From the NCBI RefSeq assembly GCF_014656435.1, contig NZ_BNCK01000004.1, positions 1 to 64,000 on the forward strand: 64,000 bases of DNA, read 5' to 3'. The stretch comes from Thalassotalea marina. GTDB taxonomy: Bacteria; Pseudomonadota; Gammaproteobacteria; Enterobacterales; Alteromonadaceae. Positions within the stretch are counted from its first letter, which is position 1. Every line of letters starts with the position of its first letter. Under the pieces are notes generated by a model. It was not told the origin of the DNA. It did not search any database and was given only the letters and a program-made list of their open reading frames with translations. Positions 1 to 64,000 of this stretch are shown here, in pieces. The position numbers and the translations under genes were made by a program.

Positions 1-46
1 ACACAGATTTGGCTAAATCGATGCCAATTGCTTTAATTAGTGACAT
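1..46 (-). CDS. IS110-family transposase, N-terminal fragment (runs off the window)
   Basis: Reading leftwards from an ATG at 46-44 gives MSLIKAIGIDLAKSV. This matches the start of IS110/IS1111 transposases, where IGIDLAK carries the first acidic residue of the RuvC-like DEDD catalytic domain. A GGAG Shine-Dalgarno sequence lies about 6-9 bases upstream of the ATG. Only 15 codons are visible, so neither intactness nor the C-terminal serine-bearing domain can be judged. The gene points away from the cassette array to its right. The family call rests on this short motif plus the attC-adjacent position. Confidence 0.7.
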   Translation of the reverse strand, partial: MSLIKAIGIDLAKSV

Positions 47-118
47 ATGGACTCTCCTCAATTGAAGCTCTTTATCAACTTCACTATGGCACATTGATGC
101 CGAGTGGGGAGTCCATAT
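45..118. repeat. 13-bp inverted repeat enclosing the transposase leader
   Basis: Positions 45-57 and 106-118 are inverted copies with one mismatch in 13. The inner arm covers the transposase start codon and its GGAG ribosome site. Two smaller hairpins (TGAAG/CTTCA around 63-83, GGCA/TGCC around 88-101) sit in the loop. A transcript entering from outside the element could fold so as to hide the ribosome site, a known way for insertion sequences to resist read-through. This folding is inference. Confidence 0.5.
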
Positions 119-128
119 CATTCGTTAT

Positions 129-458
129 GTGACTATTGTGAAAATCAACATTCGGAAGTACGAAACAGATGGTCGGTTGCTAGCCGTAATCATTGAAGAT
201 AAAAATAATGATTACGATGGCTGGATGGCATTTGAGAGTCTGAAAAGTGCTGCAAACGAGATTGCATCACATAAAGCCAGCTCCAAATTATTACCGTTTG
301 CAGAGTTTATTGAAGTTTATAATTACGGTGACACTGAAGTAACACTGCAATACTGCGCTGATACTGGTGATATAGATATTGTCAGTGACTCGAGAAATGG
401 GATAAGCACTTTTCTTGAGCAGTTAGTTATCAGTTATGACTTTGAGCTAGTCACATAA
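129..458 (+). CDS. Integron cassette protein of unknown function
   Basis: The protein has about 109 residues, is acidic and soluble-looking, and has no signal peptide, membrane segment or motif I recognise. The GTG at 129 overlaps the attC core at 124-130; a second in-frame GTG at 138 is an alternative start. The stop codon lies inside the R-double-prime core of the following attC, the usual tight packing of a gene in a cassette. No dedicated promoter is evident, so expression probably depends on upstream transcription, now interrupted by the IS end. Function cannot be assigned. Confidence 0.7.
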   Translation: MTIVKINIRKYETDGRLLAVIIEDKNNDYDGWMAFESLKSAANEIASHKASSKLLPFAEFIEVYNYGDTEVTLQYCADTGDIDIVSDSRNGISTFLEQLVISYDFELVT

Positions 459-557
459 CAATGCAAATTAAAAAGTGCGGACAAAAAACAGTTGGCTTTG
501 TTCGTTCCTCACAAATTTTAGCCAACTATTTTTAGCCGTTTATTTGCGGCGTTATAT
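453..557 (+). other. attC recombination site (105 bp)
   Basis: The site runs from the R-double-prime core ACATAAC (453-459) to the R-prime core GTTATAT (551-557). The internal arms around GTTGGCT and AGCCAAC are complementary, giving the folded bottom strand that integron integrases use. It is almost identical to the attC at 49601-49705: by eye, 4 differences in 105 positions. Confidence 0.85.
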
Positions 558-655
558 TGCCCAAATCAGCACTGTCGGCATATTGTCAGGTTCATTTCGT
601 AGCCGTCAGTATAGTTTTTTGACATTATTATCATTCAGAGTAACGAGGATTAATC

Positions 656-1069
656 ATGTTAGTTAAAAAATTAAGAGCTGAAAAAAAATGGTCACAAGAA
701 CAGCTAGCAATGTTGAGTGGACTTAGCATAAGAACCATCCAGCGTGTTGAAAGTGGTCAAAGTGCCAGTATAGAAACCCTAAAATCTCTCGCCTCTGTAT
801 TTGAGATTGATATCAATAGACTTACGGAGGAAATAACAATGATTGATAAAAAATTGGAAAACTGGGCAATGCAACCTTTGTGGTTTAGGTTTTTGTTTTT
901 CGGTATTACATCAAGACGAAACCAGTTGTTTGCTGAATTTTCCATACTTATCTTTGGATTAATAGCTTTGTTTTATTTTGAAAATAAATTTGCGGTTGCT
1001 GGCTTATTTATAGCTTCTTATATAACAGGTTGTGCTATCAGGTACGGAGATAGTCATAATCTTTGGTAA
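656..1069 (+). CDS. Cassette-borne XRE-type helix-turn-helix protein with a two-helix membrane tail
   Basis: A GAGG ribosome site lies about 10 bases before ATG 656. Residues 1-62 form an XRE/Cro-type DNA-binding domain; the stretches WSQEQLAMLSGLS and RTIQRVESGQ are its recognition helices. The second half (from about residue 75) holds two hydrophobic segments, so the protein looks like a membrane-tethered regulator, a small family that I know only as uncharacterised. It occupies the cassette between the cores at 551 and 1172. Target and signal are unknown. Confidence 0.75.
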   Translation: MLVKKLRAEKKWSQEQLAMLSGLSIRTIQRVESGQSASIETLKSLASVFEIDINRLTEEITMIDKKLENWAMQPLWFRFLFFGITSRRNQLFAEFSILIFGLIALFYFENKFAVAGLFIASYITGCAIRYGDSHNLW

Positions 1070-1074
1070 GTGCA

Positions 1075-1178
1075 ATATATCAAGCGCATAAAGTAACGGG
1101 ACACGTAAAGCTTGCTCGATTCCTCTTTGTTTCACATGTTAGCCAACTATTACTTAGCCCTATAACGCGGCGTTACAT
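1075..1178 (+). other. attC recombination site (104 bp, degenerate left core)
   Basis: The R-prime core GTTACAT at 1172-1178 is clear. The left core reads ATATATC (1075-1081) where ATATAAC would be the exact complement of this cassette's own left boundary. AGCCAACTATTACTTAGCC resembles the right half of the other attC sites here, but the left half is much less alike, so this site may be partly decayed. Confidence 0.65.
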
Positions 1179-1388
1179 CGACCAGTTGAACTCAAAGCAC
1201 AAATGAGACTGTCAAATAGAATAAGATCTGCTAGTTGGATCTGACAGTTCAAGTTAAGATTTATTTAATTTATTCGTTGATTGTCTAATTATTTAATACA
1301 GGTGAGCGTTTAACTGACGTGACACTAATTAAGCATATCAACCATAGTAGCGGGAAACAGCGGGGCAAAGTATGCCCCGATAACGATG
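1179..1388. other. Non-coding stretch after the last cassette
   Basis: No gene and no further attC core complementary to GTTACAT is visible, so the array ends here. A hairpin CGGGGCA/TGCCCCG at 1361-1379 lies just past the stop of the leftward lipoprotein gene and may be its terminator, although the T-run is poor. Confidence 0.45.
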
Positions 1389-2009
1389 TTATTGATAACC
1401 AAACTGATTCACCAATTCTTGGTACTGATATTCTTGAACGGCCAGCTCATGTTTCAATTGTTCTATTTGAACTTTCCATTTAGTGATGCGTTTTTGCGCT
1501 TTTTTAAAATCTTTTAAGTAGGCTTTAGTAGCTGCGACAACATCTTCTTGCTGGTCTAATTGTTTTTCTTGTTTTTCCAATGCTTTATTCTTGTCTTTTA
1601 TAGTATCATTTAATGACCAAATTTCCGATTCGATATTAGATATCTCTCGGCTAATCGCAGCGTATTTAAGGCCAATACCATAACCTTGATTAAATGCTGA
1701 CTGAAGTGGTGCAGGACAAACATTATTGTTTTGGTTTTGTTGTCGACCTTCGCTAAAGCCTCTATCTTTTGTACAGAACGTGGTTAAACCGTAATCTCTG
1801 CCTTTTTCATATAATTGACGGTTTGCGTTAACACCAAATTCATTACATTGTTGAGAATACTCGCCAAACGTTGAAAGCAACTTTCCATTCTCACCGTCTT
1901 TCATTCCGATCATTTCCCAGTTTGCAGATTGGCAATCTTGAGCATCCATTGTTGAGCAACCGGTTAATAAAATGGCGGAGCTAATAAAAGCTAACGTTAT
2001 CTTATTCAA
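1389..2009 (-). CDS. DUF2799-type lipoprotein
   Basis: The 206-residue protein begins with a lipoprotein signal peptide; the lipobox LLTGC puts the modified cysteine at about residue 18. The middle contains YEKGRDYGL and FNQGYGIGLKY, typical of DUF2799 proteins, each a short glycine-tyrosine repeat of unknown role. The last 80 residues are charged and predicted coiled coil (KNKALEKQEKQLDQQ). It is expected to be anchored in the outer membrane facing the periplasm. It stands alone, transcribed towards the cassette array. Function unknown; the family call is from recall. Confidence 0.75.
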   Translation of the reverse strand: MNKITLAFISSAILLTGCSTMDAQDCQSANWEMIGMKDGENGKLLSTFGEYSQQCNEFGVNANRQLYEKGRDYGLTTFCTKDRGFSEGRQQNQNNNVCPAPLQSAFNQGYGIGLKYAAISREISNIESEIWSLNDTIKDKNKALEKQEKQLDQQEDVVAATKAYLKDFKKAQKRITKWKVQIEQLKHELAVQEYQYQELVNQFGYQ

Positions 2010-2288
2010 TTTGTTATTCCTTGTTTTTATAAAATAGTCTGACTACGTTATTTTTTCGGAGATTTTATCTTTTAATGAGATCAAATACAGTAGGGCGTGT
2101 TGATCTTTACTGTTATTTCTACTGTGTTGGTGCTTTATCATGTGGGATAGCCACACATCAAAAGAACCGCCTAGCACAAATATCCAACAAACTGCTGCAA
2201 CATCAAATTTGAAAGACCAACTCGCCCTTATAAACACACATCACAGTTTGTTGAGTATAAGCAAGATGATGTGTGGTTTATTTGGACC

Positions 2289-2819
2289 TTACAAATTAAC
2301 GTTGTGAGTTTTTTTGCTTGTCAATTGATAGCATTTTTGCCCAGTTAAAATGAACGTGCCCTTAATTAGTAAAAATAAAAAAGCAACAATTAGCCCGGTT
2401 GAAAGTGCTTCAACCGTTAATGGAATGTTTAAGGTAAACTCAGTAAGGGTTTGCTGCGCAATTTCTATATCTATTTGCTGAACGAGGAATTTAATTTGCT
2501 CTAAGTAACTTTCCTGTTTTAATCCGGTAATTTGCTCGGATAAATAATCTACGCGTTGAATAAGTTGTTCAATAATACTCGCTGAATGAACAACGGCTTG
2601 CTCAGAGTTTTGTTTAAAGCTTTCAACTAGCAAGCTTAAGTCGCCTTGGAAGTGTATATCTGCCACTGCTTGATAATGCGATAGCTGCAGTTTAGCTTCG
2701 TTGAAATGCCCGTATACCCGTTGAAAATAGTGTTGAATAAAAGCCGGTAGTTGAACACCACATATAAACATTAGTGTGAATATACAACGATCTATTAAAT
2801 TACCTAAGATTGAAAGCAC
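2289..2819 (-). CDS. DUF2937-type inner-membrane protein
   Basis: The protein has 176 residues with a hydrophobic N-terminal segment (about 8-25), a long amphipathic helical middle (about 30-135) and a C-terminal membrane segment (about 139-160). This arrangement is that of DUF2937 proteins, which have no known function. The cysteine-containing SILGNLIDRCIFTLMF start also fits. It lies divergent from the ABC exporter at 2884, with only 64 bases between them for both promoters. Confidence 0.65.
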   Translation of the reverse strand: MLSILGNLIDRCIFTLMFICGVQLPAFIQHYFQRVYGHFNEAKLQLSHYQAVADIHFQGDLSLLVESFKQNSEQAVVHSASIIEQLIQRVDYLSEQITGLKQESYLEQIKFLVQQIDIEIAQQTLTEFTLNIPLTVEALSTGLIVAFLFLLIKGTFILTGQKCYQLTSKKTHNVNL

Positions 2820-2883
2820 AAAACCTCTTTAGTGTTTGTCGATTAGAAATTAACTTATCACTTCAACTTGTATAGGTTAAGGT

Positions 2884-4713
2884 ATGCAGTTAAAGTGCGC
2901 ACCTCATCATTATAGTACTCTTACCATGAGAAGATTTAAACACGATAATCAAGATGTAGAAGGTTTTAACTGGCAAGTTGTTAAAATGTTAGTGCCTTAC
3001 CTACTAGAATTTAAAGTGCGCATAGCATTAGCAATGCTGTGTTTGATTCTCACTAAAATTGCTAGCGTCTATTTGCCATTTATCTTGAAAGATATTGTAG
3101 ATACCTTAGATACGCAAAAAGAAAATCAAATTTATTTAGTGCCTTTAGGGCTAGTTGCGGCATATGGTTTGGTACGTTTAACCATCGTATTGTTTGCTGA
3201 AATTCGAGATACCTTGTTTGGACGAGTCACTGAAAGGGCGATTCGACGAATTGGTTTAAAAGTGTTTAAACATTTACACCAAATGGATTTGGATTTTCAC
3301 TTAAATCGACAAACTGGTGGGATTTCGCGTGATATTGACAGGGGTACTTCTGGCATTAGTTTTTTAATGCGTTTTATGGTGTTTAATATCGTACCAACCT
3401 TAATAGAAATTACCATGGTGATAGGTATCTTACTTTACAACTATGGTGTTTGGTTTGCGCTCATTACTTTATTAGCGATTGTGAGTTATATCACATATTC
3501 CGTTTATGCAACGGAATGGCGAACACGCTTTGTCCGCGCAGCAAACAAAGCCGATTCATCGAGCAATACTCGAGCCATCGACAGTTTATTAAATTATGAA
3601 ACGGTAAAATATTTTACTAATGAGCAGCATGAAGCCAATGCTTATGATCAACAATTGGCGAGTTGGGAGAAGGCCAAAATTCAAAATAGGCTATCACTGT
3701 TTGCATTAAATGGTGGTCAAGCCGTTATTATTGCAATTTCAATGACTTGTATGCTTGGGCTTGCTGCATATCAGGTAACGCATAACCAAATGACGCTAGG
3801 TGATTTTGTTTTAATCAATGCCTTTATGATGCAATTGTTTATGCCATTAAACTTCTTAGGTTTTGTTTATCGTGAAATTAAGGGGTCGTTGGCCAACATA
3901 GAACAAATGTTTAGTTTGTTGGGTAAAACACCAAAGGTTGTTGACCAAGATGATGCCAAAGAACTGAATTTGCAACGAGGCGAAATTAAGTTTTCTAATG
4001 TCAGTTTTAATTACCACCCTGACAGGCCTATTCTAAAAAATGTGAGTTTAACCGTAGCCTCAGGCAACAAAGTGGCTATTGTTGGTGAAAGTGGCTCTGG
4101 TAAGTCTACGCTGGTTAAGGTTTTGTTTCGTTTTTATGATGCTCAGCAAGGGGAAATTTTAATTGACGATCAAAACATTCAATCAGTTACCCAGCACAGT
4201 TTGCGATCTCACATAGGTGTCGTACCACAAGATACTGTGTTATTTAATGACTCTTTACTTGAAAACGTTCGCTACGGCAATGTGCTTGCAAGCGATGAGC
4301 AAGTAATGAAAGCCATTGAGTTAGCGCACCTTACTGATTTTGTCGCGTCAATTCCTGATGGCATTGAGACAAAAGTAGGAGAGCGAGGATTAAAATTATC
4401 GGGCGGGGAAAAACAGCGAGTTGCGATAGCTAGGGCTATTTTAAAAAATCCAAAAATCTTAATTTTTGACGAAGCAACATCATCGCTTGATAGCCAATCT
4501 GAAAAGGCAGTGTTGTCAGCTTTTGCCGATATCGCCAAGGGTCATACAAGTATTGTAATTGCACATCGATTGTCTACCATCGTCGATGCTAACCTTATTG
4601 TCGTGATGGATAAAGGGCAAATAATTGAACAAGGCACACATAAGTCACTTTTAGAGCGCAATGGAAAATATGCGCAAATGTGGACAATTCAACAAAGTAG
4701 TCACCATGAATAA
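2884..4713 (+). CDS. Atm1-type ABC exporter (fused membrane and ATPase domains)
   Basis: The 609-residue half-transporter has an ABC type-1 transmembrane domain at about 35-335 and an ATPase domain at about 365-600. Walker A GESGSGKST (about 401), the signature LSGGEKQR (about 504), Walker B ILIFDEATSSLD (about 526) and the H-loop IAHRLST are all intact. The sequence resembles the ATM1/HMT1 subfamily, which exports glutathione-linked metal or sulfur compounds; the substrate here is not shown. ATG 2884 has an AGG seven bases upstream. ATG 2926, which starts MRRFK as in many homologues, is the alternative. The DUF1415 gene overlaps its end by 8 bases, so the two are probably co-translated. Confidence 0.85.
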   Translation: MQLKCAPHHYSTLTMRRFKHDNQDVEGFNWQVVKMLVPYLLEFKVRIALAMLCLILTKIASVYLPFILKDIVDTLDTQKENQIYLVPLGLVAAYGLVRLTIVLFAEIRDTLFGRVTERAIRRIGLKVFKHLHQMDLDFHLNRQTGGISRDIDRGTSGISFLMRFMVFNIVPTLIEITMVIGILLYNYGVWFALITLLAIVSYITYSVYATEWRTRFVRAANKADSSSNTRAIDSLLNYETVKYFTNEQHEANAYDQQLASWEKAKIQNRLSLFALNGGQAVIIAISMTCMLGLAAYQVTHNQMTLGDFVLINAFMMQLFMPLNFLGFVYREIKGSLANIEQMFSLLGKTPKVVDQDDAKELNLQRGEIKFSNVSFNYHPDRPILKNVSLTVASGNKVAIVGESGSGKSTLVKVLFRFYDAQQGEILIDDQNIQSVTQHSLRSHIGVVPQDTVLFNDSLLENVRYGNVLASDEQVMKAIELAHLTDFVASIPDGIETKVGERGLKLSGGEKQRVAIARAILKNPKILIFDEATSSLDSQSEKAVLSAFADIAKGHTSIVIAHRLSTIVDANLIVVMDKGQIIEQGTHKSLLERNGKYAQMWTIQQSSHHE

Positions 4714-5263
4714 ATTAAATGAACAACAAGCCATAGAGGCAACAAAGTTATGGCTAGAGAAAATCATAATTGATTTAAACTTTTGCCCATTTGCTAAAAA
4801 AGAGTTTGTAAATAATACCGTGCACTACCATGTGCATAGCTCACAAGACCTTAAAAGAGCAATAGAGGACTTTGCTAAACAGTGTCTTTATCTGTCAAAT
4901 CATGCAGAAATTGAAACTACATTGTTTATTTGTAATCAAGGGTTTGACGACTTTGAAGATTATTTAGATTTACTCGATATCGCAAATGAAATGGTGTTTA
5001 GTTTAGGGTTTGAAGGCATTTTTCAACTTGCTAGCTTCCATCCTGATTATGTATTTGAGGGAGAAGATAAAAATGATGCGTCAAACTCAACTAATAGATC
5101 ACCATTGCCAACCATACATATTATTCGCGAAGAGAGTATGGAGAAGGTGCTCGCTGTATATAAAAATCCAGAAAACATTCCGACAAATAATATCGCACTT
5201 GCTAGAGAAAAAGGGTCGGATTTTTTTAAAAATGTAATGAATGAGATCCTGTCTAAAGTATAA
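4706..5263 (+). CDS. DUF1415 family protein
   Basis: The 185-residue soluble protein starts at the ATG overlapping the stop of the ABC exporter. The conserved N-terminal signature LEKIIIDLNFCPFAKKE, with its CPF motif, and the central DYLDLLDIANE and ASFHPDYVFEG are typical of DUF1415, whose biochemical role is unknown. The coupling to an Atm1-type exporter suggests a job linked to that transporter's substrate, but this is only contextual inference. Confidence 0.8.
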   Translation: MNKLNEQQAIEATKLWLEKIIIDLNFCPFAKKEFVNNTVHYHVHSSQDLKRAIEDFAKQCLYLSNHAEIETTLFICNQGFDDFEDYLDLLDIANEMVFSLGFEGIFQLASFHPDYVFEGEDKNDASNSTNRSPLPTIHIIREESMEKVLAVYKNPENIPTNNIALAREKGSDFFKNVMNEILSKV

Positions 5264-5280
5264 ATGTTACCAAATTAGTT

Positions 5281-5309
5281 TTTAATAACCTGTGCTATTT
5301 CGGTATAAT
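5281..5309 (+). promoter_or_regulatory. Probable sigma-70 promoter
   Basis: A perfect TATAAT is at 5304-5309 with a weak -35-like TTTAAT around 5281-5286, about 70 bases before the GTG start at 5378. A GCGTTA/TAACGC inverted repeat follows in the leader. Confidence 0.45.
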
Positions 5310-5377
5310 CGGCCCTGTTTGGCGTTATTTTAGTAGATAACGCTAAAGAGAATTTTAAAAAATTGAAAGGGCATTAC

Positions 5378-6166
5378 GTGGAAGAACACTCTGTTATACA
5401 AGTAGGTGGTACTGTTGAAAAAGCGGTAAAGGGAGAATATCGTATTGATGTGAAAGCTGTATTGTCAGAAGGGTGGCAACTCACAAAAGCATCACGTATT
5501 TCAATCAACTTAGGTTTGATGTTTTGTATAGCACTAGGCATGTTGATCACCTTTACGGTCAGTCAATATTTTGGTGGTATCGAAGCAATTTTTAAAGATC
5601 AACAAGCTTTTACTCTGCTCAATATTGTCGTTACTTTAATCATTTATCCATTTCTCGTTGGTGTTGAAATGATGGGGGTATTTCACTCTGTAGGCATTAA
5701 AACACACCCTAAATTAGTATTTGGCTTTTTAAAAAGGGGCAGTTGGGTAGCGATTTGTGCTTTATTTGCTTCGACTCTAACCAGCATTGGGCTAAGTTTG
5801 CTAATTTTGCCAGGCGTATACCTAATTGTCGCGCTTTCGCTGGTTTTACCATTAGTTGCTGAAAAGCGCATGTCGCCAGTAAAAGCCATCATGGTTTCTC
5901 TTCAGGCGACCAGACATCAATGGTTTAGCTTGTTTGCTATTTATTTAGCGTTATTTTTCATCTTTGTGTTATGTTTTGTGCCAGTGCAGCTATTTGCTAG
6001 CAGTGGTGTGCCAATGGTTGGTGGTGTGATCACCATATTGATCTTAAGTTTTCTGGCTCCAATGTTTTACAACGTAAAAGGAATTTTATATCGCGAAATA
6101 TTTGGAATGCAGCTAGCCTTAAGTAAAGGGACGTCAGGGTCGGTAGACTCGACATTTTCAGCTTAA
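5378..6166 (+). CDS. Hypothetical multi-pass inner-membrane protein
   Basis: The GTG at 5378 is preferred because AAAGGG lies 6-11 bases upstream; a TTG at 5363 would add five residues. The protein of about 262 residues has a 45-residue polar N-terminus and then about six hydrophobic segments. The glycine/proline-rich LPGVYLIVALSLVLPLV stretch resembles YciC-type membrane proteins of unknown function. The next gene starts 20 bases later on the same strand, so the pair may be co-transcribed. Confidence 0.65.
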   Translation: MEEHSVIQVGGTVEKAVKGEYRIDVKAVLSEGWQLTKASRISINLGLMFCIALGMLITFTVSQYFGGIEAIFKDQQAFTLLNIVVTLIIYPFLVGVEMMGVFHSVGIKTHPKLVFGFLKRGSWVAICALFASTLTSIGLSLLILPGVYLIVALSLVLPLVAEKRMSPVKAIMVSLQATRHQWFSLFAIYLALFFIFVLCFVPVQLFASSGVPMVGGVITILILSFLAPMFYNVKGILYREIFGMQLALSKGTSGSVDSTFSA

Positions 6167-6185
6167 CCAGCCGTACGGAATTTTT

Positions 6186-7016
6186 ATGAAATATATCAAT
6201 AACATTGTTTTATTAATGTTGGCAGTGATATTTGCATACGCATTGATTAAGCCACTATCAGACCAATCATCATATAAACCTAAAGGAATGGAAAAGGTAG
6301 TTGATGACGGACAAGAATTACCCGAGGAAGAACAGCCTTTACATGACGTTGATCTTCCCGATTTTGCTGCGATTAGCGATATCGAACAAAAAAAGCTCGC
6401 GTTTTTTTCGTTTCTAAAACCTTCAGTTGATGCTGAAAATGCTCGTATCAAAGAAAATCGCGATACTTTGCTGTTGTGGCGTCAACAAATCAATGATGGC
6501 AAAAAGCTATCTAACAGTGATAAAAAACAGCTAGATAAACTAGCAAAAAAATACAAAGTTAAAACCTCATCAAGCGATAAAAGCAAAATTGCTGCTTTGT
6601 TAATGCGCGTAGATCAAATTCCAACGTCACTTGTGCTTGTTCAAGCTGCAAATGAATCTGCTTGGGGGACATCTCGCTTTGCTCGTATTGGCTTAAACTT
6701 TTTTGGTGTGTGGTGTTACAAAAAAGGCTGTGGCATGGTACCAAACAGCAGAACTGAAGGATTAAAACATGAAGTAGCCGCGTTTACTTCGGTTGAAAAA
6801 GCCATTGCACATTATATTAAAAATATAAATACCAACTCGGCTTATCAAGTATTTAGGCAGATTAGAAGCCAACTTAGAGAAAACGATCAACCATTAGCAG
6901 CTGACCTGCTGGCAACGGGGTTGTTACCATATTCTGAAAGAGGCACAGACTATGTGTTAGAAATATCAGAAATGCTGAGGCACAATCAAGAGTACATAAG
7001 AAAAAGCGCTGAATAA
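6186..7016 (+). CDS. Bax-like glucosaminidase (peptidoglycan hydrolase)
   Basis: The 276-residue protein has an N-terminal membrane anchor (about 5-20), a charged linker, and a C-terminal glucosaminidase domain (about 115-270). QAANESAWGTSRFA contains the probable catalytic glutamate (about 156). GLNFFGVWCYKKGCG and the final YSERGTDYVLEI match the Bax family of E. coli and marine gammaproteobacteria. It is expected to cleave glycan strands in the periplasm, although the cellular role of Bax is poorly known. A terminator hairpin overlaps its stop codon. Confidence 0.85.
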   Translation: MKYINNIVLLMLAVIFAYALIKPLSDQSSYKPKGMEKVVDDGQELPEEEQPLHDVDLPDFAAISDIEQKKLAFFSFLKPSVDAENARIKENRDTLLLWRQQINDGKKLSNSDKKQLDKLAKKYKVKTSSSDKSKIAALLMRVDQIPTSLVLVQAANESAWGTSRFARIGLNFFGVWCYKKGCGMVPNSRTEGLKHEVAAFTSVEKAIAHYIKNINTNSAYQVFRQIRSQLRENDQPLAADLLATGLLPYSERGTDYVLEISEMLRHNQEYIRKSAE

Positions 7017-7034
7017 ATCAGCGCTTTTTTTTTT
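7001..7034. terminator. Bidirectional rho-independent terminator
   Basis: The stem AAAAAGCGCTGA/TCAGCGCTTTTT with a 5-base loop is followed by a T-run on the plus strand and, read the other way, by a T-run on the minus strand. It serves the convergent glucosaminidase and ttcA genes. Confidence 0.85.
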
Positions 7035-7050
7035 GCAAAACTTTTATTTG

Positions 7051-7944
7051 CTATTGGTGGGTAACGTTAATGATTAACGACTCGTCAATATTGGTGGAAG
7101 AGACAGTTTCTTTTGAGAAGTCATATACTTGCCTAGGTTGTTCCCTATCAATTGGCAAGTTAACGAAATCAAATAAATTCACATCAGCTAATTGGCTTGG
7201 ACTAACATTCATTAATGATTTAAAAATGTTATCAACACGACCAGGTGTTTGGTTATCCCATGCATTTAACATCGCTTTAATGTTTTGACGTTGCAAGTTT
7301 TCTTGAGAGCCACAAAGGTTACAAGGAATAATTGGGTATTCGCGTATTTCAGCAAAACGCTCTAAGTCTTTTTCGCGACAATAGCTCATCGGACGAATGA
7401 CAATGTTGCGATTATCGTCAGCACGTAGCTTTGGTGGCATAGCTTTAAGTTTCGAACCAAAAAACATATTGAGGAACAAGGTTTCAACAATATCATCCAT
7501 GTGATGGCCTAAGGCGATTTTAGTTGCGCCAATTTTTTCAGCAAACGAGTAAAGTGTGCCACGTCTTAACCTAGAGCAAAGACCACAGGTTGTTTTGCCT
7601 TCAGGAACCTTTTCTTTAACGATTGAGTACGTGTCTTTATCAACGATATAGTAGGGGATATCTAAGGATTCAAAATAAGCGGGTAAAATATGCTCAGGGA
7701 AGCCCGGCTGTTTTTGATCTAAGTTAACTGCTATCACTTCAAAATTGACTGGTGCAGATTTTTTTAAACTTAACAATATATCGAGCATGGCAAATGAATC
7801 TTTACCACCACTGATCGCCGCCATCACAACGTCACCTTCTTCAATCATATTGAAGTCAGCTATGGCTTTACCAACTTTACTGCGTAGGCGTTTTTGAAGT
7901 TTATTGGCTTCGTATAAAGCCTTGCGGTTATCTTCGCTCGTCAT
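7051..7944 (-). CDS. ttcA: tRNA 2-thiocytidine synthetase TtcA
   Basis: The 297-residue protein is of the PP-loop ATPase type. The ATP motif SGGKDS is at 45-50, and CxxC pairs at 120/123 (CGLC) and 208/211 (CNLC) bind the iron-sulfur cluster used in thiolation of tRNA cytidine 32. All family hallmarks are intact. The C-terminal tail from about 270 is variable. In Alteromonadales it is commonly found near uspE and fnr, as here. It is convergent with the glucosaminidase gene and ends 17 bases past the shared terminator. Confidence 0.95.
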
Positions 7945-8191
7945 GTTTAATACTGCGTATGAGAAAAATGGGGCGTATTATAATGCGAAGTTTGTTGAAT
8001 TGAAATAAAGCAGATAATTATTGAACTCAGTTTTTGATGCTTAACCTACCCGATGGTAATACCGGTTTGTATAAATGTTTAATTCAGTCGTGTAAGAAAC
8101 AGGTGTAGCCATCTAATCTGTCTAAATGGCTTTGTTAAGTTTGAACAGTTGAGTAAAATAACTGAATTGAAAATTAGTGTTAAGGCCAACC

Positions 8192-8419
8192 ATGAAGCGC
8201 GTTGTTTTATATGTAACCGATAAATGTCCACATTGCCGTGAAGCCAAAAAATATTTAGATGATAAAGGCATTCAATACCGACTAACCAATGCAAAAATGC
8301 AACGTGGGCGCAAAGAGCTTGACGCTATAGGCGCTCGTTCAGTACCAGTTTTAAAAATTGGTAATGAAGTCATGATTGGATGGAACGTAAAGAACTTTAA
8401 CAAACTTTATAGCGCTTAA
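8192..8419 (+). CDS. Small glutaredoxin-like protein
   Basis: ATG 8192 is chosen: TAAGG lies 7-11 bases upstream, and the protein then begins MKRVVLYVT like a glutaredoxin. It has 75 residues with the redox motif CPHC (about 12-15) and SVPVLKIGNE, the cis-proline loop of the thioredoxin fold. It is shorter than classical GrxA/GrxC and probably acts as a cytoplasmic thiol-disulfide exchanger or NrdH-like reductant. It stands alone and ends before a strong terminator. Confidence 0.85.
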   Translation: MKRVVLYVTDKCPHCREAKKYLDDKGIQYRLTNAKMQRGRKELDAIGARSVPVLKIGNEVMIGWNVKNFNKLYSA

Positions 8420-8446
8420 AAGTAAGTTTGTATGTTGAGTTTAGAT

Positions 8447-8480
8447 AAAAAATAACCAGCAAAAGCTGGTTATTTTTTTT
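8447..8480. terminator. Rho-independent terminator
   Basis: AATAACCAGC/GCTGGTTATT with an AAAA loop and a run of eight T residues. It lies between the convergent glutaredoxin and uspE genes and can serve both. Confidence 0.9.
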
Positions 8481-8493
8481 GTGTAAATGTCGC

Positions 8494-9423
8494 TTATTCT
8501 TGCAGTGGCGATTGGTAGCCATCTGGTTTTAACGCTAAAACATCACAATTTAGCTTATCAATAACATGTTCCGCAGTATTGCCGATTAAAGCTGCCGACA
8601 ATCCTGTACGGCCAATAGTTCCTAATATGACCAGCTCAGCGTCTAACTCAGTAGATACTTGTTCGATAACATCTTCAGGTAAACCTTCCATTACATGGGT
8701 ATTTTCGGGGCTGATACCAAATTTTACCGCATGTTCTTGCATCGCTTGATGATGATATTGTCGCATAGAGTCATTATATTCATTGGCGTTAAACTCTGGA
8801 ATTTCTATTGCTATGTTTACCGGCGTACCAGGGTATGAATTAACTAGATGCACATTACCGTTGATTAAATTACCTAAATTAACAGCTTCTTCAGTAATGA
8901 TATTGTTTAATGATTGATGTTCAGACTCATCACTGCCAACGTTAAGTGATGCTAATATATTGCCATGTGCTGGCCACTGATGATCTTTAACCAAAAGCAC
9001 AGGGCAAGGGCATTTGCGTAGAATATGCCAGTCGGTAGGGGTAAATATTACAGCTTTGAGTTTGTCGTGCTCATGTGTACCTTTAATCACAATATCGTAA
9101 CCATTGTGAAGTACTTGCTCTATGATGGGCTCAAAGGGTCTATTGTGCCAAACAACCTCACTGTTAATCACGATATCTGGGTGATTAATGTCGTTAATCA
9201 GTTCTTTCAACCATTCGTGTCTATCGTTAATCAAAGATTGGCGCATAGCTTCACGCTCTTCACTAGACAACATAGTGGTCATTTCATATGAAAAGTCATA
9301 AATAGACAAAAAGGCAGTTATGGTTGCTTTAGTTTTTTGAGCTAATTCAACAGCACGTTTTAGCGCCTTTTGGTTGTCGGTAGTAGGATCTATAACGGCT
9401 AGAATTTTTTGATATTTCTCCAT
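8494..9423 (-). CDS. uspE: Tandem universal stress protein UspE
   Basis: The protein of about 309 residues has two Usp domains (about 3-150 and 160-305). The second contains VILGTIGRTGLSAALIGNTAEHV, matching the G-2x-G-9x-G(S/T) nucleotide-binding pattern of the family. ATG 9423 is preferred over 9426 because GGAG then lies six bases upstream. It follows fnr on the same strand, separated by 177 bases that hold its own FNR-like box. UspE is known from E. coli to take part in stress survival and motility. Confidence 0.9.
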   Translation of the reverse strand: MEKYQKILAVIDPTTDNQKALKRAVELAQKTKATITAFLSIYDFSYEMTTMLSSEEREAMRQSLINDRHEWLKELINDINHPDIVINSEVVWHNRPFEPIIEQVLHNGYDIVIKGTHEHDKLKAVIFTPTDWHILRKCPCPVLLVKDHQWPAHGNILASLNVGSDESEHQSLNNIITEEAVNLGNLINGNVHLVNSYPGTPVNIAIEIPEFNANEYNDSMRQYHHQAMQEHAVKFGISPENTHVMEGLPEDVIEQVSTELDAELVILGTIGRTGLSAALIGNTAEHVIDKLNCDVLALKPDGYQSPLQE

Positions 9424-9493
9424 CATTGACTCCGATTCAACTAAGGTTCAATTTTCATTATAGCGAGTATGACATTTGCCGCACTCAAAATAA

Positions 9494-9507
9494 TTGTTTT
9501 AAATCAA
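9494..9507 (-). promoter_or_regulatory. FNR-like binding site upstream of uspE
   Basis: TTGTTTTAAATCAA differs from the FNR consensus TTGAT-N4-ATCAA at one position. It is about 70 bases from the uspE start, a workable distance for activation, and it lies next to the fnr gene itself. The site is seen; the function is inferred. Confidence 0.5.
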
Positions 9508-9599
9508 TGATGACATTAAATAAAAAAAAGATATTGGTCAAATTTTGTTTACAAGTACTTGGAGAATATGCAGAAAAGAACAGGGATGGGGGGAGTGTG

Positions 9600-10319
9600 C
9601 TATAGCGCAGCACACTCACGTAATTTTTCTAGATCTAAAATAGTGATCAGTTTACCTTCAACTTTAATTAAATCATTTTTATGAAAACGATTTAATAATC
9701 GGCTAATGGTTTCAACCGTTAGGCCAATATAGTTACCGATATCACCACGAGTCATCGACAATCTGAATTCTGTAGATGAAAGACCTCGTTCTTGATAACG
9801 CTTACTTAAGGTTGCTAAAAAGGTTGCTAAACGCTGCTCAGCGTTTTTTCTGTTTAACAGCGTAAGCATTTCTTGATCTGTTTTAATTTCAGAGCTCATC
9901 ATGCGCAAAATTTGTTTCTTTAATTTTGGCATCTCGTTAGAAAGTGAATCTAATGTATTGTATGGAATTTCACAAACCATAGACGTTTCTAGGGCTTTAG
10001 CAAAACTTGGGTGCTCTGAACTGGCGATGGCATCAAACCCTAATAAGTCGCCTGGTAAGTGAAAGCCAGTAATCTGTTCTTCACCATTTTCATTCACGGT
10101 AAAGGTTTTGAAAGTGCCTGAACGAATGGCATACAGAGCTTTCATAGATTCGCCATCTTGGAAAATTTGCTCACCTTTATGGATAGGGCGTTTTCGATCA
10201 ATAATTTGATCAAGAGTTTCAAGCTCCTGCTCATTTAATGAAAACGGTAAACACAATTCGCTGATACTGCAGTTTTGGCAATGTATGTGCTGCTGGGTAT
10301 TGCATTGACTCTTATACAT
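9600..10319 (-). CDS. fnr: Oxygen-responsive regulator FNR (EtrA-type)
   Basis: The 239-residue CRP/FNR-family protein has an N-terminal cluster C14-C17-C23 plus C116, the same spacing as C20-C23-C29-C122 of E. coli FNR. It should therefore carry an oxygen-labile 4Fe-4S cluster. The cyclic-nucleotide-like beta-roll spans about 35-150, and the HTH with the recognition segment [10 protein letters not shown] is at about 205-215. It would switch genes for low-oxygen respiration. It lies directly downstream of the cbb3 oxidase assembly genes on the same strand, a common arrangement in gammaproteobacteria. Confidence 0.95.
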
Positions 10320-10362
10320 AATATCCCTGATTCCAATATGGGGTTAACAGTGGTGAATATTA

Positions 10363-11031
10363 TTAAATCAGGAGCTGATATGCAAATTTTAGTGTAATTA
10401 TTCCATAAATGATTAAGGCCATGCCAATAAGCTGGCGAACCCAGTTAATGCTTAGAATTGACTTAACTTTTGTTGCGCCAAAGGAAACGGTCAATAGGGC
10501 TGGTAAAGTACCTAAGCCGAAGGCAAACATGATCAAAAAGCCTTGTAAGGCACTACCACTGGCAATAGACCATGTTAATGTTGAATAAATTAATCCACAG
10601 GGTAGCCAGCCCCAAAGTACACCTAACCCCAAAGCTTTGTTTGCTGTATTGACAGGAATAAGATGTTTGCTTAAAGGTTGTATTTTTTGCCAAAGTGCTT
10701 TGCCAGTTGCTTCAATATAGTTAAGTAATAACAACCAGCGAGCAATATAAAGACCTAAGAGAATTAAAAAAATTCCGGCAAGTATTTTCAGTACAATAAC
10801 AGGTAAACCCATTTGTTTAACAGCAAGTGAGCCGGTAAACCCCGCGATTGCACCTAGTACACTATAAGAGAAGATTCGACCAACATTATATAAAACAATA
10901 AACTTGGTTTTTTTTGTGTTGTTGGCACCAATGGCAGTTGTTAGCATGGTGGTAATACCACCACACATGCCAATACAGTGCCCAGCGCCTAGCAGACCAA
11001 TAACAAAAGCTGATATAAGATCTAGCTGCAT
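10363..11031 (-). CDS. TauE/SafE-like membrane protein of the cbb3 oxidase assembly cluster
   Basis: The 222-residue protein has about six membrane segments. It starts with the signature GAGHCIGMCGG of the COG2836 group, which is related to the DsbD membrane domain, and repeats a similar motif as GVLWGWLPCGLIYSTL in the second half. The paired cysteines suggest a thiol or copper-handling role. This gene often follows ccoS; it starts 8 bases after the ccoS stop here. The exact substrate is not established. Confidence 0.8.
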   Translation of the reverse strand: MQLDLISAFVIGLLGAGHCIGMCGGITTMLTTAIGANNTKKTKFIVLYNVGRIFSYSVLGAIAGFTGSLAVKQMGLPVIVLKILAGIFLILLGLYIARWLLLLNYIEATGKALWQKIQPLSKHLIPVNTANKALGLGVLWGWLPCGLIYSTLTWSIASGSALQGFLIMFAFGLGTLPALLTVSFGATKVKSILSINWVRQLIGMALIIYGIITLKFAYQLLI

Positions 11032-11038
11032 GAATAAA

Positions 11039-11233
11039 TCAGTCTATTTTACTTTGTGATGTTTCTTTAGAGTCTTTAGCGGTTTTATTTGTTTCTTTTT
11101 CTTCAAATAAAATACTAAGTCCTTGTTTTTCTAAATCGTCAAATTGGTTGGATTTAACCGCCCAGAAAAAAAGGTAAATACCCAATGCGGTTAGTAAAAT
11201 TGCGATCGGGATCAAAATATAAATTATGCTCAT
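11039..11233 (-). CDS. ccoS: cbb3-type oxidase assembly protein CcoS
   Basis: The 64-residue protein has one N-terminal membrane helix and the family signature GIYLFFWAVKSNQFDDLE, followed by a charged tail. CcoS is needed for cofactor insertion into cbb3 cytochrome oxidase. It starts four bases after the ccoI stop, so the two are translationally close. Confidence 0.9.
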   Translation of the reverse strand: MSIIYILIPIAILLTALGIYLFFWAVKSNQFDDLEKQGLSILFEEKETNKTAKDSKETSQSKID

Positions 11234-11237
11234 CAGC

Positions 11238-13634
11238 TTAACCCTTTTTAACTTTTAACAGTCGTAATGAGTTGGTAATAACCAATATTGAACTTAGTGA
11301 CATGCCAATTACCGCCATATAAGGAGTAATGTAACCACATACAGCTAATGGTAACACAATAGCATTGTATCCAAATGCCCAACCATAATTTTGCCAAACA
11401 ATTCTTTGTGTTTTCTTGGCAACATTTCTCAATAGCGAAATGGTGTTTAGGTGGTTATTAAGCAATATAACATCAGCACCATTTTTTGCGATGTCTGTAC
11501 CACTTCCCATTGCAATTGATACGTGTGCAGCACCAAATACTGGCGCGTCATTGATACCATCGCCAACCATGGCGACTTTATGGTTTTGTTGCATTTGCTG
11601 AATTATCTTCATTTTTTCTTCAGCACTTAACTGACTGTGCATCACATCGAGTTGTAGTTGCTTTTGTACTTTTGTACAGCCCGCTTCATTATCACCTGAT
11701 AACATCGCGGTATAAATATTTTGAGATTTTAACTCTGCAAGTAACTCGCTTGCATCTTCTCTTATGTGATCACTCAACGAAAACAGTGCACTGATTTTTC
11801 CATTGATAGTCATGACACAAGGATAGCTTGCAAATTTAGCCAAATCACTTTCTGCTACAAGCCATTTGGCGCTACCAATTTTTACTTCTTGTTGATTAAT
11901 ATTTCCGGTAATACCTTTGCCTGGCGTGACGACGATATTCGAGCATTTCACTGTGAAATCTCTAAAACTTGCAAATGCTTTAGCAATAGGGTGCTCAGAA
12001 TGTGTTTCTAATGCTGCCGCATAAGCGAGAGCGGACTCTTTAGAAAGAGATTGCTCAAGAATTTCCACCTGATCAATCACAAAATCGCCTGTCGTTAACG
12101 TTCCCGTTTTATCAAATGCAAAAGCATTAATTTCAGGTAGTGTTTCAATTACATGACCAGACTTAACCATGATCCCAGCACGATTTAAGCGAGTAGTTCC
12201 ACAGGTTAAAGCTGTTGGTGTCGCTAAAGACAGGGCACATGGACAGGTGGCAACTAGTACAGAAAGCGTGATCCAAAATGCTTCGTGTGGCAGGTGTTGC
12301 TGCCAATAAAGCGCGGTAAAAATGGAAGTTAATAAAATTAACGCGACAAAAAACTGTGCTATTTTATCAGATAATTCCGCAATTTTTGGCTTGTGAGCCT
12401 GTGACGCTTCACTGACTCTAATTAACTGACTTAAAAACGAAGCGCTTCCTGCATTTTTAACTTCAACTAATAAATTACCGTCACCGTTTACCGTCCCGGC
12501 AAATACTGTATCCCCAATTGTTTTGCTAACAGGTAATTGCTCTCCTGATAACATCGCTTCATTAATAGGGCTTTCACCTTGCGTAATAACGCCGTCAGCT
12601 GGGATGGTTTCACCTGGTTTTACGATAACGATATCGTTTGCTACTAACTTTCGAGCAACTACAAATTCTTCTTGGTCATTATCGCCAATTTTAGTTGCTG
12701 TTAACGGCATGAGTTTTAACAGGTTAGCCGAAACTTCTGCAGCGCGGTTTCTCGCTCTAAACTCAAGAAACTTGCCTATTAACAATAAGAAGGTAAACAT
12801 GGAAACTGATTCAAAATACACTTCACCAGTTTGCATTATCGTTGCCCAACAGCTTGCAATAGAGGCGAGAATAATAGCGATAGATACGGGTACATCCATC
12901 GACAGTCTTCTGGCTTTAATTGCTCTAAAAGCACCAGTATAAAAAGGGAAGGCACCGTAGGTCACAATAGGCAGGGTTAACAACATACTTGTCCAACGCA
13001 GGTATACGTGTATGGTGTCGGACATATAAGTAAAGGCACCAAAATATAGGCCTACAGCAATCATCATGACTTGCATCATTAATATGCCGGATACACCTAG
13101 TCTTTTGATGAAAGTTTTACTTTGTTTTTGATTGGCTTCTTCTACATCGCTCGCTTTGAATGGCAACGCATGATATCCCACTTTATCTATAGCGATGAGG
13201 ATTTCACTTAGTTTGATTTCACTATCAACCCACTTAACCGTAGCTCGCTGCGTAGTGGCATTTACATTAATTCTGACAACACCTTTTAGCTTATTAATTT
13301 GCATTTCAATAAGCCAAGCACAGGCAGCGCAGCTAATACCTTCTACCGTTAAAATAGCTTCTTTAAAATCACCTTCATGATAAGTAAATTCACTTTGTAA
13401 ACTTTCTTCGTCTAACAAAGCTTGCTTCTTTAGTTGCTCTGGAACTAGCTCAACACCTTTAGGTGCGTTTTCTGTTCGATAGCGATAATAATCAGTCAGT
13501 TGATTTTCAACGATAGTCGTGGCAACGGCATGACATCCAACACAACACATAGGTTGTTCTTGTTCGTCAATTGCAACAAATAGTGAGAAGCCTTTAGGAA
13601 TAGGCTCCCCACAATGGAAACATGGTTGATTCAT
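11238..13634 (-). CDS. ccoI: Copper-transporting P1B ATPase CcoI (FixI)
   Basis: The 798-residue protein has an N-terminal cysteine-rich domain (CFHCGEPIP, CCVGCHA), an HMA domain with GISCAACA (about 100-106), membrane segments, the CPC copper motif in ATCPCALSLATP (about 462), the phosphorylated DKTGTLTTG (about 507) and the hinge GDGINDAP. It exports copper to the periplasm for assembly of cbb3 oxidase. The operon order ccoH-ccoI-ccoS is conserved, with gaps of 5 and 4 bases. The ccoNOPQ structural genes are not in this window. Confidence 0.93.
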   Translation of the reverse strand: MNQPCFHCGEPIPKGFSLFVAIDEQEQPMCCVGCHAVATTIVENQLTDYYRYRTENAPKGVELVPEQLKKQALLDEESLQSEFTYHEGDFKEAILTVEGISCAACAWLIEMQINKLKGVVRINVNATTQRATVKWVDSEIKLSEILIAIDKVGYHALPFKASDVEEANQKQSKTFIKRLGVSGILMMQVMMIAVGLYFGAFTYMSDTIHVYLRWTSMLLTLPIVTYGAFPFYTGAFRAIKARRLSMDVPVSIAIILASIASCWATIMQTGEVYFESVSMFTFLLLIGKFLEFRARNRAAEVSANLLKLMPLTATKIGDNDQEEFVVARKLVANDIVIVKPGETIPADGVITQGESPINEAMLSGEQLPVSKTIGDTVFAGTVNGDGNLLVEVKNAGSASFLSQLIRVSEASQAHKPKIAELSDKIAQFFVALILLTSIFTALYWQQHLPHEAFWITLSVLVATCPCALSLATPTALTCGTTRLNRAGIMVKSGHVIETLPEINAFAFDKTGTLTTGDFVIDQVEILEQSLSKESALAYAAALETHSEHPIAKAFASFRDFTVKCSNIVVTPGKGITGNINQQEVKIGSAKWLVAESDLAKFASYPCVMTINGKISALFSLSDHIREDASELLAELKSQNIYTAMLSGDNEAGCTKVQKQLQLDVMHSQLSAEEKMKIIQQMQQNHKVAMVGDGINDAPVFGAAHVSIAMGSGTDIAKNGADVILLNNHLNTISLLRNVAKKTQRIVWQNYGWAFGYNAIVLPLAVCGYITPYMAVIGMSLSSILVITNSLRLLKVKKG

Positions 13635-13639
13635 AGCGT

Positions 13640-14134
13640 TTAGTTTGCTTCGATAGGTCTAGGCTTAATGTCGATAAATTCTGTTTGTGGCAAGGTGATC
13701 ACATTTTGGATCTTCCAGTTGTTTTCAAATGGCGTAATCGTCATGCGCCACTTACCGTCAACATTCTGCTCAATAGTATGGCGAAAGTTACCTGAACCAT
13801 CCTGGGTAAGCGCGAGATAAAAATCTTTTTCTTCAAGCGTAGGGTGGTAGAAATTAACGTTCAACAAAGGAAACTTTTTCTCAATTCCTGTTGGTTTAAT
13901 CACTAATTCGCCGTCAACAAATTTAAGGCCAAATGAAATACCTAACTTTTGTGCTTGTTTAATTTTAGTGATTTCTAAATTGATGGCCTTACCTTTTTTA
14001 TAGTAATCGCCAACAACTAGGTCATCTGGATCTGACAAAGCGATGAATAACGTTGTTATACCTGCAATGACGGCAGACAGAGGAAGAAAAAAAACTAGCC
14101 AAGCCCACGGCTCTTTATACCAAGGTGTTTTCAT
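13640..14134 (-). CDS. ccoH: FixH/CcoH-type cbb3 oxidase assembly protein
   Basis: The 164-residue protein has one N-terminal membrane anchor (PWAWLVFFLPLSAVIAGITT, about 8-30) preceded by WYKEPW, and a periplasmic beta-rich domain, as in FixH. It is the first gene of the leftward assembly operon. FixH/CcoH associates with cbb3 subunits during maturation. No consensus FNR box is evident upstream, although TTGAT half-sites occur around 14220-14270. Confidence 0.85.
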   Translation of the reverse strand: MKTPWYKEPWAWLVFFLPLSAVIAGITTLFIALSDPDDLVVGDYYKKGKAINLEITKIKQAQKLGISFGLKFVDGELVIKPTGIEKKFPLLNVNFYHPTLEEKDFYLALTQDGSGNFRHTIEQNVDGKWRMTITPFENNWKIQNVITLPQTEFIDIKPRPIEAN

Positions 14135-14358
14135 TGATTAAAACTGTAGTAGGAATTTTGCCGCGTATTATACTGTGTTATTTAACAACACTCTACGGAA
14201 AACGAATGATTTGTTACGTTAGATCAAAGTCAATCAAAACAAGATGATTCTATTAGCTTGATCTAATGATTAGCTGGTGTTATCAAAAGCGCAGCATCGC
14301 ATTAAAGTTTTATTAAATAGAATTATGCCTGTTGGTTTCAGTTACTATTTTTCAGACA

Positions 14359-14391
14359 TAAAAAAAGCCAACATAACGTTGGCTTTTTCTT
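14359..14391 (-). terminator. Rho-independent terminator of rne
   Basis: AAAAAGCCAAC/GTTGGCTTTTT hairpin ten bases past the rne stop codon, with a T-run on the minus strand. Confidence 0.85.
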
Positions 14392-14400
14392 TAGAAGTAC

Positions 14401-17400
14401 TTAAGGTTTCACAGGACCTGATTGACTTCTATTTTTAACGTCTGATATTACCGCACTTCTACCTGATGCAATGACCGAAAAACGTTCTTCGTTACTTGCA
14501 AATAGCGTTGGAATATCTTTTATAGCGTCAACAGCGGCTGCTTTAGTCATCGCACTGTAGGCATGACCTTTAACCTGTTGCTTTTTAGCCGTTTTCTTTA
14601 CTGCCGCTTCGGTTTTATCTTGAATTGGCGCAAGTTCACTCGGCGAATCTGTTGCTTCATCTGATACTTGTTCAGTTTCAACATCAGATTCAGCTTCCTG
14701 AGATTTTTCAGCTTGCTGTTCTTCCTCAACCACTACCAGTGACTCATTTTCAACGTGTTCGGATTCAACAGTTTCTTTTTGTTGCTCGCTAGCAATTTCA
14801 GCTGTTTCTGGCAACTCAGTTGTGCTTGGTGTCAATGTTGCTTCAGCGTCAGTATCTTGCACTTGTGCATTTTCATTGTCAGCTTTTTTCGACGGTGTTT
14901 CAGCGTCATTTTGTTCAATGTTGATGCTGTTCTGTTCTTCAGCTTTTACGTCTGTTTCTGAAACGTTGGTTTCTTGGATAGACGCATCGCTAACTTCAGT
15001 TGGCTGCGCAGGTTCAACAGGCATCGGCGTTTCTAAAGGTAAGTCTTGCTGAATTTCTTTGCGCTCAACTGCATCGTTAACTGGCTGTGCTACAACTTCA
15101 GGGTAGCGCGCTTCGACAGGATCTGATGTCAGCTCTGCTACTACTTGTTCCTCATTACCAGCTTGTTGACGTTTACGTTGACCATGAGAGCGAAGGTGAC
15201 GTGGTGAACGTCTGTTACGAGGTTTCTCTTGACGAGGCTTACCTTCGACAGGCGTGTCTTGTTGAATCGCATCGTTTTCTTTAGCTTCAACCACCTTTGC
15301 TGAATTGTTTGCTGATTCAACTTTTTTAACAGAAGTTGGTTGCGTAACTTTTTCTTCAACTGGTGTTGTTGTAGCATCAGTAACTGCTTGTTGCTTGTCG
15401 TCGGTTATTCTAACTTTTTTACGGTTATTGCGGCGCTGCCTTTTTTCAGCTACTTTCTCTTCCTGTGGCTTTTGCTGTCTATTTTGAGGCTTCTTAGCCT
15501 GCTTGTTTTGATTTTCTCTTTCTTTAGTGTCGTTTGCCTCTACAGGTTTACGTTTGTCTTGACGTTTGTCATTACGCTTTTCACCTGAACGATCTTGTCT
15601 GCTTTTGTTTCTTTGATTATTGCGGTTTCTTGGACCACGACGATCAGAGTCTTTACGGCCAGATTGTTGTTGTGTGTTTTTCTTCGTTTGTTGATCTTTA
15701 TCTTCAGAAGAGAATAACGAAGATATCCATCCTAGCAATGAAGCAATAAGGCCTGGTGATTTTTCTTCTTGTTTAGTTTGTTGCTTCTTAACAGCTGGTG
15801 CTTGTTTAGGTGAAGACATACCTTGCAAGAATGGCTCATCTTTTTTAGTCGCTGATTTATCAAACTTAGGCATTACTGCAATTTCTGGTGCAGATTCAGT
15901 CAATGGTGTTTGATAGCTAGCATCAGCGACACTTTCGTCTTTACGTATACGCTGAACTTCATATTGCGGCGTATCCATATTTGGATTAGGAATAATTAAC
16001 ACACGTACGTTGTGATGTTTTTCGATATGCATCACTGAACGGCGCTTCTCATTCAACAAATAAGTAGCAACTGGCACAGGTACTTGTGTTTGAACGTACT
16101 CAGTGTTTTCTTTAATGGCTTCTTCTTCCATTAAACGTAAAACAGAAAGCGCTAGTGATTCGATACCGCGAACATGTCCTGTACCGTTACATCTTGGACA
16201 AACATTTTGGCTAGTTTCACCAATTGAAGGGCGCAAGCGTTGGCGTGACATCTCTAATAAACCAAATCGTGAGATACGACCTAGTTGAATTCGAGCGCGG
16301 TCAGACTTCACTGCTTCACGCATGCGATTTTCTACTTCTCGCTGATGTCTTACTGGCGTCATATCGATAAAGTCGATAACCACTAAACCGCCTAAGTCGC
16401 GAAGTCTTAATTGACGCGCAATTTCATCTGCAGCTTCTAAGTTTGTATTAAAAGCGGTCTCTTCAATATCACCACCTTTAGTTGCACGAGCAGAGTTGAT
16501 ATCAATAGATGTCATCGCTTCCGTTGGATCGATAACAATAGAGCCGCCCGAAGGTAATCGTACTTCGCGCTGGAACGCTGATTCTATTTGAGTTTCTATC
16601 TGATAATGTGTGAATAAAGGCACATCATTGGTGTACAGTTTAACTTTGCTAGCGAAATCAGGACGCATCACTTCAATGCGCTCTTTAACACTTTGATAAG
16701 TTTTAGGGCGATCGATTAGCACTTCACCAATATCACGACGTAGGTAGTCGCGAATTGCACGTACAATAACGTTACTTTCTTGATGAATTAAGAAAGGAGC
16801 TGCTTTACTTTCTGCCGCTTCTGAAATGCGCTTCCAGTAATCAAGCAATAAGCTTAAATCCCACTCTAATTCGTCGTAATCTTTACCAACACCAGCTGTA
16901 CGTACAATAAGACCCATGCCTTTTGGCAGGTCTAACTTGCTTAAAGACGCTTTTAATTCAGTGCGCTCGTCACCTTCAATACGGCGAGAAATACCACCAG
17001 CTCTTGGATTATTTGGCATTAACACTAAATAACTACCAGCTAAACTAATAAAAGTTGTTAATGCTGCACCTTTTTGGCCACGTTCTTCTTTATCAATCTG
17101 AACAATGACTTCTTGGCCTTCAGTTAACACATCTTTGATGTTAGGGCGGCCTTGAAAGGTGTAATCTTTTGGAAAGTATTCGCGAGCAATTTCTTTCATC
17201 GGTAGGAAACCGTGGCGTTCTGCACCGTAGTCGACGAAAGCTGCTTCTAATGAAGGTTCTATGCGGGTGATTTTTGCTTTGTAAATATTAGCCTTTTTTT
17301 GTTCATGACCTGGACTTTCAATATCCAAATCATAAAGTTGTTGGCCGTCAACTAGTGCTACTCTTAGCTCTTCTGACTGAGTAGCATTGATTAACATACG

Positions 17401-17406
17401 TTTCAT
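14401..17406 (-). CDS. rne: Ribonuclease E
   Basis: The 1001-residue protein has a complete catalytic half: an S1 domain (about 36-120), a 5-prime sensor/RNase H-like region, DNase I-like residues in [10 protein letters not shown] and VVIDFIDM, and the zinc-link CPRC at about 404-407 as in E. coli. The C-terminal half (about 510-1001) is disordered. It has an amphipathic segment [15 protein letters not shown] for membrane attachment, arginine-rich RNA-binding blocks and acidic glutamine-rich stretches that scaffold the degradosome. A conserved micro-motif [11 protein letters not shown] lies near the end. It processes rRNA and tRNA and starts mRNA decay. Confidence 0.97.
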
Positions 17407-17600
17407 AGTTTCTGTGACTCATAAAAATTTTAGTCACAGCACACCATTTGCTTAGTACATAAAGCAATCTGTCGCTATGTTAACAGCGTTTTGTCAGCCT
17501 CTCGGGTGTCAATCTTACTGCGCCATTTTTACGCAGTAAGCTGTTATTTTCATCTGATTGTTTAGCCGTAACGGCTAGTAGCCGTTACGAAAATTCATTA
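17407..17600 (-). promoter_or_regulatory. Structured 5-prime leader of rne (probable autoregulatory region)
   Basis: Three stem-loops lie in the long untranslated region before rne: CGCT/AGCG around 17473-17488, CTTACTGCG/CGCAGTAAG at 17514-17540, and a perfect 11-bp pair CGTAACGGCTA/TAGCCGTTACG at 17567-17589. In E. coli the rne leader hairpins recruit RNase E for feedback decay of its own mRNA. The equivalent role here is inferred from position and structure. Confidence 0.55.
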
Positions 17601-17980
17601 TGTGCTCAGCAAGTGCGCTGTGCTTATTATTTTGTTTGCCCGTTAATAGCCTAAAATTATAGGTTTTTATTTAAATGATAATCGAGCAAACAAAACGTTA
17701 ACTTAATATTGCTTTTTCGCGCTGGACAATTTGTTAATGTTACTGCTGACAGGTTTTTCAAGTCATTCTTAACATTAGGCCTTTCATTTTTAAGTCATTT
17801 TTTCTTTACTTAAAGTGGCCGCAAACTGCCTCTTACGATTCGCTAACAGCATGTTTTTGCGTGTTGCATGTTCAAATATAGCGCAACTTTTCTATTATCC
17901 CACTTTTTGTGAGAAAAAGGCAATTAAATCGTTATCTTATTTAGGCGATATTTACAAAAACTATGTTAAAATCTTTCGTT
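17601..17980. other. Non-coding spacer between rne and rluC
   Basis: This AT-rich stretch of about 380 bases has no convincing gene. It must contain the divergent promoters of rne and rluC. A -10-like TATGTTAAAAT lies about 18 bases before the preferred rluC start. Confidence 0.5.
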
Positions 17981-18940
17981 ATGAACGATACGACAAAACC
18001 TCAAGTTCGATTCTTCACTGTTACACAAGATGATGACGGGCAAAGAATCGACAATTATTTATTAAAAACCCTAAAAGGGGTTCCGAAAAGTATGATTTAT
18101 CGTCTTTTACGAAAAGGCGAAATTCGTGTTAATAAAAAACGTACTAAACCAGAATATAAGTTAGTTGCAGAAGATGTTATTCGTGTTGCACCTATTCGTG
18201 TTTCTGAAAAACAAACAACAGTGTCTACTCAATTAAACGTTGTTGCTAATCTTGAAAAACAAATTTTATTTGAAGACGACAGATTACTGGTGATCAACAA
18301 ACCATCTGGCATGGCAGTTCACGGTGGCAGTGGCGTAAACTTTGGCGTCATCGAAGCGTTGCGTGCTTTAAGACCTCAAGCAACCATGCTGGAATTAGTC
18401 CATCGACTTGATCGGGATACTTCCGGTTGTTTAGTGGTGGCTAAAAAGCGCTCTGCACTGAGAAATCTGCACGAACAGTTACGTGAAAAGAAAGTTCAGA
18501 AATTCTACCACGCACTGGTTAAAGGTCGTTGGTCAAATAAACTTACGCGTGTAACGGAAGGTTTAAAAAAGAACGATCTTAAATCAGGTGAACGTATTGT
18601 TGTAGTTGACAATATCAACGGTAAGGAATCTGAAACGCGTTATAAAGTACTGCAATATTATAAAGGTGCAACTTTAGTTCGAGCTTTTCCTGTTACGGGT
18701 AGAACACATCAAATCCGGGTGCATTGCCAAACTAAGGGACATCCTATTGCCTGTGATCCAAAATATGGACATCCAGAATTTGATGCACAAATGAAAGAGC
18801 AGGGGCTTAGTCGCTTATTTTTACATGCCGCAAGCATTGAGTTTAATCACCCATTAACAAACAATCGCATAATGGTTGAAGCGCCACTTGAGCCAAGTTT
18901 ACAAAAGCTATTGAACAAACTTACGCAAGAAAAGCCTTAA
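17981..18940 (+). CDS. rluC: 23S rRNA pseudouridine synthase RluC
   Basis: The protein of about 319 residues has an N-terminal S4 RNA-binding domain (RIDNYLLKTLKGVPKSMIYR) and the catalytic motif HRLDRDTSG with its aspartate. RluC modifies positions 955, 2504 and 2580 of 23S rRNA. ATG 17981 aligns with the family start. An upstream ATG at 17963 adds six residues but falls inside a promoter-like sequence. It is divergent from rne, as in many gammaproteobacteria, and overlaps the next gene by one base (TAATG). Confidence 0.93.
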   Translation: MNDTTKPQVRFFTVTQDDDGQRIDNYLLKTLKGVPKSMIYRLLRKGEIRVNKKRTKPEYKLVAEDVIRVAPIRVSEKQTTVSTQLNVVANLEKQILFEDDRLLVINKPSGMAVHGGSGVNFGVIEALRALRPQATMLELVHRLDRDTSGCLVVAKKRSALRNLHEQLREKKVQKFYHALVKGRWSNKLTRVTEGLKKNDLKSGERIVVVDNINGKESETRYKVLQYYKGATLVRAFPVTGRTHQIRVHCQTKGHPIACDPKYGHPEFDAQMKEQGLSRLFLHAASIEFNHPLTNNRIMVEAPLEPSLQKLLNKLTQEKP

Positions 18941-19587
18941 TGAAGCATTATAAATTAGTTATTTTTGACTGGGACGGCACGGTGATGGACTCGATAGACC
19001 GTATTGTCTCAGCCATGCGAAGCGCCGCACTTGATGTAGGATGTGATGTTCCAGCAAAAGATGCGGTTCGAAATATCATTGGGCTCAGTTTACCGGTCGC
19101 CATTGAAACCTTGTTTCCCAAAAGTGATCAGGCACAGGTATTAGCACTTAAAGAAAGCTACAAACATCATTATGTGAATGTTGACCAAACGCCAACTCCC
19201 ATTTTTGATTATGCAATTGAGCTTTTTCAATCACTAAAGCAGCAGGGCAAAGAGCTCGCTGTTGCTACAGGAAAAGCGCGAGATGGTTTAGAACGTGTAT
19301 GGCAAGAGACAAATACGGGGGTTTACTTTACCAGTTCAAGATGCGCTTACGAATGCGAATCTAAGCCGCATCCACAAATGCTAGAGCAGATAATGACAGA
19401 GTTAAATGTATTACCTGCAGACACTTTGATGATAGGTGACACGACTTACGATCTCGAAATGGCACAGCAAGCTGGAGTCGACAGCATTGGGGTTACCTTC
19501 GGTGTTCACAACGAAGTGCAGCTAAAAGCCTTTTCACCTAAAGCCATTATTAGTTGTTATACCGAATTGATTAAGTTATTGGTTTAA
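18940..19587 (+). CDS. HAD-superfamily phosphatase (phosphoglycolate phosphatase-like)
   Basis: The 215-residue protein has HAD motif I DWDGTVMDS (about 10-18), a helical cap, motif III around K104/K134 and motif IV GDTTYDLEMA. It looks like the GmhB/Gph-like group that commonly sits behind rluC in gammaproteobacteria. Its substrate is unknown; sugar phosphates are plausible. It starts on the last base of the rluC stop codon, so translation is coupled. Confidence 0.88.
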   Translation: MKHYKLVIFDWDGTVMDSIDRIVSAMRSAALDVGCDVPAKDAVRNIIGLSLPVAIETLFPKSDQAQVLALKESYKHHYVNVDQTPTPIFDYAIELFQSLKQQGKELAVATGKARDGLERVWQETNTGVYFTSSRCAYECESKPHPQMLEQIMTELNVLPADTLMIGDTTYDLEMAQQAGVDSIGVTFGVHNEVQLKAFSPKAIISCYTELIKLLV

Positions 19588-19603
19588 CTTGAGTTTAATA
19601 GTT

Positions 19604-19631
19604 AAAAAAAGCACCCTAGGGTGCTTTTTTT
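19604..19631. terminator. Bidirectional terminator
   Basis: AAGCACCC/GGGTGCTT, a near loop-less perfect palindrome flanked by A and T runs, lies between the convergent HAD phosphatase and mltD genes. The mltD stop codon overlaps it. Confidence 0.85.
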
Positions 19632-21267
19632 ATATGGCGTTAGTCACGTCTACAGTAAGTTTGAGCAACTGGCCAGGTTGTAGATATTTTGAACGACTGA
19701 TGTTATTCCAGCGCTCAATTTGTGCGATGCTGACATTAAATTTACTGGCGATACGGGCAAATGAGTCACCACGCCTTACCTTATAGGTAATATTACGAAC
19801 AATACTTTGCTGTGCACTGCTGGTTTGGGTTGGGGCGGTTGTTTTCGATTTTCGCCAAATCACTAATTTCTGACCAAGTTTTAAAGTATCTCTTGGCGCC
19901 ATGCCATTCCATTTGGCTAACTGTTTGTAATTTACACCATAAGCACGGCTTATATCCCAGAAAGTGTCACCAGATTTAACTATATGGGTTAGCTTTTCTG
20001 CGCCTCGCTCTTTATTTTGGGTTTTAGCTAAACGTTGTTCACTCGATAAAATATATTGATCGAGTGATCTAGCTGCAACAGGGATCAACAAGTGTTTGCC
20101 TGCTCGGATACGAGTTCCTGTTATGTTGTTAACTTGTTTTATCACGCCAATATCAGTATTAAATTTTTTCGCGATTTTACCTAAACTGTCGCCGTTTTTA
20201 ATTTGATACCTTTGCCATGCAAGTCGATCTTTATCACTTAGTTGGCTTAAACCAGTTTTAAACTGTTCAATTTTGTGATTAGGTAAAACTAAATAATGAG
20301 GCCCTTTGGGATCAGTTGCCCAGCGGTTAAAACCAGGGTTTAAGTGCTGTAGTTCTTTTAAGGATAACCCTGCAAGTTCAGCCGCTTTTGCTAAATCAAG
20401 TTGTGATCCTATATCTACTGCAGATATAACAGGCTTATCTTTGATTTGAAATAGTTTAATGTTGAAGTCGTCAGGACGTTTCACAATATCAGCGATGGCT
20501 AATAATTTAGGCACGTATGCTCGGGTTTCTTTAGGTAAATCTAACGACCAAAAGTCAGTGGGAATATTGCGCTTTTTATTATTTCGAACCGCACGTTGAA
20601 CCCTACCTTCTCCGGAGTTGTAAGCTGCTAGCGCTAACAACCAATCACCGTCAAAAAACTTATGTAAGTATTGTAAATACTTAATTGCACCTTGGGTTGA
20701 TGCAATGACATCTCTGCGCCCGTCATACCACCAGTTTTGTTTCATGCCAAAACGGGTACCAGTACCTGGAACAAACTGCCACATACCAGATGCTCGACCA
20801 TGTGAGTAAGCAAATGGATCAAAGGCGCTTTCTACGATAGGTAGTAAGGCGATATCCATTGGGATACCAGCTTTTTCAATCTCTTGCACTATATAGTGTA
20901 AAAAAGGCTCTGCGCGTTTTGCGACGCGATCTAAGTAAGCCTGATGATTGGCATACCAGTTACGTTGCACTACCACGCGTCGATTCTCTGGCACTTCAAA
21001 CACCAGTTGGTCGCGTATGCGTTGCCAAACATCTTCACTAATATTAGTGTCATCAGTCAAAGGGATAGAGACATCGTTGACAGGATGGATGATGTCAGCG
21101 GTTTCATCAGCATATAGTGCTGAGCTTATGTCAACAGGAGAGGCGACGTGTGAACAGTCAATATGTTCATCTATATTGGTTTGCAAGTTTGCGTCATTTG
21201 ACGAGCTTGTTGTTTGACAACCAGCCAGTAGGGCGAGCAAACTTAAAGAAAAAGGCAAATATCTCAT
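19630..21267 (-). CDS. mltD: Membrane-bound lytic transglycosylase D with three LysM domains
   Basis: The 545-residue lipoprotein has a lipobox LLAGC (cysteine about 17). The SLT domain (about 110-260) carries the catalytic glutamate in VESAFDPFA and the motif AAYNSGEGRV. Three LysM repeats follow at about 355-400, 430-475 and 495-540; E. coli MltD has two. It cleaves peptidoglycan to 1,6-anhydromuropeptides at the outer membrane. It lies next to gloB on the same strand with a 32-base gap, the classical mltD-gloB arrangement. Confidence 0.93.
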   Translation of the reverse strand: MRYLPFSLSLLALLAGCQTTSSSNDANLQTNIDEHIDCSHVASPVDISSALYADETADIIHPVNDVSIPLTDDTNISEDVWQRIRDQLVFEVPENRRVVVQRNWYANHQAYLDRVAKRAEPFLHYIVQEIEKAGIPMDIALLPIVESAFDPFAYSHGRASGMWQFVPGTGTRFGMKQNWWYDGRRDVIASTQGAIKYLQYLHKFFDGDWLLALAAYNSGEGRVQRAVRNNKKRNIPTDFWSLDLPKETRAYVPKLLAIADIVKRPDDFNIKLFQIKDKPVISAVDIGSQLDLAKAAELAGLSLKELQHLNPGFNRWATDPKGPHYLVLPNHKIEQFKTGLSQLSDKDRLAWQRYQIKNGDSLGKIAKKFNTDIGVIKQVNNITGTRIRAGKHLLIPVAARSLDQYILSSEQRLAKTQNKERGAEKLTHIVKSGDTFWDISRAYGVNYKQLAKWNGMAPRDTLKLGQKLVIWRKSKTTAPTQTSSAQQSIVRNITYKVRRGDSFARIASKFNVSIAQIERWNNISRSKYLQPGQLLKLTVDVTNAI

Positions 21268-21299
21268 GAAATCTCTTCTATAAAATTCGTTAACAACAG

Positions 21300-22082
21300 C
21301 TAAAAGTTATCTTTCCATAATCGGATAGCAGTAAATACTTCCAGCTCGGTTAATAATTGTTGGCCAACATATTCTTGGGCACTTTGTTTTATTTCATTTT
21401 CGCCACATCGTAAAAATGGGTTAATTTTTAGTTCTTGTGCAATGTTAGTTGGTATTGTTGATTTATTTTGTTGTCGTAAGGTAACTACTTGATTGTAATA
21501 ATCGACCATAGCCCTGTTATTTGGTTCAACACTCAGCGCAAAATTTAAGTTTGCCAAGGTATATTCGTGAGTGCAATACACTTTTGTTGTGCCTGGCAGC
21601 TGTTTGAGTTTATTTAATGACTGATGCATTTGCTTTAAAGTACCATCGAACAAACGCCCACATCCAGCTGAAAATAGTGTGTCACCGCAAAAAAGAAGGT
21701 CATCAGTTAAGTAACCAATGTGGTCTAGTGTATGTCCGGGTAACGATAACACTTGAAGTGAAACATCTAGGTGGCTTAACTCAACAATGTCATCTTGAGT
21801 AACAGGATGTGTAACCGTTGGAATTTTTGGCGTATTTGGCCCATAAACGGTTAAAGCATGACCTAATTTAGCACAATGCTGAGAAAGTACCGGGATGCCC
21901 TCAGTATGATCCCAATGATTGTGGGTTATTAATAAACTAACTAATGAAAGCTGGTTGTCCGCTAAAAATTTTAAACAAACCTCGGCATCGCCAGGATCAA
22001 CTAAAGTAACGGTTTTATTAGATTCGTTTATCAGTGCCCATATATAGTTGTCGTTAAAGGCTTTTATCGCTTTTATTTTCAT
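21300..22082 (-). CDS. gloB: Hydroxyacylglutathione hydrolase (glyoxalase II)
   Basis: The 260-residue metallo-beta-lactamase-fold protein has the metal motif THNHWDHTEG (about 54-63), LPGHTLDHIGY, FCGDTLFSAGCGRLFDG and THEYTLANLNFA. The C-terminal substrate-binding domain with NPFLRCG is intact. It hydrolyses S-lactoylglutathione in methylglyoxal detoxification. It is divergent from a methyltransferase gene, as in E. coli (gloB/yafS). Confidence 0.95.
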   Translation of the reverse strand: MKIKAIKAFNDNYIWALINESNKTVTLVDPGDAEVCLKFLADNQLSLVSLLITHNHWDHTEGIPVLSQHCAKLGHALTVYGPNTPKIPTVTHPVTQDDIVELSHLDVSLQVLSLPGHTLDHIGYLTDDLLFCGDTLFSAGCGRLFDGTLKQMHQSLNKLKQLPGTTKVYCTHEYTLANLNFALSVEPNNRAMVDYYNQVVTLRQQNKSTIPTNIAQELKINPFLRCGENEIKQSAQEYVGQQLLTELEVFTAIRLWKDNF

Positions 22083-22213
22083 ATGACTTTTACTTATGCA
22101 CCCTGTGACATACGTGTACCTAAATGCTAATATCCTTGCATAGTTTAACCTTAACGTTTTTTTTTATAAACGTTTGCCTTAATTAATGACAAATTAGCAA
22201 CAGTGTAGGGTAT

Positions 22214-22960
22214 ATGAAACCAGCTTTAGCGTTTAGACAGCCTCATGCGCCAGCTTCATGGGATAGATTACCCAATGGCGAGCTAATTGCTCAGGAAATT
22301 AGCAGTATTCTCGCGCCTTGGTGGCCCAAGTTTTTTGGTTATTATTTACTAAAAATAGGTGCTCTTAGTGGGGCATTAGATACGTCTATTTCGACGATAA
22401 CCAACCATGTCACCATTGCTGATCATAAACATAACACCAATATATATGCAGAAATTGACGACTTACCCATTTTAGAACATAGTGTTGACGTTTGTTTATT
22501 AAGCCATGTATTGGAATTCAGTCTTGATCCTCATCATGTGATCCGTGAAGCGAATCGTGTGTTAATTCCGAATGGATATCTAGTTATTACCGGTTATAAC
22601 CCAATAAGTTTAGCAGGCTTAAATAGTTTTATTCCTTATCGAAAAAATCAGGCACCATGGAATGAGCGCTTTTTTTCGCCCATGCGTGTGAAAGATTGGT
22701 TAGATTTAATGGGGTATGAAATATTAGCTGACGAAAGGTGTATGCATTCCAGCCTTGCAAAGCCTATTAGTCAAAACAGCATTGCGCGTCACACTCGTCA
22801 ATACATGCAACGATTGTTTCCAAGCTTAGGTTCAATCTACGTGATTATCGCAAAAAAACGGGTATTGCCACTAACACCAATTAAGCCACGATGGAAATTA
22901 AAACCTAAATTGGCACCAATTAATGTGTCTTCGATACATTCTTCTCGTCGACCTAAATAA
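22214..22960 (+). CDS. SAM-dependent methyltransferase (YafS-like)
   Basis: The 248-residue class I methyltransferase is of the type found beside gloB. The SAM-binding glycine motif is degenerate, but the later motifs LPILEHSVDVCLLSHVLEF and REANRVLIPNGYLVITGYNP are clear. Its substrate is unknown. ATG 22214 lies 14 bases after AGGGTA-like sequence. The Nif3-like gene follows after 10 bases and is probably in the same transcript. Confidence 0.8.
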   Translation: MKPALAFRQPHAPASWDRLPNGELIAQEISSILAPWWPKFFGYYLLKIGALSGALDTSISTITNHVTIADHKHNTNIYAEIDDLPILEHSVDVCLLSHVLEFSLDPHHVIREANRVLIPNGYLVITGYNPISLAGLNSFIPYRKNQAPWNERFFSPMRVKDWLDLMGYEILADERCMHSSLAKPISQNSIARHTRQYMQRLFPSLGSIYVIIAKKRVLPLTPIKPRWKLKPKLAPINVSSIHSSRRPK

Positions 22961-22970
22961 TAGAGCTACA

Positions 22971-23729
22971 ATGAAAACTTTAGAATTTGAACGCTATTTA
23001 AACGAATTATTAAAACCAGAATTAATTAAAGATTACTGCCCAAATGGCTTGCAAGTGCAAGGCACAGATGAAATAAAGCATATAGTGACTGGCGTTACCG
23101 CTACACAGGCATTGATTGAACAAGCTATCGTGGAAAAAGCTGATGCTATTGTGGTGCACCATGGCTATTTTTGGAAAAACGAGTCGTATGTACTTCGTGG
23201 AATGAAATATAAAAGAATTAAAGCGTTGATGGATAACAACATCAATTTATTCGCTTATCATCTGCCGATTGATATTCATCCTGTACTTGGAAATAATGCA
23301 CAACTGGCCAAAATGTGGCAAATAAATGATGTACAGCCATTAGAAGTGGGTAATGCTTTAAGTGTTTCTATGCGGGGGCAGTTTGAGCAAGCTTTATCAG
23401 CTGCAGAGTTAAAAGCCAGAATCGACCAATCTCTAGGCCGAGAAAGCTTACACATTGCCCCTGCAAGTAACAAAGAGATAAAAACTGTTGCTTGGTGCAG
23501 TGGTGGTGGCCAAAACTATATCGAATTGGCAGCAGAACATGGGATTGACGCTTTTATCTCTGGAGAGGTGTCTGAGCAAACTACCCATATCGCACACGAG
23601 ATGGACATCCACTTTTATGCGGCAGGCCATCACGCGACAGAAAGATATGGCGTAAAGGCACTAGCTGAGTATTTGCAAAACGAGTTACCAATAACCACTA
23701 AGTTTATTGATATCGATAACCCGGTATAG
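22971..23729 (+). CDS. Nif3-like dinuclear metal-centre protein (YbgI)
   Basis: ATG 22971 gives MKTLEFERYLNELL, the normal start of the family, for 252 residues. Metal ligands are visible in VVHHGYFWKNE, HLPIDIH and AGHHATERYG. The family forms a toroidal hexamer with two metal ions per subunit. Its enzymatic role is unsettled, with proposed links to GTP cyclohydrolase-like activity. A terminator-like hairpin follows. Confidence 0.9.
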   Translation: MKTLEFERYLNELLKPELIKDYCPNGLQVQGTDEIKHIVTGVTATQALIEQAIVEKADAIVVHHGYFWKNESYVLRGMKYKRIKALMDNNINLFAYHLPIDIHPVLGNNAQLAKMWQINDVQPLEVGNALSVSMRGQFEQALSAAELKARIDQSLGRESLHIAPASNKEIKTVAWCSGGGQNYIELAAEHGIDAFISGEVSEQTTHIAHEMDIHFYAAGHHATERYGVKALAEYLQNELPITTKFIDIDNPV

Positions 23730-23753
23730 TAACTAAACCAACCTAATACTATA

Positions 23754-23793
23754 AGTGGGTAAAATGGTTAAAGCTAAAAGCTTTTTACCCACT
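23754..23793. terminator. Terminator-like hairpin between convergent genes
   Basis: AGTGGGTAAAA (23754-23764) pairs with TTTTACCCACT (23783-23793). It overlaps the 3-prime end of elyC. There is no long T-run outside the stem. Confidence 0.6.
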
Positions 23794-24529
23794 GAATAAT
23801 TTGTCCTAGCGTTTCATACCAAGCATTTGTCGTTTGCTGCAGTTCCTGCACAGTTGGTACGTAATATCCCCAATCTTTATTATTGTTAATGCCTTTTACC
23901 CATGGGCTTGCGGGAGCTGCGATAACATTTGCCCCTTCACGTTTAAAATAGGCTACGCTTCTTGGCATATGATCTGCATTTGTCACCAGTGCAACCTTTT
24001 TACCACTGACTCTTGGCGCAATTAACTGGGCTTCCTCTTCTGTATCTTTAGGAAAACTCTCTACAAATATTTTTCTCTCTGGCACGCCTAAGCTTGTTAA
24101 AGCTTGCTTAACTTTGATGGCATTTGATTCTTCGTTATTAAACGCTGAGCCTGATGTGATAATTTGAGCTTCTGGGTGTAAATGATAAATACGAAGCCCT
24201 TCTACCATGCGTTGTAAAGAGCATGGCTTTAACTGAGAAGTCGCAGGCCAAGCGGTGTCAGTGGTATGCCCACATCCTAAAATTACAATATAGTCTAACT
24301 GGTTTTGTTTGGTAAATGCTGGATAGTCATTTTCATGAGGTAACATCAGATGATCACTTACCCAGGGAATACTGGAAACAACAAGTATTAAGGTGGCTAA
24401 TAATAAGGATTTAAAACTTTTTGCCTCATGTTTTTTAAAGGTTAATAGGGAAAAAATGAGCAATACGATCACAATACTCATTGGCATCAGTAACAAGCCA
24501 ATAATCTTTTTTAAGATAAATAAATCCAT
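23774..24529 (-). CDS. elyC: YdcF/ElyC family envelope protein
   Basis: From ATG 24529 the protein has about 251 residues and begins MDLFILKKIIGLLL. There are two N-terminal membrane segments and then a DUF218 domain with YIVILGCGH, ITSGSAFNNEESNA, ESFPKDTEEEA and LVTNADHMPRS. ElyC of E. coli acts in lipid-carrier/peptidoglycan homeostasis. The upstream in-frame start would add 13 residues without a good ribosome site. It converges with the Nif3-like gene. Confidence 0.82.
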   Translation of the reverse strand: MDLFILKKIIGLLLMPMSIVIVLLIFSLLTFKKHEAKSFKSLLLATLILVVSSIPWVSDHLMLPHENDYPAFTKQNQLDYIVILGCGHTTDTAWPATSQLKPCSLQRMVEGLRIYHLHPEAQIITSGSAFNNEESNAIKVKQALTSLGVPERKIFVESFPKDTEEEAQLIAPRVSGKKVALVTNADHMPRSVAYFKREGANVIAAPASPWVKGINNNKDWGYYVPTVQELQQTTNAWYETLGQIIQWVKSF

Positions 24530-24683
24530 TAAGTCACACTCGTTATTTATTTCTATTAATAATATCAACTAAGTCTATGAAAGTGGATGAGAAAAAATAA
24601 TTTTATCGCAACGCTTGTATTTTTAATTGATATAACGTTAAATACGCTTTCATCAAGATTAGACTAAATACTCAATTTTGATG
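24530..24683 (+). promoter_or_regulatory. Promoter region upstream of the lysine riboswitch
   Basis: AT-rich spacer between elyC and the riboswitch. TTGTAT (from about 24615) and TTAAAT, 17 bases apart, could be the -35 and -10 of lysC. No gene is visible. Confidence 0.35.
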
Positions 24684-24880
24684 TACCAGAAGAGGTGCGG
24701 TAGCCAGGTAGTTGACAAGAGGAACCACAATTCCTACGACTGTTAATGAGGGGGACTACCGCCGAGGACAATTTGTGTGTGGCACAAGTTTGTTCGGTCA
24801 CTAAGGTTGAATCCTTAGGGCTGTCACCTCTGCTTACTTGTGTTGAGCAGATATGGTGGAGAGCTTCTGGCTGGAAATAA
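24684..24880 (+). ncRNA. Lysine riboswitch (L box) controlling lysC
   Basis: The P1 stem AGAGGTG (24691-24697) pairs with CACCTCT (24825-24831). Conserved core blocks are seen: GCGGTAGCCAGGTAG, GAGGGGGACTACCGCCGAGG and GGTTGAATCCTTAGGGCTGTC. They follow the E. coli lysC leader closely. After the aptamer, ATGGTGGAGAGCTTCTGG resembles the E. coli expression platform. Its CTTCTGG can pair with CCAGAAG at 24686-24692, overlapping P1, which gives a plausible switch. No strong terminator with a T-run was seen, so control may be translational or through RNA decay. Confidence 0.92.
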
Positions 24881-25021
24881 TTGTTGTCAATTCAAACTAT
24901 TGCTTTTCAGTCATGCTCTTCCTTGTGTTTTGTTTGTCGTAGAATCGACAATTAGGGAGAACTTTTCAATGTTTTCAATTAAGCTTTTGCCAAGCGATTT
25001 CTATCAACGTGAGGCGTTAAT

Positions 25022-26374
25022 ATGACTTTACCAACTTTAACTGTTTCAAAGTTTGGTGGCACTAGTGTTGCCGACCATCCTGCAATGCTGCGTTGTGCTC
25101 AGATTATTAAAAATGATTCAAGCAACCGAGTGGTTGTTGTTTCTGCAAGTGCAGGTGTGACTAACTTTTTAGTACGTTTGGCACAAGCTGATGTATCAGC
25201 AACAGAGCAAGCAGAAATTATCGAGCAAATTCGTCAAATCCAGTATCGAATTACTGCACAGCTTGAACAGGAAAGTGAGTTAAATGCTACGGTAGAGCAG
25301 TTACTTGAAGAGCTTGCTGCATATGCAGAAGCTCAGGCATTAAACCATAGTTCACGTATTGCAGATTCAATTCTTGCATTTGGTGAACAGTTAAGTTCAA
25401 GATTATTTGTGCAGGTACTTAACTCTATTGGGGTTAACGCGCAGTATTTTGATGTAAGACAAGTCATGAAAACAAACGACTTGTTTGGCAAAGCGGTTGT
25501 TAATATTGAAAAATTGAAAGTGCAATGTAACACCTTGTTAAAAGATAAACTGGCTGATTGTGTTATCGTGACACAAGGCTTCATTGGACAGAACGACGCT
25601 GAACAAACAACAACGTTAGGTCGTGGTGGTTCTGATTACAGTGCAGCTTTATTAGCTGAAGCGCTTGATGCTAATAGTTTAGCGATTTGGACAGATGTTG
25701 TTGGCATTTTTACCACAGATCCTCGTATTACTGATCAGGCTCGTTCGATTAAAGAAATTAGCTTTGGTGAAGCTGCGGAAATGGCAACCTTTGGTGCGAA
25801 GATCCTGCACCCCGCAACGTTAATTCCAGCGATGAGACAAAATATTCCAGTGTTTGTTGGTTCAAGCAAGGAGCCTGAAAAGGGCGGTACTCTGATCCAA
25901 AAATCGGTGGAATCAGCGCCAACTTATCGTGCAATTGCATTAAGAAGAGAGCAAACCTTAGTAACGGTTAGAAGCCCTGCAATGTTGCACGCTAGTGGCT
26001 TTTTAGCGAAAGTATTTGCTGTACTGGCTAAACATGAATTGAGTGTTGATTTAATTACCACCAGTGAAATCAGTGTCGCAATGACGTTTGATAATCCAAC
26101 CGGATCAACTCAAGCCTTGTTAAACTCAACGGTAGTACAGGAGCTTGAACAGCTTTGTGAAGTATCTGTTGAACACGGTTTATCGTTAGTTGCTGTGGTT
26201 GGCAACAAAATCCATAAAACTAATGGTGTTGGAACAAGTATTTTTGACGCGCTATCTGGCGTTAATGTTCGCATGATTTGTCATGGTGCCAGCGAACATA
26301 ACTTATGTTTCTTAGTGAATGAAAATCAAGCTAATGAAGCGGTAGAGAAATTACATACCAGCTTATTTGCCTAG
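25022..26374 (+). CDS. lysC: Lysine-sensitive aspartokinase III
   Basis: The 450-residue protein starts the lysine/diaminopimelate branch by phosphorylating aspartate. KFGGTSVAD (about 10-18) binds the substrate, TLGRGGSDYSAALLAEAL is the nucleotide site, and two C-terminal ACT domains (about 310-445) bind lysine. Length and motifs fit LysC of E. coli. The start follows GAGG by six bases. The lysine riboswitch directly upstream gives a second level of end-product control. Confidence 0.95.
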   Translation: MTLPTLTVSKFGGTSVADHPAMLRCAQIIKNDSSNRVVVVSASAGVTNFLVRLAQADVSATEQAEIIEQIRQIQYRITAQLEQESELNATVEQLLEELAAYAEAQALNHSSRIADSILAFGEQLSSRLFVQVLNSIGVNAQYFDVRQVMKTNDLFGKAVVNIEKLKVQCNTLLKDKLADCVIVTQGFIGQNDAEQTTTLGRGGSDYSAALLAEALDANSLAIWTDVVGIFTTDPRITDQARSIKEISFGEAAEMATFGAKILHPATLIPAMRQNIPVFVGSSKEPEKGGTLIQKSVESAPTYRAIALRREQTLVTVRSPAMLHASGFLAKVFAVLAKHELSVDLITTSEISVAMTFDNPTGSTQALLNSTVVQELEQLCEVSVEHGLSLVAVVGNKIHKTNGVGTSIFDALSGVNVRMICHGASEHNLCFLVNENQANEAVEKLHTSLFA

Positions 26375-26397
26375 TAATAATAGTAGCAATGGCCAAA

Positions 26398-26829
26398 TTA
26401 GCGGTCATTGCTATACATCTTGTCATCGTAAATTTTATCGATATACCACTTATCAGCCACATTAACTAAGTGTACTTTTCTTATTTCTTTAACACGCTTA
26501 TCGTTATAAAAACCGTCAAATAAAACTGTGAGAGTGCCACTTGAATAAAACTCTGAGCGCATAACTTTATCGCCTAGTGCAGAGTTAATGGTGACTTTGT
26601 CGAATGATAAGAATAAGTATTGACGAGCAAAATGCTTGGCACTTTTGTACTTTGCAAGCTCTTTCTTTAGATCATCTGAAGCGAAGCTACGCGCTTTTTC
26701 TATATTTTTATCGTTATAAATAGCAGAAAAAAAGTTAATCGCTGCGTCTTCTGGTTTTACTTTATCTTGCTTACCGCAGGCAGAAACTATTAACACTATC
26801 CCAACAATGAATAATACGTTTTTGAGCAT
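26398..26829 (-). CDS. Small lipoprotein, possibly DUF4878-like
   Basis: The 143-residue protein has a signal peptide and lipobox VSAC (cysteine about 18). The rest looks like an NTF2-like fold: AAINFFSAIYNDKNIEKARSF resembles DUF4878 proteins, and the end VADKWYIDKIY is typical of such folds. Its function is unknown. It is convergent with lysC; an imperfect inverted repeat TAGCAATG/CATTGCTA spans the junction. Confidence 0.6.
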   Translation of the reverse strand: MLKNVLFIVGIVLIVSACGKQDKVKPEDAAINFFSAIYNDKNIEKARSFASDDLKKELAKYKSAKHFARQYLFLSFDKVTINSALGDKVMRSEFYSSGTLTVLFDGFYNDKRVKEIRKVHLVNVADKWYIDKIYDDKMYSNDR

Positions 26830-26971
26830 AATATAAAAACTAACTGTGACTTTATTTTAAAAAGTATATCAGTTAGTTTTTATTTTTCCGTGAAGTTGAT
26901 AAATAACCTCAACTTTTTATAAATTGTTGAGACTAGAAACCTAATGGATATGTCTAGCTGTGGTTCATAGA

Positions 26972-27628
26972 TTATTCGTAATCAAGCGGGTCGGTTGCAT
27001 TATTGTCACGAAAAGCTTCGAGTCTCTCGTCACACGCACCACATTTACCACAGGCTTTTTCTCTGCCGTTGTAACATGTCCAAGTTTGGCTGTAATCTAA
27101 ACCCATTTTAAGGCCGTCGGTTAAAATATCAGTTTTAGTTACCGTTAAGTAGGGGCTAAAAATTTCCACGGGTTGGTAGTTGGCGATTTGGCAAACATCA
27201 TTCATTTTTTCAACAAACTCAGGGCGACAGTCTGGATAAATTGCATGATCACCTGAGTGAGCGCCATAATAAACTTGGCTTGCCTCCACTGAAACTGCAT
27301 AGCCAACAGCAAGTGATAACAAAATCATATTACGGTTAGGAACAACCGTCGATTTCATGCTCTCTTCTTCATAATGGCCTTCTGGAATGTCGATATCGTC
27401 AGTCAGAGATGAACCCGCTAATAATTGATTAATTGCTGTAATATCAATAATTTTATGCGGTATGTTCAAACTTTTGCATACGGCTGCTGCGCAGTCGAGT
27501 TCTTTAACGTGGCGCTGACCATAATCGAAAGATAGCGCGTACACTTGTTTGCCATCTTTTACTGCTCGATTTAGCACGGTAAATGAATCCATGCCGCCAG
27601 AGTAAATAACAACGACTTTATTGCTCAT
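26972..27628 (-). CDS. queC: 7-cyano-7-deazaguanine synthase QueC
   Basis: The 218-residue PP-loop enzyme has the ATP motif SGGMDS (about 10-15) and zinc-binding cysteines in [15 protein letters not shown] near the C-terminus. It converts 7-carboxy-7-deazaguanine to preQ0 in queuosine biosynthesis. It is divergent from queE, which makes its substrate. A TATAAT at 27647-27652 lies in the 87-base gap between them. Confidence 0.95.
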
Positions 27629-27715
27629 ATTTTTTGCTCACTGGGGTATAATAGAAAACTTTGGCATTTTACTTTAATTCCAGCACTGGATAAATAGGCA
27701 GTTTCTAGCAGGTTT

Positions 27716-28390
27716 ATGAACGTTTCCTACAAAATTAATGAGTTATTTGAAACTATTCAAGGTGAAGGCAGTTTTACTGGCCAGCCTTCAATATTTTTAC
27801 GTTTGCAAGGGTGTCCTGTGGGTTGTTCTTGGTGTGATACTAAACACACGTGGGAAATTGATGTGAAAGATCAAGTGCCTACGCCTGATATGGTCAATAA
27901 ACCACAAGAATCTACAACATGGGCGACCATGTCTATTGACGATATCTTGTCGACTTTTAATAACGAAGGCTATAAAGCAAAACACGTAGTGATCACTGGT
28001 GGTGAGCCTTGTATGGAAGATTTAACGCCACTTTGCCAAGCATTAGAAGCGAGTGGTTTTAGTTGCCAAATTGAGACATCAGGCACTTTTGAGATCAGAA
28101 CTACAGACGCTTGTTGGGTTACCGTGTCGCCAAAAGTTAATATGAAGGGCGGTTACGACATTTTAAGTTCTGCAATGCAAAGAGCCGATGAAATTAAACA
28201 TCCGGTAGCGACAGAGGCTCATGTTGACGATCTGAAAAGACTGTTAAAACAGCATCAAGTGGAACATAAGCCAGTATATTTACAACCGATCAGCCAAAAA
28301 ACGCGTGCTACCGAGCTCGCAATCGCCACCTGTATAGAAAATAACTGGCGTTTATCTGTACAAGTTCACAAATACTTAGGTATTGAGTAA
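27716..28390 (+). CDS. queE: 7-carboxy-7-deazaguanine synthase QueE (radical SAM)
   Basis: The 224-residue protein has the radical SAM cluster motif C33-PVG-C37-SW-C40. FETIQGEGSFTGQPSIFLRLQG and VITGGEP are family hallmarks. It rearranges 6-carboxytetrahydropterin to 7-carboxy-7-deazaguanine. The longer internal insertion (about 60-75) fits the E. coli-type subgroup. A 13-bp hairpin separates it from the convergent histidine kinase gene. Confidence 0.95.
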   Translation: MNVSYKINELFETIQGEGSFTGQPSIFLRLQGCPVGCSWCDTKHTWEIDVKDQVPTPDMVNKPQESTTWATMSIDDILSTFNNEGYKAKHVVITGGEPCMEDLTPLCQALEASGFSCQIETSGTFEIRTTDACWVTVSPKVNMKGGYDILSSAMQRADEIKHPVATEAHVDDLKRLLKQHQVEHKPVYLQPISQKTRATELAIATCIENNWRLSVQVHKYLGIE

Positions 28391-28397
28391 ATGAGTA

Positions 28398-30548
28398 TTA
28401 CAGTAACGGTAATTTAACCGTTACTGTAACACCTTTTGGGTTATGGTGGTTTGCAGCTGAAATAGCACCTTTATGAAACTCGCAAATCAGCCTAGCGATA
28501 TACAAACCTAATCCCAAGTGTGGACGTTTATCTTCAGGGTTATCGTGATAACTATCGCGAATGGAAACCATTGAATCAAACAAACGCTCGTGCATTTCCT
28601 CTGGCAAATAAATTCCATTGTTACTAACGTGCAGAAACAACGTTTGTTGCTTCTTCTCCAATGAAACACTGATGTGTTTATCTTGACTAAATTCCACTGC
28701 ATTGGAAATCACCTTGTCCAATAGCTGTGCTATGTGTTCAGGTGAGCCCTTCAATTTTATGCTTTCGTCACTACAAGCAAACTTTAAAATAAAATCAGGG
28801 TATATTTGTCGGTAGCCTTGCAAACAACCCGATACCACTTTAACCATGTCAAATTCTACTTTGTCTGTACTTTTTAACATTTGCTCTAAACGAGTCGCTT
28901 CTGACATATTGGTTAAAATTAAATTTAATCGATGTAAACCACTTTGCGCGCGCTCAACTGTGGTGGTGGTAGATTCAGGCAATGGTTGTAAAGATAGGTT
29001 TTCTAACGATGTTCTTACAACAGCAATAGGCGTTCTAAGTTCGTGAGATAATCGTGAAGACATATTTTCTAAATAATGGTTGTACTGACTTAACCGACTA
29101 ACAGCAGTAGAAAAGCTTCGTGATAAATCGCCAATTTCGTCGTTAGTTGTTGACGCTGGCATCAGTTCATTAATTCTGCCGTGTTCGTCAATAGCGTGTT
29201 CTGCTTGGTTTCGCAGTGTTCGAATACGAGTAGAGATACGGCTGGCGAAGAAGAAAAACGCTAATATACCAAACAACATAATGGCAAGTATGCTGGTAAA
29301 CAGTTTCTCTAATGCTTGGTTACGCACAGTGCGAATACCATTATTAGTCTCTTCTACGATCACGGCACCTTTAACTTGGTTGTCGATGTAAATCGGGTAG
29401 GCTGCGGTCAATATGACGGCTTTATTGTCAGAGGTTAGTCGCCATTGTGACATGGGATTTCCAGCCAACGCTGATTCAATATGTGCGCCTGTTAAATTTT
29501 GTGCATCGTATAAATGATCAACAAAGTCTTTAGGTGGCTGTGTTAGTAAGTTATCAAACAGCGGTTTTAACCATTTTTTAAGTTGGCTATGCCAAGTGTT
29601 TTCTTCTTGTTTAAGGTTTTTATCCCACATGCCATTGGCTTTTTTAATATCTCCTGCGCGTGCTAACATGCGATTGTGTTGATCGACAACCCAAATACTA
29701 GAATTGGTGTAGCTCATGCCTTTAACGATGCGTTCAATTTCAGGTGAAGGGACTAAAATAGTCCCCAAGGTTTCTTGTGTACTAGGATCTGCACTTGCGA
29801 TGGTCGTTAATGTTTCGCCTAGTGGTTGGTCAACATCGTGCACCGCAAAGGCGAGGTTATCGCTAATACGAGACAATGGAATTCTAAATTCAACATTATA
29901 GCCTTGGTTGTTAGCTAGCCATCGTCCTTGAATAAAAGGCGATACTTTTGGTTGCAACGACGCGGTATTTATTTGAAACGCATCTAGCCAACCATCTGCT
30001 TTGTTACTAAGCATAAACCTAAGAAATTCACCATTTGGACTGGTAAAAGCAAGTTCTAAACGGTCATTGTTAACAATGCTTAGTGCATTGGCATCACGAT
30101 AAATTAGTTTGTCATCAACTACACTGATGAAAAAATAAAGGAACTTGTCGTATTTGCCAACTGCGGCGGTAAAGTTTACAGATAAAGAGTCACGATCAGT
30201 GACTATCGAAGGTAATACATTTTGAATGCCGTAATAGTGTGCTTTGGTTAAAAAGTCTGGCCAATCTTGATATTTACCATCAAGATTAATTGGTTGCGAA
30301 AGTTGATAACCGTATAGGTCTTTGCCTTTTTCAACACTGGGTAAAAAACTTGCCTGATTATTAAATAAGTTAGGGCGTTCATGTAATGCCGTCGCTAAGG
30401 CTCTAGCAGTACCAATGATTGTTTGCTCTTGACCAAATCTAAGGTACTTTTCCATTTCCCAAACGTATTGATAGCCGAACCATGGAATGGTGACTAAAAA
30501 GCTCGACAGTAATAGCAGCTTGCTGCGAAGGCCAAATCGAAATGCCAT
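28398..30548 (-). CDS. pdsS: Histidine kinase of the proteobacterial dedicated sortase (Pds) system
   Basis: From ATG 30548, four bases after the stop of the regulator gene, the kinase has about 716 residues. It has a membrane segment (about 8-28), a large periplasmic sensor (about 50-420), a second membrane segment and HAMP region, a phosphoacceptor in SRLSHELRTPIAV (about 499) and a C-terminal ATPase domain with LGLGLYIARLICEFH. The N-terminal segment GLRSKLLLLSSFLVTIPWFGYQY followed by EMEKYLRFGQ is what I recall for the TIGR03785 family, which occurs with marine sortases. Motif reading supports the kinase call; the Pds name is from recall. Confidence 0.85.
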   Translation of the reverse strand: MAFRFGLRSKLLLLSSFLVTIPWFGYQYVWEMEKYLRFGQEQTIIGTARALATALHERPNLFNNQASFLPSVEKGKDLYGYQLSQPINLDGKYQDWPDFLTKAHYYGIQNVLPSIVTDRDSLSVNFTAAVGKYDKFLYFFISVVDDKLIYRDANALSIVNNDRLELAFTSPNGEFLRFMLSNKADGWLDAFQINTASLQPKVSPFIQGRWLANNQGYNVEFRIPLSRISDNLAFAVHDVDQPLGETLTTIASADPSTQETLGTILVPSPEIERIVKGMSYTNSSIWVVDQHNRMLARAGDIKKANGMWDKNLKQEENTWHSQLKKWLKPLFDNLLTQPPKDFVDHLYDAQNLTGAHIESALAGNPMSQWRLTSDNKAVILTAAYPIYIDNQVKGAVIVEETNNGIRTVRNQALEKLFTSILAIMLFGILAFFFFASRISTRIRTLRNQAEHAIDEHGRINELMPASTTNDEIGDLSRSFSTAVSRLSQYNHYLENMSSRLSHELRTPIAVVRTSLENLSLQPLPESTTTTVERAQSGLHRLNLILTNMSEATRLEQMLKSTDKVEFDMVKVVSGCLQGYRQIYPDFILKFACSDESIKLKGSPEHIAQLLDKVISNAVEFSQDKHISVSLEKKQQTLFLHVSNNGIYLPEEMHERLFDSMVSIRDSYHDNPEDKRPHLGLGLYIARLICEFHKGAISAANHHNPKGVTVTVKLPLL

Positions 30549-30552
30549 TGAA

Positions 30553-31272
30553 TTAATTTTCCTGCTGACTCGGATTCCAGCGATATCCCATGCCGTAGAC
30601 AGTTTCAATGCAGTCAAAACTTGGGTCTATTTGGCAAAACTTTTTTCTGATCCTTTTAACATGCGAGGTAATGGTACTGTCATCGACATAGATTTTAGAG
30701 TCTTGCATTAATTGTTGGCGATTTTTTACATGGCCAGGGTTCTTTGCAAGTGCATATACCATCCAAAATTCAGTAATGGTCAGTTCAACCGTTTTTTGTT
30801 GCCAGTTAATGGTCATGCGCTGGCTGTCAATAGCAAGAGGTCCCGCAGACAAAATATGGTCTTCTTGCTGGGGCTTTTTCATGGCATCTTGACGTCTAAA
30901 CAACGCGGCAATTCTAGCGGTTAAGTGAGGCAGGCTAATGTCTTTTGTTAAATAATCATCAGCGCCTATACGTAAACCCGATACTGTATCTACGTCGTTA
31001 TCTCTAGCGGTCAAAAATATGATAGGTAAGGTTGGCGAAAGATTTCTCAGCCACTGACACAAGGTAAAGCCCCCGTCATATTCCTGCTCTAAGCCTATAT
31101 CTAATATCACTAAATGTGGCAAACGAATGTCGAATGCCTGTGTGGCAGAGGCGCGATTGGCGTATGTTTGTACGTGATATCCTTGAGCACGGAGTACTTC
31201 TGCGTAATTTTCTCGGATAGCCGCTTCGTCCTCAACAATGGCAATATGCTTCACCAGTTTATTTTCCATCAT
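30553..31272 (-). CDS. pdsR: Response regulator of the Pds system (OmpR-type)
   Basis: The 239-residue protein has a receiver domain (about 8-125) with the acceptor aspartate D58 in VILDIG, and a winged-helix DNA-binding domain (about 140-235). The segment VDDSTITSHVKRIRKKF contains the recognition helix. It is the partner of the kinase that follows four bases later. It is divergent from pdsO, and the 180-base gap is the likely control point. Two adjacent ATG codons could serve as the start. Confidence 0.85.
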   Translation of the reverse strand: MMENKLVKHIAIVEDEAAIRENYAEVLRAQGYHVQTYANRASATQAFDIRLPHLVILDIGLEQEYDGGFTLCQWLRNLSPTLPIIFLTARDNDVDTVSGLRIGADDYLTKDISLPHLTARIAALFRRQDAMKKPQQEDHILSAGPLAIDSQRMTINWQQKTVELTITEFWMVYALAKNPGHVKNRQQLMQDSKIYVDDSTITSHVKRIRKKFCQIDPSFDCIETVYGMGYRWNPSQQEN

Positions 31273-31452
31273 GTTCTTAATTACTGGGCACTATATACAA
31301 CTTTTTTATGAAATGCGCGAAATTGTGCAAATTGCCATATTGTTGCCACATTTGCTCAGCACATTGCCTTTTTTGTTCCCAAATACTGCCAGATTAACTT
31401 GTTTTAATAAGCTCAACAAAACGAACAAGACACTCCAAACAAGGACAATTTC

Positions 31453-32247
31453 ATGAAACAAGTTAAAAGCACTAAATCAACTACTTTGTTAACAGCTAGC
31501 ATCATCGCTGCCACTTTAGCTACTGCGCCTGTTATCGCCAAAGATTATGCAGATATGACACCAGAAGAAGTTAAAGCTGCACAAAAGAAAAGTGAAAACA
31601 TAGGTTTTGGTACAGGGGCTGTTATAGGCGCCATTGTTGCCGGACCTCTTGGCGCTATCGTGACAAGCGCAGTTGGGGTACTGGTGGGTAACCAACACAG
31701 TGTTAACCAACAAAAGACCAGTTTAGCGGCGAAATTAGTTGAAGAACAAAATAGCTACCAAACAGCATTAGCAACTTACCAACAAAAATTACAGGATGCA
31801 GAGCAAGCTTATCAACAAGAATTGTTAGCTTTGCAACAAACTCAAGATAGCACTTCGCAAATGCAAGCGGAGAACTTATTAATGAGTTTACAGTTTTCAA
31901 CCGGTTCAAGTGAAATTAAGCCACATTACAGTGACCAAATTGACGCTTTAGCCAAAATGCTCGCCATGTCGCCCAAACTGAATATTAACTTATCAGGCTA
32001 TACAGATTTGCAAGGAAGCGAAGAGCTTAACCAAGCACTTTCATTAGCTAGAGTAAATTCAGTGAAAAGCGAACTTATTAACCGTGGGATTGATGCAGAC
32101 AGAATTAATTTGAATGCATACGGTGAAAATGCTCCCGTTGTAGCAAACAACGAACATCAAGCGAGTTTCTATGACCGCCGTGTGGTGATTAAACTCGAGC
32201 AAAACAAAGGTTTTCAATCCAACCAACAAACTGTTAGCAACTACTAG
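31453..32247 (+). CDS. pdsO: Sortase-associated OmpA-like protein PdsO
   Basis: The 264-residue protein has a signal peptide (cleavage about 29), a glycine-zipper segment (about 50-77, GAVIGAIVAGPLGAIV), a coiled-coil part rich in glutamine (about 85-140) and an OmpA C-terminal peptidoglycan-binding domain (about 150-250) with LSGYTDLQG and YGENAPV. This matches PdsO, found only in species with the pdsS/pdsR pair. In other marine bacteria a sortase and its single substrate lie close by; none is seen here. Start at ATG 31453, with AGGA about eight bases upstream. Confidence 0.85.
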   Translation: MKQVKSTKSTTLLTASIIAATLATAPVIAKDYADMTPEEVKAAQKKSENIGFGTGAVIGAIVAGPLGAIVTSAVGVLVGNQHSVNQQKTSLAAKLVEEQNSYQTALATYQQKLQDAEQAYQQELLALQQTQDSTSQMQAENLLMSLQFSTGSSEIKPHYSDQIDALAKMLAMSPKLNINLSGYTDLQGSEELNQALSLARVNSVKSELINRGIDADRINLNAYGENAPVVANNEHQASFYDRRVVIKLEQNKGFQSNQQTVSNY

Positions 32248-32270
32248 TCATAGTAAATAATTTAAAACGC

Positions 32271-32280
32271 AGGAGGTGAT
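32271..32280 (+). promoter_or_regulatory. Orphan strong Shine-Dalgarno sequence
   Basis: AGGAGGTGAT is a near-perfect anti-16S match 24 bases after the pdsO stop, but no start codon or open frame follows at a usable distance. It may be the relic of a deleted downstream gene. Confidence 0.35.
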
Positions 32281-32337
32281 TTATAACAAAAACCAAGCAC
32301 GCGGATACGCGTAAATAAGCCAATTCCTTTCAAGCGC

Positions 32338-32367
32338 GAAACCAGAGCTATGCTCTGGTTTTTTTCG
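32338..32367 (+). terminator. Rho-independent terminator of pdsO
   Basis: AACCAGAGC/GCTCTGGTT with a three-base loop and seven T residues, about 90 bases after the pdsO stop. Confidence 0.9.
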
Positions 32368-32494
32368 TTATTAAAAACGTTAATTTGTTTAGTCTGTGGA
32401 TGTTTAGGTTAAAACTATTTAAGTGATATCAAGGTAGCTAAAATTTTTAAGTCTATACTGGCTATATGGGCTTTAAAATTAAGGATAATTTTCT

Positions 32495-33205
32495 GTGAAA
32501 CGTTGTATGTTTATCGTGTTTGCCATGCTGATTAATCAAGCCGGTGCTGAGCAAGCAACTCAAAGGAATGAAACATTGTTATTCAGTGTGGCAGATGAAG
32601 GGCAAATTATTGCTTGGTACAAGCACTATATTGTTAGAACCTATGAGAAAATTGGCTTTGATGTTGATTTTGAGCTTATTCCAACAGGTAGAGAAGGGGT
32701 GGAAGCTGAAAAAGGGTATGTTGATGGTTTAACCATTAGAGTATCGTTAGCCGAATTGTCATTTCCTCATTTTAAGCGCGTGCCAGTGCCATTATCTCGA
32801 GGCGAGTTATCAATGTATTGCCAACATGGTGTTAAATGTACTCGAGAAGTTTTGATGACGCGTAATGTTACGGTTGGTGTAGTCAGTGGTTCAAACGCAA
32901 GTACCTATTATATGAAAGATAAAGCTGCTCGTTTATACCACGTGAAAAATGGTGAGGTATTAGCGGAGCTACTTCATAAAAAGCGTATTGATTACATCAT
33001 TTCTATTGATAGTCCTGATTTTGGAAATTACTCTTTCATTGAGCAAAACACCTATCCAAAGGTAGAGCTACTAAAAATTGAAGCCTATCATTATCTGCAC
33101 CAAAAACATCAAGACTTACTACCCAAAGTAACGCTAGCGTTAGAAGAAGCAATAAAAGAAATAGGCCCTTTACCTATCGAGCAGCTTCGGCAAAATTCAA
33201 ATTAA
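32495..33205 (+). CDS. Periplasmic solute-binding-like protein
   Basis: The 236-residue protein has a signal peptide (cleavage after about 17, NQAGA) and the fold pattern of extracellular solute-binding proteins, family 3: VDFELIPTGREGVEAEKG early and VGVVSGSNASTYYM in the second lobe. No transporter genes adjoin it. Such stand-alone members are abundant in Alteromonadales and of unknown ligand. It ends tail to tail with dinG, sharing four bases. Confidence 0.65.
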   Translation: MKRCMFIVFAMLINQAGAEQATQRNETLLFSVADEGQIIAWYKHYIVRTYEKIGFDVDFELIPTGREGVEAEKGYVDGLTIRVSLAELSFPHFKRVPVPLSRGELSMYCQHGVKCTREVLMTRNVTVGVVSGSNASTYYMKDKAARLYHVKNGEVLAELLHKKRIDYIISIDSPDFGNYSFIEQNTYPKVELLKIEAYHYLHQKHQDLLPKVTLALEEAIKEIGPLPIEQLRQNSN

Positions 33206-35310
33206 CGCACACGTTTATATGGCGGTAATGAATCTAATAATTCTTGCCCATAACGTTTGGTTTTTAAACGTTTATCTAAAATGGTAATTTTGCCAGTATC
33301 TTTTTCATTGCGTAGTAAACGACCTGTAGCTTGCACCAATTTTTTGGATGCTTCCGGCACACTGATCGACATAAAGGGGTTACCACCTTTTGCGGTGATA
33401 TATTCTGCTTGAGCTTCTTCAACAGGGCTGGTAGGCACAGAAAAAGGTAATTTTGTGATCAGCAAATTGGTTAAATACTTACCAGGTAAATCTAAACCCT
33501 CTGAAAAACTTTGAGTACCAAACAACACACTAGCTACGCCGTTATCACAACGTTTTTTATGATTTTCAATTATATGCTGGCGCGATTGTTCACCTTGTAC
33601 CTGAATCGACATCTTGTGTTTTTCGCGCAATGCTTGTGCAACTGTTTCCATTTGCCAATAGGATGAAAATAGCACCAAAGTCGCTTTATCTCGTTTAATA
33701 AGTGCAGGCAATACTTTAATAAGTTCGTCAGTAAAACGTTGGTCACTTGGCTCAAATTGCGCGTCAAATATTTCAAGCTCAGCATTTTCCCGATAATTAA
33801 AAGGGGATGTTACATGTTGGTATTGCGTGCCGTCATTATTGCTTAAGCCAACTTGACGTCGAAAATGATCAAAGGAATTTAATGCCATAATTGTTGCTGA
33901 GCACAAAACCGCACCTTCACATTTTGACCATAAGTTATCTTCTAAAGTGAAACCTACTTCTATAGGTGAAGCTGACAATAAATAATCTTGACGTTTACCT
34001 TGTAATAGCTCCATCCAACGCGCCAGTGGTGCGCCTTTTTCGCTATCTGTTTTGTCATACATGGCCCATAAATTATGAAAATTTTCCAAACGTTGGTGTA
34101 AAAAACCATATTCGGCCAGCACAGGCTCTGCTAAATAATTAGCCACTTCACCGTCTTTAACGGCTTCCATCAGCAGCATATATAGCTTATTGCCGTGGTT
34201 TAAACACTTTTTACTTAATTCAGTTAAATCTTCAGCAGGAAATTTTATTTCCTTAGGCAGTACTCCATGTTCAAAACGAAAAATAGCACTGTCGTCATTT
34301 TTTTTACCAAATGAAGCGTTGTCAGGCGCTTTAAAATATACGTTTTTATTTGCTTCGATAAAGCCTAAAACTTTGTTTAAATCTGTGATCAAGTCAGTGG
34401 CATCATCGGCAAGTTTTAACGCAGGTGATATCGCACTATTGGACTTAATGAGCTTAGACATTTTATCACCAACAGCTTTTAGCGTTTCTAGCCATTCTAG
34501 TGCGCCTTTCACTGTTACTGCGGCACTCGCGTGGTCACGCGTTACTTTTGGAAGGTGATGTGCTTCATCAATTACGTAGAAAGTATCATCTGGTTCGGGC
34601 AATATTTTACCACCGCCCATTTCCAAATCGGCCAATAACAAACTGTGGTTGATTACCAACACATCAGCTTTGTCCATGGTTTCTCTAGCTTTATGAAAAG
34701 GGCAATGCGTATGATCGGCTAAATGCTTTAAACAGCTGTGTTTATCCGATTGAATCATTTGCCAAATATGATTGGGAATGGGGTCAGCCCAAGAGTCTCT
34801 ATCGCCTTGCCAACGGTTTTCTTTTAACGCTTCATGCAGGTGCTTTAATAATTTTAAATCATAATCACTTGGTTTTTCGGCAAAAGTAAAACCTGCCTGT
34901 GGAGTATCTTGTGCGTTTACCGCTGTCGCTAGCTTATAGGCACAAACATATCGCTGACGACCTTTTACTAAGGTAAATTCAAAATTAAGGCCACTGTACT
35001 TTTTTAAAAAAGGTAAGTCTTTGTCGACCAATTGTTCTTGTAATGCAACTGTTGCCGTTGAAATACACACTTTCTTTTGTTTGGCGACAGCCAATGGAAT
35101 GGTGCCTAGTGAATAGGCTAATGATTTACCCGTGCCAGTGCCTGCTTCAATAGCAATGATTTTACGCGTTTTGTCATAATCACCGGCCAAGGTTTTCGCT
35201 ATTTCGGCAATTAAAAACGTTTGCTGTTTACGGGGATTAAAGTTTTCTAGGTTTTCGCCAATAGCACGGTAAGCGGTGCGAATAGCTTGTTTTAGTTTTT
35301 CAGAAAGCAT
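33202..35310 (-). CDS. dinG: ATP-dependent DNA helicase DinG
   Basis: ATG 35310 (MLSEKLKQ) is preferred because it aligns with E. coli DinG; GTG 35340 would add ten residues. The enzyme of about 702 residues has Walker A EAGTGTGKS, iron-sulfur cysteines in RYVCAYK and SCLKHLADHTHCPFH, the DEAH box VIDEAHHLP and the C-terminal motif ATGRLLRNEKD. It unwinds R-loops and forked DNA during damage responses. A LexA-like box lies 50 bases upstream, shared with polB. Confidence 0.93.
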   Translation of the reverse strand: MLSEKLKQAIRTAYRAIGENLENFNPRKQQTFLIAEIAKTLAGDYDKTRKIIAIEAGTGTGKSLAYSLGTIPLAVAKQKKVCISTATVALQEQLVDKDLPFLKKYSGLNFEFTLVKGRQRYVCAYKLATAVNAQDTPQAGFTFAEKPSDYDLKLLKHLHEALKENRWQGDRDSWADPIPNHIWQMIQSDKHSCLKHLADHTHCPFHKARETMDKADVLVINHSLLLADLEMGGGKILPEPDDTFYVIDEAHHLPKVTRDHASAAVTVKGALEWLETLKAVGDKMSKLIKSNSAISPALKLADDATDLITDLNKVLGFIEANKNVYFKAPDNASFGKKNDDSAIFRFEHGVLPKEIKFPAEDLTELSKKCLNHGNKLYMLLMEAVKDGEVANYLAEPVLAEYGFLHQRLENFHNLWAMYDKTDSEKGAPLARWMELLQGKRQDYLLSASPIEVGFTLEDNLWSKCEGAVLCSATIMALNSFDHFRRQVGLSNNDGTQYQHVTSPFNYRENAELEIFDAQFEPSDQRFTDELIKVLPALIKRDKATLVLFSSYWQMETVAQALREKHKMSIQVQGEQSRQHIIENHKKRCDNGVASVLFGTQSFSEGLDLPGKYLTNLLITKLPFSVPTSPVEEAQAEYITAKGGNPFMSISVPEASKKLVQATGRLLRNEKDTGKITILDKRLKTKRYGQELLDSLPPYKRVR

Positions 35311-35359
35311 GGGCAAGGCTAATTGGCGGTTTCTAATCACCGCTTTTTCTTTTACAATG

Positions 35360-35375
35360 CTGTATATATTACCAG
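35360..35375. promoter_or_regulatory. LexA (SOS) box shared by dinG and polB
   Basis: CTGTATATATTACCAG matches CTGT-N8-ACAG with one mismatch and lies in the 115-base gap between the divergent dinG and polB genes. Both genes belong to the LexA regulon in E. coli, where they are unlinked. Confidence 0.75.
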
Positions 35376-35425
35376 TTTGTATTGGTTTTTGTTATTTATT
35401 TTTTAATGAGGTTAAGTAAATAGTC

Positions 35426-37849
35426 GTGCATAGCATTACCGGGTTTATATTAACGCGCCAAGCCATTGATACCAGAAAAGGTATTGTGCTGCATTATTGG
35501 TTGAAAACCCCTGACGGTGCCAAACAAATCACAGTGTACGACGAAAAGGCGGTGTTTTTTGTTGAGTCTAATGACAGTGAGCAGGCGATAGCCCTGATAG
35601 AAAATGAAGGTATACGTCTGGCTAAAGTCAATGCGCTTAACTTAAAAACCTTCGCTCAACAGCCTGTTACAGCGCTTTATTTTGATTTATTGCGTGATTA
35701 TTATCGAGCTCGTGAGTGTTTAAAAGATCATAAAATTAAATGCTACGAAGATGATTTTCGACCTGAAGATCGTTTTTTAATGGAACGCTTTGTCACGGCA
35801 AGTGCTGAATTTAGTATTGAATACGTGATAGACGAAGATGCAATTCATCCACATTATGTCGCGAAGAAGTGCCGCAGTGTTGACAAAGATGTTCACCAGG
35901 TTTCCTTGTCTATGGTGTCATTGGATCTTGAATGTTCACTGCAAGGAGAGCTGTTTTCTGTTGGCTTATATTCACATGAACTTAAAGGGCAACAGGTCAA
36001 AACTGTCTTTATGATAGGTGATGAAAGTGTCACTAGCTCTGAAAAATTAAAACAAGACGAAATAGATATTACCCTTGAACAAGTGATTTGGTGTCGCGAT
36101 GAAAAACACTTGTTACATTCTTTAATTGATTGGCTCAATGTCTACGATCCCGATGTCATCATCGGGTGGAATGTGGTGCAGTTTGACTTTAATTTATTGC
36201 AAAAACGCTGTCAGTTACACCATATCGAATTTGTCATTGGTCGAGACAAACGTCCACCAAGGTGGCGTAAACAACGTACCAGTGAACAGCACTTTATTGA
36301 TATTAGTGGTCGTGTGGTAATAGATGGTATTGATGTGTTAAAAACGGCCACTTATAACTTTGATAGCTTTTCATTGGAGAATGTCTCGAGTGAATTATTA
36401 GGGTTACATAAAAAAGTTGATGATGCTGACAATCGAATAAAAGAGATCCTCGATAACTTTACCCATGACAAATTAGCGCTTGCAGCCTATAACCTGCAAG
36501 ATTGTCGCTTAGTCACATTAATTTTTGAAAAAACACAAATGTTAGAGTTTGCCATGTTACGAGCTGAACTCACAGGGCTGAGCCTTGATAGAGTCGGCGG
36601 TTCAGTAGCGGCGTTTACTAATCTTTATTTACCCAAATTACACCGTGCAGGTTATGTCGCTCCAAACTTGGGTGACGGTATGAAAGGCTTAGTATCACCT
36701 GGCGGCTTTGTAATGGAATCAATTCCAGGTTTATACAAAAACGTACTAGTACTGGATTTTAAAAGCCTATATCCCAGTATTATTCGCTCGTTCAATATTG
36801 ATCCAATGGGTATGGTTGAAGGGCTGCGTGATAAAAGTAATGCAATTGAAGGTTTTGATGGTGCTTATTTTTCAAGAGATAAACACTTTCTTCCCGATAT
36901 TATCAACCAGTTGTGGCGTGAACGTGATAAAGCCAAAATAGACAATAATGCTGCATTGTCGCAAGCAATTAAAATTATCATGAATTCTTTTTATGGTGTA
37001 TTAGGCTCTACCGGCTGTCGTTTCTTTGACCCACGTTTATCAGGTTCAATTACGAAAAGGGGGCACGAGTTACTTAATACCACCAAAGATTGGATAGAAG
37101 ATAAGGGTTATCAAGTCATTTATGGTGATACTGACTCTATTTTTGTGCACGTTGGTGATGATTTATCTGAAAAAGAGTGCAACGCTTTAGGTAAAACTCT
37201 GGCTAGCTATATCAATGAAAAATGGCAGCAAACGTTAAAAGCTCGCTTTGCCATAGAAAGTGAATTAGAGCTCGAATTTGAAACCCACTTTTTACAGTTC
37301 TTTATGCCAACCATACGTGGTGCTGATGTTGGAACAAAAAAGCGCTACGCAGGCTTAGTCAATAAAAATGGTCAGCAGCAGCTGGTGTTTAAGGGGCTGG
37401 AAAGTGTCAGAACAGATTGGACACAACTAGCAAAAAACTTTCAACGTGAGCTTTATCAAAAAGTATTTGCACAGCAACCCGTTGAAGAATACATCCAACA
37501 AGTGGTTAAACAAACTCGCAATGGGGAGCTTGACGACCAATTAGTGTACCGCAAACGTATTCGAAGAAAACTAGAGCAATATGTAAAAAACGTGCCTCCA
37601 CACATTAAAGCGGCTCGCTTAGCGGATGAACAAAATAAAAAAGCCGGTAAACCTTTAAAGTTTCAAAACAGAGGTACTGTTGAATACTATTTAACAACGT
37701 CTGGGCCTCAAGCCAAAGGCTATGTCAACGCACCATTAGATTACGATTTATATGTTGAACGTCAGCTTAAATCAGTTGCTGATGCTATCCTACCGTTTAT
37801 CGACACCAACTTTGACAAAATTGTTGATGTGCAGATGCAGTTGTTTTAA
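35426..37849 (+). CDS. polB: DNA polymerase II (family B)
   Basis: The 807-residue protein starts at GTG, with GAGG 16 bases upstream. Exonuclease motifs are visible as SLDLECS (about 168), VIIGWNVVQFDF and YNLQDCRLV. Polymerase motifs are DFKSLYPSIIR, KIIMNSFYGVLGS, YGDTDSIFV and KKRYAGL. It is slightly longer than the 783 residues of E. coli Pol II. It restarts replication at damaged forks and belongs to the SOS response. Its last 60 bases overlap the end of the BCCT gene on the other strand. Confidence 0.95.
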   Translation: MHSITGFILTRQAIDTRKGIVLHYWLKTPDGAKQITVYDEKAVFFVESNDSEQAIALIENEGIRLAKVNALNLKTFAQQPVTALYFDLLRDYYRARECLKDHKIKCYEDDFRPEDRFLMERFVTASAEFSIEYVIDEDAIHPHYVAKKCRSVDKDVHQVSLSMVSLDLECSLQGELFSVGLYSHELKGQQVKTVFMIGDESVTSSEKLKQDEIDITLEQVIWCRDEKHLLHSLIDWLNVYDPDVIIGWNVVQFDFNLLQKRCQLHHIEFVIGRDKRPPRWRKQRTSEQHFIDISGRVVIDGIDVLKTATYNFDSFSLENVSSELLGLHKKVDDADNRIKEILDNFTHDKLALAAYNLQDCRLVTLIFEKTQMLEFAMLRAELTGLSLDRVGGSVAAFTNLYLPKLHRAGYVAPNLGDGMKGLVSPGGFVMESIPGLYKNVLVLDFKSLYPSIIRSFNIDPMGMVEGLRDKSNAIEGFDGAYFSRDKHFLPDIINQLWRERDKAKIDNNAALSQAIKIIMNSFYGVLGSTGCRFFDPRLSGSITKRGHELLNTTKDWIEDKGYQVIYGDTDSIFVHVGDDLSEKECNALGKTLASYINEKWQQTLKARFAIESELELEFETHFLQFFMPTIRGADVGTKKRYAGLVNKNGQQQLVFKGLESVRTDWTQLAKNFQRELYQKVFAQQPVEEYIQQVVKQTRNGELDDQLVYRKRIRRKLEQYVKNVPPHIKAARLADEQNKKAGKPLKFQNRGTVEYYLTTSGPQAKGYVNAPLDYDLYVERQLKSVADAILPFIDTNFDKIVDVQMQLF

Positions 37850-38968
37850 TCGAGTTGTCGTTAAAAACTCCAAAAGACCTAACAGGGCAATTAAAATTAC
37901 CAGCAATGCAGTCCATTGGATAAACAACCATTGTTCTTTAAACATGGCCGTTAACATTAACAGTAGTATGGAGTTAAACAGGACAAATTTTTTCATACCT
38001 AAGCGCTTGCGATCGATGGATAACGATTGGCTATAGTGCGCCACCATAAAATCTAACGAATTAACAACAAACAGCAGCGCCAGTAATACCATGGTTATAG
38101 CAATAACCGGCGACATAACTGCTTGAATGATAAAGTGATGATATAAAACGCTAAACCAAATAGCTGTTGGTATCAAAGGTATTAATACCATGGTTAAAAG
38201 TAGTTTGAAGGGCGACATTTGATTAACAAATTTAGCGACAAATTGCCCTAATAAAATAGTCCAGGTTAACCACCATGCTAAATAAAATTCATGATAGTCA
38301 TTAAAGGGCAAAATAAACTGATGAAAGTTTGCTAAGTAACCTCTGGTTGCTGCCAAACTTGTGACTAGATCTTGGCTTGAAAAGTCATTTGTTATCCCGA
38401 TCACCAATATTAGTGCGCAGAATAACAATACACTAACTTGACTTAATCGGGTCATAAAGCGGACTTTAGTACTGACTAATAAAGCAAATATGATCATGAA
38501 AAAGAGCAAAGCAAATAAAACTAACTCGCTAATTTCAGTCAAGAAATAATCTGTGTACTGTGGAATTAGTTGTAAAAATAACGACAGGGTAAATGCACAG
38601 GTCATCAACACAACTAAGCTGTTGACTAAACGAATAGAAGGGCGTTTAAACAATTGTAACTTTGGCTCTAAGGTTAAAAAATATAGCGTAGAAACAAAAT
38701 ATAAAAACCAGGCGGTTAATCCCCAAAAGCCAAGCTCGATGGCAAGTGGATTGACAAACCCATAGCTGGGGTCGCTTTGATAGCTAGGAAATTCGACTAA
38801 TGGCATCAGAATAAAGCCACTGTCCAATCCCGAAGTAAACAAAATTGCAACGAGTACCGCAGATGAGCTGGGCGTATCTCCTGACAATTTTACTTTTCTA
38901 TATCGCCAACATAAAAAAATACCAACAACGATAAACAGTAAAATTCCAACAGATATCAACAACCGCAT
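37790..38968 (-). CDS. BCCT-family (betaine/choline-type) transporter, short form
   Basis: The 392-residue protein has about ten to eleven membrane segments. EFYLAWWLTWTILLGQFVAKF matches the BCCT signature around the substrate tryptophans, and NPLAIELGFWGLTAWFLYF matches TM4-5 of that family. It is shorter than the usual 500 or more residues and diverged, so it could be degraded or specialised. It lies 86 bases downstream of betI on the same strand. Its C-terminus overlaps the polB 3-prime end by 60 bases. Confidence 0.65.
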   Translation of the reverse strand: MRLLISVGILLFIVVGIFLCWRYRKVKLSGDTPSSSAVLVAILFTSGLDSGFILMPLVEFPSYQSDPSYGFVNPLAIELGFWGLTAWFLYFVSTLYFLTLEPKLQLFKRPSIRLVNSLVVLMTCAFTLSLFLQLIPQYTDYFLTEISELVLFALLFFMIIFALLVSTKVRFMTRLSQVSVLLFCALILVIGITNDFSSQDLVTSLAATRGYLANFHQFILPFNDYHEFYLAWWLTWTILLGQFVAKFVNQMSPFKLLLTMVLIPLIPTAIWFSVLYHHFIIQAVMSPVIAITMVLLALLFVVNSLDFMVAHYSQSLSIDRKRLGMKKFVLFNSILLLMLTAMFKEQWLFIQWTALLVILIALLGLLEFLTTTRLKQLHLHINNFVKVGVDKR

Positions 38969-39054
38969 CTTAAAATATGTACTTTTTTAAAAACACGACA
39001 TTTTAGCTTCAAATTAAGACAGTTAAATGACACTTATTACCAATGACATAAATC

Positions 39055-39648
39055 TTAGTACTTGTAGCGCTCAATTAGGTCGTCTGCCAATTGTTGGCAA
39101 TATATGCCAGCCTGTTTAAATTTTTCTTCTGAAGAATGCGCAAGTGCGCAACGCAACCATTGACCGTCAATTTGGGCTGCGAGAATTTGAGTCACCATAT
39201 CAAGATGTTCATATTTAATTAACTGCTTGAGGGAAAACTTTAAATTGCTAGCCAAACGAGCATGATTTAATTTTTGTAGTTTTCTAAATTCATCACTGTG
39301 CATTGACTGTACCCAAAAGGACAGCCAAGCCACTGCCGCCTTATTGCTGCTTTGTGTACTGGTAAAATTTGCGTTGATAATATAACTGATACGTTGGTTA
39401 GCACTGGGTTTTTTGTCTTTAAACTGCGCGAGGAAATCTATTTTTAACTGCGCCAACAAATACAGGGTAGTTTCTTTAAGTAAGCCAGTTTTACCACCAA
39501 AATAGTGAGAAATAATACCTGTAGAAACACCGGCGAGCTTTGCAATGCTAACGATGGTTGTTCCTTGCAAGCCATGCTCTTCGATTGAGGCTAGCGTTGC
39601 TTCTATCAGTTGTTGTTTTCTAATTTTTTCCATACCAACTTTGGGCAT
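39055..39648 (-). CDS. betI: TetR-family regulator BetI
   Basis: The 197-residue protein starts MPKVGMEKIRKQQLIEATL and contains AGVSTGIISHYFGGKTGLL, almost the BetI consensus; AWLSFWVQSMHS and IDGQWLRCAL also match E. coli BetI. BetI represses choline-to-betaine genes and is released by choline. No betA or betB is in the window. It is divergent from a TonB receptor gene across a 238-base gap that contains a BetI-type palindrome, and upstream of a BCCT transporter. Confidence 0.9.
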   Translation of the reverse strand: MPKVGMEKIRKQQLIEATLASIEEHGLQGTTIVSIAKLAGVSTGIISHYFGGKTGLLKETTLYLLAQLKIDFLAQFKDKKPSANQRISYIINANFTSTQSSNKAAVAWLSFWVQSMHSDEFRKLQKLNHARLASNLKFSLKQLIKYEHLDMVTQILAAQIDGQWLRCALAHSSEEKFKQAGIYCQQLADDLIERYKY

Positions 39649-39778
39649 CTAACTATCCTTTTTGCACTTAATAGCACTTGTACATATTAATGTCATAAGA
39701 CGTTTATCTTACCGTCATGTTCAAGTAAAACTTAATTGATAGTATGGTAAGTCTTTATAAATACAAGTTAAATTTTTA

Positions 39779-39798
39779 TTAATTGAACGTTCAATTAA
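39779..39798. promoter_or_regulatory. BetI operator (20-bp perfect palindrome)
   Basis: TTAATTGAACGTTCAATTAA is a perfect palindrome 131 bases before betI and 89 bases before the TonB receptor start. It matches the TTGAACGTTCAA-type site known for BetI. Position and sequence suggest autoregulation and control of the receptor operon. Confidence 0.8.
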
Positions 39799-39886
39799 AA
39801 ATAACAAATCTGTAACAAACACACTTTACACTGCTCGCCGATTCAAAACGATAACACTAAAAACACAATATTTAGGTGGGTAAACC

Positions 39887-42181
39887 ATGTCTCTCAAAAC
39901 AACAACAAAATCAACGTTAGCTATTGCTATTTCATTAGCATTAACGCCATTGGCTTATGCTGACGATACAACAAAAGAAGAAAAGCAAATTGAAGAAGTC
40001 GCCGTTATTGCAAAGAAACTTTCTTATGCAAATAACACGGTAGATCAAAACATGATCGACCAACAAGCACCAATGACTAGCGTGTTAGCCATTATGGATA
40101 ACTTACCTGGCATTAACATTAATGAAGGTGACGCATTTGGTGGTGACGATTGGTCTACATCAATAACCATGCGTGGTTTTGCTATTGACGGTCAGCAACA
40201 ACAATTAGGTATGACGGTCGATGGTATTCCAAACGGTGGTTCAAACTACGGTGGTGGAGCAAAAGCTAACCGTTATTTAGATACTGACAATGTGCAAACA
40301 ATAGAAGTTGGCCAAGGTACATCAGACATTTCATCTGCTTCGTTAGATGCTCTAGGTGGTACGTTTAACTTTGTGAGTAAAGATCCTGAAATGCAGGAAA
40401 GCACTACAATTTCATATACGACAGGTTCACATGACGCTCAGCGCTATTTTGCACGTTACGAAACTGGTGAAATATTAAAAAATACCTTTGCTTACATTAG
40501 CTATTCTGATTCATCAAATAGCCGTTGGGTAGGTAAAGGCTCTAATGGTGGTGCGAAAAAGCAACACGCTGAAATGAAGTTTGTGTCTACTCAAGGTGAT
40601 TTAAATATTACTGGTCGTATTTCATACGATGACGTAGCAGAAGATAACTACAACAGCGTAACGGTTGAACAATTTAACGCAACGTCTGATTGGGATCATT
40701 TAACATGGAACTGGACTGGTATTCCTCATTTTGACCAAATGTTTGCTGAAGGCTGGTCAACACTTCGCGAAAATACCTTAGGTTATTTGAAATTTGAATA
40801 TGCGATGTCTGACGTGACAACGTTTGAAGTTACACCTTATTACCACAAAAACAAAGGCCGTGGTGACTGGATCCCTCCTTACATCATGCACCCAGTAGAT
40901 GCTAACGGCAACTTAACCGATAAAGGCGGCGAAGCGGAATTCAGATATGGTTTTACCGATCAAAATGGTAACCCATTAATGCCTGCTGAAGGTTGTACCG
41001 CAAATTACAGCTGGCCTTGGAATTCAGGTCCAGGTTTACATGCTGCATGTTATGACCGTGATGCCATTCCAGTGATGTCATACCGCCATACACACTATGC
41101 CAAAGAGCGCACAGGTTTTACTGCTAAAGCACAAACAACGTTCGATAACCACGACTTGGTAGCTGGTATTTGGATGGAAACATCAGAGCGTGATGAACAC
41201 CGTGATTGGCATAAAGTAATAGATGCACGTGTCTATCACCATTTTGATGCAAAACCATACTGGACACAGTACGAACTAACTTTTGACCAAGAAACAGTTA
41301 AATGGTACTTACAAGACACCATTACATTTGACGATCTAACGGTTAATTTAGGTGTTCAGCAATACCTAGTTGATGTTGAAAAAGATGACCACTACGACTC
41401 GTCTAAAGACGTGAAAGTAGACAGTGATTCTGACGTATTGTTTAGCGGTGGTGTGCAATATCAGCTATCGCCATCAACTGAAATATTTGCTGGTTACAGT
41501 GAAAACTTCTCGGCAATTAAAGATGGTGTTTTAGAGCGTGACGCGTCTACAGTGACTGAGATAGAGCCAGAAACTGCTGACAACATCGACTTTGGTGTAC
41601 GTTATTTTGGTGAAGACTTAAGCTTAACAGCAACCTTCTATAAGATTGAATTTAACAACCGTCTTCGCTTTGTTTCACCAGGCAGCAGTGATGCTGACGG
41701 TATCGATTATGCAATTGGTACTAACGGTTCATACATTAACGAAGGTGGCATTGACTCTGATGGTCTTGAAATAGGCGCCACTTACAAAGTTAATAACAAC
41801 TGGGAGCTGTACGCTTCTTTCACTAAAAACAACTCTGAATACAACGATAATATTGGCGACATTAAAAAAGGCCAAACTGTTATCGACTCTGTAGAAGATA
41901 TGTGGGTTGTTTCAGCTAATTATTTTGACGGTGGATTACGCTTTGGTGCATCAACTAAATATACAGGTGAGCGCGGCGAAGCTGATGATTTTATTGTGAC
42001 TGACATGAACTTAGGTTATACCGTGGAGTTTACTGGTAATGGCGTTAAGTCTGTCGATTTAGCTTTAGTTGTAAATAACTTGTTTGACGAAGAGTATTTA
42101 TCTTCAGGTGATGGTCGTGGTAATACGTATTACATTGGCGCACCTCGCACAACAACGTTTACTGTTAACGTAAACTTTTAA
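39887..42181 (+). CDS. TonB-dependent outer-membrane receptor
   Basis: The 764-residue protein has a signal peptide (cleavage about 26, AYA-DD), a TonB-box-like EEVAVIA (about 36-42), a plug domain (about 60-165, VLAIMDNLPGININ) and a 22-strand-type barrel ending in VNVNF. The terminal phenylalanine is the assembly signal. GGTGG lies nine bases before the ATG. The two phosphoesterase genes follow on the same strand, and the BetI-type operator lies upstream, so its ligand may be a choline-containing compound; this is inference. No iron-siderophore hallmark is evident. Confidence 0.88.
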   Translation: MSLKTTTKSTLAIAISLALTPLAYADDTTKEEKQIEEVAVIAKKLSYANNTVDQNMIDQQAPMTSVLAIMDNLPGININEGDAFGGDDWSTSITMRGFAIDGQQQQLGMTVDGIPNGGSNYGGGAKANRYLDTDNVQTIEVGQGTSDISSASLDALGGTFNFVSKDPEMQESTTISYTTGSHDAQRYFARYETGEILKNTFAYISYSDSSNSRWVGKGSNGGAKKQHAEMKFVSTQGDLNITGRISYDDVAEDNYNSVTVEQFNATSDWDHLTWNWTGIPHFDQMFAEGWSTLRENTLGYLKFEYAMSDVTTFEVTPYYHKNKGRGDWIPPYIMHPVDANGNLTDKGGEAEFRYGFTDQNGNPLMPAEGCTANYSWPWNSGPGLHAACYDRDAIPVMSYRHTHYAKERTGFTAKAQTTFDNHDLVAGIWMETSERDEHRDWHKVIDARVYHHFDAKPYWTQYELTFDQETVKWYLQDTITFDDLTVNLGVQQYLVDVEKDDHYDSSKDVKVDSDSDVLFSGGVQYQLSPSTEIFAGYSENFSAIKDGVLERDASTVTEIEPETADNIDFGVRYFGEDLSLTATFYKIEFNNRLRFVSPGSSDADGIDYAIGTNGSYINEGGIDSDGLEIGATYKVNNNWELYASFTKNNSEYNDNIGDIKKGQTVIDSVEDMWVVSANYFDGGLRFGASTKYTGERGEADDFIVTDMNLGYTVEFTGNGVKSVDLALVVNNLFDEEYLSSGDGRGNTYYIGAPRTTTFTVNVNF

Positions 42182-42253
42182 TGTTAATGGAAGGTGGCAG
42201 TTGCTGCCTTCCGTTTGTTTTCCTTGCAGTATTTAAAAAGGTAATAAATAACA

Positions 42254-43372
42254 ATGAAAAAACTCACCTTAACCACTTTATTATTAACCTCAACGTTTAG
42301 CATGGCACAAGAACGTAATTTAGTTTTAGTGACCATAGATGGCTTACGTTGGCAGGAAGTATTCCAAGGAAAACAACAAGATTTATTAGACGATAAAAAT
42401 TTCACCCATCATAAAAATGGCTTACTAAAAACCATTGAATCGCAAACAACAAATCAAGCAAAAGAAACGTTAATGCCATTTGTTTGGTCAACGATTGCAA
42501 AAAATGGCACCTTAGTGGGTGATAGAAACCAAGCATCAAATATGTCAGTGGCTAATCAATGGCATTTTTCTTACCCAGGTTACAGCGAAATTTTTACTGG
42601 TGTAACCAACCCAACTCTTGATTCAAATGCCAAAAAACTCAACCCTGAAACCAGTTTTTTAGAGTGGCTTAAAAACAACAAAGGTTATAAAAATACCGCA
42701 GCCTTTGGCAGTTGGGATGTATTTCCCTATATTTTAAATGCCCAGCGCAGTGGCTTATATGTAAACGCTGGTTTTGATTCAGCACCGGCAAAATACCACA
42801 GTGACGCGGTTACCTTGTTAAATGAATTACAGCAGGAAATTCCAAGTCCGTGGCACAACGTTCGTTTAGACAGTTTTACCCACCGATTTGCTATTGATTA
42901 CATCAAAGAAAACAAACCACGTGTTGTGTCGATCTCCTATGGTGAAACTGATGACTTTGCCCATGATGGACGCTACGACAACTATCTTAATGCCGCTCAC
43001 CGAACCGACGCCTTTATCGCAGATTTATGGCAAACCTTGCAATCGATGGAGCAGTACAAAAACAATACAAACTTACTTATAGTGACCGATCACGGCCGAG
43101 GTCAAACGGCAAAAGACTGGCAGCATCATGCGTCTAAACAAGCGGTGCAAGCCTATATGAAAGGTTTAAAAGAACATAAAGAAGGTGTTATTGGCTCTGC
43201 ACATATTTGGTTTGCTGCCCTTGGACCTGACATTAAACCACAGGGCGTACTTAAAACATCTCAAGAGCTCTATCAAAAACAAGTGGCGGCCACTGCTTTA
43301 ACTTTATTAGATGAAAACGTATCTGAATTTAACCCTAAAGCTGGCAAGCCAATGTTAGAGGTGATCAAATAA
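42254..43372 (+). CDS. Secreted phosphodiesterase of the alkaline phosphatase/NPP superfamily
   Basis: The 372-residue protein has a signal peptide (cleavage about 18, SMA-QE). Metal and nucleophile sites are recognisable: VTIDGLRW (about 26-33), WHFSYPGYSEIFTG with the probable nucleophile serine, SYGETDDFAHDGRYDNY, and VTDHGRG. These are the type I phosphodiesterase/nucleotide pyrophosphatase pattern. It lies between the receptor gene and the PhoD gene, overlapping the latter by one base (TAATG). ENPP6-like members release choline from choline phosphodiesters, which would fit a BetI-controlled locus; the substrate is not shown by the sequence. Confidence 0.8.
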   Translation: MKKLTLTTLLLTSTFSMAQERNLVLVTIDGLRWQEVFQGKQQDLLDDKNFTHHKNGLLKTIESQTTNQAKETLMPFVWSTIAKNGTLVGDRNQASNMSVANQWHFSYPGYSEIFTGVTNPTLDSNAKKLNPETSFLEWLKNNKGYKNTAAFGSWDVFPYILNAQRSGLYVNAGFDSAPAKYHSDAVTLLNELQQEIPSPWHNVRLDSFTHRFAIDYIKENKPRVVSISYGETDDFAHDGRYDNYLNAAHRTDAFIADLWQTLQSMEQYKNNTNLLIVTDHGRGQTAKDWQHHASKQAVQAYMKGLKEHKEGVIGSAHIWFAALGPDIKPQGVLKTSQELYQKQVAATALTLLDENVSEFNPKAGKPMLEVIK

Positions 43373-44403
43373 TGAAAAAAACATTACTTGCTGGTTTAGT
43401 TGCCACCTTAAGCTTTAATACCTTGGCCATAGACAAAATTTATTTTGGCTCTTGTGGCAAACAATACAAAGAGATGCCAATTTTTAATGCGATAGCTAAA
43501 GATAACCCTGATTTATTTATCTTTTTAGGTGATAACATTTACGGTGACACCGAAGACATGCAAGAGTTAGCCGATAAATATCAAACATTGGCCAACCACT
43601 CAGGCTTTAAAAAGCTAAAAGCAACCGCTGAATTGATCGCTATTTGGGACGACCATGATTACGGTGAAAACGATGCGGGTAAAGAATATCCACAAAAAGA
43701 AGCTTCTAAAAAAATCATGTTAGATTTTTGGCAAGAGCCAAAAGACTCACCGCGTTATCAACGTGATGGCATTTATACCAGCTATATGTACGGCAACAAA
43801 AATCAAGAAGTGCAAGTAATTCTGCCTGATCTTCGTTGGAATAGAGATGAGCTGCATCAAGTTTCGAAGCTCGATTATGTTGCTAAACGAGCACCTATTA
43901 ATATGGGGCCATACAAGGTATCACCCGATGCTAAGGCGTCCATGTTAGGTGAAAAACAATGGCAATGGTTGGAACAAGAGCTGCTTAAACCTGCAAAAAT
44001 AAAAATTATTGGTTCAAGTTTACAATTGCTACCAGAGTTTACCGGTTGGGAGTCTTGGGCAAACTTTCCAAATGACAGAAAGCGCTTACTTAACTTTATT
44101 GAAAAGCACGCTATCTCAGGCGTTATCATCATTAGTGGAGATACCCATTGGGGAGAAACCTCATACGTTAAAAATGGTAAAGGTTATGGCCTTTGGGAAA
44201 TTACCAGTTCAGGGTTAAGTGAAAAATGGAAAGATGTTAGCCCTAATGAACATAGAGTAGGTGCATTTACGCATGACGTTAACTATGGCTTTATTGAAAT
44301 AGACTGGCAACAGGCAGATCCACTTATTGAAATTGGCTTAAAAGACGTTAACGGAACGGTATTTAGTCAACAATCCTTTCGACTTTCCTCCTTACAACCG
44401 TAA
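43372..44403 (+). CDS. PhoD-like secreted phosphatase/phosphodiesterase
   Basis: The 343-residue protein has a signal peptide (cleavage about 19, TLA-ID). PhoD-type metal motifs are present: IYFGSCGK, FLGDNIYGD, IWDDHDYGEND and IISGDTHWGE. Family members hydrolyse phosphomono- and diesters with calcium/iron centres. It is co-translated with the phosphodiesterase before it, so the two may act in series on one extracellular phosphate compound. A terminator follows directly. Confidence 0.88.
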   Translation: MKKTLLAGLVATLSFNTLAIDKIYFGSCGKQYKEMPIFNAIAKDNPDLFIFLGDNIYGDTEDMQELADKYQTLANHSGFKKLKATAELIAIWDDHDYGENDAGKEYPQKEASKKIMLDFWQEPKDSPRYQRDGIYTSYMYGNKNQEVQVILPDLRWNRDELHQVSKLDYVAKRAPINMGPYKVSPDAKASMLGEKQWQWLEQELLKPAKIKIIGSSLQLLPEFTGWESWANFPNDRKRLLNFIEKHAISGVIIISGDTHWGETSYVKNGKGYGLWEITSSGLSEKWKDVSPNEHRVGAFTHDVNYGFIEIDWQQADPLIEIGLKDVNGTVFSQQSFRLSSLQP

Positions 44404-44415
44404 GCGCAGGGTTTT

Positions 44416-44446
44416 GCCTGAGTTGTTATAACTCAGGCTTTTTTTA
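44416..44446 (+). terminator. Rho-independent terminator of the receptor/phosphatase operon
   Basis: GCCTGAGTT/AACTCAGGC with a five-base loop and seven T residues, 13 bases after the PhoD stop. Confidence 0.9.
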
Positions 44447-44551
44447 TTCACTTATTAACAATTTAACCTGAGCAAACGCGCTTTTTTTATGTTATAACCT
44501 GTTTCATATTGGTTTTGGATGGCTAGACAGCCAAAATAGGTTAGGGTGAGT

Positions 44552-45733
44552 ATGAAAAAACAAACCAAAATTGTAAACGCAGGGCGCGATAGTAAATGGA
44601 CACGAGGCGTTGTTAACCCACCAGTTGAGCGAGCATCAACGGTTGTATTCAATTCTGTTAAAGAAATGAAACACGCGACAGCAAATCGTGGTAATCAAGT
44701 ATTGTTTTACGGTCGTCGTGGTACCTCTACATCGTTCGCCTTTCAAGATGCAATGACCGATCTAGAGGGGGGAGCAGGTTGCGCACTTTATCCTTCTGGA
44801 ACCGCCGCTATAACTAATGCCATATTGGCTTTTGTTGAAACAGGTGACCATTTATTGATGGTGGATACCGCCTATGAGCCAACACGTGATTTTTGCGACA
44901 AAGTATTAACGCGCATTGGTGTAGAAACTACCTATTACGATCCTTTGATCGGCAAAGACATTAAATCACTGATCAAACCTAATACTAAGGTTATTTTTCT
45001 AGAATCTCCCGGTTCAAATTCAATGGAAGTGCAAGATGTGCCGGGTATAGCTGAGGTTGCTCATCAACATAACTGTATTGTGATGTTAGATAACACATGG
45101 GCTGCGGGCGTTTTGTTTGACCCGTTTAAACATGGCGTTGATATTTCAATTCAAGCGGCAACCAAATACATTGTTGGCCACTCAGACGTTATGTTAGGTA
45201 CGGCTGTAGCAAATGAAAAGTATTGGGAACAACTGCGTGAAAACAGTTACTTAATGGGGCAATGTACGTCACCTGACGACTTATACTTGGCTATGCGTGG
45301 TATTAGGACACTTGGTGTTAGATTAAAACAGCATGAAGAAAATGCGCTCAAAGTAGCAAACTGGTTGAAAACACGTGAAGAAGTTGACGTGATTTTACAT
45401 CCCGCGTTTGAGTCTTGCCCGGGGCATGAGATCTTTAAACGTGATTTTACTGGCTCAAACGGATTATTTTCCTTTGTGCTTAACCGTGGAGATCAAGCGT
45501 CACTAAATGCCTTACTAGATGGTATGCACCATTTTAAAATGGGTTATTCATGGGGCGGATTTGAAAGCTTAATTTTAGGTAATACCAATACTGGCAGGTT
45601 GCGCACCGCCACCAAGTGGCCTTATGAAAATCCACTTATTCGTTTGCATATTGGATTAGAAGATGCTGATGATTTAATTGAAGATTTAGCCAACGGCTTA
45701 GATCGATTAAACACACATTTACAAAATAGATAA
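44552..45733 (+). CDS. metC: Cystathionine beta-lyase (MetC-type)
   Basis: ATG 44552 is chosen because AGGGTGAG lies just upstream; the protein has 393 residues. It belongs to the Cys/Met metabolism PLP enzymes. ATKYIVGHSDVMLG holds the Schiff-base lysine, and LYPSGTAAITNAIL, LESPGSNSMEVQD and MLDNTWAAG are typical of MetC. It converts cystathionine to homocysteine. It stands as a single gene; a small GGGCGCA/TGCGCC hairpin follows. Confidence 0.9.
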   Translation: MKKQTKIVNAGRDSKWTRGVVNPPVERASTVVFNSVKEMKHATANRGNQVLFYGRRGTSTSFAFQDAMTDLEGGAGCALYPSGTAAITNAILAFVETGDHLLMVDTAYEPTRDFCDKVLTRIGVETTYYDPLIGKDIKSLIKPNTKVIFLESPGSNSMEVQDVPGIAEVAHQHNCIVMLDNTWAAGVLFDPFKHGVDISIQAATKYIVGHSDVMLGTAVANEKYWEQLRENSYLMGQCTSPDDLYLAMRGIRTLGVRLKQHEENALKVANWLKTREEVDVILHPAFESCPGHEIFKRDFTGSNGLFSFVLNRGDQASLNALLDGMHHFKMGYSWGGFESLILGNTNTGRLRTATKWPYENPLIRLHIGLEDADDLIEDLANGLDRLNTHLQNR

Positions 45734-45862
45734 CCCTGAATATTAAAACTTTGCATACAAGGGCGCACAATGCGCCTTTGTCATTTATACTTGCCAACGA
45801 ATAATAAATATAAACACCCGGCTTAGGGCAATTCATTAACCAAATAAAATGATAAGAAGACT

Positions 45863-47713
45863 ATGATCAAAAAATCAATAATAGCGACAGCCGTGGTTTC
45901 GGCTTTACTGTTCACCGCGTGTAGCTCAACGTCAAATACTCAAAGCAATGCAGAGCGACAAGCACAAACAACGGTTACCCAATCAAGTGTTGTTGAAGCG
46001 TCAAAACAAGCCAATGCTTTTTTTGATGAGATTTATAAAGCAGGGGTCATGCGAAACCCTGTGTTTCAAACATACTTAGGTATTAAAACCGACTACGACA
46101 AGTGGAATGATTTATCGGAAGAAAATACCGCCAAAGAACTTGCTATTTCAAAAGCAAATTTAGCAAAACTTAAAGCAATCGACCCAAATACACTAGATGC
46201 TCAAACGCGTATTAGTCGCACTTTATATATTCAAAGCATTGAAAATAGTATCGCCGATCATAAATGGCGTTTTCACAGCTACCCAGTTAATCAAATGTTT
46301 GGTACTCACTCTCAAATACCAGCATTTTTAATTAACCAACATGCAATAACTAACGAAAAAGAAGCGCGCGATTACATTAGCCGTGTAAAAGGGGCTGAAA
46401 AGCTACTAAACCAATTGGTTGAGCAGTTAAAACTACGCGAACAGCGCGGCATTATTGCACCAAAATTTGTATTCCCGCATGTTATTCGCGACTCAAAAAA
46501 CATCATTACTGGCGCACCGTTTGACCAAGGTGAAGACAGCACCATTTTAGCTGACTTCACCCGCAAAGTTTCAGCATTAGAAATTGATCAAGCGGCCAAA
46601 ACAGCGTTAATTAATGAAGTAAAAGTGGCGTTAAACAATCACCTAAAACCGGGTTATGAATCGTTGGTTACTTACTTAACGGCATTAGAAACTAAGGCCG
46701 ATACTAAAGATGGTGCATGGAAGTTCCCTGAAGGTGAAGCATTCTTCAACAATGCATTAAAACGCACAACAACCACTGATTTAACTGCAGATCAAATTCA
46801 CGACATTGGCCTAAAAGAAGTTGCCCGTATTCACGATGAGATGCGAGTGATCAAAGAAAAGGTTGGGTTTAAAGGTGATTTACCTGCTTTTATGCAATTT
46901 ATGCGCAGCGACAAGCAGTTTTATTACCCGAATACCCCAGAAGGAAAGCAACGCTACTTAGACGAAGCAGTCGCCTTAATTAACGATATGGAAGGGCGTT
47001 TAGACAGCTTGTTTATTACTAAACCTAAAGCGCGTTTAAAAGTAAAAGCGGTAGAAGCGTTCCGTGAAAAGTCAGCAGGTAAAGCGTTTTATCAACAACC
47101 AGCGCCAGATGGTTCACGCCCAGGCATTTACTACGCCAACCTTTATGACATGGAAGCAATGCCAACTTATCAAATGGCTGCACTTGCCTATCACGAAGGT
47201 ATTCCAGGTCATCATATGCAAATTGCCATTAAACAAGAGCTTGAAAATATGCCAATGTTCCGCAAATTTGGCGGTTATACGGCCTATTCTGAAGGTTGGG
47301 GCTTATATTCAGAACTTATTCCTAAAGAAATTGGCTTGTACCAAGACCCATATTCTGACTTTGGTCGTTTAGCAATGGAGTTATGGCGAGCGTGTCGATT
47401 AGTTGTTGATACTGGTATTCACGCGAAAAAGTGGACTCGCCAACAAGGAATCGATTACTACGTGAACAACACGCCAAATGCAAAATCGGACGCGGTTAAA
47501 ATGGTTGAACGCCATGTTGTAATGCCGTCACAAGCAACCGCATATAAAATTGGTATGTTAAAAATTGTTGAACTGCGCGAACAAGCTAAACAAGCGCTTG
47601 GTGACAAATATGATATTCGTGAATTCCATGACGTGGTGCTAAAAAATGGTGCCGTGCCACTTAATGTATTGGAAGACTTCGTTAACGAATACATTGCTAG
47701 TAAAAAAGCTTAA
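45863..47713 (+). CDS. DUF885 lipoprotein, putative metallopeptidase
   Basis: The 616-residue protein has a lipobox LLFTAC (cysteine about 20). The C-terminal half carries YHEGIPGHHMQIAI, an HExxH-like metal site, followed by YSEGWGLYSE with the third ligand. This is the pattern of DUF885 proteins, thought to be zinc peptidases. N-terminal residues 45-300 are helical. It is expected in the outer membrane. A terminator separates it from the convergent integron integrase. Confidence 0.85.
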   Translation: MIKKSIIATAVVSALLFTACSSTSNTQSNAERQAQTTVTQSSVVEASKQANAFFDEIYKAGVMRNPVFQTYLGIKTDYDKWNDLSEENTAKELAISKANLAKLKAIDPNTLDAQTRISRTLYIQSIENSIADHKWRFHSYPVNQMFGTHSQIPAFLINQHAITNEKEARDYISRVKGAEKLLNQLVEQLKLREQRGIIAPKFVFPHVIRDSKNIITGAPFDQGEDSTILADFTRKVSALEIDQAAKTALINEVKVALNNHLKPGYESLVTYLTALETKADTKDGAWKFPEGEAFFNNALKRTTTTDLTADQIHDIGLKEVARIHDEMRVIKEKVGFKGDLPAFMQFMRSDKQFYYPNTPEGKQRYLDEAVALINDMEGRLDSLFITKPKARLKVKAVEAFREKSAGKAFYQQPAPDGSRPGIYYANLYDMEAMPTYQMAALAYHEGIPGHHMQIAIKQELENMPMFRKFGGYTAYSEGWGLYSELIPKEIGLYQDPYSDFGRLAMELWRACRLVVDTGIHAKKWTRQQGIDYYVNNTPNAKSDAVKMVERHVVMPSQATAYKIGMLKIVELREQAKQALGDKYDIREFHDVVLKNGAVPLNVLEDFVNEYIASKKA

Positions 47714-47730
47714 TTAGCCTTTAAGTAATA

Positions 47731-47760
47731 GAAAAGCCGTGAAAATTCGCGGCTTTTTTT
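47731..47760. terminator. Terminator between the DUF885 gene and intI
   Basis: GCCGTG/CGCGGC hairpin (one G-T pair) with an AAAATT loop, flanked by A and T runs. It can stop transcription from both sides. Confidence 0.8.
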
Positions 47761-47786
47761 ATGGCTTTTATTTAGCGTGTTTTTTA

Positions 47787-48752
47787 TTAACTAAGATCTG
47801 ACAACGGGCTTCTTACACCATTGGCACCATGTTCTATCACATGTGTGTAAATCTGCGTTGTGCGCACATCGGTGTGGCCAAGTTGTTCTTGTACGGTACG
47901 AATATCTGCGCCGCGTTGTAATAAGTGAGTTGCAAACGAATGACGTAAAGTGTGGCAGGTAATACGCTTATTCAGTTGTAATGAGTTACTCGCTTTGTGA
48001 ATGGCTTTACGCAAAACAGTTTCATGTAAATGATGCCGTCTCACCTTATTCACCTCAGGGTCAATACTTAAACGCGTAGCAGGAAACAAATAATGCCAGT
48101 TAAATTCTTTAGGGGCATTTGGGTATTTACGAGCTAAGGCAAAAGGTAGATAAACGCCATGATAACTAGGATTTCTAATATCTCGCTGAAATAAACAATT
48201 AGCCAATTTAATTTGTTCTTTTAATGAATAAAACAACTCTTTAGCTAATGTAGTTCTGCGATGTTTACCGCCTTTACCATGCCAAACTTGTATACTGCAA
48301 TAATTAAAATCAATGTCTTGAATACGTAATCTAACTACTTCCATTAACCGCAACCCACTAGCATACATGAGTTGGCATGCTAATCTGTTTTGTACAGGAA
48401 TTGCTTCAAGTAATAGCTTAACCTCACTTTTAGTTAACACAGTTGGTAGGTTAGGCTGAACTCTACATTTGTTAAACTGTAAATCACAAGACAGAGGTTG
48501 ATTAAAGTAGTCCTTATACAGATAGGAAAGTGCATTTAAAGCTAACGATTGAGTTCTTGGCGCTACATTTTTAACATTTGATAAATAGTTTAAGAAAAAC
48601 TCGACCTCTGCATTATGACAGCTTAGCGGGTGGCGCTTGTTGTTAAAGTTTATAAAATACTTGATCCAATACAAGTAGCTTTCAATAGTTCTTTTGGCAT
48701 AACGCCTAGTCCACATATGTTCTTTTAGTGAAGATAAAAATGGGGAGTTCAT
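47787..48752 (-). CDS. intI: Integron integrase IntI
   Basis: The tyrosine recombinase of about 321 residues has the active-site residues in SGLRLMEVV (Arg), HTLRHSFATHLLQRG (His, Arg) and GHTDVRTTQIYTH (His, Tyr). The integron-specific insertion is present as ALARKYPNAPKEFNWHYLFPA and separates IntI from XerC/D. The ATG at 48752 is preferred, with AAGGA upstream; a TTG three codons earlier is possible. It excises and inserts cassettes by acting on folded attC strands. A perfect LexA box lies 27 bases upstream. Confidence 0.96.
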   Translation of the reverse strand: MNSPFLSSLKEHMWTRRYAKRTIESYLYWIKYFINFNNKRHPLSCHNAEVEFFLNYLSNVKNVAPRTQSLALNALSYLYKDYFNQPLSCDLQFNKCRVQPNLPTVLTKSEVKLLLEAIPVQNRLACQLMYASGLRLMEVVRLRIQDIDFNYCSIQVWHGKGGKHRRTTLAKELFYSLKEQIKLANCLFQRDIRNPSYHGVYLPFALARKYPNAPKEFNWHYLFPATRLSIDPEVNKVRRHHLHETVLRKAIHKASNSLQLNKRITCHTLRHSFATHLLQRGADIRTVQEQLGHTDVRTTQIYTHVIEHGANGVRSPLSDLS

Positions 48753-48778
48753 TGTGACCAAATTCCTTTTTGGTTGTG

Positions 48779-48794
48779 CTGTATAGATATACAG
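48779..48794 (-). promoter_or_regulatory. LexA (SOS) box of intI
   Basis: CTGTATAGATATACAG fits CTGT-N8-ACAG without mismatch, just upstream of intI. SOS control of integron integrases is established for Vibrio and mobile integrons. Confidence 0.88.
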
Positions 48795-48899
48795 TTTAGC
48801 ATTTGTCTCGCTTTCTACAAGAAATAGAGACTAGATCTCGCTTTCTCCGTGGAAAGCGAGACACAAAAGAAATAAGTCGTTGAAAATTATAAATATCAG

Positions 48900-48976
48900 G
48901 GATACTATTTAAACAAATGTTTTAAGGTTTAAATCTGGTGAAAGAGAGACTTAAGCCTACTAATAAGCTGTTATAA
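48900..48976 (+). other. attI insertion site
   Basis: Only the core GTTATAA (48970-48976) is firmly supported, because it is the exact complement of TTATAAC in the first cassette's attC. The left edge is approximate. The stretch from intI to here (about 220 bases) has no gene and probably includes the cassette promoter. Confidence 0.7.
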
Positions 48977-48985
48977 GGATTGGAA

Positions 48986-49210
48986 GTGTTTTTAAGTCGA
49001 CCGACTAAATTCGAAATCAAACACTCAGGAAGAGGTGGTGTCATTAATTGTCAGTTTAAAAAATTATCATGTAAATTTAATATAGAAATGGCTGCCGAAG
49101 GTAATTTTATTATATTTACGGGTAACGACTCTAAATATGCTGATTTAAGAATTGAGCTGCGCAAATACCTAGATTCTAGCGGCAGAAGTGGCTGGTGGAT
49201 TGCCGAGTAA
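48986..49210 (+). CDS. Cassette 1 protein, unknown function
   Basis: GTG 48986 is chosen because AAGGA lies seven bases upstream; TTG 48980 would add two residues. The protein has about 74 residues, is basic, with alternating strands and helices and a C-terminal SSGRSGWW motif. I recognise no family. It sits next to attI, so it is the most strongly expressed position of the array. Its stop precedes the attC core by five bases. Confidence 0.6.
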   Translation: MFLSRPTKFEIKHSGRGGVINCQFKKLSCKFNIEMAAEGNFIIFTGNDSKYADLRIELRKYLDSSGRSGWWIAE

Positions 49211-49215
49211 TATCC

Positions 49216-49316
49216 TTATAACAAGCGCATTAATGAATGGACGTCTTACGCTTGGCTGACGCTCATTCTTCGCTAATTTTTGCCAAGCTAATCCGCCCAT
49301 TATGCGGGCGTTAGGT
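49216..49316 (+). other. attC site of cassette 1 (101 bp)
   Basis: Cores TTATAAC (49216-49222) and GTTAGGT (49310-49316). The inner arms include CGCTTGGCTGACG opposite TTTGCCAAGC. Its sequence differs from the neighbouring attC sites. Confidence 0.85.
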
Positions 49317-49321
49317 GAATC

Positions 49322-49606
49322 ATGGAATCGGTTAAGCTCGAATTTAAAAGTCGAAAGCAGAAAAGAGTAGTTTGTACTGTTTTGTTTATGTTTTTTTGGC
49401 TTCCAGCGCTTGTAATTCAGCTTTATTCTGATCAAACGTATTTACTTGGAATTCGAGCTGATATTGTGGCACTAGCACTACAAACAGTCGGTTTTATATT
49501 TATTTTGCTTAGCCTTAAGTACTCTAAATGTCCATCTTGTAATGAAAATGCAGGCAATGGCTGGAATGTTACAGAGTGCAATAAGTGTGGTGTAAAATTC
49601 ACCTAA
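49322..49606 (+). CDS. Cassette 2 protein: two membrane helices and a zinc ribbon
   Basis: The 94-residue protein has a basic N-terminus, two hydrophobic helices (about 17-35 and 46-65) and a C-terminal CPSC/CNKC pair (about 69-90) that forms a zinc ribbon. This is a common type of cassette protein with no known role. The stop codon lies inside the following attC core. A promoter is not seen. Confidence 0.7.
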   Translation: MESVKLEFKSRKQKRVVCTVLFMFFWLPALVIQLYSDQTYLLGIRADIVALALQTVGFIFILLSLKYSKCPSCNENAGNGWNVTECNKCGVKFT

Positions 49607-49705
49607 CAAGGCAAATCAAAAAGTGCGGACAAAAAACAGTTGGCTTTGTTCGTGCCTCACAAATTTTAGCCAACTATTTTTAGCCGTTTATTTGCGGCGT
49701 TATAT
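49601..49705 (+). other. attC site of cassette 2 (105 bp)
   Basis: Cores ACCTAAC (49601-49607) and GTTATAT (49699-49705), with GTTGGCT/AGCCAAC inner arms. By eye it is identical to the attC at 453-557 at 101 of 105 positions. Confidence 0.88.
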
Positions 49706-49741
49706 TTTCCTCGAGATGAACGTAGCCTTGAATAAATCCAT

Positions 49742-50446
49742 ATGAAACAACAGTTAGACTCCAAATTATTTAATGGTGATAAAGTTGAAATTTCTTTTGA
49801 ATCATTTCTATTTGATACTAATGTAAATATTTACCATGAAGATAAGTGGATTAGAGAAGTCGCTAGTAATTCCCTTGTGTATGACTTTAAATTGACAAAT
49901 GGAACTCCTATCAAGCTCATAATCGATGAAGTACACGATGGTAAAGTAAAAATTATAGTGAATGACTCCATTACCCATATATCGAGACACACTAAAGAAG
50001 AAAAACAAAAATTTAAAACCTATTCGATTTTTGGGGGTAGCCTTCTATTTTTTTATTTCTTTCTTAACGCTGTATTTATCGGCTTTCCGGAAACCAATGA
50101 GTTGAGGGTAAGAGAAGGCCAAGTGATAGGCTTTGACGCAGAAGGAGGAGGTAAACATAAGACTGATTTAGTATTACTATCCAACAAACTATATAAGACA
50201 AAGCTTATTGCACCATCAAGTAATCTTAAAATAGGAGATCAAATTAAAGTTAAAGGAAAATATAATGCTAATTATGGGGCGTATAAAGTTTATGAATTAC
50301 ATTTAAATGGCAAAACCAAGAAGACGTTAGCAGCTAGTTTTGTATCGTATTATGTTTTCGATGTGTTCGGTTCACTCTTATTGTCTATTGTTCTATTATG
50401 CTGGGGAGTTGAGCGAAAAAGAAAATATAACAAGCCATTGCAGTGA
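49742..50446 (+). CDS. Cassette 3 protein, two-helix membrane protein of unknown function
   Basis: The 234-residue protein has a soluble beta-rich N-terminal part (1-90), a membrane helix (about 100-116), a central domain that could be OB-like (GQVIGFDAEGGGKHKTDLVLL, then GDQIKVKGKYN) and a C-terminal helix (about 205-222). No family is recognised. No clear ribosome site precedes ATG 49742. Its last 22 bases overlap the following attC. Confidence 0.65.
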   Translation: MKQQLDSKLFNGDKVEISFESFLFDTNVNIYHEDKWIREVASNSLVYDFKLTNGTPIKLIIDEVHDGKVKIIVNDSITHISRHTKEEKQKFKTYSIFGGSLLFFYFFLNAVFIGFPETNELRVREGQVIGFDAEGGGKHKTDLVLLSNKLYKTKLIAPSSNLKIGDQIKVKGKYNANYGAYKVYELHLNGKTKKTLAASFVSYYVFDVFGSLLLSIVLLCWGVERKRKYNKPLQ

Positions 50447-50528
50447 TAGGACTTTTAACAGTTGGCTTAACCTCACTGCGTTCGTTATTTTAGCCAACGA
50501 TTAAAAGCCCCTGAATGGGGCGTTATAC
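50425..50528 (+). other. attC site of cassette 3 (104 bp)
   Basis: Cores ATATAAC (50425-50431) and GTTATAC (50522-50528), with inner arms AGTTGGCTTAA and TTAGCCAAC. It shares the overall plan, not the sequence, of attC1. Confidence 0.85.
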
Positions 50529-50546
50529 ACCTAAGGAAAGTTTGGC

Positions 50547-50855
50547 ATGAAGCTAACCATTATTTCATTAATCACATTGTTTTTACTCGGCTGTGCTGCG
50601 GCAGGTGTTCCATATACAAACGATCCTATGACTAAACTAAATTATGCATATCAATTAATGGGAACGCAGGGGCGAGGATTAGCGGCTGAAAAGCTTGGAT
50701 TAGAGGCTCTGTCTGATTTTGAAAAATCAAAAAATGTTTATGGTGTGGCTGAAGCCCATACTTTCTTGGGGTTATTTTATAAAAATAAAAGTTATCGCGA
50801 GCACAAAGACTTTTATATAAAACACAATGAATATGATCCTACTGCATCAAAATAA
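50547..50855 (+). CDS. Cassette 4 lipoprotein, TPR-like
   Basis: The 102-residue protein has a lipobox FLLGC (cysteine about 16). The rest resembles a single tetratricopeptide-like helical pair: KLNYAYQLMGTQGRGLAAEKLGLEAL and YGVAEAHTFLGLFY. AAGG lies eight bases before the ATG. Its own attC is missing: the transposase element begins nine bases after the stop. It is therefore probably no longer mobilisable as a cassette. Confidence 0.7.
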   Translation: MKLTIISLITLFLLGCAAAGVPYTNDPMTKLNYAYQLMGTQGRGLAAEKLGLEALSDFEKSKNVYGVAEAHTFLGLFYKNKSYREHKDFYIKHNEYDPTASK

Positions 50856-50863
50856 TAAATAAA

Positions 50864-52159
50864 CTGGACACCCAAAGTTAATTTGTAAAATACCAAAGAT
50901 TGTCTAGTCTTTGAGTCATTGTAAAATTATCGCAAGGACGCGAGATGACCATAGCCAGAAACCGCCAAGTTTGTTTGGCAGCCACGCCTTATTATCATTG
51001 TATATCCCGTTGTGTTCGCCGTGCCTTTTTATGTGGTAAAGACGCCTATACGGGAAAAAGCTATGAACACCGACGGCAATGGGTGGAGAAGAAGCTATTT
51101 CAGCTTGCAGAAGTTTTTGCTATTGAAGTTTGTGCATATACCGTGATGAGCAACCACGTACATTTGGTGCTATTTGTAAATGAAGAGCAAGCAAAAAATT
51201 GGTCAATGGATGACGTGTTAACGCGTTGGCATCAATTGTTTAAAGGCACATTGTTAACCCAAAATACATGCGTGGAGAGACCTTACTCGAATCGATGTTA
51301 GATATTGTAAAAGCAACCACTGAAGTATACCGGAAACGATTAATGGATATCAGTTGGCTTATTAGGTTGTTAAATGAAACCATTGCACGGCAAGCGAATC
51401 GAGAAGATAACTGCAAAGGACGCTTTTGGGAAGGGCGCTTTAGCTCTCAAGCGTTATTGGATGAAAAAGCGCTTGCTGCATGTATGGCTTATGTTGACTT
51501 AAACCCTGTAAGAGCCAAAGTAGCGAAAACGCCAGAAACCTCAGACTTCACCAGTATAAAACAACGTATTAAAGCGGCTTTAACAGGCAGACAGCCTAAA
51601 CAGTTGAAACCTTTTGTCGGTAATCCAAGAAGGAACATGCCCTTGGGGTTACCTTTTGTTTTGACCGAATATATTGAATTGGTTGAACTGACTGGCCGCT
51701 GTATGAGAGAAGATAAAAAAGGCCACATTTCACAGAATCAACCAACATTGCTGACACGACTCAATATCAGTGCACAGAACTGGGCAATACTCACGCAACA
51801 GTTTACTCGATGTTTTAAAGGGGCTGTAGGTGATGTGGATAGCTTGACTGATTATTGTCATCATCAACATCGTAAACGAAGGGGCAATTTTGCTAATTGT
51901 GAAAAGTTGTTAGCGTAAACGTATTTGGTGGTCCTAACGATTTTCATTTTCTTTTTATATGGTGAGCCTAGCGATATTAATTATCCTGAAGGACATCATA
52001 TATATTTCTCTTTATAAAGCTAAACTACACCCGACAGGAGTCGATTGAATACATTTGCACATAGACGCCTTTAGAAAGGTTCGATTAAGCTAAGTAAATT
52101 TGTACCAAAAATGCTATGCAACATATATTCTTTCTCATGTATTTAAAGTGGGTGTCCAG
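50864..52159 (+). mobile_element. REP-associated transposase element with inverted ends
   Basis: CTGGACACCC at 50864-50873 and its inverse GGGTGTCCAG at 52150-52159 bound a stretch containing one Y1-type transposase gene. The same two ends recur 17 bases apart at 53465-53501, and the right end recurs twice more at 53532-53581. This is the pattern of a RAYT gene with its REP sequences. I saw no obvious target duplication. Confidence 0.72.
50945..51918 (+). pseudogene. REP-associated tyrosine transposase (RAYT), frameshifted
   Basis: The first frame (50945-51301) carries YYHCISRCVRRAFL and the HUH motif SNHVHLVL; the second (51268-51918) carries the downstream WEGRF, YVDLNPVRAK and C-terminal tail. 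Inserting one A into the AAAA run near 51261-51264 joins the frames as TQKYMRGE, the expected reading in this family. So a single-base deletion, in the genome or in sequencing, splits the gene. The intact protein would have about 324 residues. These enzymes process REP hairpins. GGAC lies upstream of the ATG. Confidence 0.85.
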
Positions 52160-52243
52160 ATACTACCGTTACTAAACTTAGCTCGTTTTTATTTAAGTAA
52201 AACATGATATAAAGATACAAAAATTACCTTGGGTAGAATTTTA
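51919..52243. other. Non-coding end of the transposase element and flank
   Basis: No gene is visible. 51919-52149 is the right non-coding part of the transposase element, 52150-52159 its terminal repeat. The remainder is the leader of the beta-propeller gene. No attC core complementary to cassette 4 is found here either. Confidence 0.6.
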
Positions 52244-53443
52244 ATGTCGATAACAATGCGGCTTTTATGTTGTTTATCTATTTTATTGTTTCAAAGTACT
52301 GCCATTGCAAACACTGCGGATAACTTGCAACTTATTCAACTGCTAAAGGACGATAGCAATAATATTGATGGTTTAGGAAATCCAAGAAGGATAGAAGTCT
52401 CATCTGATAATCAAAAAGTATATATCACTAGTGGTGATGATAATGCTTTTGCCGTTTTTAATGCAGATAACAACTTTCGATTAACCTTGGGCAAGGTATT
52501 TAAAAATTCGACTGGGGGTATCTCTGGTCTAGAAGGGGCGTCTGGCGTTGTTGTACTAGAAAAAACTAAGCAAGTTGTGGTAACAGGTTTTTATGATGGG
52601 GCGTTAACTCGATTTACTGATAAACATAACGGATTCAATTTTACAGAAGTGGTAAGCGACGGCTTGAGTTATGAAGAAGTATTTGATAGTGACAAGTCGG
52701 TAGCCAAATTAGACCATTTAGGAATACTAGGAGCATGGGATGTTGTTAAAACTAATGACGAACAACAACTCTTTGTTGCCGGTTATATGAGTAATGCGGT
52801 TGCCATCTTTGACATCCAAAAAGATGGCTCCATGGTCTTTAATAAAAAACTAACAGTAGCCAATCCTTTAAAAAGCAATTTAGGGAAGCCTATTAGTTTA
52901 GCTTTATCGCCTGATCAAACAGCATTGTATGTGCTAGGATTTGACGAAAATCAACTAACCGTTTTTGCTCGAGATAACAAAGGAAGTTTAACGGCAAAAC
53001 AAGTGATAATTGACGACGTTAACGGCGTTAAGCAATTTGTTAATCCTCAAAGTATTGTTGTATCTCCGGATGGAAAATTTTTGTATATTGCTTGCGCGGG
53101 AACTAGCTCCTTGGTTGTTTTTCAAAAGCTAGCTAACGGCACACTAGAATTTTTACAATCAATTACTAATAAAAGCATTGATGACATCGGCTTAGCGGGT
53201 GCCAGTACTCTAGCAATTGATCCGCTTGGTACGACAATTTATGCCGCTGGAGAGTCGGGTCACGGCCTATATATATTTGATGTTGGTGCAGATGGAAAGC
53301 TTAGTTTTGACAGTAAAATGACACATGTAGCGGGAACTGAGTTAAAAACAATATCTTCAATTACTATTACTCCTAATAACAAACACTTATTGGTAGCAAC
53401 TGGTAAAGAAAATTCTCTATTCGTTTTTAAAATTAATCAATAG
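52244..53443 (+). CDS. Secreted beta-propeller (YVTN/lactonase-like) protein
   Basis: From ATG 52244 the protein has about 399 residues with a signal peptide (SILLFQSTAIANT, cleavage about 22). It contains six to seven repeats with SPD-x-LYV patterns, for example LSPDQTALYVLGF and VSPDGKFLYIACAG, so it folds as a seven-bladed propeller like 6-phosphogluconolactonase and YVTN proteins. The catalytic role, if any, is unknown; many members bind proteins or sugars. It lies between two sets of REP-like repeats. Confidence 0.75.
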   Translation: MSITMRLLCCLSILLFQSTAIANTADNLQLIQLLKDDSNNIDGLGNPRRIEVSSDNQKVYITSGDDNAFAVFNADNNFRLTLGKVFKNSTGGISGLEGASGVVVLEKTKQVVVTGFYDGALTRFTDKHNGFNFTEVVSDGLSYEEVFDSDKSVAKLDHLGILGAWDVVKTNDEQQLFVAGYMSNAVAIFDIQKDGSMVFNKKLTVANPLKSNLGKPISLALSPDQTALYVLGFDENQLTVFARDNKGSLTAKQVIIDDVNGVKQFVNPQSIVVSPDGKFLYIACAGTSSLVVFQKLANGTLEFLQSITNKSIDDIGLAGASTLAIDPLGTTIYAAGESGHGLYIFDVGADGKLSFDSKMTHVAGTELKTISSITITPNNKHLLVATGKENSLFVFKINQ

Positions 53444-53464
53444 TCTATGTAATAGGTAAATAAC

Positions 53465-53501
53465 CTGGACACCCACAGTTAATTTTTTAAAGGGTGTCCA
53501 G
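53465..53501. repeat. REP-like minimal element with 10-bp inverted ends
   Basis: CTGGACACCC (53465-53474) and GGGTGTCCAG (53492-53501) flank 17 bases. The left half CTGGACACCCACAGTTAATT matches the left end of the transposase element at 50864 with one change, so it looks like an internal-deletion relative of that element. Confidence 0.75.
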
Positions 53502-53531
53502 ATAAAGTTCAGATCAAGATAAGGACTCTTA

Positions 53532-53581
53532 TTAAGGGTGTCCAGATAAAGTCAATTTAAGGGTGTCCAGATAAAGTCAAT
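53532..53581 (+). repeat. Perfect 25-bp tandem repeat carrying the element's right end
   Basis: Units 53532-53556 and 53557-53581 are identical; each contains GGGTGTCCAGATAAAGTCAA. The first 13 bases of this block (GGGTGTCCAGATA) equal the right end of the transposase element at 52150. The block also continues the element at 53492. Confidence 0.85.
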
Positions 53582-53720
53582 AATTTTAGGTTTTTTTGAT
53601 GTTAATCAATGTGATGAAGCTAGGAATTATTGTGTGTTTTGCTCAATTACGGTATCGTCGTAGCTCACTAATTGTTATATAACGCATAGCTAATCATAGG
53701 TTTGTTGGTAGTTTTTATTA

Positions 53721-54035
53721 ATGAAAAATTTAGCCGGATATTGGTACAGTTTTGTTGTCCTTATTGTTGTCATTTTTGCTTTATGTGATGCGTTTGTTGA
53801 CTACACATATACTGGTTGGAATAACGCACAGTTAATAGAAAAAATTGGCATACCGTTAGTTTTTATCACTTTTGTCGGTTTTTGGTTAATGATGTTAGAA
53901 GACTTTATGACCCATGACGACACCAAACCTCGTTTTGTTATCGGCCTAAGTTTGTTTTTTTTACATTGGATCGCCATTTTGATTTACTTTTGGGCGGTTG
54001 TGCATCCACGAAAAACTGCAAAAAGTGTGCTCTAG
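53721..54035 (+). CDS. Small hypothetical membrane protein
   Basis: The 104-residue protein has three hydrophobic segments (about 8-26, 40-62, 76-95) and little else. The start of YSFVVLIVVIFALCDAFVDYTYTG shows no signal cleavage site. No family is recognised. It stands alone, preceded by the repeat block and followed by a binding-protein-like gene. Confidence 0.6.
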   Translation: MKNLAGYWYSFVVLIVVIFALCDAFVDYTYTGWNNAQLIEKIGIPLVFITFVGFWLMMLEDFMTHDDTKPRFVIGLSLFFLHWIAILIYFWAVVHPRKTAKSVL

Positions 54036-54213
54036 TTAAATAAACTACACCCTCGCAAGTTCATGCTGTTCTATTTTTTTGTGTAAAGTTGATGCCGAGT
54101 TAATTGTTAAGGCAATTGGTTGACTATACTCAATTTAAAGCAAGTACTTTTGTTGGAGTTTTAAGACAAAATGCTAATTGGGAACCTGTGTTTTGGTTAG
54201 TACTGTGTATAGA

Positions 54214-55098
54214 ATGATCAGTTCATTTAAGCACATTTTAGTGAATGCGATTGTTCGCGCTAGCTATTTGTATATCCTAGTTAGTTTTTTCGTTTTTTAC
54301 TCAACAGATGCTTTTGCCAATATCGTTATCGAAAGAAGTGGCTACAAAAGCTATGTCGCATTTTTAAAAGATCGCGACCCTCTCACTATTACCGAATTTT
54401 CCGGTTCAAACACGCCAAGATCTGTTATTGAACTCATACTGTTACAGCAAGCATTACATCTAGGTGGTTACGACAAACCGTTAAAATTTGAATTTGCGCC
54501 AAACTACGCGAGAATACTAAGACATGTTGCTCAAGGTACCTATGCTTTGTCGGGCAGCACAGCATGGAAACATGACTTAGAAAATGACGCCAAATCTTAT
54601 TACATTTCGCAAGAAATAATTAAGTCCGGTATGTTTGAAGCTGGCTTATACACCACGTTTGACAAAGCTAATCAATTAACAGAAGAGGATTTACCAAATT
54701 TAACTGCTGTAAGCAGCCGGTTTTGGGTCGCAGACTGGAGAGCATTGAGCCAGCTGCCTTTAAAGGCTTTGTACGACGTGCCTTCATGGTCGTCTATGTT
54801 AGACATGGTACTGTCAAATCGTATTGACTTTCTACTACAGCCATTTAACGGCTCAGAAGATTTAACCGTCGTTTCTAAGGGGACTAGATTAGCGCCAATT
54901 AAAAATATTAAATTGATATTAGTTGGCACACGCCATTTTTATGTATCGAAAAATCATCCGGAGGGCGAAGCGATTTATAAAGCACTAGAAAAAGGCTTAA
55001 CTCAATTAAAACAACAAAATAGAATTGAAAAAGCGTTTAAACAATCTGGATTTATTAATGAGAAAGTCGCAGATTGGAAGACGCTAAATCCGCAGTAA
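54214..55098 (+). CDS. Periplasmic solute-binding-like protein
   Basis: ATG 54214 is chosen: it puts the hydrophobic signal segment (SYLYILVSFFVFYSTDAFA) at about 12-35, with cleavage after AFA. The mature part of about 260 residues has the binding-protein pattern seen in amino-acid type proteins, including YALSGSTAWKHDLEN and LDMVLSNRIDFLLQPF. No permease or ATPase is near, so it may be a stand-alone sensor-type member like the gene at 32495. A TTGACT box occurs at about 54119. Confidence 0.6.
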   Translation: MISSFKHILVNAIVRASYLYILVSFFVFYSTDAFANIVIERSGYKSYVAFLKDRDPLTITEFSGSNTPRSVIELILLQQALHLGGYDKPLKFEFAPNYARILRHVAQGTYALSGSTAWKHDLENDAKSYYISQEIIKSGMFEAGLYTTFDKANQLTEEDLPNLTAVSSRFWVADWRALSQLPLKALYDVPSWSSMLDMVLSNRIDFLLQPFNGSEDLTVVSKGTRLAPIKNIKLILVGTRHFYVSKNHPEGEAIYKALEKGLTQLKQQNRIEKAFKQSGFINEKVADWKTLNPQ

Positions 55099-55222
55099 TA
55101 ACGTCAAACATCGCTTTTATTTGCAATTTGTTACTTTTGACTTTTGTTTAACAACTAAAAAGTATTTGAAAAACCTTGGAACTGCTCATACATTTAAAGT
55201 AAGCAGTTGAAGAGTTGATCGT

Positions 55223-55498
55223 ATGCAGGTAGTTCGGTTTTTACTAGTAACAATTATTTTTAGTTTATTGACGGTGTCTACCGCCAGTACAGCTAATGAT
55301 AACCTGGCGATTTCTCTTTCTCCTATTGCAGTCGATCAAGATAACAGCAATACAAACCTTGATTTAGATGACTGTATCATCACTACACATAGTACTGGCA
55401 TAGAAGGCCAGTCAAGTGAGCCTATTGAATTAACGCTCACCACGCGTCTAACTTTTAAATTAACTACATCTATTAGAGCACCTCCTTCAATCAGTTAA
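55223..55498 (+). CDS. Small secreted protein of unknown function
   Basis: The 91-residue protein has a signal peptide (LLVTIIFSLLTVSTASTA, cleavage about 24). The mature 67 residues are acidic and threonine-rich, with one cysteine and an end IRAPPSIS. No homologue comes to mind. It lies 124 bases after the binding-protein gene and 45 before the CBS gene on the same strand. Confidence 0.5.
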   Translation: MQVVRFLLVTIIFSLLTVSTASTANDNLAISLSPIAVDQDNSNTNLDLDDCIITTHSTGIEGQSSEPIELTLTTRLTFKLTTSIRAPPSIS

Positions 55499-55542
55499 TT
55501 CGTTTAAAACCGTTTTTAACAATTTGAAACTAGAGGTGATTT

Positions 55543-56136
55543 ATGAACACTAATGCAACTTTAAATACACAGCCTTTGAAGGCTTTTATACGCGATGAAA
55601 ATCGTTTAGATGTATCTGAATACAAAAACTTAGACCAAGCTCCAGCTCACCAAATGATGCACAATCTTTTATTGTTCCCTATGCAAAATATCGATGAAAG
55701 CAGCAGTATAGATGAAGCTAACTTAGTGTTGAGCAAAACCTTAAGACGAGCCAGTTTTGTTGTTGATAAAAAAAGCCAAATTATTGGCATGATTTCAACC
55801 GCACGATTAGGTAGCCGCTACATGATTAGTATCGCAGAAAAACGAGGTTGTGCTAGAGCCGATCTTAGTGTTACCGATGTAATGATCCCAATTAAAGACA
55901 TGTTACAGGTTTCTTTAAAACAAGTAATGCAAAGTGACGTGGGCACCGTAGTGCGAACAATGGAGAAAACTGGCGCTGAATTCTTGATTGTTGTTGATGA
56001 CATAACAAGTATGCAAGTGGGTTATTTTGATCTAATCGATTTAGCCAAAGTATATGGCAAGCCATTAAATACAATAAAACCAGCAAATAATTTTAGAGAT
56101 ATAGTTGGCACGCTGTTACATCATAACGAAATGTAA
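55543..56136 (+). CDS. CBS-domain protein
   Basis: The 197-residue soluble protein has two CBS motifs: IDEANLVLSKTLRRASFVVDKKSQIIGMIS at about 64-93, and DVGTVVRTMEKTGAEFLIVVD at about 131-151, each ending in the usual GMIS or GYFD loop. CBS pairs bind adenosine nucleotides. There is no catalytic domain, so it is probably a regulatory or adaptor protein. GAGG lies upstream of the ATG. A terminator follows. Confidence 0.8.
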   Translation: MNTNATLNTQPLKAFIRDENRLDVSEYKNLDQAPAHQMMHNLLLFPMQNIDESSSIDEANLVLSKTLRRASFVVDKKSQIIGMISTARLGSRYMISIAEKRGCARADLSVTDVMIPIKDMLQVSLKQVMQSDVGTVVRTMEKTGAEFLIVVDDITSMQVGYFDLIDLAKVYGKPLNTIKPANNFRDIVGTLLHHNEM

Positions 56137-56162
56137 TACCGGGTGAAAAGTAGAGAGGTTAT

Positions 56163-56193
56163 AAAAAAGAAGCGTCTTGATGACGCTTTTTTT
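56163..56193. terminator. Bidirectional terminator
   Basis: AAGCGTC/GACGCTT hairpin with a five-base loop and a T-run on each strand, between the convergent CBS and FG-GAP genes. Confidence 0.85.
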
Positions 56194-56229
56194 GTTAGAG
56201 CAATTGCAACTTTATAGATAGACCAAACG

Positions 56230-57615
56230 CTAATTCAATACGGTTTTGATCGAACTGTTGCCGTTTTTATCTTTAAACCTAAATACAAAGTCTTGTTTTC
56301 CATCATTATTAACATCAACTAACTTAATGTCGTTGGCGCTTTCTGGTAGCGTATGTTTAATTTTCTTAGCCTTTTTCTCTAACAGGGTTGTCTCGTTACC
56401 ATAGTATATTTTTAATGTTTTACTGCCTGTTTTAAAAATGGCGTCTTGTTTGCCATCACCATTTACATCGCCGGTGTAGTAAGTTAATGCCATATCTTCA
56501 CCATCCATATTTAATTCCATTTCAACTTCTTGCTCAGAATCTGGAGCACTGTTAAAAGTGCCATCAGCAAGTTGTCTATGGAAAGAAATTTCAACATCTA
56601 CTTCTGCACTTCCATTGCCTAAAGCCATTGACGTTAATGTGCCAAAACCAAAATCGATAAAAGACTTTTGCAGATCTTTTTTACCGTCTCCGTTGAAGTC
56701 ATGCTTAAACGCTAATTGAGTAGCACCACTTGCTTTAGGTAAGTTTTGAGGTGATTGAGAAAACTTACCACCTGGCTCTCCCCAATAAATCTGATAAGTA
56801 ATTTCTGCATCTAAAGCGTCAAAGCCGCTAAGAATAGGCGAGTACTGCGTAACTAAATCGAGCATTCCGTCGTCATTGATATCTTGTAGTAAGGCAATTT
56901 TACGTTTTGCCTTTTCTTGTTCAAACTTACCTAACTTTACTGGGATATCTAGCGAAGTAGGGCTTGGTGAAAACCCTTGTTTAGTGGCGTAAAGAATATT
57001 GATTTCTTCATTATTTTGAAAGATTAAGTCGTACAGACCGTCTTGGTTAACATCAAAAACCTCAGGTACAAGCGTTAAATCAATGTTAATGGTTAAATTA
57101 CCGTCATTAAAACTACCAGAGTAATTTGGAGAGGTATCAAACTTGTGTTCGGTGAATGTCTTATCTGGATTTTGTAGATAGATTGAAGAATGAGTGAGAT
57201 CCGGCAATAGGATATCACTCAAACCATCTTTATTAATATCGCTAACAAACTTTATCTTTTGAAACTTACTTGGTTCTATTTTTGATAACAACGAATTGAT
57301 CGGAAGAAGTTTTTCTGAAGTTGTTTTGCCAACGGCAAAAATGCCGTCTTTAGTCATAACAATGGCTGTGACTGATTCACTGTTAGCCAATTTCCCATAA
57401 TCAAAGCCATAAGCTTCTTCTGGTACTACTAAGGAAGCAAATTGGTTGGTCGCTAAATTGAGTTCAGCTAAGGTTCGATCTTTATCATGATAGGCAAACA
57501 TAATAGGGCTGTCTGTTTCTACCAATGGAGAGTTTGTTTTAATAGGGATATCGGTTGACGCTAATACAGTGAATGACACACTTGTAGCTAATAATGTTAA
57601 GACTGGAGCCTTCAT
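56230..57615 (-). CDS. Secreted FG-GAP/VCBS-repeat protein
   Basis: The 461-residue protein has a signal peptide (cleavage about 19). At least six calcium-binding repeats of the type D-x-N-x-DG-x-x-D are visible (DINKDGLSDILLPD, DVNQDGLYDLIF, DINDDGMLDLVT, DFNGDGKKDL, DVNGDGKQDAIF, DVNNDGKQDFVF), as in integrin-like beta-propellers. It is probably an extracellular or periplasmic binding protein of unknown partner. It is transcribed as a single gene. Confidence 0.8.
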   Translation of the reverse strand: MKAPVLTLLATSVSFTVLASTDIPIKTNSPLVETDSPIMFAYHDKDRTLAELNLATNQFASLVVPEEAYGFDYGKLANSESVTAIVMTKDGIFAVGKTTSEKLLPINSLLSKIEPSKFQKIKFVSDINKDGLSDILLPDLTHSSIYLQNPDKTFTEHKFDTSPNYSGSFNDGNLTINIDLTLVPEVFDVNQDGLYDLIFQNNEEINILYATKQGFSPSPTSLDIPVKLGKFEQEKAKRKIALLQDINDDGMLDLVTQYSPILSGFDALDAEITYQIYWGEPGGKFSQSPQNLPKASGATQLAFKHDFNGDGKKDLQKSFIDFGFGTLTSMALGNGSAEVDVEISFHRQLADGTFNSAPDSEQEVEMELNMDGEDMALTYYTGDVNGDGKQDAIFKTGSKTLKIYYGNETTLLEKKAKKIKHTLPESANDIKLVDVNNDGKQDFVFRFKDKNGNSSIKTVLN

Positions 57616-57845
57616 TTTAATCCTTTAATTGTAGTTTTTTGAATTATGAGTATGACAAGCCTAGTCTGAAGCAATTCAATATTATTACTAAAATTTTCTT
57701 TATCTAACAAAGGCCAAGTTAATTAGATTAAAAAGCCATTCAAGTTGGCTTTTACCGTAATAAATTGATAACTATTTTAGCTTGTTTAAATTGCTGCAAT
57801 AAGGTTACATTTCAGATATTAATTAGTCTTGAAAAAGGAGCTTTT

Positions 57846-58082
57846 ATGCACTTTTCTACATTGGAGAAGGAGCAGCTTTTGTCGGTAAAAGGCGTTGGAC
57901 CTACGGTGGTAAAACGTTTTGAAGAAATTGGTATTTGCTCGTTTCGCGATTTAGCCAAATACGAAGTTAACGATATTGCTGAAATGGTTGCCTCTATGCT
58001 GAGAACAACATGTTGGAAGAACAGTCCTCAAGCAAAAGCAGCGATAAAAGCGGCAATAGATTGTGCAAAAACCAATAGTTGA
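57846..58082 (+). CDS. Small helix-hairpin-helix protein (Cdd1-like)
   Basis: ATG 57846 has a strong AAGGAG six bases upstream. The 78-residue protein contains LLSVKGVGPTVVKRFEEIGI, a helix-hairpin-helix DNA-binding motif, and CSFRDLAKYEVNDIAEMV and CWKNSPQAKAAIKAAI, typical of the Cdd1/pathogenicity-locus family (PF11731). Its role is unknown. It sits alone between unrelated genes. Confidence 0.75.
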   Translation: MHFSTLEKEQLLSVKGVGPTVVKRFEEIGICSFRDLAKYEVNDIAEMVASMLRTTCWKNSPQAKAAIKAAIDCAKTNS

Positions 58083-58235
58083 GTGAAGTTACACAAATAA
58101 AAGTCAGTTTAAAAAAAGCTAAAAGTAGCAGTTCAATGCTCTGTACCTTTTATTTTTAGTACACCATTGTCTTTAGTAAATAGTTTATAAATTTAAAATT
58201 ACTTTATCTGATACTGTTCAGGTTATAGAGGTAGA

Positions 58236-58844
58236 ATGATAGATTTTCTGGCGGTGTTTATCGTCTTTTTTGCAGTAATTGATCCTATCGGAACTGTGCC
58301 CGTTTTTATTGCGGTTACCAGAGGATATGATGTTAAAGCTAAACGTAAAATCGCACTAATTTCTAGCGGTGTCGCTGCGCTTATTTTACTGTTTTTTGTC
58401 ATCGCAGGTGAATTGATATTAACGCATCTCGCTATACCTTTGTCTGCGTTTCAAATTTCTGGCGGTATCATTTTATTCTTGTTTGCATTATCGATGATTT
58501 TTGGTGAGAGTAAACCAGAAGAGGAAACCAAGCTGGTTGAGAAATACCATGAAACTGCAATTTTTCCGCTTGCTGTGCCCTCAATTGCTGGGCCTGGTGC
58601 GATGTTAGCTGCGGTGCTAATGACAGAAAACGCCAAACTGGATTTATGGCAACAGGCTCAAACGGCAGGGGTGATGTTAGGTGTTGTGTTTTTAGCCTTT
58701 TTGTTGATGTTAATGGCTGGAGGTATTCATCGTATTATCGGTAATGCAGGTGCCAGCGTGATAAGCCGCGTTATGGGGTTAATTTTAGCGGCAGCTGCTA
58801 CTTCGAATACATTGGCAGGCATTACCGCATATTTTAATTTGTAA
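58236..58844 (+). CDS. MarC-family integral membrane protein
   Basis: The 202-residue protein has six membrane segments. FFAVIDPIGTVPVF and PLAVPSIAGPGAMLA are the two MarC signatures. Despite the name (multiple antibiotic resistance), its transport function is unproven. Ends with a MarC-like GITAYF. It stands alone. Confidence 0.88.
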   Translation: MIDFLAVFIVFFAVIDPIGTVPVFIAVTRGYDVKAKRKIALISSGVAALILLFFVIAGELILTHLAIPLSAFQISGGIILFLFALSMIFGESKPEEETKLVEKYHETAIFPLAVPSIAGPGAMLAAVLMTENAKLDLWQQAQTAGVMLGVVFLAFLLMLMAGGIHRIIGNAGASVISRVMGLILAAAATSNTLAGITAYFNL

Positions 58845-59099
58845 TGGTGTAATACTTTTCAAATAAACAAAACAGTTATTCTGACCTAGCATATGATAAT
58901 ACTTGCTAAGTATACATACTCAATAGATACTCAAGGTCGAACTAGGTTTTATCTCGGCCTTAGTTTCTAAAGGGATTAGAACGACTATCTGCTGGTAATA
59001 TTTAGTATAACCTCAATGCATAATTAGCTGTAAATTGCACAGTAGCTAACGTTTATTCCATATCCATTGTTGTTTTTTCTTTTTTCAAGGATCTTATAA

Positions 59100-60650
59100 A
59101 TGACAACAGACTATGACAAAGAAACATCAGAGCATTTACTTAATCTTAGAAATTTAACCGTCAATGATTATGACGATCTCAAACATGTCATGGATACTTT
59201 ATATCCTGACATGGGCGGAGCTTGGCCAAAAGATAAATTTTTAGCGCAACTACAAGTGTTTCCTGAAGGTCAGATATGTATAGAAGATCACGGTAAAGTG
59301 GTCGCAGCGGCATTTTCATTGGTTGTTGATTACGATAAATTTGGCGATCAACACACTTATGATGAAATATCTGGTAATGCCTATTTAACAACGCATGACC
59401 CCAGTGGTGACGTGTTATACGGGATTGAAGTTGTGGTTCTGCCTGATTACCAAGGAATGCGCTTAGGGCGACGTTTGTATGAAGCAAGAAAAGAGCTGTG
59501 CCGAAACCTTAATTTAAAGTCGATAGTAGCTGGTGGCAGGATCCCAAACTATCAAAATTATGCCAACACCATGTCGCCACAACAGTATATTGAACAGGTA
59601 CGAAAAAGGCTTATTTTTGATCCTATATTAACTTTCCAATTGTCGAACGACTTTGAAGTAAAGCGTGTTTTAAAAGACTATTTACCGGAAGACCAAGAAT
59701 CTAAAGGTTATGCTACTTTGTTAGAGTGGACAAACCTGTATTATGAGAAAAAGCAATCACCACTTTTTGGCGCAGTAAAAACCCATGCTCGTATTGGCTG
59801 TGTTCAGTGGCAAATGAGGCGCTTAAAATCGGTAGAAGAGTTGATCCAACAAGTAGAGTTCTTTATCGATGCATTATCTGACTATCAATGTGATTTAGCA
59901 CTGTTACCCGAGTTTTTTAACGCACCTTTGATGGGGCTGGAAGATCATAAAACGTCATTAGATGCGATAAAAGCACTCGCGCTTTTTTCCGACGAAATTA
60001 TCGAAAATATTTCCAAACTAGCGGTTAGCTATAACATTAATATCATTGCGGGATCACTCCCAGTGATTAAAGAAGGGCAGCTTTATAATGTGTCTTATTT
60101 ATGTCGTCGCGACGGTACAATGGAGACACAATTTAAAATCCATCCAACGCCACATGAAAAACGAGCTTGGATAATGCAAGGTGGTGATCAGGTACAAGTA
60201 TTTGATACTGACTTTGGCAAAATTGGCATTTTGATTTGTTATGATGTGGAGTTTCCAGAATTGTCACGTTTGCAAAATGAAAAGGGCATGCAAATGTTAC
60301 TAGTGCCATTTTGGACAGATACAAAAAATGCTTATTTACGTGTTAGATGTTGTGCACAAGCTCGAGCCATTGAAAATGAATGTTATGTGGTAATCGCCGG
60401 AAGTGTAGGTAATCTGCCAAAGGTTGAGTCAGCAGATATTCAGTATGCACAGTCAGCGGTGTTTTCACCCTCCGATTTTTCATTTCCACATGACGCTATC
60501 ATGGCGGAGTCAACACCCAATACCGAAATGACCATCATAGTTGATTTAGATTTAACTAAGTTGGAAAAACTGCGCTATGAAGGTTCGGTGCAAAATTATG
60601 TTGATAGGCGCAGAGATCTTTACCAAATTAATTGGCTTAAAAAGTCGTAA
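59100..60650 (+). CDS. GNAT acetyltransferase-nitrilase fusion protein
   Basis: The 516-residue protein has an N-terminal GNAT domain (about 12-150) with the acetyl-CoA loop VVLPDYQGMRLGRRLYEARKE, and a C-terminal carbon-nitrogen hydrolase domain (about 225-510) with the catalytic triad in LLPEFF (Glu), KIHPTPHEK (Lys) and ILICYDVEFPE (Cys). The fusion is known in marine bacteria, but no substrate has been assigned. Both active sites look intact. AAGGATC lies upstream of the start. A long hairpin follows the stop. Confidence 0.88.
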   Translation: MTTDYDKETSEHLLNLRNLTVNDYDDLKHVMDTLYPDMGGAWPKDKFLAQLQVFPEGQICIEDHGKVVAAAFSLVVDYDKFGDQHTYDEISGNAYLTTHDPSGDVLYGIEVVVLPDYQGMRLGRRLYEARKELCRNLNLKSIVAGGRIPNYQNYANTMSPQQYIEQVRKRLIFDPILTFQLSNDFEVKRVLKDYLPEDQESKGYATLLEWTNLYYEKKQSPLFGAVKTHARIGCVQWQMRRLKSVEELIQQVEFFIDALSDYQCDLALLPEFFNAPLMGLEDHKTSLDAIKALALFSDEIIENISKLAVSYNINIIAGSLPVIKEGQLYNVSYLCRRDGTMETQFKIHPTPHEKRAWIMQGGDQVQVFDTDFGKIGILICYDVEFPELSRLQNEKGMQMLLVPFWTDTKNAYLRVRCCAQARAIENECYVVIAGSVGNLPKVESADIQYAQSAVFSPSDFSFPHDAIMAESTPNTEMTIIVDLDLTKLEKLRYEGSVQNYVDRRRDLYQINWLKKS

Positions 60651-60656
60651 TTTATT

Positions 60657-60694
60657 TTTACTGGGGTGAAGCGCTATGCGTTCACCCCAGTAAA
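60657..60694. terminator. Perfect 14-bp hairpin between convergent genes
   Basis: TTTACTGGGGTGAA (60657-60670) and TTCACCCCAGTAAA (60681-60694) form a perfect stem with a ten-base loop, six bases after one stop codon and two before the other. There is no T-run outside the stem on either strand. Confidence 0.55.
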
Positions 60695-60696
60695 TG

Positions 60697-61242
60697 TTAA
60701 AACTGATAGCCAATAGTGGCGTAAAGATTAGTGATGCTTTTATCAATAAGCTCGTACGAGCCAACTTGAGCACCAAAAATCCAGTTATTGCTTAAGGACA
60801 TTTGCCAGCCAGCTTTTAAATGATAACTGCCTTCGTTTTTATTGTTGGTTTGTCTAAAAATTCCTGACTCATCAATAAAATCAACGTCAGCGTTTAGATA
60901 ACCTGCGGCGATAAATAATTCATGACGTTTGTTTATTGGATAAAAATATCCAATAGTTAAACTATAAGCATCATGATCTTCAATACTTACTTTGTCATCT
61001 TCCGAATTGATGTTGAATACATTGAGTGACCCCGATGCCATATAGCTTAAATCAACTTTGATATTATTTGTGACAGTGTACCTAGCACCAATTAATGAGG
61101 CTAAGCCATCTGAGTCGCTACTAGAGCCTAAATAAATACCGGCTCCTCCATACAATTCAATTGTTTTATTGGTGTATTCAGTCGCCAATGTGTTTGCCGT
61201 TACTCCTAGGCTTAACATGACACCAGTAATCCATACTTTCAT
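60697..61242 (-). CDS. Outer-membrane beta-barrel protein
   Basis: The 181-residue protein has a signal peptide (cleavage about 20, TLA-TE) and about eight alternating amphipathic strands, ending in ATIGYQF, the barrel-assembly signal. It resembles small OmpW/OmpA-like porin-family barrels. Its function is unknown. GGAG lies about 11 bases before the ATG. It is divergent from the discoidin-like gene at 61432. Confidence 0.75.
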   Translation of the reverse strand: MKVWITGVMLSLGVTANTLATEYTNKTIELYGGAGIYLGSSSDSDGLASLIGARYTVTNNIKVDLSYMASGSLNVFNINSEDDKVSIEDHDAYSLTIGYFYPINKRHELFIAAGYLNADVDFIDESGIFRQTNNKNEGSYHLKAGWQMSLSNNWIFGAQVGSYELIDKSITNLYATIGYQF

Positions 61243-61431
61243 TCGTTCATTTGCTCCGTGTTATAAAGTCCATAAATTTTATATCTTGGATATGAATTTT
61301 TCGTTATCGCATTTATTAATAAGTGTAAGATTTTGTTGAATATAGCTCTGTTGATAGCTGTCAGAATTTTGTCGTAAATGTTGGCACTCATCTTGATTGG
61401 GCATAGTGACTTTATTTTATGGATGTTTACT

Positions 61432-62304
61432 ATGTACAAAAAAGCGCTTGTATCACTCATGTTATTTCCCAGCTTAGCTTTTGCGGATGTTGCCGAGTAC
61501 AAAGGGAAGGTAACCGATATTCTCCTTGGCAAATCTCAAGTTATTAAAGTAGGTGTTGCAGTTGATGAAGCAAACCCGCTACTTTGTCAAAAAAATGAAA
61601 ATGAACCTTGGTTGTTATCATTCGAACGTGGTCAAGACTATTCCACCGAATGGTTCGATTTATTGAATTTAGTAAGACGTACTCAAGAAACGGTTCGCAT
61701 TGGTTATGTAGAAAATAGTAATAGCATTTGTAGTATCGAATATTTGGCGTTATTAAAGGGTGATGGTAACGCTGACGATGACGATCAAATTAGTGACTCT
61801 TTAGTACGTACTGGTCAATACGGTAACGTTGCTCAAATTTATACCAATGGTTTAACCGAGTCGAATTATCACGCGAGCAGCTATTACAGTGGTGATGTGC
61901 CAGCAGCAGCTTTTGATGGTTATGTATTTAATGACCAAATTGTTGACGGTGAAGGTGCACAAATTAGTCGCGGAATATGGTTAGTTAAGAAAGACTTAGA
62001 CAACAAAGAAACCGAATACTGGTTGCAAGTAGAATTTGAACAAGCAATTGATATTTCGGGCTTTAGAGTTATGGTTAATGCAAAATCTGCTGAATTAGGG
62101 CGTGGTCCTCGTCATGTCACTGTACTTACGTCAATGGATGGTGAAGACTTTGAAGATGTAGGGCAATATTCATTGAGTCAATCTATTGACCAAAGAGCTA
62201 ACTTGCCAACTAAAATAGAAGCCAAAGTGTTTAGACTGAAAGTCAATTCGAACCATGGTGATAAATACATTGAGATTGATGAGTTAGAAGTTTACTCAGA
62301 CTAA
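61432..62304 (+). CDS. Secreted discoidin-like (F5/8 type C) protein
   Basis: ATG 61432 gives a signal peptide (MYKKALVSLMLFPSLAFA, cleavage about 18) and 290 residues. Residues about 19-110 form an unrecognised N-terminal domain with two conserved cysteines (CQK and ICSIEY). Residues about 145-285 resemble an F5/8 type C domain: NYHASSYYSGDVPAAAFDGY and YWLQVEFEQAIDISGFRV, then a terminal IEIDELEVYS. It may bind sugars or lipids outside the cell. A terminator follows. Confidence 0.7.
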   Translation: MYKKALVSLMLFPSLAFADVAEYKGKVTDILLGKSQVIKVGVAVDEANPLLCQKNENEPWLLSFERGQDYSTEWFDLLNLVRRTQETVRIGYVENSNSICSIEYLALLKGDGNADDDDQISDSLVRTGQYGNVAQIYTNGLTESNYHASSYYSGDVPAAAFDGYVFNDQIVDGEGAQISRGIWLVKKDLDNKETEYWLQVEFEQAIDISGFRVMVNAKSAELGRGPRHVTVLTSMDGEDFEDVGQYSLSQSIDQRANLPTKIEAKVFRLKVNSNHGDKYIEIDELEVYSD

Positions 62305-62324
62305 ATCAATGTAATAAGATTTAG

Positions 62325-62359
62325 AAGGTGAACATTTATAAAGAGTGTTCACCTTTTTT
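62325..62359 (+). terminator. Rho-independent terminator
   Basis: AAGGTGAACA/TGTTCACCTT stem with an eleven-base loop and six T residues, about 20 bases after the stop of the discoidin-like gene. Confidence 0.85.
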
Positions 62360-62402
62360 GTTGCTAGATTTTAGGTATGTTTGATTAAACAGATAAAGAC
62401 GT

Positions 62403-62867
62403 ATGTTATTAACCATTGAAAAAGATGATTTGCTAGATGGCCAAATCATTGAGTTATTAAAAGATCATTTAAAAGACATGTATGCAACCTCACCAGCTGA
62501 GAGTGTGCATGCACTAAAAATTGACGAGTTAAAACAGCCTGATATTCAATTTTGGGCAGCAAAAGTTAATCATCAAGTGGTTGGCTGTATTGCGTTAAAA
62601 TATCAAAACAAACACTATGCTGAAATTAAATCAATGCGCACAGTGCCGGCTAAACGTGGTTTTGGTGTAGCACAAAAACTGCTCAATACGGTTATTGAAC
62701 ATGCTAAAGAAAACCATTTACAACATTTAAAACTTGAAACCGGCACACAAGATTTTTTCTTGCCTGCTCGAACCCTGTATTTCAAAAATGGTTTTGTCGA
62801 GACGCAGCCATTTGCTCAGTATAAATTAGATAAACACAGTACTTTTATGACTCTTGCGCTAGATTGA
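62403..62867 (+). CDS. GNAT-family N-acetyltransferase
   Basis: The 154-residue protein has the acetyl-CoA motif VPAKRGFGVAQKLLNTVIEHAKE (about 80-102), then LKLETGTQDFFLPARTLYFKNGF, which places it with the YsnE/YhiP-like small-molecule acetyltransferases. It is intact. No ribosome site stands out before ATG 62403. Its last nine bases overlap the convergent gene. Confidence 0.85.
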   Translation: MLLTIEKDDLLDGQIIELLKDHLKDMYATSPAESVHALKIDELKQPDIQFWAAKVNHQVVGCIALKYQNKHYAEIKSMRTVPAKRGFGVAQKLLNTVIEHAKENHLQHLKLETGTQDFFLPARTLYFKNGFVETQPFAQYKLDKHSTFMTLALD

Positions 62868-63905
62868 GTCAGTTGACGGCATATTGACGACAAAAAATAA
62901 GCAATCTTTTGTCGCAATCTCAATATTGGTTGTCGCCATAAATATACGTAAATGTGTGGCACAAACTAACTGATTTTCTCTGGTTGTGAAAAAGTCGTTT
63001 ATGACATTTGCGCCCGCCTCGTTAATAAGTTCAAGGTTATCTAGTCCTTGTTCATCTAACCAGCCAAACATTTGGCCTTTTCTTGCACTGCCAAAATTAA
63101 ATTGTTCGATCTTATTTGACAGGGTAACACCACTGTTGCCTTCATCTTGGTCAGCGTATGTTAGTTCGACATGACTTTTTAGTTTCATGCGCAGTGGTTT
63201 ATAGACAATATCTACAGGATTTTTCTGCTGATATAAATCTAAATCCGGACAGTCTGCTAACGCTTTAATGCCTTGAAAAGCAACAGTATGCGCTTGTTCA
63301 TCTTTTGCGCCACCACATTCGATTGTTACTGTCGGACAATCAAAGTTTTGCTCTGTTAACGTACCTAAAGACAGGCTAGATAAAATAATAGTATCGCAAA
63401 AGAAGGAGGCTAAGCTTAAACACCTAGTTGAAATTAATGTTGATACGGCAAAGGCTGGAGCAGAGCCTGACGCATTGTGTAGGTCGACAACAGCTTCAGG
63501 TTTCACATCGGCAATTGCTTTAGCAATTAAATTTGCTCGCTTAAAGTAACCGTGATCAAGGTGACTGCCAAAACAACGATTTATATCTAAGCCATTGGTA
63601 AGATATCGACGGCTTAGTCTCGGACTTGCGTTTGCAGCCTCTACAGAAACAATAATGATCCTTATATTGGTTTCTGGTGTTGGCAGTTCACTGTCTTGTG
63701 TCAACCAACGGTGAATAGCGATTAACCCGGAAGGTTCGTTTCCATGCAACAACGTGGTAATTACACGAGTTTTATGTGTGTTTATTCCGGTGATATCAAT
63801 GATTGTTGGTACATCTAAAGACAACAAAAATTGTTGAAAATCAGCTTTTAAGGTTATCGAATCTGGATTTTTTAAATATTCAATATCTGTAAAATCAATG
63901 TCCAT
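62859..63905 (-). CDS. AstE/aspartoacylase-family zinc hydrolase
   Basis: The 348-residue M14-like hydrolase has zinc-binding residues in LLHGNEPSGLIA (His, Glu) and VVDLHNASG (His), with LDINRCFG between. This is the succinylglutamate desuccinylase/aspartoacylase fold. No arginine-degradation (ast) genes adjoin it. The substrate is unknown; an N-acyl amino acid is likely. It is convergent with the GNAT gene, with a nine-base overlap. Confidence 0.82.
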   Translation of the reverse strand: MDIDFTDIEYLKNPDSITLKADFQQFLLSLDVPTIIDITGINTHKTRVITTLLHGNEPSGLIAIHRWLTQDSELPTPETNIRIIIVSVEAANASPRLSRRYLTNGLDINRCFGSHLDHGYFKRANLIAKAIADVKPEAVVDLHNASGSAPAFAVSTLISTRCLSLASFFCDTIILSSLSLGTLTEQNFDCPTVTIECGGAKDEQAHTVAFQGIKALADCPDLDLYQQKNPVDIVYKPLRMKLKSHVELTYADQDEGNSGVTLSNKIEQFNFGSARKGQMFGWLDEQGLDNLELINEAGANVINDFFTTRENQLVCATHLRIFMATTNIEIATKDCLFFVVNMPSTDSI

Positions 63906-64000
63906 TTTTTAAGTCCGATGTTTAGATTAACAAATGCAGTTGTGAACAACCGAGGACATGATAAAAGAAACTTCTTGTTAAAATATTGAGGTTAATCAAG
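63906..64000. other. Window end, no gene seen
   Basis: This is the leader of the hydrolase gene or the end of an outside gene. I see no open frame or motif that I can support. Confidence 0.4.

Follow-up and report, generated by a model that had tools for sequence, protein, structure and literature searches.

Genes and features of the locus

In the window, the 64-kb stretch of DNA analyzed here, the open reading frames place genes for a BCCT-like transporter and BetI on the reverse strand, opposite genes for a TonB-dependent receptor (TBDR), an NPP-type enzyme and a PhoD-like enzyme on the forward strand (Table 1). The gene order and coordinates agreed with an earlier note made from the sequence alone, as did the perfect 20-bp palindrome that it had placed between betI/BCCT and the receptor-NPP-PhoD operon. 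A simple scan of the intergenic region returned no sigma-70 promoter.

Table 1. Positions of genes and predicted elements in the window.
Feature	Position	Strand	Basis or remark
Short divergent BCCT-like transporter, 392 aa	37790..38968	-	PF02028 below cut-off; profile match; conserved aromatics
betI, choline-responsive TetR-type repressor	39055..39648	-	TIGR03384 and NF001978 above cut-off
Pho-box-like array, three half-sites, 16/21 positions, candidate second control	39690..39718	+	0/447 background upstreams at 16
BetI operator (predicted), perfect 20-bp palindrome	39779..39798	.	88 bp upstream of receptor ATG
TonB-dependent outer-membrane receptor	39887..42181	+	PF00593, PF07715; choline phosphoester as presumed substrate
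13-bp stem-loop separating receptor and NPP genes, putative partial terminator	42186..42215	+	
Secreted alkaline-phosphatase-superfamily enzyme, NPP/phosphodiesterase type	42254..43372	+	PF01663, PF00884
Secreted PhoD-like phosphoesterase	43372..44403	+	PF09423; fold
Terminator-like stem-loop at operon end, 10-bp stem then T run	44416..44438	+	

BetI scored above both equivalog models (209.1 against a cut-off of 201.3 for TIGR03384, and 220.5 against 118 for NF001978) and shared 44% identity with E. coli BetI in an alignment of 179 residues. The neighboring carrier, previously called a BCCT transporter without qualification, is a divergent 392-aa form that reached 23.2 bits with PF02028, under the Pfam gathering score of 27, whereas a profile of three BCCT-like family members had as its best PDB match a "High-affinity choline transport protein" chain (1.5e-10), to which the aromatic-cage region could be aligned. 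Residues W82, W87, Y90, W232, W233 and W236, which we take to be the cage on the basis of the BetP positions, were identical in 48 of 48 aligned family members, and the predicted aromatic cage is intact as judged from the alignment.

Both enzymes carry apparent Sec signal peptides. The NPP-type protein matched PF01663 (34.0, cut-off 23) and PF00884 (31.7, cut-off 25) and gave no PDB sequence match at 1e-3. Its structure model (pLDDT 91) matched the alkaline-phosphatase superfamily, and the superfamily fold and a complete set of predicted metal ligands were present in the model; the best fold match was Xac NPP (TM of about 0.5), and sulfatases, choline sulfatase, LtaS and PafA were interspersed among the matches. 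Ser106, presumably the nucleophile, and D29, D233, H237, D279, H280 and H292, presumably the metal ligands according to the motif, were invariant in 25 of 25 sequences. The PhoD-like protein matched PF09423 with 77.6 bits, and its nearest fold was the PhoD structure 2yeq (TMq 0.73). The substrate is not fixed by the PhoD and NPP folds, and sequence cannot choose among glycerophosphocholine, phosphocholine or another compound.

The BetI box and its genomic company

The palindrome (TTAATTGAACGTTCAATTAA, 39779-39798) was the one site found in the 64 kb against 0.01 expected when up to three mismatches were allowed, and within one mismatch it was the sole site, an exact one, in its own 4.87-Mb genome. 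The identical word was located upstream of betI-betB-betA-BCCT operons in relatives, and the gap between betI and betT of E. coli K-12 contains ATTGGACGTTCAAT, the palindrome core with one mismatch; for these reasons the palindrome is predicted to be a BetI box, and its earlier description as a BetI-type operator was borne out by the same word before betI, betIBA and betT genes elsewhere. When the search was extended across relatives, as the earlier note had proposed, the box was present within one mismatch in 88 of 395 family genomes, with 0 for the reversed control among the rows listed. A BCCT-like gene was also present in 83 of the 88 box-bearing genomes (Fisher 1e-48) and an NPP gene in 41 (Fisher 5.6e-7). 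Within the own genome, near-matches to the 14-bp core were set aside as background (57 forward matches within two mismatches and 53 in the control); the three places with a single mismatch to the core had neighbors without a reference-protein match and no site within four mismatches of the 20-mer.

The link of the receptor, the phosphoesterases and the BCCT carrier to choline was supported by relatives in which receptor and PhoD genes lie within betIBA-BCCT operons. In one of them (L030), the box is followed by TBDR-NPP-PhoD-betI-betB-betA-BCCT; its BetA and BetI exceeded the equivalog cut-offs, and its aldehyde dehydrogenase passed NF009725 (806 against 593) and failed TIGR01804 (642 against 668.6). 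At other loci (L172, L173, L175, L306, L307, L309, L310, L314, L315 and L316) the box precedes TBDR-PhoD-betI-betB-betA-BCCT, and these operons are devoid of NPP, indicating that NPP is not essential to a BetI-linked form. Other hydrolases behind the box were a PhoA-type protein (PF00245; L301), a purple-acid-phosphatase-like protein (L300) and a CehA/McbA metallohydrolase (L303), with 44-45% identical proteins in L306 and L307.

Among 84 cassette receptors, chosen for the company of NPP, PhoD or bet genes, 28 had a box within two mismatches and the best site of the other 56 had at least five. The locus L200 of Pseudoalteromonas flavipulchra is among those with the box, whereas Colwellia psychrerythraea has the cassette (L188) without it. 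On the receptor tree, the box label requires 7 changes, at least 5 of them forced by well-supported branches, and the window receptor falls within an all-box clade of 9 (support 98). No receptor of the cassette kind was found beside NPP in 6 of 71 NPP loci.

The route at the locus had been called a complete one for uptake, and this did not hold, since the own genome lacks betA (best 33 bits against a cut-off of 732) and has no convincing betB (best 486 bits, against 642 for the L030 protein). Rieske-type choline oxidation was rejected as the missing step, with no PF00848 match in this genome. In the 4 congeners examined, none had an NPP gene, a BCCT-like gene or the box.

Proposed choline acquisition and its alternatives

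The locus is best read as a module under BetI control that obtains choline from its phosphate esters, with a probability of roughly 0.7. This reading draws on the gene order, the identity and conservation of the operator, and the repeated pairing of the box with a receptor and several phosphoesterase-type families. For the substrate, the direction of transport, the order of cleavage and induction by choline, the following scheme is proposed. In the absence of choline, BetI would occupy the palindrome and silence both the betI-BCCT and the receptor-NPP-PhoD operons. The compound passing the outer membrane through the receptor would be a phosphodiester or phosphomonoester of choline (glycerophosphocholine, phosphocholine or some larger molecule with this headgroup). 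At the cell surface or in the periplasm, the NPP-type enzyme and its PhoD-like partner would then release glycerol, phosphate and choline from it; import of the choline by the BCCT-like carrier would then relieve BetI.

Control by phosphate, which the earlier note had named as a danger to its own proposal, survives in part, and with it the view that the cassette serves chiefly for general uptake and hydrolysis of organophosphates, with choline control as an overlay and phosphodiesters generally, e.g., nucleotides or lipid headgroups, as true substrates. The box was absent from 55 of 65 sampled NPP-containing cassettes. Of the dereplicated box-less receptor upstreams, 30 of 43 scored at least 10/14 to the Pho-box consensus; five altered consensuses gave 14, 8, 13, 9 and 2 of 43, and in the background 37 of 447 upstreams scored as high. 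With three half-sites and a threshold of 15/21, the counts were 18 of 56 box-less, 4 of 28 box-bearing and 1 of 447 background upstreams, and the window array reached 16/21, a score equaled by none of the 447; this superseded a two-half-site reading of the window site (10/14, as in 37 of 447 background upstreams), which was weak. No 10-mer was shared by more than 9 of the 56 box-less upstreams. Among 80 NPP loci from named genomes, 13 have a SusC-/SusD-sized gene pair ahead of the NPP gene (one pair Pfam-verified), an arrangement resembling the phosphate-depletion PUS clusters in the accessible part of PMC8115612. The box-less cassette appears to be a phosphorus-scavenging system. For the window, however, the array lies 169-197 bp from the receptor start, its middle half-site is weak and two altered consensuses with shared shifted half-site words also score 15, whereas the BetI box is perfect; phosphorus alone also hardly accounts for receptor and PhoD genes within betIBA operons. 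We regard an explanation chiefly by phosphorus as rather unlikely. Because the window has the Pho-like array beside the BetI box, dual control of its operon by choline and phosphate is possible.

That BetI and the BCCT-like carrier remain where BetA and BetB are missing could also mean that, in this lineage, the module is in decay or has switched to another substrate. No betA above the cut-off was found in G000, G018, G112, G030, G104 or G129, not even a full-length match in G000 and G112; their BCCT-like proteins sit on long branches. The perfect operator, intact reading frames and conserved catalytic and cage residues speak against decay, and the full-length betA-like proteins of G018, G030, G104 and G129, although below the cut-off (472-584 bits), could still oxidize choline; we regard this explanation as rather improbable. 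Import of iron or a ferric chelate, e.g., metal for PhoD, with incidental membership of the receptor in the operon, is very improbable. PhoD enzymes use iron, and the best NCBIfam matches of the receptor were siderophore and heme receptor models, but all fell below cut-off (TIGR01783, a weak 129.6 against 223.5), and in the 84 rows, which were chosen for that company, the receptor is accompanied by NPP, PhoD or bet genes.

Taken across relatives, the cassette looks like a phosphorus scavenger with several gains or losses of choline control. More tentatively, and at somewhat less than even odds, an outer-membrane cassette governed by phosphate starvation may have been put under, or released from, BetI several times, so that a scavenger of phosphorus became one of choline, with some members, perhaps that of the window, answering to both signals and with the receptor acting as a TonB-dependent choline-phosphoester receptor. 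To our knowledge, no such receptor has been described.

Relation to known systems

Choline phosphoesters, present in algal membranes and as osmolytes, are a marine source of carbon, nitrogen and phosphorus. Some marine bacteria seem to run an outer-membrane receptor and secreted phosphoesterases by BetI, which suggests that choline is harvested from its phosphate-bound forms in sea water; if so, a receptor-plus-hydrolase module under BetI would tie the choline-phosphoester pool directly to osmolyte metabolism. The alternation between choline and phosphate would offer a natural experiment in regulatory rewiring, accessible in cultured marine bacteria.

The earlier note knew of no described system with such a composition, and the listed literature matches joining BetI, glycerophosphocholine or phosphocholine with TonB, as titles and abstract beginnings, likewise contained no description of it. 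The betIBA-betT choline-to-betaine system of E. coli, Acinetobacter and Vibrio shares BetI, the box and a BCCT choline carrier, but the E. coli stretch has neither outer-membrane receptor nor phosphoesterases, and the window genome has neither betA nor a convincing betB. Choline-O-sulfate genes likewise place a choline-ester hydrolase under BetI, in betI1-betC of Ruegeria pomeroyi with the footprinted box ATTGACG-CGTCAAT (PMC12442346, in part) and in betICBA of Rhizobiaceae, mentioned in the available text of PMC7876524, where BetI is also described as governing transporters; however, these are alphaproteobacterial systems with a sulfatase in place of the window's phosphoesterases, and no TonB term occurs in PMC12442346. 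In the PUS clusters of Flavobacterium, a TonB-type outer-membrane importer likewise adjoins phosphodiesterases and phosphomonoesterases, but it is of the SusCD type and induced by phosphate depletion, and the excerpts of PMC8115612 show no connection to BetI or choline. PchP of P. aeruginosa is similarly a phosphatase acting on phosphorylcholine and controlled by a choline metabolite, but through a different regulator, GbdR, and the first part of the PMC3170909 abstract does not mention a TonB receptor. In a Shewanella regulon paper, BetI is listed under osmotic protection (PMC3223726, in the part available).

Operator and gene order at the betI locus

The palindrome between betI and the TonB-dependent receptor gene, the BCCT-like gene behind betI and the two phosphoesterase genes, all described in the earlier note, were borne out by the analysis (Table). 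The N-termini of the receptor, NPP-type and PhoD-like proteins appeared by eye to be Sec signal peptides. The locus is best explained as a BetI-controlled choline-phosphoester acquisition module; strong comparative evidence supports its predicted regulatory part, and for the substrate part we infer a choline phosphoester. No description of such a module was found in the literature covered, which lay mainly outside subscription papers, and RegPrecise may hold a computed prediction of part of the regulon. The window also encodes an integron integrase at 47787-48761 (-) (TIGR02249, 438.6 bits; cut-off, 265).

Table. Features of the betI-receptor locus in the window
Feature	Coordinates	Strand	Remark
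BCCT-like gene, 392 aa	37790-38968	-	Behind betI, same strand
betI	39055-39648	-	
Pho-box-like three-half-site match ATGTCATAAGACGTTTATCTTACCGTCAT	39690-39718		Score 16/21
Perfect palindrome TTAATTGAACGTTCAATTAA	39779-39798		betI/receptor gap
TonB-dependent receptor gene	39887-42181	+	
Second stem-loop	42186-42215		Between receptor and NPP
Alkaline-phosphatase-superfamily (NPP-type) gene	42254-43372	+	Downstream of receptor
PhoD-like gene	43372-44403	+	Downstream of NPP-type gene
Stem-loop, terminator-like	44416-44438		After PhoD-like gene

By sequence comparison, the palindrome is a BetI box. The window BetI scored over the cut-off for two equivalog models and, across 179 residues, was 44% identical to the E. 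coli protein, and ATTGGACGTTCAAT, found in the E. coli K-12 betI/betT gap, has one mismatch to the window's 14-bp core ATTGAACGTTCAAT. A footprinted box of Ruegeria BetI1 is given as ATTGACG-CGTCAAT (PMC12442346). The 20-mer was present with at most one mismatch in 88/395 family genomes; no match to the reversed control was among those listed, and the family-wide box positions listed are part of the total. The BCCT-like gene (121/395 family genomes at E 1e-40) was also carried by 83 of these 88 genomes, and the NPP gene by 41.

In an order-wide sample, the 20-mer occurred at the same tolerance in 56/394 genomes, 50 of the 56 outside the window's family. The neighbourhoods examined came from 26 of these 50 genomes and made up 28 stretches, with the majority of boxes before betI, betIBA or a BCCT-like gene, including one between betIBA and a full-length BCCT gene; a few had no adjoining reference gene (first site of locus L364; L383) or lay inside a called reading frame (L358, L383, L385). 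A box before a relative of the window's receptor (E 1e-8) was found in none of the 28.

Genes behind the box in relatives

A census of boxes with at most two mismatches comprised 31 rows from 30 short loci and 54 rows from longer loci, the two sets overlapping; as the loci were picked for NPP, BCCT-like gene or box, it shows the role of the box at chosen loci, not genome-wide. None of the boxes in these rows was located deeper than 90 bp within a called gene. Within 500 bp, every row had a receptor of the window's kind, betI or one of three hydrolase types, except L302, where the contig ends. The hydrolases were a PhoA-type alkaline phosphatase in L301, a purple-acid-phosphatase-like protein of 988 aa in L300 and in L272, a short copy of that locus, and a CehA/McbA-type metallohydrolase of 744-757 aa, directly behind the box at L303 4842-7076, L306 11418-13691 and L307 3513-5786, for which we know of no role in choline metabolism. 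The L300 gene (4189-7155, genome G129) lies 173 bp behind its box, on a different contig from the betI-BCCT locus of that genome. L301 (8000-17511) reads box, PhoA-type alkaline phosphatase, DUF3422 gene, second box at the betI start, betI, betB, betA and BCCT-like gene.

The cassette was also found joined to the bet genes. The order in L030 is box, receptor, NPP, PhoD, betI, betB, betA and BCCT-like gene; the same order without NPP occurred in ten loci (L172, L173, L175, L306, L307, L309, L310, L314, L315, L316), and without NPP and PhoD in L183, L297 and L298. A window-like layout, with betI on one side of the box and receptor and PhoD, with or without NPP, on the other, was observed in L028, L110, L114, L115, L144, L185, L186 and L311. 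The cassette of L124 is followed by betI, those of L140, L145, L322 and L323 have the box in front but no adjoining betI, and L179 has a receptor without its own box near a bet operon. Named box carriers include a Thalassotalea metagenome assembly (L189) and Pseudoalteromonas flavipulchra (L200).

NPP, BCCT-like gene and box were all absent from 4/4 congeners examined, indicating that the locus is patchy even inside the genus. NPP relatives at E 1e-60 were present in 99/395 family genomes, and loci from 71 of the 99, window counted, were examined; in six of the 71 (L108, L159, L160, L163, L164, L165), no receptor of the window's kind adjoined NPP. Within 350 bp upstream of the cassette receptors, 28/84 had a box with at most two mismatches and 56/84 nothing better than five mismatches. 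The box was found in 10/65 NPP-containing receptor cassettes, 59/65 of which had a PhoD match, and in 18/19 cassettes without NPP, loci retrieved for having the box or the BCCT-like gene. On a receptor tree built by a quick method, with support by SH-aLRT only, the box label required seven changes, at least five of them being forced by well-supported branches, indicating that box and cassette were repeatedly joined or separated; the window receptor fell within an all-box clade of nine rows (98). NPP-type and PhoD-like domains share a single reading frame of ~700 aa at L032 8218-10323, and L158 probably carries the same fusion, judging from an NPP match in a 702-aa open frame. At L035 8452-9640 (G011), the NPP gene is split over two reading frames, with the receptor and PhoD frames open.

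Phosphate control as an alternative

Control by phosphate was weighed with a Pho-box consensus. At two half-sites and a score of at least 10/14, it matched 30/43 dereplicated box-less upstreams versus 37/447 unrelated ones; five altered consensuses matched 14, 8, 13, 9 and 2 of the 43, also above background, which puts a portion of the excess down to composition. Box-bearing upstreams matched in 8/23 (altered consensuses, 0-5/23). At three half-sites and at least 15/21, not dereplicated, the matches were 18/56 box-less and 4/28 box-bearing upstreams versus 1/447 in the background, and 0-8/56 box-less upstreams for altered consensuses. These counts suggest, without proving, PhoB control in lineages without the BetI box. 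A Pho-like match also occurs in the window, 169-197 bp from the receptor start, with a weak middle half-site; its score was attained by 0/447 background upstreams, and a score of 15 is given at the same place by two altered consensuses, which have shifted half-site words in common with the true one. This match strengthens the phosphate explanation, slightly weakens the reading as a BetI-controlled module, and makes dual phosphate and choline control of the window a live possibility.

Bet genes, carrier and enzymes

The earlier note suggested looking for betAB elsewhere with the same palindrome. The genome (estimated as 100% complete) had no betA, and its best BetB-type match, at 486 bits, fell far short of the 642 that the model gives the L030 protein. 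Among 14 genomes tested, betA was over the cut-off in six, full-length matches under the cut-off (best 472-584 bits) were found in G018, G030, G092, G104, G129 and G175, and G000 and G112 had no full-length match. The BCCT-like proteins are short (378-421 aa, 48 rows), and the window copy scores under the Pfam gathering score. Six aromatic positions fitting the BCCT cage of BetP were identical in 48/48 rows. The copies of the window, G112, G030 and G104 formed one long-branched group and those of G018 and G129 another, both without adjoining betA; because of the long branches, their apparent placement is unsure.

In the NPP-type protein, D29, S106, D233, H237, D279, H280 and H292 were kept in 25/25 sequences from several phyla. 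Its predicted model (pLDDT 91) matched structures of the alkaline phosphatase superfamily, with Xac NPP best (TM ~0.5), followed among the best 50 matches by sulfatases, LtaS, choline sulfatase and PafA; such mixed matches at this TM assign the protein to no single characterised family and point to no one substrate. The PhoD-like model (pLDDT 88.5) was nearest to PhoD 2yeq. Among the best 80 NPP loci in named genomes, the receptor lay directly upstream of NPP in 21, and a SusC- and SusD-sized gene pair took its place in 13, indicating that an NPP-type enzyme beside an outer-membrane importer recurs outside the window's family. The SusC/SusD-sized arrangement, at L218 3057-9083 (the one pair verified, by Pfam) and 12 other loci, mostly in Bacteroidota, links NPP independently to an outer-membrane importer.
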